Assembly (NCBI GenBank): GCA_029568545.1
Contig: JAKQAH010000131.1
Span: 1 to 32,112, forward strand
Origin: Candidatus Omnitrophota bacterium
GTDB lineage: Bacteria > Omnitrophota > Gorgyraeia > Zapsychrales > Zapsychraceae
Reading direction: 5' to 3'
DNA length: 32,112 bases
The position numbers were made by a program, and so were the translations under genes. Below the pieces are notes generated by a model, which was given only the letters and a program-made list of their open reading frames with translations, had not been told where the DNA came from and did no database searches. Below are positions 1-32,112 of this stretch, in pieces (within the stretch, counting starts at the first letter, position 1; each line of letters opens with the position of its first letter).

Positions 1-3000
1 ACGGTCACGAGCGCCGCATCCAAACCTTTTGTATCCAACGTGGCAATATAGTTAGCCCCTTCCCCATCGATAGTTAAGGGGACCAGTTGTCCGTCCGCAT
101 CAGCTGTCACAACGGGCGCTTCTTTCAAAAGTTCAGGCAGACCTGTCCGAGAATCCAGCGCCGCAATCTCGATGCTGACCGGACCGCCGATGATGGCCGG
201 AACAGGAGTGACGTTTAAAGAAAATACCGGCGGCCAAATATCCGGAGGCGTCACTTCTTTGGTCACCGAAGTTTCATTCCCGACATAGTCGGTCGCAACA
301 ACGTTCAGCGAAGCTTGATTGAATGTTGTCTGGTAAGAAATGTTTCCCTCCGCACCGATTTCTAAACGGATCCCATTCACGGTCACAGAGGACAGTCCGC
401 TTCCCTCATCCCGAACTTTGCCCGATAACAAAACGGTTTCATTTTCCGCATCATAGTCCAAAGGATCCAATTCCAGCACGGGAATATTATTTTCCAGTTC
501 GATATTTTCAACAAGGCCATTATCGAACGGGTCTTGGATGCTGACCTCCACCTTTCTTTGTCCAATAATGATCGGCTGCTCAAAGGCGAAACTGCCGTCC
601 TCGGCGACTTCAACGATCCGCCCGTTGATCGCAACTTCCAGCTCATTTAGTTGATACGGCATAATCTCTTGACTGAAAATAACGGCGCGATTCCCCGAAA
701 GGTCCTCAGATTCAACGGTGATCTTGGCAGGAGTGAAATCTCCCGTCGCGGCTTTTCCGGCCACCGTTATCTTGCCTTCCCTGTAGGAAAGCGATTCCAA
801 AGAAACTTTCGGAAGCCCGACATCAATGTTCACCTTGATGTCAAATGTGCCGTCCTCATACAGCGGCACTTGTTCCCCGTTAACATAGACAGCTTTAACC
901 CCCGTCGGATCAGAGACGGAGCCCGTCGTATAAACGACCGGGCTGCCGTATTTCAAACTGATGGGGCCGCCTTGCGGCGCTGTGGCATCGTCAGCCGGAA
1001 TGATAATTGCGCGCGGGCCTTCCTTGGTCATATTGTTGAGAAGATCAACCGCCGTAAGGATCCTCTGCGCAGAATCCCCCCTCAATGTGCCGTTATAGGC
1101 AAACACCAATTCTGCCCCTTCTCCGACGGCAATGGGAACGTTATCCAGCCGGACTTCTTTAACGCCGATATTGTCCATGGCCTTGCCCTCGATGACCAGG
1201 CGGCCGTCCTTCACCTCCCAAACATCGATGGCAATCTTCGGTTTCTCTTTGTCATTGAAGGCAACTGTTTTCTTTGCTTCGTTGCCGAAAATATCCGATG
1301 CGACGACCTCGACAGAGGCCAGGTCCTGGATCGATTCGATCTTATAAGAAAACGCCCCTCGCTCGTCGACATTAACATCGACGCCCTGAACCGTCAGGCT
1401 CTCGAGGCCGGAAGCGTCTTCGACCGAACCGGAAATGATCGCGCCTTTTTTGTCTTTTTGCGGCGAAGAAAGATAGATGACCGGTGCCTTGGTATCTTTC
1501 GGCGGTCCGACGATCACTTTCACTTCCTCGGAAAGTCTTCCCTCGATATTGGCCGCAACAAGAATGATTTCTTGATCAACGGCCGGATAATCCGCCGTCA
1601 ATGTAAAGATGGCATCTTTGGTGACCGCGATATCTTCCGCGAAAAGGGTTTTCCCTTTTTCCGATACTGTGCCGTCGGCCGTGGTCCTGCCCGAAATCAG
1701 GACCTTGGCCCCTTCATAACGGACATCCTGGATCTCAAGTTCCGGAGGCAGAACGGCCGCGACCGGCAAGCGCTGAGAAACAATCGCCTGGCCTTTATCA
1801 TCGTCAAGAACGATCGCAATATCGGTCATGTCCGCTGTCAGCGTGACCTCTTTCGAGAATTTGCCAAGCGTTTTCTGGAAGGTCCTGACATCGTTGACCA
1901 ACAGCTGCGGCCAACTCCAAACGGCATCCAAAGCCACTTGCGTTTCCGACGCGTTCCCCGATTTATCTTTGGCGATAATCTTGACCATGGGATCCTTACG
2001 GGAACGGTCAAATGTCAAGCTCGCCACAAAAGAACCGTCTTCCCTGATATCGATATCCACATTCTCCGCTTCCAGGGATGCCATTTCCCCTCCCAGATCC
2101 CAAACGCGTCCCTCAATATTGGCCATCTGCGCGAGAACGACTTGCCCTGAAACCGTCGCTTTGTTTTCACTGTACGACAACGGATCAAGGTTCAATGACG
2201 GCACAAAACTATTGTCATAGGATACTTTCGTGATGGTCATGCGCGGCCCCCATCGATCTTCAATCTTCAAAACTGTTTCGGCCGTGGCGCTATCCTCGGA
2301 GACCATTCCGGCCACCGAGATCGTTTCCCCCGCCTTGATCTGTTCCGGCCGGATCGAAACGGCAAATTGCCCTTGGTCATCGCATACGGCTTCCAATGTT
2401 CCGACTTTTATTTTTCCTCCCGGGACATATTTTCCTTTCACAATTAAGGCGTCTTCGGAATATTCTATAGAGGCATCTTTCACTTCCGCCTGAGCATTAA
2501 CATCCTCCCCTTGCACGCCGATTGGTAAATTCACAGGCGCCGAAACATTGCCCTCAAGATCAACCGCAACAATAGAGATGCTTTTCACTAAAGGATGGGG
2601 AATAGTGCGAAAAACAAATTTTCCGTCCGAGGCAAGTTTAACGATCGAGTTGTTCACCGCAACATCCTTGATCTTGACATTATCGCTGGCATATCCTTCG
2701 ACCGCGATCAGGTCCTCCGTTTCAGAAAAAGAGATCACTTGGACCGCAGGAGGCTGCTGGTCTTTGAGCCCAGCTAATGTTTTTTTAGCTTGTTCCAGAA
2801 AAAGCCGGGCCGCTTTAAAATCTTTTGCTTCGATAGCGGTCTTTATTTGCAGCGATAAATCATTTAATTCCGTGAGTTTATAACCCTGCGCGATTTTGGC
2901 ATTCATTTTCTTCTGAAAATCGTTCCAATCCGCTTCAAACCCGGCAGGCGACTTTAAAGTCGCCAAAGTTTCCGTCACCTCCGCATAGGTCTTTTCAAGA

Positions 3001-4556
3001 TTTTCTAAATCGCCGTTCTCCAGATATTCAACAATCTCCCCTACCATGCCTGGAATTTCATCAAGAGTGTAACCTATTGATCTCTTGTAGTTTACATCTC
3101 TTCTGAGGTCGGAAACCTTGAGCTGCCAATCAGCGGAAATAGCTTTTGTCAGAGTCGACAATCCTTCCTCAATAGAAGAAATGGATTCCCTGGCTTTAAG
3201 AAAATCCTCTTGTTTCAAATACGTCTTGATCTTCTCCAGCCGCAATTCAAATTCTTTGGTCGGATATTCAGCCGCTTTCTTCGCGGCAATATCCTCTTCT
3301 AAACGAACGATCTTCGCTGCCAGAGCATCCGAAACGCTTTTTAATGTAAAAGCGAGCTTGTCCTCGGCCTCTTTCAGGAAAAGATGGGCCCTGGGCTTTT
3401 CGTCCTGATCATAAAAAATCTGTGCTTCTCGCATCAAGGCTTTGATCTCACTGGTCGCAAAACCCATTTGCCCCTTTTCCAGAACACGCGCCTGCAAACC
3501 GTCGAACATGGCGCGAAACGACCCATTCGCTCCGGCAGAAAGATTGCCCTCATCCAGAAGCGCAACATCTTTTTCGATCTGGGTCAGGATATGACGGATA
3601 TCTGCGAATTCGCCTTTTTGTTTCAATCCCTGGGCCTTGGCCAACAAGACATAAGCCCGCGAAACATCATGGCCTCCGGCCTCTTTATCATTCAGCGTTT
3701 TGACCGCATTCCGTATTCCCTCGTCGAGATTTTGAGGGATCTGGATCTTTTGGGTCTGCTCCAGAAACGCGTTGACCTGCCCGATCATTTGGCTGACCAG
3801 ATCATATTCTCTTTTCTCCAAATAGAAAAAAGCCTGCCGAATCAATCCTTCCGCCAGACCGACACGGTACCCCTCATCTTTCTTCAATTTAAAGTCCGCA
3901 ACAGCTTTTTTGATCAGATCAATCGATCCCTGATCGATCCCCATGCCCCTATCGGCTTCCGCCACAACATCCGCGCTGAAAACCCGGCCGACTGTCCCGT
4001 CATTCCGATAAACATTCCCACTGGTCTGGTAACGGCCGTTTTTGCCCTGGTCATCCGTATTATAGGTGGCCCCTTCAATAAGAATATTTTCCGAAAGTTT
4101 ACCTTCCCCTTTCGCCGTAACAACGCCCTCCGTGCCGGTAATCCCGACGATGGAGGTAGACGAATAGATCTTGAATTCAGCGGCCTTTTCCTTCTTTGGG
4201 GGAACTTTATAGTGAAGGCTCCCGACGTTGAGCTTGAGTTCCCGTTTGGCCGTCTTATCGATCGCGTTCTGGGAAATATCCTTCACATCCAGGGAGGTAT
4301 TCTCCCGCAGGCGGAATTCAGCCCCGTTAGGGAACACAAGAAGGGCCGAGGACTCCAGGAACGACCTGATCTTGCCGCCGGAGGTCAACATCTGGTTCTC
4401 TTCGGCTTTTATCCAGACAGATTCCGCCGCTTTTTGTACCTGGACCAGCCCTTGGATCTCTTTAATGGTGATATCGTTATCTGCGGCAAGAAGGTTGCCT
4501 TGGAATGAAAACATTGCGAGGAACGAAAGGAGAAGCCCAACGGAAAGCTTTTTCAT
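1..4556 (-). CDS. Giant secreted FecR-domain protein with coiled coils and Ig-like repeats (partial, 3' end off window)
   Basis: The reading frame is open without a stop from the ATG at 4556 to the left edge, giving about 1518 residues with the C terminus missing. GGGAGGGAAT lies just upstream of the ATG. Residues 1-25 form a signal peptide (MKKLSVGLLLSFLAMF, then LLAAD). Residues about 30-150 resemble a FecR domain: a valued-surface motif (FPNGAEFRLRENTSL) and VGITGTEG, the usual R/I-G-T-E signature. Residues about 190-600 are highly charged helices, probably coiled coil. From about 600 to the edge there is a series of beta-rich repeats with the pattern VxVNGxxVxxxxDGxF followed by AxDxxGN, as in Ig-like or glucodextranase-B-like modules. 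FecR-type domains are known as periplasmic sensor or regulator modules. I infer an exported envelope sensor or scaffold working with the divergent TPR and cyclase genes; no enzymatic motif is visible. Confidence 0.85.
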   Translation of the reverse strand, partial: MKKLSVGLLLSFLAMFSFQGNLLAADNDITIKEIQGLVQVQKAAESVWIKAEENQMLTSGGKIRSFLESSALLVFPNGAEFRLRENTSLDVKDISQNAIDKTAKRELKLNVGSLHYKVPPKKEKAAEFKIYSSTSIVGITGTEGVVTAKGEGKLSENILIEGATYNTDDQGKNGRYQTSGNVYRNDGTVGRVFSADVVAEADRGMGIDQGSIDLIKKAVADFKLKKDEGYRVGLAEGLIRQAFFYLEKREYDLVSQMIGQVNAFLEQTQKIQIPQNLDEGIRNAVKTLNDKEAGGHDVSRAYVLLAKAQGLKQKGEFADIRHILTQIEKDVALLDEGNLSAGANGSFRAMFDGLQARVLEKGQMGFATSEIKALMREAQIFYDQDEKPRAHLFLKEAEDKLAFTLKSVSDALAAKIVRLEEDIAAKKAAEYPTKEFELRLEKIKTYLKQEDFLKARESISSIEEGLSTLTKAISADWQLKVSDLRRDVNYKRSIGYTLDEIPGMVGEIVEYLENGDLENLEKTYAEVTETLATLKSPAGFEADWNDFQKKMNAKIAQGYKLTELNDLSLQIKTAIEAKDFKAARLFLEQAKKTLAGLKDQQPPAVQVISFSETEDLIAVEGYASDNVKIKDVAVNNSIVKLASDGKFVFRTIPHPLVKSISIVAVDLEGNVSAPVNLPIGVQGEDVNAQAEVKDASIEYSEDALIVKGKYVPGGKIKVGTLEAVCDDQGQFAVSIRPEQIKAGETISVAGMVSEDSATAETVLKIEDRWGPRMTITKVSYDNSFVPSLNLDPLSYSENKATVSGQVVLAQMANIEGRVWDLGGEMASLEAENVDIDIREDGSFVASLTFDRSRKDPMVKIIAKDKSGNASETQVALDAVWSWPQLLVNDVRTFQKTLGKFSKEVTLTADMTDIAIVLDDDKGQAIVSQRLPVAAVLPPELEIQDVRYEGAKVLISGRTTADGTVSEKGKTLFAEDIAVTKDAIFTLTADYPAVDQEIILVAANIEGRLSEEVKVIVGPPKDTKAPVIYLSSPQKDKKGAIISGSVEDASGLESLTVQGVDVNVDERGAFSYKIESIQDLASVEVVASDIFGNEAKKTVAFNDKEKPKIAIDVWEVKDGRLVIEGKAMDNIGVKEVRLDNVPIAVGEGAELVFAYNGTLRGDSAQRILTAVDLLNNMTKEGPRAIIIPADDATAPQGGPISLKYGSPVVYTTGSVSDPTGVKAVYVNGEQVPLYEDGTFDIKVNIDVGLPKVSLESLSYREGKITVAGKAATGDFTPAKITVESEDLSGNRAVIFSQEIMPYQLNELEVAINGRIVEVAEDGSFAFEQPIIIGQRKVEVSIQDPFDNGLVENIELENNIPVLELDPLDYDAENETVLLSGKVRDEGSGLSSVTVNGIRLEIGAEGNISYQTTFNQASLNVVATDYVGNETSVTKEVTPPDIWPPVFSLNVTPVPAIIGGPVSIEIAALDSRTGLPELLKEAPVVTADADGQLVPLTIDGEGANYIATLDTKGLDAALVT

Positions 4557-4657
4557 ATTCCCTCCCTGTTAAAAAAAACATATAAATGTTTCCTAACATA
4601 AGATATTCCTTTATAATATTTTTTACAATAAAAATGTTCGTTTTATAAGAAAGCCTT
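4557..4657. promoter_or_regulatory. AT-rich divergent promoter region
   Basis: This 101-base gap separates the leftward FecR-like gene from the rightward TPR/beta-barrel gene. On the plus strand TATAAT stands at 4612-4617, but with a poor -35 box. On the minus strand TTGTAA and TATCTT are separated by 17 bases. A short inverted repeat (AAACAT, 4-base spacer, ATGTTT) lies near 4576-4591. The AT richness and divergent genes support promoters here; the exact boxes are tentative. Confidence 0.45.
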
Positions 4658-7219
4658 ATGCGCTCTTCTGTAACCAACATTGCCAGATCCCCCCAAGGAT
4701 GCTCCTTAAAAGCATCCCTTCTTTTTGCATTAATTATTGCAAATACGCTTTATAGCGCATTTTATCCATCGATAGCTTGGGCGAAGTCCGATCCGAAAGC
4801 CTTGTTTGACGCAGGCGTTAAATCCGCCAACGATAATAATTTCAAAAAAGCCGAGAAAAATTTCAAGGCCGTTATCAACGCCTCGGAAAACAACTATCCT
4901 TCCCATTTTAATCTCGCTCTCTTGTATTTCCGGGAAGGCAAATACTCCTTGAGCCTTAAATATTCCCAGAAAGCCTTCGAGCTCAATCCCTTCGACACGC
5001 GCATCAATAAACTGCTTTCCTCAACCCACGTGATGCTGGAGAATTATGAAGACGCAAAAAAGATCCTCATCGAAGCCGTAGAAAAAGATAAGGTTGACAT
5101 CGATAACCATAAAAAACTCGGGGCTATTTATCTTCGCGAAAGCGATCTCCAAGGCGCCTTCGGCCAATTGACGCTTACCAAAAACCTCGCCCCTTCGGAC
5201 CTCAACGGAAATCTTCTCTTGGCCGCTTCCGACGCCCTCAATAATGATTTGGAAAAAGCCCTGAACAGGACCGAAAATATCAAAACCCAGCTGACCCGCG
5301 ACGCCTCCTTGACATTCTATGGGTATCTTTTGGAAAAGAACGGCCGGCAGGCCGAAGCGGACGCGATCTATGCCCGAGCAACAGGCGACAAAGATAATAT
5401 CGTTGCGGGCCTGATCGAAGATGTGGAACGGGACGTAATCGCCAAAGAAGCCGCGGCTTTTCCCTATATCGCGGAATATGAGAACACAGAGATCTCAAAG
5501 CGCATGGCCGATAAACTCATCAAAGAAACCTTTCCCATCACTTCTTCAGCTAGTGCCGAAGCAGCCAAGACCCGTCCGTTCAACCTTAAAGCGACCCTCA
5601 CGGAAACATGGGAAACATATGCGCGCACACCCAGGACCTCGAGCCCCATTAACGGACTGAACGTCACGTCCAACCTAAAGATCACAGGGAAAACATCGAA
5701 GGAGATCGATTTCTCCGGAGAATGGGAAGGCTATTTCAACCGTTGGGATAACAACAAACTCGATTATTACAAGATCAATACCAATCGGCGCAACGATTTT
5801 GAGGTCGATATCGGAAAATTTTCCGCCAAGCATTTTCCGACCCTGGTCAGTTTCCCGACCGTTCTGGAGGGTATCAGCGTCTGGAAAAAGATCACGCCGT
5901 CCGCATTTCAGCCGACGCCGGCCCCAAAGATCGATGAAGACCCCGAATCGCCGGTCAATCTCGGAGAATTATTCCGGGAAAATTATGTCGATAACCGGCC
6001 TTATCAGGATATCGAGATGACGGTCGTCGCCGGAAGGACCAAGGAGCCCAAAGATTACGGCGACCGCCGGGATAAGAATGAAAACACAACCGAATCCAGC
6101 GGCGAATTCGAACAATGGACACAATCCTACCGTTTACACTCCCGGCTTAACAAATTCCTGGAGCTAGGAAGCTCCTTCTCTGTGACGCAGGATATCTCCA
6201 ACAAAACGATCGTCCTGGACAGCGTCACTCCCATTGAATCGGTTGCGCTGGGCGTGGACGGCGGGATCGATCTTTTGGACGGAGACCTGACCGTTGACTC
6301 CGAAATAGCCTACGGAAATTATGATGAGGACATGTTTGACACGGTCAGCAAGCACCTGCGCGATTTCGCCTATCTGTTGAAATCAAAATATCAGGTCATG
6401 GATACCGTTTCGCTCAACTACGAAATGAAAAAGATCGGCCGGAATTTTAAGGTCGAGGGCGCCTCCCAAACCCAAGACAAAACGAGCCACACGATCGACT
6501 TCATCTATCGGCCCAAAGACCCGAAGATGTGGCTTCCCTCGTCGCATTCGATCCAATTCAAGCCGGAAATCGTCAGCCCGGACGGCGGCGGAGATTCGAA
6601 GATCAGATACACCACGGTCCAGTCCGTCACGGATTTCAAGCTTCCGCAAGATTCCAAATTCATTTTCGATTACAAGTATTACCGCGAGATCGACAAATGC
6701 GACTGCACGAACTACCAGACCATGACCTTCAAGAACAGTCTCGAATACAATCTCGCCGCCATCAATACAAAGCTCAAGCCGTCTTACACCTTCGAGCGCA
6801 AAGACGACCGCATCGCCTCTCCCACGGATGAAAAGACCAAGGAATACGTCTTTAATATCGAGAATACATCGATCAAGAACCTCGAGCTGGATTATTCCTT
6901 CGAGCGCGAGCGCAAGAAATACAACGGCGCGACCACCAAATCCTATCGGCAGTATACCCACGAGATCGAAGCGAAATATACCTTCATCCCCTCGCGCCTC
7001 GATGCGACCATCACGGCTTCCAACGATTATAAGAACCCGTCGGATACCAACAAAACAGACATTTCCACTTTGGCGTTCGAGGCCAACTATACATCGAAAG
7101 ACGGCGACAACAAATTCAACGTCAAATACGAGAAAAAAGATAACGTTTATATCCCTTGGTCCGACAGTTCGGCGTACTATCAGCAGTATGTCAAGTTCAA
7201 ATACACCAGAAAATTTTAA
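4658..7219 (+). CDS. TPR-domain protein with C-terminal outer-membrane beta-barrel-like region
   Basis: The protein has 853 residues. A signal peptide occupies residues 1-42, with a long hydrophobic stretch (ASLLFALIIANTLYSAF) and cleavage expected after SIAWA. Residues about 46-240 carry TPR repeats (for example ALFDAGVKSANDNNFKKAEKNF and the following helices). From about residue 300 the sequence changes to alternating polar and aromatic strands (KLKPSYTFERK, LELDYSFERERK) and ends VKFKYTRKF. A terminal aromatic strand of this kind is typical of outer-membrane beta-barrels. I infer a barrel with a periplasmic TPR domain, perhaps an exporter or an assembly platform; no specific family is recognised. 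The SD match before the ATG is weak (AAGAAAG). It is 12 bases upstream of the lipoprotein gene and almost certainly cotranscribed with it. Confidence 0.8.
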   Translation: MRSSVTNIARSPQGCSLKASLLFALIIANTLYSAFYPSIAWAKSDPKALFDAGVKSANDNNFKKAEKNFKAVINASENNYPSHFNLALLYFREGKYSLSLKYSQKAFELNPFDTRINKLLSSTHVMLENYEDAKKILIEAVEKDKVDIDNHKKLGAIYLRESDLQGAFGQLTLTKNLAPSDLNGNLLLAASDALNNDLEKALNRTENIKTQLTRDASLTFYGYLLEKNGRQAEADAIYARATGDKDNIVAGLIEDVERDVIAKEAAAFPYIAEYENTEISKRMADKLIKETFPITSSASAEAAKTRPFNLKATLTETWETYARTPRTSSPINGLNVTSNLKITGKTSKEIDFSGEWEGYFNRWDNNKLDYYKINTNRRNDFEVDIGKFSAKHFPTLVSFPTVLEGISVWKKITPSAFQPTPAPKIDEDPESPVNLGELFRENYVDNRPYQDIEMTVVAGRTKEPKDYGDRRDKNENTTESSGEFEQWTQSYRLHSRLNKFLELGSSFSVTQDISNKTIVLDSVTPIESVALGVDGGIDLLDGDLTVDSEIAYGNYDEDMFDTVSKHLRDFAYLLKSKYQVMDTVSLNYEMKKIGRNFKVEGASQTQDKTSHTIDFIYRPKDPKMWLPSSHSIQFKPEIVSPDGGGDSKIRYTTVQSVTDFKLPQDSKFIFDYKYYREIDKCDCTNYQTMTFKNSLEYNLAAINTKLKPSYTFERKDDRIASPTDEKTKEYVFNIENTSIKNLELDYSFERERKKYNGATTKSYRQYTHEIEAKYTFIPSRLDATITASNDYKNPSDTNKTDISTLAFEANYTSKDGDNKFNVKYEKKDNVYIPWSDSSAYYQQYVKFKYTRKF

Positions 7220-7231
7220 CAGGAGCTCTTT

Positions 7232-8158
7232 ATGCGTTTCCCCTTATTGATCGTTGTCCTTCTGGCAACTTCCGGATGCACGACCATGGATCACAGCCAG
7301 ATTGTGAGCCCTTCGGAATCCCTTTACTATCAAGCCAACCGTTCTTATGAGGTCAAGGATTTCGACTCCGCCATCGATCTCTACAAAAAGTTTCTCGACC
7401 AGAAGCCTCGCTCCGACCTTGCGACCCCGGCGAAACTGAACATGGGCATGTCCTATTACTACAGCGGCGATTATGAGCAAGCCTATGCGACCCTCAAAGA
7501 CATCATCCTCGAGGACCCCAATATCAAAGAGTATGTCGCGGGCGTATTGAAAATTTGCGAAGCCGAAGCCGGCGAGGCTATCAAAGCCAAAGAGCAGACT
7601 CTCTTGGCTGCAGCATCCGATACAACGGCCGGACAAATTCAGGTCGAGGTCCTCGACGCCTATCTGGATAATTTCGGATCCGTGGTGCTCCGGGGAAAGA
7701 CAAACCGGGTTTTGACGGTCTTTGTGGGAGACAAAAAAGCCGCTCTCGACGGTAATAATGTTTTTACCGCATCCGTTTCATGGAAGAAAGGGCGATCGAT
7801 CACGATCACGGCCCAGGATGATGCCGGCGGATCAAAGGCTATTGATTTCTTTCCGGACAGCGAAAGCCCGGAAGAACCCCGGGGATTGCGGCAAGTGAGC
7901 GTCAGCACCAACAGCGCCGAGGTGGAATGGGACAGAAACTCCGAAGAGGACGTCAAAGGTTACCGCCTGTTCTATCGGCTGAAAGGCGCATCGACCCGGG
8001 AAGTTCCTGAGATCATCACAAGAACCAGCCATGAAGTCGTCGGCTTGCAAACTTATGTCGATGGTCTCAATAAGACCTTCCAGTTCTATCTGAGGGCCGT
8101 CGATAAGATGAACAACGAATCCTCCGATTCCGATATTCTGGAAGTGACATTGCCGTAA
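7232..8158 (+). CDS. TPR lipoprotein with Ig-like and fibronectin type III domains
   Basis: The protein has 308 residues and starts at an ATG preceded by AGGAG at good spacing. MRFPLLIVVLLATSGC is a lipoprotein signal with the lipobox TSGC, so Cys16 should be lipidated. Residues about 30-130 hold TPR or TolA-trimer-like helical repeats (YYQANRSYEVKDFDSAIDLY, LNMGMSYYYSGDYEQAYATL). Residues about 135-205 look like the Ig-like module seen in the divergent FecR-type protein (VLRGKTNRVLTVFVGDKK). Residues about 210-305 form a fibronectin type III domain (PRGLRQVSVSTNSAEVEWD, GYRLFYRLKG). No catalytic motif is seen. Its place between the barrel gene and the DUF3307/cyclase genes suggests that it anchors or couples envelope partners; that role is inferred. 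Confidence 0.8.
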   Translation: MRFPLLIVVLLATSGCTTMDHSQIVSPSESLYYQANRSYEVKDFDSAIDLYKKFLDQKPRSDLATPAKLNMGMSYYYSGDYEQAYATLKDIILEDPNIKEYVAGVLKICEAEAGEAIKAKEQTLLAAASDTTAGQIQVEVLDAYLDNFGSVVLRGKTNRVLTVFVGDKKAALDGNNVFTASVSWKKGRSITITAQDDAGGSKAIDFFPDSESPEEPRGLRQVSVSTNSAEVEWDRNSEEDVKGYRLFYRLKGASTREVPEIITRTSHEVVGLQTYVDGLNKTFQFYLRAVDKMNNESSDSDILEVTLP

Positions 8159-8160
8159 AC

Positions 8161-8177
8161 GGAAAGGATTTCCTATT
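8161..8177 (+). promoter_or_regulatory. Shine-Dalgarno pointing to a rare ATT start codon
   Basis: GGAAAGGA at 8161-8168 is followed after six bases by ATT at 8175, in frame with the DUF3307 gene. No ATG, GTG or TTG exists in this frame between the upstream in-frame TGA (8145) and the TTG at 8199, and that TTG has no SD-like sequence in range. Starting at ATT keeps the residues FLYIRLL before GHFVGDF, which completes the first membrane helix. Confidence 0.5.
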
Positions 8178-8897
8178 TTTCTTTACATCCGCCTACTCTT
8201 GGGTCATTTTGTGGGGGATTTCATCCTGCAATTTGACAAGATCCATGCCCTGAAATTCAAGCATAAATGGGGGCTCTTGTTCCATGTGCTGATCGTCACC
8301 GGCTGCTTAGCCGTTTTTTGCTGGCCTTACAGGAACCGCAGCGATATTTGGCTTTTTCTTGCTTTTATCAGTGCGACGCATTACGCCCAAGACTGGGTCA
8401 AGATCAAACTCACCGGCAAAAAGCATGGCTTTTTTTTCTTCGTCCTCGATCAAGCCTTGCACATCCTCTTCATTTCCGCGATCTTCCTAACAGGCCTCCG
8501 GAATATTTCAGCACCTTTAAACGAAAACAGCGGATTTTGGCTCAGCCTTTATAACAACGATATCATCGCTCTCTATGTGACCGCGCTGATCATTGTCAGC
8601 TATACGGCCCATTATCTGATCATTCTTTTTAAGACGGATTTCTTGAGGATCAACGGCGCTGTAAGCCTTTTTGAAAAACGCTACGGGTTCCTGGAGAGGA
8701 TTCTTCTTCTCTCCGCTGCCATTGTCGGGAAGAATTGGCTAATGTCCATCCCCGTTGTCCTCATGCTGCGGCCGCTTCTGTTCCGAACGCTCAGGCGCCA
8801 CCTCGAGATATCCGACCGCTTCGCTTTTCCGACGGAGATCGCGCTGTCCGGATCAGCGGTCATTTTAACAGGGCTAGCATTAGGGTTATTCCTATAG
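8175..8897 (+). CDS. DUF3307 multi-pass membrane protein
   Basis: About 240 residues if translation starts at the ATT at 8175, or 232 from the TTG at 8199. The N-terminal motif LLLGHFVGDFILQFD, followed by a second helix and a motif with HYAQDWVKIK, is characteristic of DUF3307, a family of small polytopic membrane proteins of unknown function. About six or seven hydrophobic segments are visible (GLLFHVLIVTGCLAVFCW, FVLDQALHILFISAIFL, IIALYVTALIIVSYTAHYL and a C-terminal one). The conserved early Asp and the H/D residues in the second loop are present. It is flanked at 16 and 3 bases by the lipoprotein and CHASE2-cyclase genes, so it is probably in the same operon. An inner-membrane partner of the cyclase or of the envelope complex is possible but only an inference from position. 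Confidence 0.75.
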   Translation: MFLYIRLLLGHFVGDFILQFDKIHALKFKHKWGLLFHVLIVTGCLAVFCWPYRNRSDIWLFLAFISATHYAQDWVKIKLTGKKHGFFFFVLDQALHILFISAIFLTGLRNISAPLNENSGFWLSLYNNDIIALYVTALIIVSYTAHYLIILFKTDFLRINGAVSLFEKRYGFLERILLLSAAIVGKNWLMSIPVVLMLRPLLFRTLRRHLEISDRFAFPTEIALSGSAVILTGLALGLFL

Positions 8898-8900
8898 GTC

Positions 8901-11456
8901 ATGAAAAAAACCGTTATCTGCCTCATCATCAGCCTCGGCGTCGCCTGTTCCCTCGTATTCCTTGAGAGGTCTTCGTTTTATCAGATCTTGAATCTGAAAT
9001 TGTATGACCTTCAAATGAACTTGCGCAAGCCGCCCGACCAGGACCCGAGAATCCTTTTTGTGGAAATGGACGAAGAAGCGATCAACACCCTCGGACGGTG
9101 GCCCTGGCCGCGGAACATCCTCGCGCATATCATTGACACCCTGGCCTCCCTGGGGGCCCGTCAGATCATTTTCGACATCACATTCGCCCAACCCAACCAA
9201 ATCATCATCGATCGCCAAGCCGTGGGGCACATTTTTCAGGGCAAAGACCAGATCAGCGGCTACATAACGGATGAGATCGGCGCCCTCAAAGGGAAAGAAA
9301 CCGTCTCACAGCAAGATGCCGCATGGGTCTTGGATCAGGTCCAAAAGAATTTTCTGGAATTCGCCGGAGCTGCAGAGCAAAAACTCCACAGCGCCCTCGT
9401 CGACAATGATCAGGCCCTGGCGGAGTCCTTCCGCAAGAGCGATTCGTTTATCGGCTACTCATTCGAGGTCATTACCGAAAAGAATGACCTCGAAAAAGAT
9501 CGCGTTTACCCTCGAATAAGGGATGCCATGGTTGATTGGGCCGATAGCCGCCTCGACCAACCGTTCGAAGCCTTGCCCTCTTCTCTAAAAAAGAACGCGT
9601 ATTTCAATGCCGCAGATCTCAAAAAGATCTTTTTGCGCGCAAAGATCCAATCGCTCATCAAAAAGAATATCGAGATCTCCCTCGAGGAAGCGGCTAGGCA
9701 GCTTGGCGCCGACCCAAAAGGGATCAGGCCTGATTTCTATCTCGTCAAGCATCAGATGATCGTTGAGAAGATCCTGGCAGCCTTGGAAAGCTCTTCCAAT
9801 GCGCAGCTTCTGGACATCATTTACCAGCTCGAGATCTTCGATCCCGATACACAACAGCTTTTCCAAGAAGCCTGGCCGAGAATCCAGAAAGAATTTACCG
9901 CTGCCGCGAAATTCGGGAAATCCCTCCCGAAGGGCCAAGGCTTTCTGAAAGCAAAAAGCATGGAAGCCCCGATCGTATCATTCTCCGGCGCCGTCAAGGG
10001 CGGAGGTTTTTTAAACGGGATCCCTCACCAGGACGGCGTCCTTCGTTCCGTTCCGCTGTTCATTAAATACAAGGACAGGGTTTTTCCTCACATTGCCATT
10101 GCCAGCATCCTTGAGCTCTACAGACCCGAACAGATCATGTTCGATCCCGGAAAATATTTTATCCTGCATAAAGCAGATATTTCCGGACAATCCAAAGACG
10201 TCTTTATCCCTATTGATAAAGACGGCACAATCCTGATCAATTGGGCGGGCCGATGGCAGGATACGTTCCGCCATATTTCCGGCGGGGAAATTTATAGGCT
10301 TTTCTTCATGAGAGACGCGGCCGCAAACGCCCAGGACGATCCCAACCAAACCGCTAATCTGCAAAAAGAATTGGAAGAAAAAGAGGCGGCTTTAGCGAAA
10401 GCCGTCAAAGATAGCATCTGTATCATAGGATTAACGGCAGCGGGCACGCATGACTTTAATCCCATCCCTTATGAGTCAACCTATCCGATGGTCGGCACGC
10501 ACGGGAACGTCCTTAACTCCATCCTTACCCATCAATTCATAACCCGGGCGCCTGCTTCTGTCAATTTTGCGATTCTCGCAATCCTGGGAATCCTCATGGG
10601 CATCTTTTTGTCTTTGCTTTCTTCCGTCAACGGCCTTTTTTTCACGATGATCATTTCGGCATCCATCTTTCTGGCTTCTTTCCACTGGTTCCAGCAGGGC
10701 CTGTGGCTGAATCTGGCCTCCCCTTCTTTGCTGGCGCTCTTCTCTTATCTGGGCATCACAAGCTATAAATTCTCGACGGAAGAGAAAGCAAAGAGGCAGA
10801 TCAAGAACGCGTTCTCGAAATACGTTTCGCCCGAAGTTATCGAAGAGATCCTGCAGGATCCTTCCAAGCTCCGATTGGGCGGCGACCGGAAAGAATTGAC
10901 CGTTTTGTTCAGCGACATCCGCGGGTTCACAACGTATTCGGAGAAAAGAAAACCGGAAGAAGTTGTCAGCATCCTCAACGAATATCTCGATGCCATGACC
11001 AAAGTCATCGTTGCGCATAAGGGAACCCTGGATAAATATGTCGGCGATGAGATCATGGCTGTTTTTGGCGCGCCTCATTTTCAGCCGCCGGAAGAAAACG
11101 CCAAAAGCGCCGTGACCTGCGCCTTAAAGATGCTGGAGCGGCTCAAAGAGCTCCATGAGGAATGGAAGCAGCGCGGGCTCGAACCATTGGATATCGGCAT
11201 CGGCATCAATACGGGGGAAATGGTCGTCGGCAACATGGGGTCCGAGCTGCGGATGGACTACACCGTGATCGGCGATGCCGTTAATTTGGGCGCCCGCGTC
11301 GAAGCCTTAACCCGCCAATTCAACGTCCGTTTAATCGTTACCGAAGCCACTTATGTTTACATCAAGAGCCTTGTTGAAGCAAGGCCGCTGGAAAGCATTA
11401 AGGTCAAGGGAAAAGAAATCCCGGTGACGATCTATGAAGTGATCTCTTTGAAATAA
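8901..11456 (+). CDS. CHASE2-domain class III adenylate/guanylate cyclase
   Basis: The protein has 851 residues. An N-terminal membrane helix (residues 4-20) is followed by a periplasmic CHASE2 domain with its usual signature (YDLQMNLRKPPDQDPRILFV, GRWPWPRN, IIFDITF) and its second half at about 354-520 (FLNGIPHQDGVLRSVPLF). Residues about 190-354 are an unusually long helical insertion. Three membrane helices follow at about 550-625, then a class III cyclase domain from about 640. The metal Asp pair is D672 (FSDIRGF) and D716 (KYVGDEIMAVFG). K712 and D786/T788 (DYTVIGD) occupy the base-selecting positions. N795 and R799 are the transition-state residues, so catalysis should be intact. The Lys plus Asp-x-Thr set favours ATP and cAMP, though GTP cannot be excluded. 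It is three bases downstream of the DUF3307 gene. CHASE2 domains are known extracytoplasmic sensors; the ligand is not predictable. Confidence 0.92.
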   Translation: MKKTVICLIISLGVACSLVFLERSSFYQILNLKLYDLQMNLRKPPDQDPRILFVEMDEEAINTLGRWPWPRNILAHIIDTLASLGARQIIFDITFAQPNQIIIDRQAVGHIFQGKDQISGYITDEIGALKGKETVSQQDAAWVLDQVQKNFLEFAGAAEQKLHSALVDNDQALAESFRKSDSFIGYSFEVITEKNDLEKDRVYPRIRDAMVDWADSRLDQPFEALPSSLKKNAYFNAADLKKIFLRAKIQSLIKKNIEISLEEAARQLGADPKGIRPDFYLVKHQMIVEKILAALESSSNAQLLDIIYQLEIFDPDTQQLFQEAWPRIQKEFTAAAKFGKSLPKGQGFLKAKSMEAPIVSFSGAVKGGGFLNGIPHQDGVLRSVPLFIKYKDRVFPHIAIASILELYRPEQIMFDPGKYFILHKADISGQSKDVFIPIDKDGTILINWAGRWQDTFRHISGGEIYRLFFMRDAAANAQDDPNQTANLQKELEEKEAALAKAVKDSICIIGLTAAGTHDFNPIPYESTYPMVGTHGNVLNSILTHQFITRAPASVNFAILAILGILMGIFLSLLSSVNGLFFTMIISASIFLASFHWFQQGLWLNLASPSLLALFSYLGITSYKFSTEEKAKRQIKNAFSKYVSPEVIEEILQDPSKLRLGGDRKELTVLFSDIRGFTTYSEKRKPEEVVSILNEYLDAMTKVIVAHKGTLDKYVGDEIMAVFGAPHFQPPEENAKSAVTCALKMLERLKELHEEWKQRGLEPLDIGIGINTGEMVVGNMGSELRMDYTVIGDAVNLGARVEALTRQFNVRLIVTEATYVYIKSLVEARPLESIKVKGKEIPVTIYEVISLK

Positions 11457-11500
11457 TCATAAGAACCTAACCATTCATGTAAGTTTACAGAGGAAAAATC

Positions 11501-12946
11501 ATGGACGCTATCCGAACGATCCGCTATAAATTCAAGTTCGACGCGAATAACGAGCAGACCTTTACGATTCGCATGAACAGCGCGGATCTCGCGATCCTCG
11601 AAGAGCCCCGGAGCTCCTATCCGGAATGGGCCCGGCTTAAATACCAAAAATGCCCCAATTGCCCCCTTACGGAAGCGGAGCATGAATATTGCCCGATTGC
11701 TAAAAAACTCGTCGGAACCATAGATTTCTTCTGCCAGCCTCTCCCCTTTAAGTCCGTGGGCTTAAGCGTTGAGACTCCCGAGCGCACGTTCAGCAAAAAG
11801 ACTGACCTGAAATCGGCCGCCGTCTCGCTGATCGGGATCTACATGGCCACCAGCGGCTGCCCGATCATGGACAAATTGCGCCCCATGGTCCGGCATCACC
11901 TGCCGCTTGCAACAACACAGGAAACAACCTACCGGTCAATCGCGAATTACCTCATTGCCCAATACCTCTTGGCTCAACGCGGAAAAACCCCTGACTGGGA
12001 CCTGAAGAATTTAGGCGGCATTTATGATGCGATCAAGACCGTCAACACGCATTTCCGCGAGCGCCTTTTAAAAATCAGCCGCGAAGATCATGCCTTAGGC
12101 GCTATCCTGACCCTCGATGCTCATGCGTACTACATCAACCTTTCTCTGATCGGTGATACATTTTACACAATCGAAAACCTCTTTGAAGACGGCATTAGGG
12201 GAAAGAGGATTTCTTACGCCGGCACGCAAGAAGCCGAGGATAGTTCAGGCGCGCCCGACATCTATACATACCGGTTCAATTTCAATAACAACTTTACCAA
12301 AGCGTTCACCTATTCCATTAACGCGGAAACTCTGCGGCTTACCCCTGTTAAGAATAAGCCTCTCCCTTCGTGGACAAAACTTCTCTGCAATCAGTGCCCA
12401 AACTGCCCGCTCAATGGCGCTCAATACCCTCATTGCCCGGCGGCCTTGAGCCTTATCGACACAATGGAATTCCTTCAGGAAGGGTTACCGCCCGAAAACG
12501 TCGGGATCCTTGTCGAGACAACGGAACGTAACTTCTCCAAACAGACAACCTTGGCGGATGGCTTAAACTCGATGATCGGGCTGGCAATCGCCGCCAGCGG
12601 ATGCCCTGTTTTCAGCCGATTAAAGCCTTTGGTCCGCAATCATCTCCCCTTCCAGACGCCTTCAGAGCAGACCTATCGTTCTTTAGGAATGTACCTCCTG
12701 TTCCAGAAATTCTCGGATAAGAATAAAAAAGACCCCGATTGGCATCTCAGCCGTTTTGCTGAATTCTATCAGGAAATGAATATCGCGAGCCTTGCCTTTT
12801 GTGAAAGGCTCAAAGAGATTTCCCTAGAAGAAAATAACCTGGATATGCTTATAAATCTTGAATTCTTCCGCAAATATCGTGATTTTAAGCTTTCTAAGGA
12901 AGGCGACGAAGAACTGCAGAGATTGTTTGGGCAAATTTACGGGTAA
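11501..12946 (+). CDS. Tandem-duplicated Cys/His domain protein of unknown function
   Basis: The protein has 481 residues and a good SD (AGAGGA) before the ATG. It consists of two copies of one domain of about 240 residues. Copy one has C51, C54, C64, C120 and H133; copy two has C299, C302, C312, C368 and H381. Every pair is exactly 248 residues apart. Shared motifs are CPNCPL, a later CP with Ala, ETxERxFSK, SGCP and the R-x-H-L-P box, followed by QTYRS-like and PDWxL motifs. The conserved cysteines suggest metal binding or a redox centre. There is no signal peptide, so it should be cytoplasmic. It may belong to a DUF that I recall as DUF6901, but I cannot confirm that. It starts 44 bases after the cyclase gene and is probably cotranscribed, which makes a cyclic-nucleotide-linked role conceivable. 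Confidence 0.75.
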   Translation: MDAIRTIRYKFKFDANNEQTFTIRMNSADLAILEEPRSSYPEWARLKYQKCPNCPLTEAEHEYCPIAKKLVGTIDFFCQPLPFKSVGLSVETPERTFSKKTDLKSAAVSLIGIYMATSGCPIMDKLRPMVRHHLPLATTQETTYRSIANYLIAQYLLAQRGKTPDWDLKNLGGIYDAIKTVNTHFRERLLKISREDHALGAILTLDAHAYYINLSLIGDTFYTIENLFEDGIRGKRISYAGTQEAEDSSGAPDIYTYRFNFNNNFTKAFTYSINAETLRLTPVKNKPLPSWTKLLCNQCPNCPLNGAQYPHCPAALSLIDTMEFLQEGLPPENVGILVETTERNFSKQTTLADGLNSMIGLAIAASGCPVFSRLKPLVRNHLPFQTPSEQTYRSLGMYLLFQKFSDKNKKDPDWHLSRFAEFYQEMNIASLAFCERLKEISLEENNLDMLINLEFFRKYRDFKLSKEGDEELQRLFGQIYG

Positions 12947-12964
12947 CCCGGAACAAGCCAGCTT

Positions 12965-13744
12965 TTATCCCTTACAATACTCAAAGAGAAGATTAAGAAA
13001 ACTCTCCTTGTTCAAAGAGTCGATCCACCCATCCGCCCCGGCCTCCTGGCAGCTGATCTTCAAATTTTGCAAGAATGCATCATAATTCTTTTTCCGGCGA
13101 ACAGGTTCGGGGGCGTTTGCGTAAAGAACGATCCTGAGCTCCTTGAATTCGACGTAACTTTTCAGGGATGCGATGATGCTGGGAGCGCTTTTGGGGTCAA
13201 GCGCGCTGAAGACAACAATGTCGGGTTGATTGCGGAGCGTCTCTTCGATGATATTACTGTCTTCCGGGACAACAAAAACATCGACGCGAAAGCCATATTC
13301 CTTGATCTGCTGCTCGGCAAAATGGATTCCCGTAGGCTGATTTGTCTGCACGAGAACTTTTTTAAATTTGATCTTATGGGATACCTGGTTCAGGACCCGG
13401 TTGAGAGATTCAAACAGATAATCGAATTTGAACGGCTTGACGAAGTAGTCATCGATCCCTAATTTGCGGTATTCTTTTTCTTCCGTGGCATTGGCCGCGC
13501 AAACTAAAAGAGGCACATCGGCACAGTCTTTGAGTTCTTTTAAGCGCTTGCAAAATGTATATTCATCCATTTCCGACGCGACATTATCCGCAATGATGGC
13601 ATCCACTTTCTGGTGCGCCAGGATCCTCAGGCCTTGGTACCCATCAGAGGCGATAAGCGGCTCAAAGTCCTGCTGTTCTAACTTCTGTTTTAAATAATTA
13701 ACGACTTCCCGCTCATCATCCAGGATCAAGATCTTTTTTTTCAT
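12965..13744 (-). CDS. Receiver plus degenerate pseudo-receiver protein under c-di-GMP riboswitch control
   Basis: The protein has 259 residues from the ATG at 13744, which has GGAGG seven bases upstream. An upstream extension of the frame would run through the terminator hairpin and is rejected. Residues 1-125 form a CheY-like receiver with the acidic pair D9/D10, the phosphoacceptor D53 (IIADNVASEMD) and K103 in the FVKPF box. The usual Thr/Ser of strand 4 is replaced by Ala (VCAANA), which may alter phosphorylation signalling. Residues about 130-259 look like a second receiver fold (KKVLVQTNQP, PDIVVFSALDP, ADGWIDSL), but the acidic pair, phosphoacceptor and conserved Lys are missing, so it is a pseudo-receiver. 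There is no DNA-binding or enzymatic output domain. Its 3' end is 18 bases from the convergent tandem Cys/His gene. Output is probably by protein interaction. Confidence 0.8.
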   Translation of the reverse strand: MKKKILILDDEREVVNYLKQKLEQQDFEPLIASDGYQGLRILAHQKVDAIIADNVASEMDEYTFCKRLKELKDCADVPLLVCAANATEEKEYRKLGIDDYFVKPFKFDYLFESLNRVLNQVSHKIKFKKVLVQTNQPTGIHFAEQQIKEYGFRVDVFVVPEDSNIIEETLRNQPDIVVFSALDPKSAPSIIASLKSYVEFKELRIVLYANAPEPVRRKKNYDAFLQNLKISCQEAGADGWIDSLNKESFLNLLFEYCKG

Positions 13745-13758
13745 TGCCGCCTCCTTAC

Positions 13759-13790
13759 AAAAAAACCTATCCTGAAATACAAGATAGGTT
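13759..13790 (-). terminator. Riboswitch expression-platform terminator
   Basis: On the minus strand an 11-base-pair stem (13780-13790 with 13764-13774, including one G-U pair) closes a five-base loop and runs into a U tract of five to seven bases, ending about 14 bases before the start codon of the receiver gene. The 5' arm (CCUAUCUU) can instead pair with AAGGAUAG in the aptamer, so terminator and anti-terminator are mutually exclusive. Confidence 0.8.
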
Positions 13791-13812
13791 AACCTTTCGC
13801 AAGAAAGCATCT

Positions 13813-13900
13813 TTTGATCTGGTAACTGGCTATCCTTATTTCAGGACCCTGTAGCTTTGCGTCCCCACCTTGCGATGGGTTTGCCTTTTCATTGATCAAA
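13813..13900 (-). promoter_or_regulatory. c-di-GMP-I (GEMM-I) riboswitch aptamer
   Basis: The minus strand shows the GEMM-I core: GGCAAACC, a P2 stem CCCAUC/GGUGGG closed by a GCAA (GNRA) tetraloop, GGGACGCAAAGC, a third helix with GCUA pairing UAGC, and a closing GUUACC. A perfect seven-base P1 helix (UUUGAUC with GAUCAAA; 13894-13900 and 13813-13819) seals the aptamer. The base just before CAAACC is G, as in c-di-GMP-binding members rather than the A typical of cGAMP-selective GEMM-Ib. It is followed by a terminator and the receiver gene. I predict that ligand binding favours termination (an OFF switch), since the anti-terminator strand lies in the aptamer. Confidence 0.87.
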
Positions 13901-13915
13901 TTAAAGTTCAGTTAA

Positions 13916-13944
13916 AGTTTAAAACATTTTTTAGCAATAAGCAA
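13916..13944 (-). promoter_or_regulatory. Promoter for the riboswitch-controlled receiver gene
   Basis: On the minus strand TTGCTT (13944-13939) and TAAACT (13921-13916) are 17 bases apart. The expected start of transcription, about seven bases on, falls just ahead of the P1 helix of the riboswitch, which supports the assignment. Confidence 0.55.
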
Positions 13945-14011
13945 TAGCTTGCCTGGGGCGGAACGCCTTGGGAAATAATAACTTAGGGATAATATCTTGG
14001 AGCCCGAATCA

Positions 14012-15601
14012 TTACTTCTTGGATTGCTCTAAAACACTATAAATACTCGTTTCGGAAAATCCCAACTCAATGGCTCTTTGGGCATGAATAGCGGCTTCTT
14101 GACGCTTCCCTTGTTGCAGCAATGCGGTCGCTAAATTGGCGTGAGCCACGGCATGCTCTGGCTTCAAGGCCAAAGCTTTTCGAAAATGGGCCATGGCTTC
14201 ATCCATTTGACCCCATTGGGCTAATACGGTTCCAAGGTTAACATACGCATCAGCATAATAAGGATAGGCTTCGATTGATCTCCGGCAATATTCAGCGATT
14301 TTCTGGCCGGTTTCACCGCGTTTAAGCAAAAAATCTGCCATATTATTGTTGGCTACCGGACTCTGCGGATAATGCTTAAGTGCGTATTCCCACAGCGTTC
14401 CTCCGTCTTTCCATATCCGGCATTGCTTAAACGACGAAATGCCCAACCAAGAAAAGACACCCACCAAAAGAAAGATCCATACGGCTTTAATCCATCTTCG
14501 TCCTTCCATCTTTAAATAAATCTTCCAAAAGCGCTCTCCTAACCACAAACAAAAACCGAGACAAGGCAAGTATACCCACCGGTCCGACACCATTTGCGCA
14601 CCGAAAACAATCACATCGGTCCGCAGAAGAAAGAAAATAGACGCAAAATAAAACACGAACGCAAAAACAAAAAGCCGGTCGCGACGAAATCGGACTAAAA
14701 GTATAATCAAGATACCAAACACCAAAAGAGGCCACAAATACACCGAATTAGCCAAGGCAATGGGGCCGGACATTTCATGGATCGGGGTGAAGTTCACCGG
14801 CCAAAAGAACTTGAACACATAATGCATAAAACTCCAAAGATAAATAACCCCCGATCGAATACCGCTTCTGTTCAGCGACATAATTCCGGTATTTTGGGAA
14901 TACGTTATCCATGCAATGGGAACGATCAGAAGAAAATATTCGATCTTATCCCCTAGGATCTTCCAGTCCATTTTCCGGCGCTGGAACCAATCCATGGCCC
15001 AAAGGACCAGCGGCAGGCTAAGCGCCATGGATTTAGAAAAAATAGCCAAAAGCGCGCAAGCCAGAGAGCCGCCATACGACAGAAAACTTCTCCGCCTTAA
15101 ATACCGTAAGTAAAGAATAACGGACAGGAGATAAAACAGACTGTATAAGAGATCCTTGCGGCTGGTCACCCAAGCTACCGGCTCTACATGAACCGGATGC
15201 AAGCCAAAGATCAAGGCTGAGATCCCCGCCGCCAGAGGCTCAAGCGACAAAGACAAGGCAAGCTTGTAAACCAATCCAACGACCGCGATATGCAAAAGCA
15301 AATTGGTCAAGTGATAAACAAAAGGCCGATATTGGAAAAAATGATATTCTACCGCATAGGACAAGACCAGAAGAGGCTGATAGGTGCGGTTGATCAATTG
15401 AGTGAAAATACTTGCGATATTTTCCGAAGTCAAAGACCGGACTTTTTCGTTGGCCAGCAAGTGGACATCGTCATCCCAGTTGATGACAAAACTATTTCTC
15501 AAGCACGGGGAGAATGCCAGCGCTGTTATCACAACAAGAACAGCTATGATCAGAATATGTTTATAGAGATCTGGTGTTGCTCTCATAGATTTATGGAGCA
15601 C
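14012..15601 (-). CDS. TMTC-like polytopic membrane protein with C-terminal TPRs (GT-C glycosyltransferase type)
   Basis: The protein has 529 residues from the GTG at 15601, which has AGGAAAGG seven bases upstream and overlaps the end of the preceding gene by 11 bases. An ATG at 15586 is an alternative. After a short N terminus and a first helix (ILIIAVLVVITALAF) comes INWDDDVHL, the acidic loop motif of GT-C-type enzymes. Next is HPVHVEPVAWVTSRKD, a signature of TMTC-like bacterial proteins. About ten further hydrophobic helices follow. Residues about 400-520 hold three TPR repeats (AYVNLGTVLAQWGQMDEAMA, AHANLATALLQQGKRQEAA). Eukaryotic TMTC proteins transfer mannose to Ser/Thr from a lipid donor. 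A similar lipid-linked sugar transfer on the periplasmic side is likely but unproven. A second relative lies at 28029-29987. Confidence 0.8.
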   Translation of the reverse strand: MLHKSMRATPDLYKHILIIAVLVVITALAFSPCLRNSFVINWDDDVHLLANEKVRSLTSENIASIFTQLINRTYQPLLVLSYAVEYHFFQYRPFVYHLTNLLLHIAVVGLVYKLALSLSLEPLAAGISALIFGLHPVHVEPVAWVTSRKDLLYSLFYLLSVILYLRYLRRRSFLSYGGSLACALLAIFSKSMALSLPLVLWAMDWFQRRKMDWKILGDKIEYFLLIVPIAWITYSQNTGIMSLNRSGIRSGVIYLWSFMHYVFKFFWPVNFTPIHEMSGPIALANSVYLWPLLVFGILIILLVRFRRDRLFVFAFVFYFASIFFLLRTDVIVFGAQMVSDRWVYLPCLGFCLWLGERFWKIYLKMEGRRWIKAVWIFLLVGVFSWLGISSFKQCRIWKDGGTLWEYALKHYPQSPVANNNMADFLLKRGETGQKIAEYCRRSIEAYPYYADAYVNLGTVLAQWGQMDEAMAHFRKALALKPEHAVAHANLATALLQQGKRQEAAIHAQRAIELGFSETSIYSVLEQSKK

Positions 15602-16319
15602 CGCTTTGCCTTTCCTCGCTGACCAGTTCCCGGAACGTCCCATCGGACGACTTTTGCTTCAGATATAGCCCGTCAGCCTGGCGGAACCAATAGGTCCGCT
15701 TAAAAAATGCCGAACGGAAATCATCAACCGTCCAGTGCACCTTTATCGCCTCGACATCTCGCCCGCCGACGGAAATAGTTTCCGGGCCTTCATTGGTCGC
15801 TTTCATGGGATAAACTTTGAGTTCCCGGTTCTGGAACCCCCAGAATTTCTCTTCCTTTCTTCCCGACTGGACAAACGCCGTCAACCCGATCTTCGGGTTA
15901 TAATATAAAGGGCGGGCATCGATCTCGATGCCATGCTCAACCTTCTTGCCCTTGAATTGGCCCCGGATGAAAATGTAATTATTTCTTCGCTCGCCGACAT
16001 AATCCGTCTGCTCGGGGAGGTTCACGACCCGAAAACGCATCGTTTCAAAATTCTCATTGAGCGCATAATCTACTTCCGTCGCTATGCCATTTTCTTCTAT
16101 GACCCAATGCACCTGGTACCCGCCAGAGGAATTTCTCGCAATCGAGCAATGAAACCGGTTGAAGATCTCGCCGGTTCCCGAATGATAGGTCTTATAGTAT
16201 AGAACGTGAGCGGCAAAAACCGGCCCGGCGAACATCCATAAAAGAACAGAAATAGCCGCGATCCGCCGGACGGCTCGTAGCCGCAAAAAGCCTTCGAAGA
16301 TTTTTTTTGGAAGATTCAT
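15591..16319 (-). CDS. Secreted protein of unknown function
   Basis: The protein has 242 residues with a signal peptide at residues about 1-36 (RRIAAISVLLWMFAGPVFA, cleaved before AHVLYY). The mature part is predicted mostly beta strand, with many aromatics (YQVHWVIEENG, YWFRQADGLYLKQKSS). The layout resembles secreted single-domain beta-rich proteins such as DUF3108, but I do not recognise the family with certainty. No catalytic motif stands out. It overlaps the start of the downstream TMTC-like gene, so the two are translated from one message and may act together at the envelope. It is divergent from the exonuclease-like lipoprotein gene at 16378. The SD is weak (AUAGG, four bases before ATG). 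Confidence 0.65.
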   Translation of the reverse strand: MNLPKKIFEGFLRLRAVRRIAAISVLLWMFAGPVFAAHVLYYKTYHSGTGEIFNRFHCSIARNSSGGYQVHWVIEENGIATEVDYALNENFETMRFRVVNLPEQTDYVGERRNNYIFIRGQFKGKKVEHGIEIDARPLYYNPKIGLTAFVQSGRKEEKFWGFQNRELKVYPMKATNEGPETISVGGRDVEAIKVHWTVDDFRSAFFKRTYWFRQADGLYLKQKSSDGTFRELVSEERQSGAP

Positions 16320-16377
16320 GGCCTATGGTATACTTCAATAAACTTTGATGCATTATTATATCCAGGAACACGGAAAA

Positions 16378-17253
16378 ATGAGAAGAAATATAAGGAAAAT
16401 CTCTATCCGCGCCCACGCCGTGCGGCTTGGGGGAGTTTTCTTGCTTCTTTGTCTTGCCTTGACAAGCTGCGCCAATCCCTTTCGCTTTATCAACTATTCC
16501 CTTTCGAATACCCCTCGATACAGCATGACCGCCAATCCTCCCTACAAAAACATCTACAAGAAAACGATCAAAGTTGTCTCTTATAACATTAAGCACTCGG
16601 CAAGGATCAGAGAAGCCATCCATCTCTTAAAAAACAATCCGAATCTTGCCGACGCTGATATTCTTCTGCTGCAGGAAATGATCCCATCGGCTGTCGAGAA
16701 GATCGCTGCCGACCTCGGCTATAATTATATCTTTTATCCGGCCGTTATTCATCCCTTGCTCCACGACAATTTCGGGAATGCCGTTCTGTCCAAATGGCCC
16801 ATTACCTATGACGAAAACATCATTTTCCCCTCTATCAAAGAGAACAGCCGCCACCGTGTCGCTGTGGCCGCAAAATTAAAGATCAATGAAAAAGATGTCA
16901 TGGTCTACTCCCTGCATATGGGCATATTTATGAAACCGCGCCAACGGGGGGCTCAGATCCAGACCGTTTTAGACGCGATCAACAAAGACATTAAATACTG
17001 TATCGTGGCAGGAGACTTTAATACTATTAAAGAAAAGGATGAGGAAGAAATCATTCGGGTATTTTCCGAATCCCATTTCACTCACGCGACATCGAATGTC
17101 GATTGGACCTATAAGCATTGGTATTTTCTGAATTACAAATCTACTTTTGACCACATCTTCGTTCGCGGCCCCAAAGTCTTGAACGCTGGGAAAATCGATA
17201 ATCTATCGCCGAGCGATCACCTTCCTGTTTGGGCAGAATTCTCATTAGAATAG
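16378..17253 (+). CDS. Endonuclease/exonuclease/phosphatase-family lipoprotein
   Basis: The protein has 291 residues from the ATG at 16378, chosen because AGGAACACGGAAAA lies just upstream. An ATG at 16345 would add 11 residues before the charged start of the signal. The signal GVFLLLCLALTSC ends in a lipobox, so the protein should be lipid-anchored. The EEP fold motifs appear in order: VVSYNIKHS (metal-binding Asn), ADILLLQEM (Glu), the substrate-loop region with NAVLSKWPI, YSLHMG, VAGDFNT (Asp/Asn) and SDHLPVWAEF (catalytic Asp-His pair). The active site therefore looks complete. Substrates in this family include phosphodiesters of nucleic acids, inositol lipids and sphingomyelin. A periplasmic or surface position suggests lipid or nucleotide hydrolysis; the exact substrate is unknown. 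Confidence 0.85.
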   Translation: MRRNIRKISIRAHAVRLGGVFLLLCLALTSCANPFRFINYSLSNTPRYSMTANPPYKNIYKKTIKVVSYNIKHSARIREAIHLLKNNPNLADADILLLQEMIPSAVEKIAADLGYNYIFYPAVIHPLLHDNFGNAVLSKWPITYDENIIFPSIKENSRHRVAVAAKLKINEKDVMVYSLHMGIFMKPRQRGAQIQTVLDAINKDIKYCIVAGDFNTIKEKDEEEIIRVFSESHFTHATSNVDWTYKHWYFLNYKSTFDHIFVRGPKVLNAGKIDNLSPSDHLPVWAEFSLE

Positions 17254-17259
17254 CTAAAA

Positions 17260-17292
17260 AAGAGGACAGTTCAAACATCGAACTGTCCTCTT
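17260..17292. terminator. Bidirectional-type hairpin terminator between convergent genes
   Basis: A perfect 13-base-pair stem (17260-17272 with 17280-17292) encloses a seven-base loop. On the minus strand it is followed by a run of six U, so it best ends the small gene at 17382-17642. On the plus strand it stands just after the exonuclease-like gene but lacks a long U tract. Confidence 0.8.
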
Positions 17293-17335
17293 AGCGATAC
17301 ATGTGAGGCATGTGCCTTTCCTCTCGTTTAACGGC

Positions 17336-17380
17336 TTTTCTTTAAATCAACAAATATCACATTCATTGATTTAAAGAAAG
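17336..17380. repeat. A/T-rich inverted repeat (hairpin) after the small gene
   Basis: The arms 17336-17350 and 17366-17380 pair over 15 bases with one G-U, around a 15-base loop. The stem begins one base after the stop of the gene at 17382-17642 on its message. It has no U tract, so it could protect the 3' end or be a processing or protein site. Its role is unknown. Confidence 0.6.
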
Positions 17381-17381
17381 G

Positions 17382-17642
17382 TCAATAAAACCGCAGGCGG
17401 CCGCCTATGCCTTCGTTCGCCTCACCGATCCAGGCGGCTTCTTCCCCGCGATTGCACTCGGCAATGATGCCGCTGACCTCACCGGGCTCAGCGCCGAATC
17501 CCTTAGCGATCCGGATGAGCTCCGCGCAATCTTCATACCGCTCTCGCAAAAGAGCTTCCTTGAAGTACAGCAGTGTTGTCACTTTTAATACTTCATCGCG
17601 GGTTATCTTGTTCTTTTTAAAAACCCTGTTTTTTTCCATCAT
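17382..17642 (-). CDS. Small helical protein of unknown function
   Basis: The protein has 86 residues from the ATG at 17642. AGGGGG stands about six bases upstream, and a GTG at 17648 would add two residues. The N terminus is basic (EKNRVFKKNKITRDE). It is followed by two amphipathic helices (VLKVTTLLYFKEALL and YEDCAELIRIAKGFG) and a Gly-rich tail (EEAAWIGEANEGIGGRLRF). There is no signal peptide, metal site or known family. It sits behind a long structured leader with its own promoter and terminator (17684-17882), so its expression may be controlled by attenuation. It is followed by a hairpin and then a strong terminator, so it forms a one-gene unit. Confidence 0.6.
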   Translation of the reverse strand: MMEKNRVFKKNKITRDEVLKVTTLLYFKEALLRERYEDCAELIRIAKGFGAEPGEVSGIIAECNRGEEAAWIGEANEGIGGRLRFY

Positions 17643-17683
17643 CCTCACCCCCTTTCGTCGTTCCCTGGTTATTGAATTTATCC

Positions 17684-17723
17684 AAAAAAAAAGCCACCGA
17701 TCTTAATAAAGGATCGGTGGCTT
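17684..17723 (-). terminator. Intrinsic terminator ending the structured leader or sRNA
   Basis: A perfect 12-base-pair stem (17691-17702 with 17712-17723) with a nine-base loop is followed on the minus strand by at least seven more U (17684-17690). It lies about 40 bases before the start of the small gene at 17642, so it either ends a free small RNA or attenuates that gene. Confidence 0.85.
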
Positions 17724-17848
17724 GAGAACGTCTATGGATTATTTAATTAACGGATCAGAACGCACCTCTCCTTGCTGGCTTTCTCCAGACCGGAAAAAGC
17801 GTAATGCAAGAGACATGCATTTTTTGATTCGTTAACTTATTCATAACT
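17684..17848 (-). ncRNA. Structured RNA of unknown class (sRNA or attenuator leader), about 165 nt
   Basis: The RNA is bounded by a strong promoter (17854-17882) and a strong terminator. The minus strand folds into one long rod. A closing helix pairs 17825-17836 with 17746-17757. An inner helix pairs GCAUGUCUCUUGC (17806-17818) with 17761-17775, with a bulge and a mismatch. A nine-base-pair terminal hairpin (17792-17800 with 17778-17786) closes the loop GGUCU. No open reading frame of note lies inside. I could not match it to 6S, SRP, TPP, cobalamin or GEMM consensus sequences. It could be a new riboswitch for the gene at 17642 or a free small RNA. Confidence 0.6.
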
Positions 17849-17853
17849 CTGAA

Positions 17854-17882
17854 AGTGTACCATAAGCCAATACGGCTGTCAA
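17854..17882 (-). promoter_or_regulatory. Strong sigma-70-type promoter of the structured RNA
   Basis: On the minus strand a perfect TTGACA (17882-17877) and TACACT (17859-17854) are exactly 17 bases apart. This is the best consensus promoter in the window. Transcription should start near 17848. Confidence 0.8.
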
Positions 17883-17932
17883 GAAATCACAACCCGCGCT
17901 TGACCCCGTATGGATGATCTTTTCACTCGCTG

Positions 17933-18484
17933 TTATTGCCCTGGAACCGCGGGAATTCCTACCGCAGGAATTTCCGTGTTGCCTTCAGTGAAATTCTTTA
18001 ACTGTTGCTGCCCCATCTCGATCAGCTTGGCCTTGGCTTGCTCAATAATCGATTTTGCTTCGGTGCTGTTAGGATCTAAGGCCGTGATCTCTTGAGCAAC
18101 ATCAATGGCCTTCTGATATTCTTTTCCGTCCATTAAGGCCGTTGCTTGGGCAACAAGATCATTGATCTTAGCTTGTATCTCTGTGGCTTTTTCGACTATA
18201 GCTTCCGTCGCCATTTCTTTGGCCTTTTGGGCTTCCTCTTCGGCTATTCTAGCCCTTTCTAAAGCCTCCTGTTTCGCCCTTTGAGCTTCCATCTCAATTC
18301 TGCGCGTCTCTTCGATGGCCATTTCCCTTGCCTTTTGGGCTTCTGCGGCAACCCTGCGCAATTCATTGGCCGCCTGAGTTTCCATCTTTTCCAATTGTAT
18401 AGCTTGTTCCCTCTGCTTCCCAATAATAATGATCCCAACCAAGACCAAAAGGAAAATCAACAAGACAACCATTCTTCGATTCAT
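17933..18484 (-). CDS. Membrane-anchored coiled-coil protein
   Basis: The protein has 183 residues, and GGAG stands at good distance before the ATG. Residues 5-22 (MVVLLIFLLVLVGIIII) form one membrane anchor with the rest probably in the periplasm. Residues about 24-115 are an Ala/Glu/Arg-rich coiled coil with repeating EAQKAREMA, EAQRAKQEA and EEAQKAKEMA heptad-like units. Residues about 110-160 resemble a TPR-like pair (LMDGKEYQKAIDVAQEITALDP, TEAKSIIEQAKAKL). A short tail follows. TolA and other envelope-spanning or scaffold proteins share this style, but no family is recognised. It is 179 bases downstream of the response-regulator gene and may have its own promoter. Confidence 0.7.
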   Translation of the reverse strand: MNRRMVVLLIFLLVLVGIIIIGKQREQAIQLEKMETQAANELRRVAAEAQKAREMAIEETRRIEMEAQRAKQEALERARIAEEEAQKAKEMATEAIVEKATEIQAKINDLVAQATALMDGKEYQKAIDVAQEITALDPNSTEAKSIIEQAKAKLIEMGQQQLKNFTEGNTEIPAVGIPAVPGQ

Positions 18485-18663
18485 GTTTTTCTCCGATAAT
18501 ACCTATTTTTTATGGTTCACTTTCCTTATCTATATCAACCGTTTAAAATCAAAACGGTAAGTTTTCGCCCGCCTCCCAGCGATAATACTGAGAATTCTAC
18601 CTCAATTCCGCAGTTTTAACAAGAGGAATATGCCCGGGATATGACAAAAGAATTCTTTCTTGC

Positions 18664-19053
18664 TTACCTTCCCAACAGTTCTGCAACTTTTCCCATCAAA
18701 TCAGAAGCTTCGAAAGGCTTGGTTATATATGCATCCGCGCCGACTTCCCTGCTTAATTCGATATCTTCTTTTTGAACTCTGGCCGTAAAAAGAATGATCG
18801 GTATATTCTTATATTTCGTGTCATTTTTAAGAAGCCCGCACACCTTATGCCCCTGGATCTTCGGGAGCATGAGATCCAGAATGATCAAATCGGGAGATTC
18901 TGCGCGCGCTTTGTTTAAACCCTCCTGGCCGTCCATTGCCGTGATAACCTCGTAGCCGGCCCCCTTTAGCTTGAACGCAACGATCAAAAGGATATCCTTT
19001 TCATCGTCCACAAGCAAAATCTTTTTTTTTGCCGCACCTTGACTCTGCTCCAT
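18664..19053 (-). CDS. Single-domain response regulator (CheY/DivK type)
   Basis: The protein has 129 residues from the ATG at 19053, which has GGGAGG just upstream. An ATG at 19065 lacks one. It is a complete receiver: the acidic pair in LLVDDEKD, the phosphoacceptor Asp in LIILDLMLPKIQG, Thr in ILFTARV and Lys in AYITKPFEASDL. There is no output domain, so it should act by binding a partner or in a phosphorelay. No histidine kinase is encoded in the window. It follows the redoxin gene by 54 bases and may be the last gene of the protease-Hsp20 operon. Which kinase feeds it cannot be told from the sequence. Confidence 0.88.
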   Translation of the reverse strand: MEQSQGAAKKKILLVDDEKDILLIVAFKLKGAGYEVITAMDGQEGLNKARAESPDLIILDLMLPKIQGHKVCGLLKNDTKYKNIPIILFTARVQKEDIELSREVGADAYITKPFEASDLMGKVAELLGR

Positions 19054-19107
19054 ATGGCCTCCCATCCAGGCAGCTCCCGAGCATTCAGACGCCCGGCAGA
19101 GAAAACA

Positions 19108-19719
19108 TTAATACTTGACCGAACATCCGTAGGATTTTGTCGCCGAAACCTCAATGGGATCCCCCTTAAGGGAAGCATCGAGCGCTTTTTTGACATAATT
19201 ATCCGCTTGAGCGATCTCCCCCGGATCCGTTCCGGCGATACTATCGATCGCGCCTTGATAAATAAGCCTTCCTTGGGGATCAATAATAAAAAGATGGGGC
19301 GTGGTAGCGGCCCCATACATGCGCCCAATGGTTCCTTCAGGATTGACAATAACCGCAGTCGGGCTCGCCTCTTTTTCCCCCATGATGCGATTTGTCTCTT
19401 CCGCTCCATAATATCCCTGGTTCCCCATCGCGGAAGAGCATATGGAAATCCAGATAACCCCTTGTTGCGTGTATTTCTTTTGCAGTTCTTGCATATTGCC
19501 GCTGCCGTAATGTTTCTTAACGAATGGGCAATCAAAATTGAACCATTCTAAAACGATAAATTTGCCCTTATAGGCCGACAACGACCGCTCCATGCCTTTG
19601 GTATCTTGAGCCTTAAAATCCGGGGCTTGATCTCCAACGCTAATAGCCGCCTGGCTGACACTGGCTCCAAAAACCGAAAAAAGCACAGCCAATAAAAATA
19701 TTTGTACGTGTTTTTTCAT
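19108..19719 (-). CDS. Periplasmic redoxin (AhpC/TSA-type) with DCPFVKKHY motif
   Basis: The protein has 203 residues from the ATG at 19719, which has AAGGAG upstream. A signal peptide (residues 1-24, LLAVLFSVFGASVSQAA) precedes a thioredoxin-like fold: GDQAPDFKAQDTKG, FIVLEWFNFDCPFVKKHY, a cis-Pro-like TTPHLFIIDPQG and a C-terminal GCSVKY. The active-site Cys64 is not in a CXXC pair. The DCPFVKKHY box and the GCSVKY tail (Cys199) mark a known group of redoxin-domain proteins, where the tail Cys could act as the resolving residue. This is inferred. It is encoded 13 bases after the DsbD alpha-like gene, suggesting that the two share reducing or oxidising equivalents in the periplasm. Confidence 0.87.
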   Translation of the reverse strand: MKKHVQIFLLAVLFSVFGASVSQAAISVGDQAPDFKAQDTKGMERSLSAYKGKFIVLEWFNFDCPFVKKHYGSGNMQELQKKYTQQGVIWISICSSAMGNQGYYGAEETNRIMGEKEASPTAVIVNPEGTIGRMYGAATTPHLFIIDPQGRLIYQGAIDSIAGTDPGEIAQADNYVKKALDASLKGDPIEVSATKSYGCSVKY

Positions 19720-19732
19720 GGCAACTCCTTCC

Positions 19733-20593
19733 TTACAAATCGCCCTCAGAAAAATTAATTGGTTCATCGATCGCTAAAGCGCGGCGGTTCCCTTCCCACG
19801 GCTCCGATGATACCAGAACCCCCTTCAATTGAGTAGTATTTTTGTAGGCAATGACAGACTTGGGGATGGTCAACCGATAGCTGTTCCCGGTCTTTTCGAA
19901 TACTTGCTGGGCCTGATGGTCAATCAAATCATTGCGTTCGGGGAAAAAAGCTGTTTGGGTCAATGCGGCCGCTCCAATAGCGGACGGAATTAAATGAAGC
20001 CGGTAGGAATCGCCGTCATCATATGCGCCAACAGTCCATTGGCTCGCTTCTTTGGGCCAGTTGTTCATCGTTTCATCAAACATCTGCAAAATGGATAGAT
20101 TGATAGCCGGCTCTTCGGCTTGGACAGGTAACGTCAAGGATAGATCCGCCTTTCCCGGAACGCACATGTTTCCGCAGGATAACCAAGTCACATGGGCCTT
20201 AACTGTTTGCTGGCTTCCGATTTCAAGATTTTCCGGCGGGGTTATTTCCGTCATCAGAATAACCTTGTCTTTATAACCGTAGCTGGTAATCTCCGGGTAA
20301 TCCAGCCTTACGGGAAAAGGCCATTGGATCTCCCCGGCTTTAAAACCTTCTGGAAGGTCCCAAGCAATTGTTGTCGCCAATCCTGAGTCGCCCGGATTCT
20401 TCCAATATGTCTGCCAGTTATCATCCATGTCCATCTGGAGCCCCACCCAGAATGGCCGTCCCGGCTGGATCGCCTTGATATTGCTGACCAGATCAACGTT
20501 CACAAAAGCATTGTAGACAGGCTCGGCAAAGGCCGGGCGGACGCACACGCTCAAGACTAGGACAGCCCCCCATAAATATCGGCATATTTTCAT
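19733..20593 (-). CDS. DsbD alpha-like (DsbC-family) secreted protein without membrane domain
   Basis: The protein has 286 residues from the ATG at 20593, six bases after GGAG. An adjacent ATG at 20596 is closer to the SD. Residues 1-23 are a signal peptide. The rest matches the immunoglobulin-like N-terminal domain of DsbD/ScsB proteins: PFWVGLQMDMDDNWQTYWKN, the GDSGL motif, SYGYKDKVILMTEIT and CGNMCVPGKADLSLTLPV, with the redox pair C140 and C144. The DsbD membrane channel and C-terminal thioredoxin domain are absent, so it needs a separate electron source. The redoxin gene directly downstream is the obvious candidate, and the HtrA-Hsp20 gene lies 31 bases upstream. Together they suggest a periplasmic thiol and protein-quality unit, which is an inference. 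Confidence 0.85.
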   Translation of the reverse strand: MKICRYLWGAVLVLSVCVRPAFAEPVYNAFVNVDLVSNIKAIQPGRPFWVGLQMDMDDNWQTYWKNPGDSGLATTIAWDLPEGFKAGEIQWPFPVRLDYPEITSYGYKDKVILMTEITPPENLEIGSQQTVKAHVTWLSCGNMCVPGKADLSLTLPVQAEEPAINLSILQMFDETMNNWPKEASQWTVGAYDDGDSYRLHLIPSAIGAAALTQTAFFPERNDLIDHQAQQVFEKTGNSYRLTIPKSVIAYKNTTQLKGVLVSSEPWEGNRRALAIDEPINFSEGDL

Positions 20594-20624
20594 CATCAGC
20601 TCCTATAAAACGTGCCTGATACTA

Positions 20625-21905
20625 TCACATTCTCGGGAAGGTAACAATAACAACATCATCTTTCACTTCCGTTTTGACGTTACCTGTATCTGCATCCGCA
20701 GGCAAAGGGATTGTCTTGAAAAAAGATCCGATACTGCGCGAGCTATAGTAGCCGTTTGGCCCCTGTTCTTCTTCCGTCACGGAACGCTCGCCGGACACGG
20801 TCATGAACCCGTTATTGATCTCAATATTGATCTTGTCCTTGTCAATCCCGGCGACTTCAATCCTGACGATATACTTGTCCTCTTTTTCCTCAATATCAAA
20901 ATCCGCATTATAGGAAATATCCGTATTGAACATGCCCTTCGGACTGTTCCCGCCCCCACTGCCATAGATGCCTTGGAACATGCTGTCCATTTCGTCCCGG
21001 ATGCGTTGCATTTCCTGGAACGGATCCCATTGGCTTCTTGGCCCTAAAGGCTCGGATTCTTCCTGCGGCAGAAATTGGGATGAATTTGCCGCAGCTTTAT
21101 GCTTGATCGCAAGATTTTTATTGTCTTCATGGGTTTTCAAAGCAGCTTTGACTTTCTCGACCGGAATGGCAAAGCCGATGCTCTGGGAATTCTGAACAAC
21201 CGCAACATTGATCCCGATGACTTCCCCATCGAGATTGAGCAAAGCCCCGCCGCTGTTCCCGGGATTGATGGGCGCATCGATCTGCAGCAATTCTCCCATC
21301 ACATTTGTCCCGCGCGATGAATAAATATCCCGGTTCTTTCCGCTGATGACGCCCGATGTAACCGAATTCTCCAATCCCAGGGGATTCCCAATCGCAACAA
21401 CAGACTCCCCGATCATGATATCCTCCGTTGTTCCGAGCTTAACTGCCTTGAGCGGCTTGGGCGGATTTATCCTTACAATGGCCAAGTCGTCCTTGGGGTT
21501 TTCATAAACAATCTTGCCCGCGACAGATGTTCCGTCATTTAAAATAACAAAAATGTTGCTCGCCATATGTACAACATGCGCATTGGTCACAACCAACCCG
21601 GCATCATCAATAATGACTCCAGAGCCGACGCTATTGAGCTTTAAAGCGCGCCGCGGCCTTTGGAAGCCAAAAAACTGATCGAAGAACAGATCGAATTCGC
21701 TCTCGTACGGTCCCCAGGAAGGATTCTCCCGTAAGAGAAGAATGTGCTCGGTGGCAATGTTCACAACCGCTTCCGCGTTTTCCTTGACCACTTTCACGAC
21801 AGGGGTTTCACGGGCGCTCGTTGCCTGCGCCTCAGCGTATCCCACAACCGATAGGAGCCCAATACCCAAACAAAAAATCAGATAGAGAGATAGGAATTTT
21901 TTCAT
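20625..21905 (-). CDS. HtrA/Deg-type serine protease fused to an Hsp20 alpha-crystallin domain
   Basis: The protein has 426 residues with a signal peptide (about 1-25, FCLGIGLLSVVGYAEA). GGAGG stands before the ATG. Residues about 35-255 are a trypsin-like HtrA domain with the full triad: H110 (TNAHVV), D140 (KDDLAIVRI) and S218 (GNSGGALLN), plus oxyanion-region GNPLGL and SIGFAIP. HtrA proteins normally continue with PDZ domains. Here a linker of about 70 residues leads instead to an alpha-crystallin domain at about 330-426 (EKEDKYIVRIEVAGIDKDKI, NGFMTVSGER, FFKTIPLPADAD, VVIVTFPRM). The C-terminal IXI-type tail is missing. I infer a periplasmic protease whose substrate capture is done by the small heat-shock domain. 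It heads an operon with the DsbD alpha-like and redoxin genes. Confidence 0.93.
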   Translation of the reverse strand: MKKFLSLYLIFCLGIGLLSVVGYAEAQATSARETPVVKVVKENAEAVVNIATEHILLLRENPSWGPYESEFDLFFDQFFGFQRPRRALKLNSVGSGVIIDDAGLVVTNAHVVHMASNIFVILNDGTSVAGKIVYENPKDDLAIVRINPPKPLKAVKLGTTEDIMIGESVVAIGNPLGLENSVTSGVISGKNRDIYSSRGTNVMGELLQIDAPINPGNSGGALLNLDGEVIGINVAVVQNSQSIGFAIPVEKVKAALKTHEDNKNLAIKHKAAANSSQFLPQEESEPLGPRSQWDPFQEMQRIRDEMDSMFQGIYGSGGGNSPKGMFNTDISYNADFDIEEKEDKYIVRIEVAGIDKDKINIEINNGFMTVSGERSVTEEEQGPNGYYSSRSIGSFFKTIPLPADADTGNVKTEVKDDVVIVTFPRM

Positions 21906-21959
21906 GAGGATCCTCCTTTTTTGAACGCGGCAAACGATAAAAATCCCGGAAATGTAATA

Positions 21960-21987
21960 ATTTTACTCATTTCATTTGTATTTTCAA
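21960..21987 (-). promoter_or_regulatory. Promoter for the protease-Hsp20 operon
   Basis: On the minus strand TTGAAA (21987-21982) and TAAAAT (21965-21960) are 16 bases apart, with an AT-rich spacer. The expected start lies about 50 bases before the ATG. No CIRCE-type inverted repeat was seen. Confidence 0.5.
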
Positions 21988-22030
21988 GTCTAATGTTAAA
22001 AGCTGCCTAATCACAGCCCCCTTCATATAG

Positions 22031-22064
22031 AAAAAGCCCTTGCAAGCTGAGCCTGCAAGGGCTT
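22031..22064 (-). terminator. Terminator after the EF-G-like gene
   Basis: An 11-base-pair stem (22034-22044 with 22054-22064) with a nine-base loop ends in five U on the minus strand. It stands about 28 bases after the stop of the EF-G-like gene and isolates it from the protease-Hsp20 promoter. Confidence 0.8.
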
Positions 22065-22091
22065 ATACAATGGCCGGAGAAATGCCGTGGC

Positions 22092-24041
22092 TTAAGATGG
22101 ATGTTCTTTGTCTTTCTTGGAAGCCGCGATCACCTCTTCGGTCACTTTGGCCGGAGCTTGTTCATAATGCGACATCTTCATGGTATAGCTACCACGGCCT
22201 GCGGTCATCGAACGTAAATCTGTCGCATATTTGAACATCTGGCTTAAAGGAATCTGCGCCTTGATCACTTGTTTCTTGATCTTTACTTCCGTCGTCATGA
22301 TGCGGCCCCGGCGAGAGCTGATATCGCCTGAGATCTGCCCGATAAATTCATCCGGAACGGTGATGGAAACATCCATGATCGGTTCCAGAAGCACGAGCCC
22401 CGCTTGTTTTAAAGCCTCTTTCATGGCCAGGCTTCCCGCGATCTGGAAAGCCATATCAGAGGAATCGACATCATGATAAGACCCGTCTACCACGGTCACC
22501 TGAATATAGTCGATATGATACCCGGCCAAAGCCCCTTCACTGATCGCTTTTACGACGCCTTTCTCGATGGAAGGGATAAAGTTCCGGGGAATAGCCCCCC
22601 CGAAGATCTTATTGACAAATTCATACATCGGGCCGTTATGGGGCAATGGAGCAACTTCCAGCGCAACATCACCATACTGGCCACGGCCCCCCGATTGTTT
22701 TTTATATTTATAGCGGGCGCTCGCTTTCCTGGTGATCGCCTCACGATAAGAAACTTTGGGCGTTCCCATATCTACGTCGACATGATATCGCCTTTTCATG
22801 CGGTCGAGCATGACCTTCAAATGAAGGTCGCCGATCCCGGAGACGATCAACTCATTGGTCTCTGCATCCCGGTTCGCACGGAAGGTATGGTCCTCTTCGC
22901 AAAGTTGGTGCAGGCTGTTCGAGATCTTTTCCTCGTCGGCGCGCGTCTTCGGCTTGATGGAAGCGGAGATCGACGGCTCGGGAAAATCGATCGGACTGAT
23001 CAAAACCTGCTCTTTGAGGTCCGTCAGGCTGTCGCAAACATGCGTATATTTCAGCTTCGGCAAAGCGATGATATCGCCGCAGCTGGCCTTTTCAACGGCC
23101 TTTTGCTCTTTTCCCTGCAATATCGAGATCGTGCTGATCCTCTCTTTATTGTGCGTATTTACATTATAAAACTCGGCATTCGAATTGATCGCGCCGCGCA
23201 GGATACGCACCAGAGACAAATGCCCCAGATGCGCATCAAAGATGGACTTAAAGACAAACCCCGCAAAAGGCCCATCTTCCGTCGGTTTGATGGCCCTTGC
23301 CTCTTTGGTGGAAGGATCCAGCGCCACAAAATCCGGATGGTCCACAGGAGAAGGAAAGTAATCGATGATTTCGTCCAAAAGGGTCTTAACGCCATCGTCC
23401 GTGAGCGCGCTTCCTTTTAATATCGGGAAGATCTTTGCCTCGAGAATGGCCTTGCGGAAGGCTTTGTTCATTTCTTCCGAGGCCAAGGCGCCCGTTTCCA
23501 GATATTTCTCCAGCAAAGCATCATCCGTCTCGGCAATGGATTCCACAAGATCGGCAGACCCGAAATCCACCACATGGGCATCTTTGGATAATTCCTGCTG
23601 GATCGCTTGAATCGTCTCCGGAACATGAGCTTCCGGCTTATCCGTTTTATTAATGAAGATAACCCTCGGAACTTTCAGTTCCGTAAGCTTGGCCCAGATA
23701 TCTTCGGTCCCGACTTCAACGCCGTTGACCGCATCAATGAGAACAATGGCCGCATCGGCGACTCTGATGGCTGCCACCGTTTCACCGATAAAATCCATAT
23801 AGCCAGGCGTATCAATAAACTGAATCTTATGATTCTTGTATGTTGTTTCCAAGAAACTGGAATTAATGGAGCATTGCCGCTCGCGCTCATCCTCGTTATA
23901 GTCGCTCAGGGAACTGCCCTGCATCACATCGCCTTTGCGGGATGTCGCTCCGCTGACATATAACAAGCTTTCTGTTAACGAGGTTTTTCCGCAATGGGCA
24001 TGGCCCACCAGAACAACGGTACGCTTATTCTTGACATCCAT
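22092..24041 (-). CDS. EF-G paralogue (EF-G-like translation-factor GTPase)
   Basis: The protein has 649 residues from the ATG at 24041, with GGAAGGGG upstream. A longer frame would overlap the preceding gene. The GTPase motifs are G1 GHAHCGKT (13-20), G3 DTPG (77-80), G4 NKTD (131-134) and a GSAL-type G5. The switch I motif, normally RGITI in EF-G, reads ERQCSI, which is typical of the diverged EF-G-like branch. Domains II and III follow, then domain IV with GGRGQYGDV and DVDSSDMAFQ, and domain V (GRIMTTE). The domain IV tip is kept, so ribosome binding is plausible. It is not necessarily the housekeeping EF-G, which is shorter in this branch. It is 43 bases downstream of the CheD-like gene and ends at its own terminator. 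A specialised translocation, recycling or stress role is possible. Confidence 0.88.
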   Translation of the reverse strand: MDVKNKRTVVLVGHAHCGKTSLTESLLYVSGATSRKGDVMQGSSLSDYNEDERERQCSINSSFLETTYKNHKIQFIDTPGYMDFIGETVAAIRVADAAIVLIDAVNGVEVGTEDIWAKLTELKVPRVIFINKTDKPEAHVPETIQAIQQELSKDAHVVDFGSADLVESIAETDDALLEKYLETGALASEEMNKAFRKAILEAKIFPILKGSALTDDGVKTLLDEIIDYFPSPVDHPDFVALDPSTKEARAIKPTEDGPFAGFVFKSIFDAHLGHLSLVRILRGAINSNAEFYNVNTHNKERISTISILQGKEQKAVEKASCGDIIALPKLKYTHVCDSLTDLKEQVLISPIDFPEPSISASIKPKTRADEEKISNSLHQLCEEDHTFRANRDAETNELIVSGIGDLHLKVMLDRMKRRYHVDVDMGTPKVSYREAITRKASARYKYKKQSGGRGQYGDVALEVAPLPHNGPMYEFVNKIFGGAIPRNFIPSIEKGVVKAISEGALAGYHIDYIQVTVVDGSYHDVDSSDMAFQIAGSLAMKEALKQAGLVLLEPIMDVSITVPDEFIGQISGDISSRRGRIMTTEVKIKKQVIKAQIPLSQMFKYATDLRSMTAGRGSYTMKMSHYEQAPAKVTEEVIAASKKDKEHPS

Positions 24042-24084
24042 GATCGCCAACCCCTTCCTTCCATAGAATGAATGAAGCCGCTGA

Positions 24085-24534
24085 TTAATCGTAAGAAATA
24101 TGCCCCGTGCTGACATCAAAAGAAACATGCAGGGACCCCGCATCCGCCACCAAACCGTCACGGTATTTCACATGTTTCTCTTTGAGGATATCGATCGCCT
24201 CTTGAAGCGTTTTATTATATTCGGGATCATCCGGGCAATGAGGGATATTCTCTCCGGTCATCAAACAAACCTCGATATCCTCCTTATGCGCCCCCAAGAC
24301 GAGCATGTCGGCGATCATCTCGTCGATCGCTCCTCCCGCATCGCGCAAAATCGAATTGGAATATTTTCTGTTCAATTTTCCCGGATGGAACGTCGCGTGG
24401 GCCAGGCCGCCGATCTTCCTTAAGTTGTCATAAGCACAGATCACCAGGCACCGATTATGCGAATCGGAATGAAGCACTGTTTCTTCTGATCCGGCCATGA
24501 CCTCTCCCATGTGCACATCGATTGTTCTTTTCAT
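24085..24534 (-). CDS. CheD-like chemoreceptor deamidase-family protein
   Basis: The protein has 149 residues, with GGAGG before the ATG. It follows the CheD fold: an N-terminal VHMGEVMAG, the Cys-containing strand NRCLVICAYD with C29 where CheD has its catalytic Cys, and GGLAHATFH with H46 as the catalytic His. The rest of the core is diverged (MIADMLVLGAHKEDIEV, MTGENIP, HVSFDVSTGHISY). CheD proteins deamidate Gln in chemoreceptors, yet no chemotaxis gene is nearby, so a different target is likely. It sits behind a promoter and an attenuator hairpin, and precedes the EF-G-like gene by 43 bases, so the pair forms one operon. A role in modifying another protein is only an inference. Confidence 0.7.
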   Translation of the reverse strand: MKRTIDVHMGEVMAGSEETVLHSDSHNRCLVICAYDNLRKIGGLAHATFHPGKLNRKYSNSILRDAGGAIDEMIADMLVLGAHKEDIEVCLMTGENIPHCPDDPEYNKTLQEAIDILKEKHVKYRDGLVADAGSLHVSFDVSTGHISYD

Positions 24535-24574
24535 CCTGCTGCCTCCTTCGTTTGTCGGTTAAACGGCAGACAAC

Positions 24575-24607
24575 AAAAAAGGCAACTCTTGCACAAGAGT
24601 TGCCTTT
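24575..24607 (-). terminator. Attenuator or terminator in the leader of the CheD-like/EF-G-like operon
   Basis: A perfect 13-base-pair stem (24578-24590 with 24595-24607) with a GUGC loop is followed by six U on the minus strand. It stands between the promoter at 24677-24705 and the CheD-like start at 24534, so it probably attenuates that operon. A leader of about 60 bases with two small hairpins (GCGGAGGGCUUCGC, GAACGUCUGUUC) precedes it. Confidence 0.78.
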
Positions 24608-24676
24608 GGTTTCACCTCAATTGTATCGAACAGACGTTCAACGCGAAGCCCTCCGCATTACGTTAACTGTGCTCCC

Positions 24677-24705
24677 ATTCTAATCCCATCGCCAAATAAT
24701 GGCAA
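24677..24705 (-). promoter_or_regulatory. Promoter for the CheD-like/EF-G-like operon
   Basis: On the minus strand TTGCCA (24705-24700) and TAGAAT (24682-24677) are 17 bases apart. Transcription would begin near 24670, giving a leader of about 135 bases that contains the attenuator hairpin. Confidence 0.6.
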
Positions 24706-24780
24706 GGATATTTTTGGGGGCGCCCTAAAAAAAGGATGGCGGGCTAAAATCTGCGGCGCGGCCGAACATATAAGGTGATT

Positions 24781-25983
24781 TTAACTTCTCTGGAGAGATT
24801 CTTTGAATTTCTTCGTCAAAAGAGGAACGATCTCAAAAAGATCTCCGACGATGCCGTAATTGGCCACTTCAAAGATGGGAGCCGAAGAATCTTTATTGAT
24901 CGCGATGATGATCTTCGAAGATTGCATGCCGACAAGATGCTGGATCTGGCCGGAAATACCGCAGGCGAAATAAACATTCGGGCAGACCGTTTTTCCCGTT
25001 TGCCCGATCTGATGCGCATACGGAATCCAGCCGTTGTCAACGGCGACACGGGTCGCGCCGACGGTTCCGCCCAGGGCATCCGCAAGTTCTTTAAGGATGG
25101 CGAAGTTCTCGCCGGAGCCTAACCCCCGGCCGCCGGCAACGATCACATTGGCTTCGCTGATATTCACCGCTGAAACCAATTCTTCCGCCACTTTGAGGAC
25201 TTTTGTCCTGGAAATAAAAAACGATTTATCGTAATCATTTTCAATGATCTGTCCTGTCCGGGAAGTGTCTATCGGGCTTTCCGGAAGGACCTTATGCCTG
25301 ACCGTCGCTAATTGAGGCCGGTGATATTGGGAAAGGACCGTCGCCATAATATTGCCGCCGAAGGCCGGGCGCGTCTGAAGAAGAAATTTCTGCTGCGGCT
25401 CAATGTCCAGCTGCGTGCAATCGGCCGTGAGCCCGACGCGCAATTGAACGGCCACTCTCGAAACCACCGATCTGCCGATCGTCGTTGCGGGGACCAAAAG
25501 GATTTCCGGCCGGTGTTTCCGGATCAAGTTCGTCAGAATTCTCGCATAGGGCTCGTCCAGAAAGTTTTCCAGTTTCGGATTGTCCGCGACATAAACAACA
25601 TCAGCCCCTCGGTGAATAACAGTCTGAGCCTCCTCTTTGACATTGGCCCCGATCAGAACGCATCCCACTTCAACTTGAAGCTTATCCGCCAATTCCCGCG
25701 CTTTGCCTAAAAGCTCGTAGACCACCGGCTGGACCTTCCCGTGTTTTTGCTCGCCAAAAACCCAGACGCCTTTGTATTTTTCCATATCCGGCGTTCGGGT
25801 CGTCTCCCGGATGATCTGAATAGCTTCAAATTTTCGGCACGCCTCTACGCAGGAGCTGCACAGCGTGCACTTGTCCAGATCGATCACGGCCTTTTTGTTT
25901 ACGATCGTGATCGCGCCGAACGGACAGGCCTTTTCACAAAGCCCGCATCCGGTACATTTATCCTGGTTAACAGATATTCCCAT
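24781..25983 (-). CDS. etfA: Electron transfer flavoprotein alpha subunit with N-terminal 2[4Fe-4S] ferredoxin domain
   Basis: The protein has 400 residues. Its ATG overlaps the etfB stop in a TAATG junction, so translation is coupled. Residues 1-50 are a ferredoxin domain with two cluster motifs: C10, C13, C16, C20 and C39, C42, C45, C49. Residues about 65-250 are the EtfA N domain (GVWVFGEQKHGKVQPVVYEL) and about 270-400 the FAD-binding domain (AGGRGLGSGENF, HQIGQTGKTVCPN, YFACGISGQIQH, AINKDSSAPIF). A ferredoxin-bearing EtfA is known from bifurcating systems such as caffeyl-CoA reductase CarE and lactate dehydrogenase LctC. With the acyl-CoA dehydrogenase encoded upstream, this should couple NADH oxidation, acyl-CoA reduction and ferredoxin reduction, in either direction. 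The bifurcation itself is inferred. Confidence 0.95.
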   Translation of the reverse strand: MGISVNQDKCTGCGLCEKACPFGAITIVNKKAVIDLDKCTLCSSCVEACRKFEAIQIIRETTRTPDMEKYKGVWVFGEQKHGKVQPVVYELLGKARELADKLQVEVGCVLIGANVKEEAQTVIHRGADVVYVADNPKLENFLDEPYARILTNLIRKHRPEILLVPATTIGRSVVSRVAVQLRVGLTADCTQLDIEPQQKFLLQTRPAFGGNIMATVLSQYHRPQLATVRHKVLPESPIDTSRTGQIIENDYDKSFFISRTKVLKVAEELVSAVNISEANVIVAGGRGLGSGENFAILKELADALGGTVGATRVAVDNGWIPYAHQIGQTGKTVCPNVYFACGISGQIQHLVGMQSSKIIIAINKDSSAPIFEVANYGIVGDLFEIVPLLTKKFKESLQRS

Positions 25984-26765
25984 TAAATCAGATGCTCCTT
26001 CAATACAGCGACAATGGCATTCACAGCGCCTTCCGGATCCCCGTCGTAAATCTGGCCCTTGCTGCGGGCGGGCGGCGTGTAGATCTTCCATACTTCCGTC
26101 GGAGATCCCGCGATCCCCAAGCGGTCGCTTTCCGCCTCGATATCAGCAGCTTTCCACGTCAGGATTGCGGCATTCTTGGCTTTCATTTTGCCTTTAAGCG
26201 ACGGGATCCTGGGATTGTTGATCTCTTTGACGACCGTTAACAGGCAGGGCAAGGGAGACTGGAGGACTTCGTATCCTTCTTCTGTCGTGCGTTGCGCCGT
26301 GATGGATTTTTCTTCCAGCGCTTCGATCTTGCGCACGTAAGTAATTTGAGGAATGTCCAGATGCGCAGCGATGCCCGGGCCGACTTGAGCCGTATCTCCA
26401 TCGATCGCCTGCTTGCCGCAAATGATGAGATCGTAGTCCTTGATCTTTTTGATTGCCATCGCGAGCGTATAGCTTGTCGCGAGCGTGTCCGCGCCGGCAA
26501 AAGCCCGGTCGCTGACCAAGATCGCCTCATCGGCGCCAAGAGAAATCGCTTCCCGCAAGGCCGCTTCCGCCTGCGGCGGCCCCATCGTCACCACGGTCAC
26601 TTTGCCGCCGTGTTGCTCGACGATGCGGACCCCTTCTTCGATCGCATACAGGTCATAGGGGTTGATGATGGACTTGACGCCTTCGCGGATGAGATTCTTG
26701 GTGATGGGATCGATCTTCACCTGGGTCGTTTCGGGGACCTGTTTGATGCAGACAACAACGTTCAT
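25983..26765 (-). CDS. etfB: Electron transfer flavoprotein beta subunit
   Basis: The protein has 260 residues, a normal length. It begins MNVVVCIKQVPETTQVKID, the usual start of EtfB. It has the INPYDLYAIEEG motif, the GADEAILVSD segment and the AIDGDTAQVGPGIAAHLDIP signature that forms the second flavin or AMP site, which in bifurcating Etf proteins holds FAD. Its ATG overlaps the acyl-CoA dehydrogenase stop in an ATGA junction, and its own stop overlaps the etfA start, so the three genes are tightly coupled. EtfB pairs with EtfA in the cytoplasm and contacts NADH in bifurcating members. I see no missing key motif. Confidence 0.95.
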   Translation of the reverse strand: MNVVVCIKQVPETTQVKIDPITKNLIREGVKSIINPYDLYAIEEGVRIVEQHGGKVTVVTMGPPQAEAALREAISLGADEAILVSDRAFAGADTLATSYTLAMAIKKIKDYDLIICGKQAIDGDTAQVGPGIAAHLDIPQITYVRKIEALEEKSITAQRTTEEGYEVLQSPLPCLLTVVKEINNPRIPSLKGKMKAKNAAILTWKAADIEAESDRLGIAGSPTEVWKIYTPPARSKGQIYDGDPEGAVNAIVAVLKEHLI

Positions 26766-27916
26766 TGAACCGTTTCCTTCATCAAGGCCAGGCCGATGAT
26801 GTTTCTTTGGATCTGATTCGTTCCCTCGTAGATCTGGGTGATCTTGGCATCGCGCATGAATTTCTCGACCGGATATTCCTTCATGTAGCCATAACCGCCG
26901 AAAATCTGGACGGCATCCGTAGCGACTTTCATAGCGACATCGGAGGCGAACATTTTTGCCATGGCGGAATCTTTGCCCACATCCTTACAACCGGCATCGA
27001 TCTCCCTGGCTGAGGCATAAACGAGAGCCCGGGCCGCTTCCGTTTGGGCCGCCATATCGGCCAGCATCCATTGAATGCCTTGAAAAGTCAGGATCGATTT
27101 TCCAAATTGTTTTCTCTGTTTGGCATATTTCAGCGCATGGTCCAACGCGCCCTGGGCGATCCCGACAGCCTGCGCCCCGATCCCGGGCCGGGAGATATCC
27201 AGCGTTCTCATCGCCGCGATAAACCCCATCCCTTCCTTGCCTAAAAGATTTTCCTTCGGGACCTTGCAATCCGTAAAGATCAACTCCCGGGTCGACGAAG
27301 CGCGGATCCCCATCTTATCTTCTTTTTTTCCGAATTCAAAGCCGGGAGTCCCTTTTTCCACCACGAACAGGCTCGCCCCGCGCGCCCCTCTGGCCTTATT
27401 CGTCATGGCAATGATCGTATAAATATCGGCGTCCCCGCCGCTTGTCACGAAATGCTTCATCCCGTTGATAACATAATGATCGCCTTTTAATTCGGCCGTC
27501 GTCAGCATCGCTGACGCATCGGACCCGGCGGACGGTTCCGTCAAGCCGAACGCGCCTAACTTCTTGCCGCTTGCGATCAACGGAAGATATTTCTTCTTTT
27601 GCTCCTCCGAACCGAATAAAAGAATCGGATAGGTCCCTAAAGCCGACGCCGCATAACAAAGAGCGATCCCCGCGCATCCACGGGAAAATTCTTCCGTTGC
27701 CAGGCAGATATCAAAGATGCCTCCCCCCATCCCGCCGTATTCCTGGGGAATATAAACGCCAAAAAGATCCGATTGAGCCATGACCTTAACAATATCATGG
27801 GGAAAATGCCCCGTCTTATCATGTTCAAGAGCCGCTGGCCGGATTTTTTCGTCTGTGATCTGACGGCTGATATCCCGGATCATTTTTTGCTCTTCTGTCA
27901 GCAGATAATCTATCAT
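26762..27916 (-). CDS. Acyl-CoA dehydrogenase (short-chain/butyryl-CoA type)
   Basis: The protein has 384 residues, typical for the family. AGGAGG stands seven bases before the ATG. Motifs in order are MIDYLLTEEQKMI, the flavin-contact GAFGLTEPSAGSDA, the substrate-pocket stretch ISRPGIGAQAVGIAQGALD and the C-terminal QIFGGYGYMKEYPVEKFMRD. The catalytic base E364 is in IYEGTNQIQR. Bcd-like enzymes work with EtfAB to reduce crotonyl-CoA-type substrates or to oxidise acyl-CoA. It is the first gene of a coupled operon with etfB and etfA, under a promoter with a palindromic operator. The natural acyl chain length cannot be fixed from sequence alone. Confidence 0.95.
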   Translation of the reverse strand: MIDYLLTEEQKMIRDISRQITDEKIRPAALEHDKTGHFPHDIVKVMAQSDLFGVYIPQEYGGMGGGIFDICLATEEFSRGCAGIALCYAASALGTYPILLFGSEEQKKKYLPLIASGKKLGAFGLTEPSAGSDASAMLTTAELKGDHYVINGMKHFVTSGGDADIYTIIAMTNKARGARGASLFVVEKGTPGFEFGKKEDKMGIRASSTRELIFTDCKVPKENLLGKEGMGFIAAMRTLDISRPGIGAQAVGIAQGALDHALKYAKQRKQFGKSILTFQGIQWMLADMAAQTEAARALVYASAREIDAGCKDVGKDSAMAKMFASDVAMKVATDAVQIFGGYGYMKEYPVEKFMRDAKITQIYEGTNQIQRNIIGLALMKETVQ

Positions 27917-27954
27917 TAGTCCTCCTGTTTCATATATTAAGTTAGGAACTGTAT

Positions 27955-27983
27955 ATCATAACATGGTAGAGATTGTCTACCAA
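27955..27983 (-). promoter_or_regulatory. Promoter with palindromic operator for the acyl-CoA dehydrogenase/Etf operon
   Basis: On the minus strand TTGGTA (27983-27978) and TATGAT (27960-27955) are 17 bases apart. A perfect inverted repeat, TGGTAGA and TCTACCA around a five-base centre (27964-27982), covers the -35 box and most of the spacer. A repressor bound there would block RNA polymerase. No regulator gene lies next to it. Confidence 0.65.
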
Positions 27984-28028
27984 TTTTTTCTTATTCTTGC
28001 AAAACCGCCCTAATTGCCCTATAAACTC

Positions 28029-29987
28029 TTATCTTATAGTATTTATATTATTGTCAGGCATTGTTGCCAAATAAGGAGTGATTTTCATGTGGAATTTCGG
28101 ATCCTCAAATCCTAATTGGACGGCTTTCTTGTAATACTCTACGGCTTCGCTGTATTTCTGCCGGCCAAAATAAAATATCGACAAATTTCCGTAAGATATA
28201 TCCTGACGGGGGTCCATGGCGATAGCTTTTTTGAAAATCGCCTCAGCTTCTTCATCGCGGCCAGCTCCGGCATAAGCCACTCCCAGATTGTTGTATGCAT
28301 TAATATGGCGGGGATTGACCCGGATAGCCGTCTCGTAGGAAGCAACGGCCTCTTGAACCCTGCCTGATTCGTAATAAAGATTGCCCAAATTATAGTGCGC
28401 CTTGTCATAATCGGGCTTGATGGCGATGACTTTTTGATAGGTTTCGATAGCTTGAGCCCGGTCCGACATGTTTTCATAGGTCTTGCCGAGATTATAATAG
28501 GCCTCGTAATAATCCGGCCTGACCTTGAGCGCCTTCTCATAATGCTCGATGGCTTTCCGGTTCTCTCCTATCTCCCGGTACTCATTGGCGAGGTTATAAT
28601 AGACCCTTGAACTGTTGTTCGCATACTTGATGGTCCTCAGATAAAAAGGTATTTTTGCCTTCCAATAACCGTTTTGATCAATGGTCAGAAAAGAATAAAA
28701 TCCGAGGAATAACACAACCGCCCCGACGCTTAAGGGTCTTAATCCCTTCTCTGCGTAAAGGAGCATTAATCCTCGGGCCAGAAGAAGGAAAATGCCGATC
28801 GATGGCAAATAAAGCCAGTGTTCCGCCATATACGCATTGATGGGATAAAGAAGATTCGAGGAGGGGATGAGATTGATCAGAAACCAAGCCGAGGCAAAAA
28901 AAACGATATTGCGCGCCCGCATTGTTCTTACAATCACCATAATAGCCGCAAGCACAAGGATAATTCCTGCCCATGCCTGAGGATGACTAAAATCGTAAAA
29001 ACTGTTGCCGTATTCCATATGCAGATTAAGCGGCAAGACCATAATCTTGGCATAATTGACCATTGCGATGAAAAACCCCGCCGCCCTTTGCGCGTAGGTC
29101 GTTTTATGGACAACCTCAGCCGACAAAAAGCCCAAAGCCGTCATCCGCAAAATAATATAAACGATATTGATCGTCAAAACCGGCAGAAAAACCTTCGATT
29201 TTATCTGTTGCTTAAAAGCGTAGTGATAAAGCAGAAGGAGGATCGGGAGAATGAGGCTGAGCTCCTTGGACAGGATCGCCAGGGTATAGCTTAAAATCAT
29301 AAGGGCATAATGGACTTTCTTGTCGCTGGCTAAGGCCTTGATGTAAAAAATAAAGCACCCTAGCATAAACAGGACCGACAGCGAGTCCGCCCTCCCCGCA
29401 ATGTAACTAACCGCCTCCGTATGAACCGGGTGAACAACAAAAAAAAGGCTAGTCAATAAGGCCAGTCCTAAATTTTTATAAAGAATGGTAATCAGCCAAA
29501 AGACAGCCAAAGCGGCAAGAACATGCAAAATAATGTTGGTAAAATGGTACCCTCTTGGATCAAGCTTCCAGACGGAATAATCCAGCGCGTAGGTGATCAT
29601 CTGGACAGGGCGGTAGAAACTATAGAGCGTCGGGGCATCAGCCCCGGCCGCCATACCTTCGGTGAAGAATTTAGGAAGATTCGACCAATCGCGGATATAA
29701 AGATTATCGCTGACAAGATGCTCGTCGTCCCAGATAAACTCGCCGGGAATCGAGCCGGCATACACGGCAAATCCTAAGACGACAATTAAAATAACGGACC
29801 AAAAGACATTTTTTTTCCGCACGGAAGATCGGGGTTCTTGCAAAGGAAACGCGGTTTTTTCCTTCACTTTCTGCCTCTCCAAGAACCGCTTGATCTTGCG
29901 CTCTTTCATCCCAAGATCTTTGGCGATGGCTTCGGCAGATTTCCAGCCGATATTTTTCAAGATATACTCTTCTTGGTCCGGTCTCAT
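28029..29987 (-). CDS. TMTC-like polytopic membrane protein with N-terminal helix-turn-helix and C-terminal TPRs
   Basis: The protein has 652 residues from the ATG at 29987. A longer frame would run through the terminator hairpin at 30014-30060 and is rejected. Residues 1-45 resemble a small helix-turn-helix (GWKSAEAIAKDLGMKERKIK) and are cytoplasmic. A first membrane helix lies at about 60-78. It is followed by GEFIWDDEHLV, the GT-C acidic loop motif, then HPVHTEAVSYIAGRADSLS, shared with the protein at 14012. About ten more membrane helices follow. The C-terminal 190 residues hold at least five TPRs (YYNLANEYREIG, AYYNLGKTYENMS, AHYNLGNLYYESG, AYNNLGVAYAGAG and one more). Transfer of a lipid-linked sugar to protein is likely by analogy with TMTC. 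Only a weak SD (AAAGG) precedes the start. Confidence 0.82.
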   Translation of the reverse strand: MRPDQEEYILKNIGWKSAEAIAKDLGMKERKIKRFLERQKVKEKTAFPLQEPRSSVRKKNVFWSVILIVVLGFAVYAGSIPGEFIWDDEHLVSDNLYIRDWSNLPKFFTEGMAAGADAPTLYSFYRPVQMITYALDYSVWKLDPRGYHFTNIILHVLAALAVFWLITILYKNLGLALLTSLFFVVHPVHTEAVSYIAGRADSLSVLFMLGCFIFYIKALASDKKVHYALMILSYTLAILSKELSLILPILLLLYHYAFKQQIKSKVFLPVLTINIVYIILRMTALGFLSAEVVHKTTYAQRAAGFFIAMVNYAKIMVLPLNLHMEYGNSFYDFSHPQAWAGIILVLAAIMVIVRTMRARNIVFFASAWFLINLIPSSNLLYPINAYMAEHWLYLPSIGIFLLLARGLMLLYAEKGLRPLSVGAVVLFLGFYSFLTIDQNGYWKAKIPFYLRTIKYANNSSRVYYNLANEYREIGENRKAIEHYEKALKVRPDYYEAYYNLGKTYENMSDRAQAIETYQKVIAIKPDYDKAHYNLGNLYYESGRVQEAVASYETAIRVNPRHINAYNNLGVAYAGAGRDEEAEAIFKKAIAMDPRQDISYGNLSIFYFGRQKYSEAVEYYKKAVQLGFEDPKFHMKITPYLATMPDNNINTIR

Positions 29988-30013
29988 GAGGGCCTTTGGA
30001 ACGGGGTGGGAGC

Positions 30014-30060
30014 AAAAAAAATGACAGTTGCCTGGTCTTACCCAAAACAACTGTCATTTT
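30014..30060 (-). terminator. Terminator after the DUF2934 gene
   Basis: A perfect 13-base-pair stem (30018-30030 with 30048-30060) with a 17-base loop is followed by eight U on the minus strand. It lies directly after the DUF2934 stop and 27 bases before the TMTC-like start, so it ends the upstream unit or attenuates the downstream gene. Confidence 0.83.
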
Positions 30061-30065
30061 TCAAT

Positions 30066-30278
30066 TTAGACCTTTGTGACCATTCTTTCAGCTTGAAGCC
30101 AATCATCAAGATCTGACCCATGCGAACATCCCCTCTGCTCAAAGATCTTATAGGCTTGCTCGCGGATCAGGTTCTCGATTTCCTGCCTGTTCAGCATCTT
30201 CATGGCTGGCTTCCGGCTGGTTGAGGTCTTGGGTCTCACTGCGCTTAGGAACTTCTTTGCATCTCGTTTAATGGCCAT
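30066..30278 (-). CDS. DUF2934 small protein
   Basis: The protein has 70 residues, with GGGGAGAG before the ATG. The basic N terminus (MAIKRDAKKFLSAVRPK) leads to the DUF2934 core: IENLIREQAYKIFEQRGC, then HGSDLDDWLQAERMV. Families of this type are short, widespread in delta-proteobacterial and related genomes, and of unknown function. The basic leader could bind nucleic acid. It is 38 bases downstream of the STAS gene and probably in the same message, which ends at the following hairpin. Confidence 0.82.
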   Translation of the reverse strand: MAIKRDAKKFLSAVRPKTSTSRKPAMKMLNRQEIENLIREQAYKIFEQRGCSHGSDLDDWLQAERMVTKV

Positions 30279-30316
30279 TTCTCTCCCCTTTTTATATAAT
30301 TTTCCTCAAGTTGTGT

Positions 30317-30676
30317 TTATAAGGCCCTTTCGGCATCCTCTTGCGTGTTATAGATTTCTATTGTATCCCCTATTTTAAAAAGTGCAACTAGTTCTTTAAA
30401 CTTCTCAGGAACATTGATGAACATGACCCTATGGTCGCAACGCACATCATTCTTCAGCCGGTCAATGATATTGGCCAAAGCGGAACTATCGACATCCTCG
30501 ATGCCCCCATAGTCCATAATGAACACAATATTGTCTTTATGGGGAACGTCGAGTTTTGTCATCAGTTCATCGATGATTTTCCGGTATTCAGGGAGGGTTT
30601 GAGCATTGATCGTCCCCTTCATCCGGAAGAGGTATACCCTTCCTTTTTGTTCGACTGTATAGCTGATTTTACTCAT
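30317..30676 (-). CDS. STAS-domain protein (anti-sigma factor antagonist type)
   Basis: The protein has 119 residues and is a single STAS domain: VYLFRMKGTINAQTLPEY, a central IVFIMDYGGIEDVDSSALANI and a C-terminal FKIGDTIEIYNTQEDAERAL. S64/S65 in DVDSS sit at the phosphorylation site of SpoIIAA-type antagonists. No anti-sigma kinase or phosphatase gene is adjacent, so the partner is unknown. Such proteins work by partner switching in the cytoplasm. It is 38 bases upstream of the DUF2934 gene. The SD is poor. Confidence 0.87.
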   Translation of the reverse strand: MSKISYTVEQKGRVYLFRMKGTINAQTLPEYRKIIDELMTKLDVPHKDNIVFIMDYGGIEDVDSSALANIIDRLKNDVRCDHRVMFINVPEKFKELVALFKIGDTIEIYNTQEDAERAL

Positions 30677-30850
30677 TTTCGATTTTTATTTCAGGTGTAT
30701 TTTATGCCCAGACAACAATTTAAACAAGAGTTTTTCCTTCATTTCCCAAAACCCGAAGAGCAACATCCTCCAGCCGATACACGCACGGCCTAAAACTCGT
30801 ATCCCTTTGTTAAACAATAAGTACGGTAAATTCTGGTTGGGGCCCCGAAA

Positions 30851-31726
30851 TTAGTTCGGCTCCGAAGGCTCAACGTGAATAGCCGCATCGATGATGCCGA
30901 TCCCGGAACCGATCAAGGCATCCTTGACATCATGAGCTGTTTTATGGCCCTCATAAACGGAAATATTCCCGTCCACCTCGATATGGAGTTCGACCAAGAA
31001 CCCCGAGCCGCTTTGCCGGACACGGCACTTTTCCACGCCGTTTATCCCTCTGACTTTTTTCGCAACATCGCGAATCCTTGCTTCGATGTTGGGTTGCGGA
31101 ATCGAATCCATGAGTTCATCGGTCGCAGACCGCAGGATTCTTGCCCCATTAAATAAAATAATGCCGCTGGCAAAAAGCGCAGCCCAATCATCGGCGCTAG
31201 CATACGGCTTTCCTCCCAAGAGCGCGATCCCGATGCCGATGAATGCCGCCAGGGATGTGAGCGCATCGAAACGGCTATGCCAGGCGTCAGCTCTTAACGC
31301 TAAACTGTCCAAATCTGCGCTCTTTTTCATCAGAAAACGGAATAATATTTCTTTCGAAAAGATCACAAGGACTAAAACAAACAGCGTGTAGGGAGCGGGG
31401 CCTTCGTCAGGGACAATAATATTATGGATACTCTGCGCGGCGATACCCATCGCCACGAGGCACAGCAGCAAAGCCACGAATAATGCAGCAAGGGATTCGG
31501 CTTTCCCATGGCCCCAAGGATGATTGTCGTCAGGAGGCTTGGACCCGATCCTAAAGCCCTGCATGACAATGATCGATGAAAAGATATCCATGATCGATTC
31601 GACGCCATCGGCAATAAGAGCGTAGGAATTCCCGAGCACTCCCGTAAAAATCTTAACGCACGCCAGAACGATATTAACGGATATGGTGATCAGCGTCGCT
31701 TTGACGCCTTTTTCAGTCCGTGACAT
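30851..31726 (-). CDS. Cation diffusion facilitator (CDF) metal exporter
   Basis: The protein has 291 residues from the ATG at 31726, with AAGGAAGGA upstream. A longer frame from 31768 lacks an SD. Six membrane helices are visible (residues about 10-30, 36-55, 80-100, 112-130, 155-175 and 180-200). The second helix carries D40, E43 and D47. A conserved NHPWGHGKAE loop lies near residue 69. The fifth helix region has H150 and D154 (HSRFD). A C-terminal cytoplasmic domain (about 210-291) shows CDF dimerisation features, such as VELHIEVDG and HDVKDAL. Family members export Zn, Mn, Fe or Co in exchange for protons. E43 in place of the His or Asp seen in some members makes the metal uncertain. Confidence 0.93.
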   Translation of the reverse strand: MSRTEKGVKATLITISVNIVLACVKIFTGVLGNSYALIADGVESIMDIFSSIIVMQGFRIGSKPPDDNHPWGHGKAESLAALFVALLLCLVAMGIAAQSIHNIIVPDEGPAPYTLFVLVLVIFSKEILFRFLMKKSADLDSLALRADAWHSRFDALTSLAAFIGIGIALLGGKPYASADDWAALFASGIILFNGARILRSATDELMDSIPQPNIEARIRDVAKKVRGINGVEKCRVRQSGSGFLVELHIEVDGNISVYEGHKTAHDVKDALIGSGIGIIDAAIHVEPSEPN

Positions 31727-31773
31727 TGCCCAAAATCCTTCCTTATAAACAATATCATATACTAGCAAAAAAC

Positions 31774-31803
31774 AAAAAACCCCGCCATGAATATCTGGCG
31801 GGG
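31774..31803 (-). terminator. Terminator after clpB
   Basis: An eight-base-pair G/C-rich stem (31780-31787 with 31796-31803) with an eight-base loop is followed on the minus strand by six U. It lies 28 bases after the clpB stop. Confidence 0.85.
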
Positions 31804-31830
31804 ATTTTTGATCCTCAACGACCGGATTCG

Positions 31831-32112
31831 TTACACATGTTGAAGCTTAGGGCCTTTGGCGGTCATCACAACTTCTTGGCCGTCAAAATCCACTTGAACC
31901 GTGTCTTTTTCCTTCAGTTCCCCTTTTAGCAATTTCAAGGCAATGGGATCCTGAATGTATTTTTGCACGACACGTTTTAACGGACGGGCGCCATACGAAG
32001 GATCGTAGCCTTTTTCGCCCAGAAAATCCTTCGCCTTATCCGAAACGCGGATGACCACCTTGCGCTCGTTGAGCCTGTTCTGAAGAGCTAACAGCTGAAT
32101 ATCCACGATTTG
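31831..32112 (-). CDS. clpB: ATP-dependent chaperone ClpB, C-terminal end (5' part off window)
   Basis: Only the last 93 residues are present; the gene enters from the right edge on the minus strand. They form the D2 small domain: VDIQLLALQNRLNERKVVIRVSDKAKDFL, then GYDPSYGARPLKRVVQKYIQDPIA with the sensor-2 Arg in GARPLKR, and a short tail. Without the N-terminal part, ClpB is preferred over ClpC or ClpA because of the GYDPxYGARPLKR box followed by the IQxPIA pattern and the length of the tail. ClpB works with DnaK to dissolve protein aggregates. A terminator follows it closely. Confidence 0.88.
   Translation of the reverse strand, partial: QIVDIQLLALQNRLNERKVVIRVSDKAKDFLGEKGYDPSYGARPLKRVVQKYIQDPIALKLLKGELKEKDTVQVDFDGQEVVMTAKGPKLQHV

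Follow-up and report, generated by a model that had tools for sequence, protein, structure and literature searches.

A conserved fusion of an HtrA-type protease and an alpha-crystallin domain in Omnitrophota, related to stand-alone exported small heat shock proteins

The Candidatus Omnitrophota DNA analyzed here (32,112 nucleotides, hereafter the window) encodes in a single frame an HtrA-type serine protease that carries a C-terminal alpha-crystallin domain (ACD) of the small heat shock protein (sHsp, Hsp20) type (Table 1). Such a fusion had been proposed in the first-pass annotation of the window, with the strand unstated, and it is borne out by Pfam, AlphaFold2 (AF2) and a comparison of 13 genomes; the reading frame lies on the minus strand. 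The architecture is real, conserved and patchily spread across Omnitrophota among the genomes searched, and the data directly support the domain arrangement, the catalytic residues, the ACD fold, the export-type N terminus and a common ancestry with exported sHsps. The fusion is a variant of HtrA and not a new kind of enzyme. We favor the reading, with a probability of about 0.6, that it is an envelope protease whose ACD captures unfolded clients in place of PDZ-type modules and perhaps also links trimers.

Table 1. Features of the fusion gene, its neighbors in the window and the genomes that carry the fusion
Feature	Positions	Strand	Basis or remark
Whole HtrA-Hsp20 fusion gene, 426 aa	20625..21905	-	Open reading frame and translation, Pfam
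Signal-peptide-like N terminus, residues 1 to ~26	21828..21905	-	MKK n-region, hydrophobic core, AEA site; hydropathy
HtrA-type serine protease domain, residues 31-262	21120..21815	-	Pfam Trypsin_2, NCBIfam TIGR02037, PDB HhoA/HtrA, Foldseek HtrA/DegS/DegP
Catalytic His110 codon	21576..21578	-	Invariant in 13 fusion proteins
Catalytic Asp140 codon	21486..21488	-	Invariant in 13 fusion proteins
Catalytic Ser218 codon, GNSGG motif	21252..21254	-	Invariant in 13 fusion proteins
Flexible linker, residues 263-335	20901..21119	-	Low pLDDT except helix
Hsp20-type N-terminal helix WDPFQEMQRIRDEMDSMF, residues ~295-314, inside linker		-	AF2; motif also in stand-alone exported sHsps
ACD, residues 336-426	20628..20900	-	Pfam HSP20, AF2, Foldseek, alignments
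Ribosome-binding site AGGAGG	21912..21917	-	Sequence; start codon ATG downstream
Promoter-like TTGAAA-16-TAAAAT	21960..21987	-	Consensus match only; 6 found in region versus 5.2 expected by chance
Exported-type protein, DsbD N-terminal domain	19733..20596	-	Pfam; 28 bp downstream of fusion gene; also after fusion in G004
Exported-type AhpC/TSA thioredoxin-fold protein	19108..19767	-	Pfam; also in G004 (synteny)
Fusion carriers, family f1			G000, G001, G004, G007, G008, G020, G026, G030
Fusion carriers, other families			G128 (f17), G170 and G307 (f15), G199 (f8), G084 (f57, different class)

Pfam placed Trypsin_2 at residues 94-232 (8.5e-35) and HSP20 at residues 337-425 (1.6e-14), well clear of the curated cut-offs in both cases. 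On the plus strand, the interval of the gene contains several stops. The NCBIfam model TIGR02037 matched residues 36-262 as the Do/HtrA protease region, with the match ending where the PDZ part of the model would start, and the score of 229 bits lies below the full-length Do-family cut-off of 416 bits. HhoA and Thermotoga HtrA were the nearest PDB entries by sequence for the protease part, and plant, yeast and bacterial sHsps were the nearest solved structures for the ACD. Pfam detected no PDZ domain in the protein, and residues 263-335 show no PDZ-like fold in the AF2 model. HtrA proteases typically carry one or more C-terminal PDZ domains (PMC12826053); since these are typical rather than strictly required, we class the fusion as an HtrA variant. 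With HtrA, DegP, DegQ, DegS and HhoA (MEROPS S1C) it shares an exported trypsin-like protease domain, the GNSGG motif and the His-Asp-Ser triad, whose assignment in the first-pass annotation (H110, D140, S218) is upheld by the alignment of the 13 fusion proteins; it differs from them in having an ACD at its C terminus in place of PDZ domains. At least one further HtrA-type gene is present in the genome of the window (C71, a 539-aa open frame), and its match extends into the PDZ part of the model.

The AF2 model of the full chain, based on 33 related sequences, has a mean pLDDT of 81 and a pTM of 0.71, and shows a signal helix, two domains predicted with confidence and a weakly predicted linker with its helix at residues 295-314. 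The ACD reaches a pLDDT of about 79-95 in this model, and Foldseek searches with the full model returned HtrA, DegS and DegP structures. When the C-terminal part was folded alone the pLDDT was 71, with 83-91 over most of the ACD and 66-68 in the beta5-beta7 loop, and all 50 Foldseek matches listed for the isolated ACD were sHsps or alpha-crystallins (best E 8e-6, probability 1.00). Residues 336-426 are thus predicted to form an alpha-crystallin sandwich, as had been proposed, although the domain begins at about residue 336 and not at 330. Long paired strands are predicted in the beta6-loop region of the isolated ACD, and the stretch from beta5 to beta7, which includes the dimerization loop and beta6, aligns without gaps to the plant class I sHsp 5ds2. 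With bacterial and plant-type sHsps (Hsp20, PF00011; wheat Hsp16.9, pea Hsp18.1) the fusion shares the ACD fold, the full-length beta5-beta7 loop and a WDPFxEMxRM-type helix; unlike them it is of the exported type, is fused to a protease and stops at the last ACD strand (protein end VTFPRM), without the C-terminal IXI/V motif. In addition, the usual sHsp signature A-x-x-x-n-GVL reads T-E-V-K-D-D-V-V in the window ACD.

The N terminus MKKFLSLYLIFCLGIGLLSVVGYAEAQA resembles a Sec signal peptide with an AEA↓QA-like cleavage site, and its hydropathy maximum is 2.56, compared with 1.26 or less in cytoplasmic Hsp20s of the same phylum. All fusion proteins have such an N terminus, as judged by sequence and hydropathy. 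BamA/Omp85 is encoded in the genome of the window, which points to an outer membrane in the host, so that the secretion suggested in the first-pass annotation gains support from sequence features of both the protein and the genome.

Both domains are joined in this way in one frame in 13 Omnitrophota genomes; these represent five families, one of them in another class. Intact fusions were found in 10 of 384 genomes sampled from the phylum. The contig that carries the fusion in G001 is the public record JAGLQN010000403.1 (Candidatus Omnitrophota). No fusion was found among 68 genomes of Candidatus Hydrogenedentes, and a search of plasmids gave no match at 80% coverage. The genome of the window is a fragmented draft of 196 contigs, and two separate genes could in principle have been joined by a sequencing or assembly error or by a chance open frame. 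However, the same join is present in 13 separate assemblies with no stops, and where Hsp20 and HtrA genes are neighbors elsewhere they stand in the opposite order; we regard the probability of such an artifact as negligible. The homologous fusions in 12 other genomes, open through both domains, likewise rule out a frameshift or an assembly join between the domains.

Beyond the fusion, Omnitrophota encode stand-alone exported sHsps of about 200-230 aa, whose N terminus is a signal peptide or, in certain groups, a segment of the transmembrane type. Many of these proteins continue with a short LKKQIEALQKRVDELE-like coiled coil, then a WDPFxEMxRMQEEM-type helix and then the ACD. Their N-terminal hydropathy maxima of 1.8-3.8 contrast with values of at most 1.3 in cytoplasmic Hsp20s, and the C-terminal end of the fusions and of the nearest exported sHsps lies at or just past the last ACD strand, whereas cytoplasmic Hsp20s of these genomes retain IXI/V-type tails. 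A search for exported sHsps at E<=1e-25 matched 79 of 384 phylum genomes. Fusions and some ~160-aa cytoplasmic Hsp20s are among these matches, so the count gives only a rough idea of frequency. As the nearest relatives of the fusion ACD, these proteins share with it the signal peptide, the helix and, in the nearest cases, the missing IXI motif; they differ in standing alone, in their N-terminal coiled coil and, in some cases, in being encoded beside an exported HtrA. The sequence features of this phylum-wide family strengthen the earlier proposal of an ATP-independent chaperone working outside the cytoplasm. Hsp20s with an N-terminal transmembrane-type segment are also encoded in Candidatus Hydrogenedentes MAGs (L002:5653-6456, L003:5770-6456), so exported or anchored sHsps are not confined to Omnitrophota.

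Five genomes from the family of the window (L031-L035) have an exported sHsp gene directly upstream of an exported HtrA gene, so that genomic neighborhood, and not fusion alone, links exported sHsps with HtrAs. Both of the two neighboring HtrAs tested contain a PDZ domain. In L031 (2929-5551) the pair follows two cytoplasmic hsp20 genes, with a CIRCE box at L031:5683, and CIRCE-like (HrcA) boxes precede several of these hsp20 clusters. Among the matches listed for the 32 genomes of the family, the fusion (8 genomes) and the gene pair (5 genomes) showed zero overlap, which is not significant at these numbers, and we did not retain mutual exclusion of the two arrangements. Nor is heat-shock control of the fusion gene itself supported: no CIRCE element is present in the window, and in G001 a terminator-like hairpin stands between a CIRCE-hsp20 unit and the downstream fusion gene.

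To trace the origin of the two halves, we compared protease and ACD trees. In the protease tree a single branch separates all fusions from the other proteases, with 100% bootstrap support. The proteases most similar to them are PDZ-less HtrAs of about 270 aa from other Omnitrophota, which are 43-53% identical to the window protein. An exported HtrA subfamily of this length (L050-L058) has neither a PDZ domain nor an ACD. The ACD tree separates exported from cytoplasmic Hsp20s at 98/95 and unites fusion ACDs and stand-alone exported sHsps of Omnitrophota in one 100/100 clade, within which the fusion ACDs do not resolve as a single group. The protease tree thus favors a single fusion event, which the ACD tree does not prove. 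Because the nearest protease relatives also lack PDZ domains, the ACD was probably joined to an already PDZ-less HtrA; the first-pass description of an ACD "instead of" PDZ domains holds for the absence of PDZ and probably not for a replacement. Origin by read-through of neighboring PDZ-HtrA genes was discarded, as the order there (Hsp20 followed by HtrA) is the reverse of that in the fusion and the HtrAs concerned lie in a clade of their own. An 887-aa lipoprotein-like protein (MVNSGC; L098:397-3057, plus strand, G130:C7) has a C-terminal ACD at about residues 780-875 that groups with the fusion ACD from a genome of the same genus; by its placement in the tree, this ACD apparently reached a second exported carrier.

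Relatives that do without an ACD raise the question whether the ACD is a passive leftover of gene fusion, with the protein working as a plain PDZ-less HtrA. A fourteenth copy of the fusion (L049, G373:C145), in which the ACD frame is broken after about 40 residues by decay or sequencing error, would fit this explanation. Against it stand the deeply diverged fusion genes, 13 of 14 of which encode an intact ACD, and the completeness of the predicted ACD fold. Moreover, comparison of the window with two congeners gives a dN of 0.18-0.22 for the ACD, far below synonymous change, which is saturated (pS 0.76-0.86); the ACD is under purifying selection. The corresponding dN is about 0.10 for the protease and 0.33-0.34 for the linker, so that variability decreases from linker to ACD to protease, and in one relative (L048) the N-terminal helix before the ACD is lost. 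We consider a passive leftover very improbable.

The two genes downstream of the fusion, which encode the DsbD N-terminal domain and AhpC/TSA proteins (19108-20596, minus strand), share a few codons at their junction; the membrane and C-terminal parts of DsbD are missing. Judged by gene content, these neighbors would link the fusion to envelope thiol chemistry only in the window's genus; the neighbors in other genera are different. Elsewhere in the window, a CHASE2 sensor is joined to an adenylate/guanylate cyclase domain (8901-11456, plus strand), and electron-transfer flavoprotein subunits, one with 4Fe-4S domains, adjoin an acyl-CoA dehydrogenase (24781-27916, minus strand). The alpha subunit and dehydrogenase of the latter resemble acryloyl-CoA reductase subunits, possibly as an electron-bifurcating set.

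With regard to mechanism, we infer trimerization, ACD pairing, client holding and hand-over to the protease. The signal peptide would direct the protein out of the cytoplasm and be removed by signal peptidase to leave a periplasmic quality-control protease, whose HtrA domain should trimerize as in other HtrAs and would thereby place three ACDs at the protease rim. On its flexible linker of about 70 residues, the ACD would take the role known for PDZ domains in DegP and DegS and bind unfolded or aggregating envelope proteins without ATP near the active sites of the trimer, so that clients could be held or cut. sHsp ACDs pair via the beta6 loop; since this loop has its full length in the fusion, such pairing might bridge at least two trimers into a cage, in parallel to the PDZ-PDZ contacts in DegP. 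The missing IXI/V motif makes a standard sHsp oligomer unlikely, and with the dimerization loop kept and the tail absent, the trimer rather than tail binding would organize the ACD. Together with the altered GVL signature, this absence also means that the ACD may not assemble or bind clients in the manner of classical sHsps.

An alternative is that the ACD serves mainly in assembly or regulation, its pairing joining HtrA trimers into cages or gating the active site with little client binding. C-terminal modules are known to build HtrA trimers into larger cages, as in DegP, and retention of the dimerization loop without the C-terminal assembly motif would suit such a role. The ACD, however, derives from a family of stand-alone exported sHsps, some of them in CIRCE-preceded hsp20 clusters, which fits chaperones better than pure scaffolds, and we consider a mainly structural or regulatory ACD unlikely. 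An ACD that captures clients for the protease remains our preferred reading, and the hold-and-degrade function proposed in the first-pass annotation is plausible and, on comparative sequence grounds, has stronger support than one would gather from the window alone.

The function of HtrA proteases is commonly explained via PDZ domains, and sHsps are viewed as mainly intracellular. The folds of Skp, SurA and Spy are unrelated to the sHsp fold. All three are known ATP-free periplasmic chaperones (PMC10014586). sHsps have been described in the mitochondrial intermembrane space, a compartment termed a periplasm equivalent (PMC10014586); unlike the fusion, these are imported eukaryotic cytosolic sHsps with no protease fused. 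In acidophiles, hsp20.2 genes lie near htrA and co-regulation has been proposed, but the genes are separate and the part of that study considered here reports no Hsp20 export or fusion (PMC10490939). Our search of the open-access literature turned up no paper on Hsp20 in Omnitrophota, on the export of sHsps in bacteria or on HtrA-Hsp20 fusions.

Arguably, the fusion itself matters less than the family of exported sHsps to which its ACD is related. By sequence features, the ATP-free sHsp class, known mostly from inside cells, is probably active in the cell envelope too, and the stand-alone proteins suggest that the sHsp fold was recruited to the envelope at phylum scale. It is tempting to speculate, although we hold this only tentatively, that exported sHsps form an envelope branch of the Omnitrophota heat-shock response, partly under HrcA/CIRCE control, and that the fusion of such an sHsp to an HtrA trimer in at least five families has produced a protease-chaperone cage of a new type, where PDZ domains give way to ACD pairing and client capture. 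A single exported natural chain with both modules allows a direct test of whether substrates can be captured, and cages built, by a holdase in place of PDZ domains.
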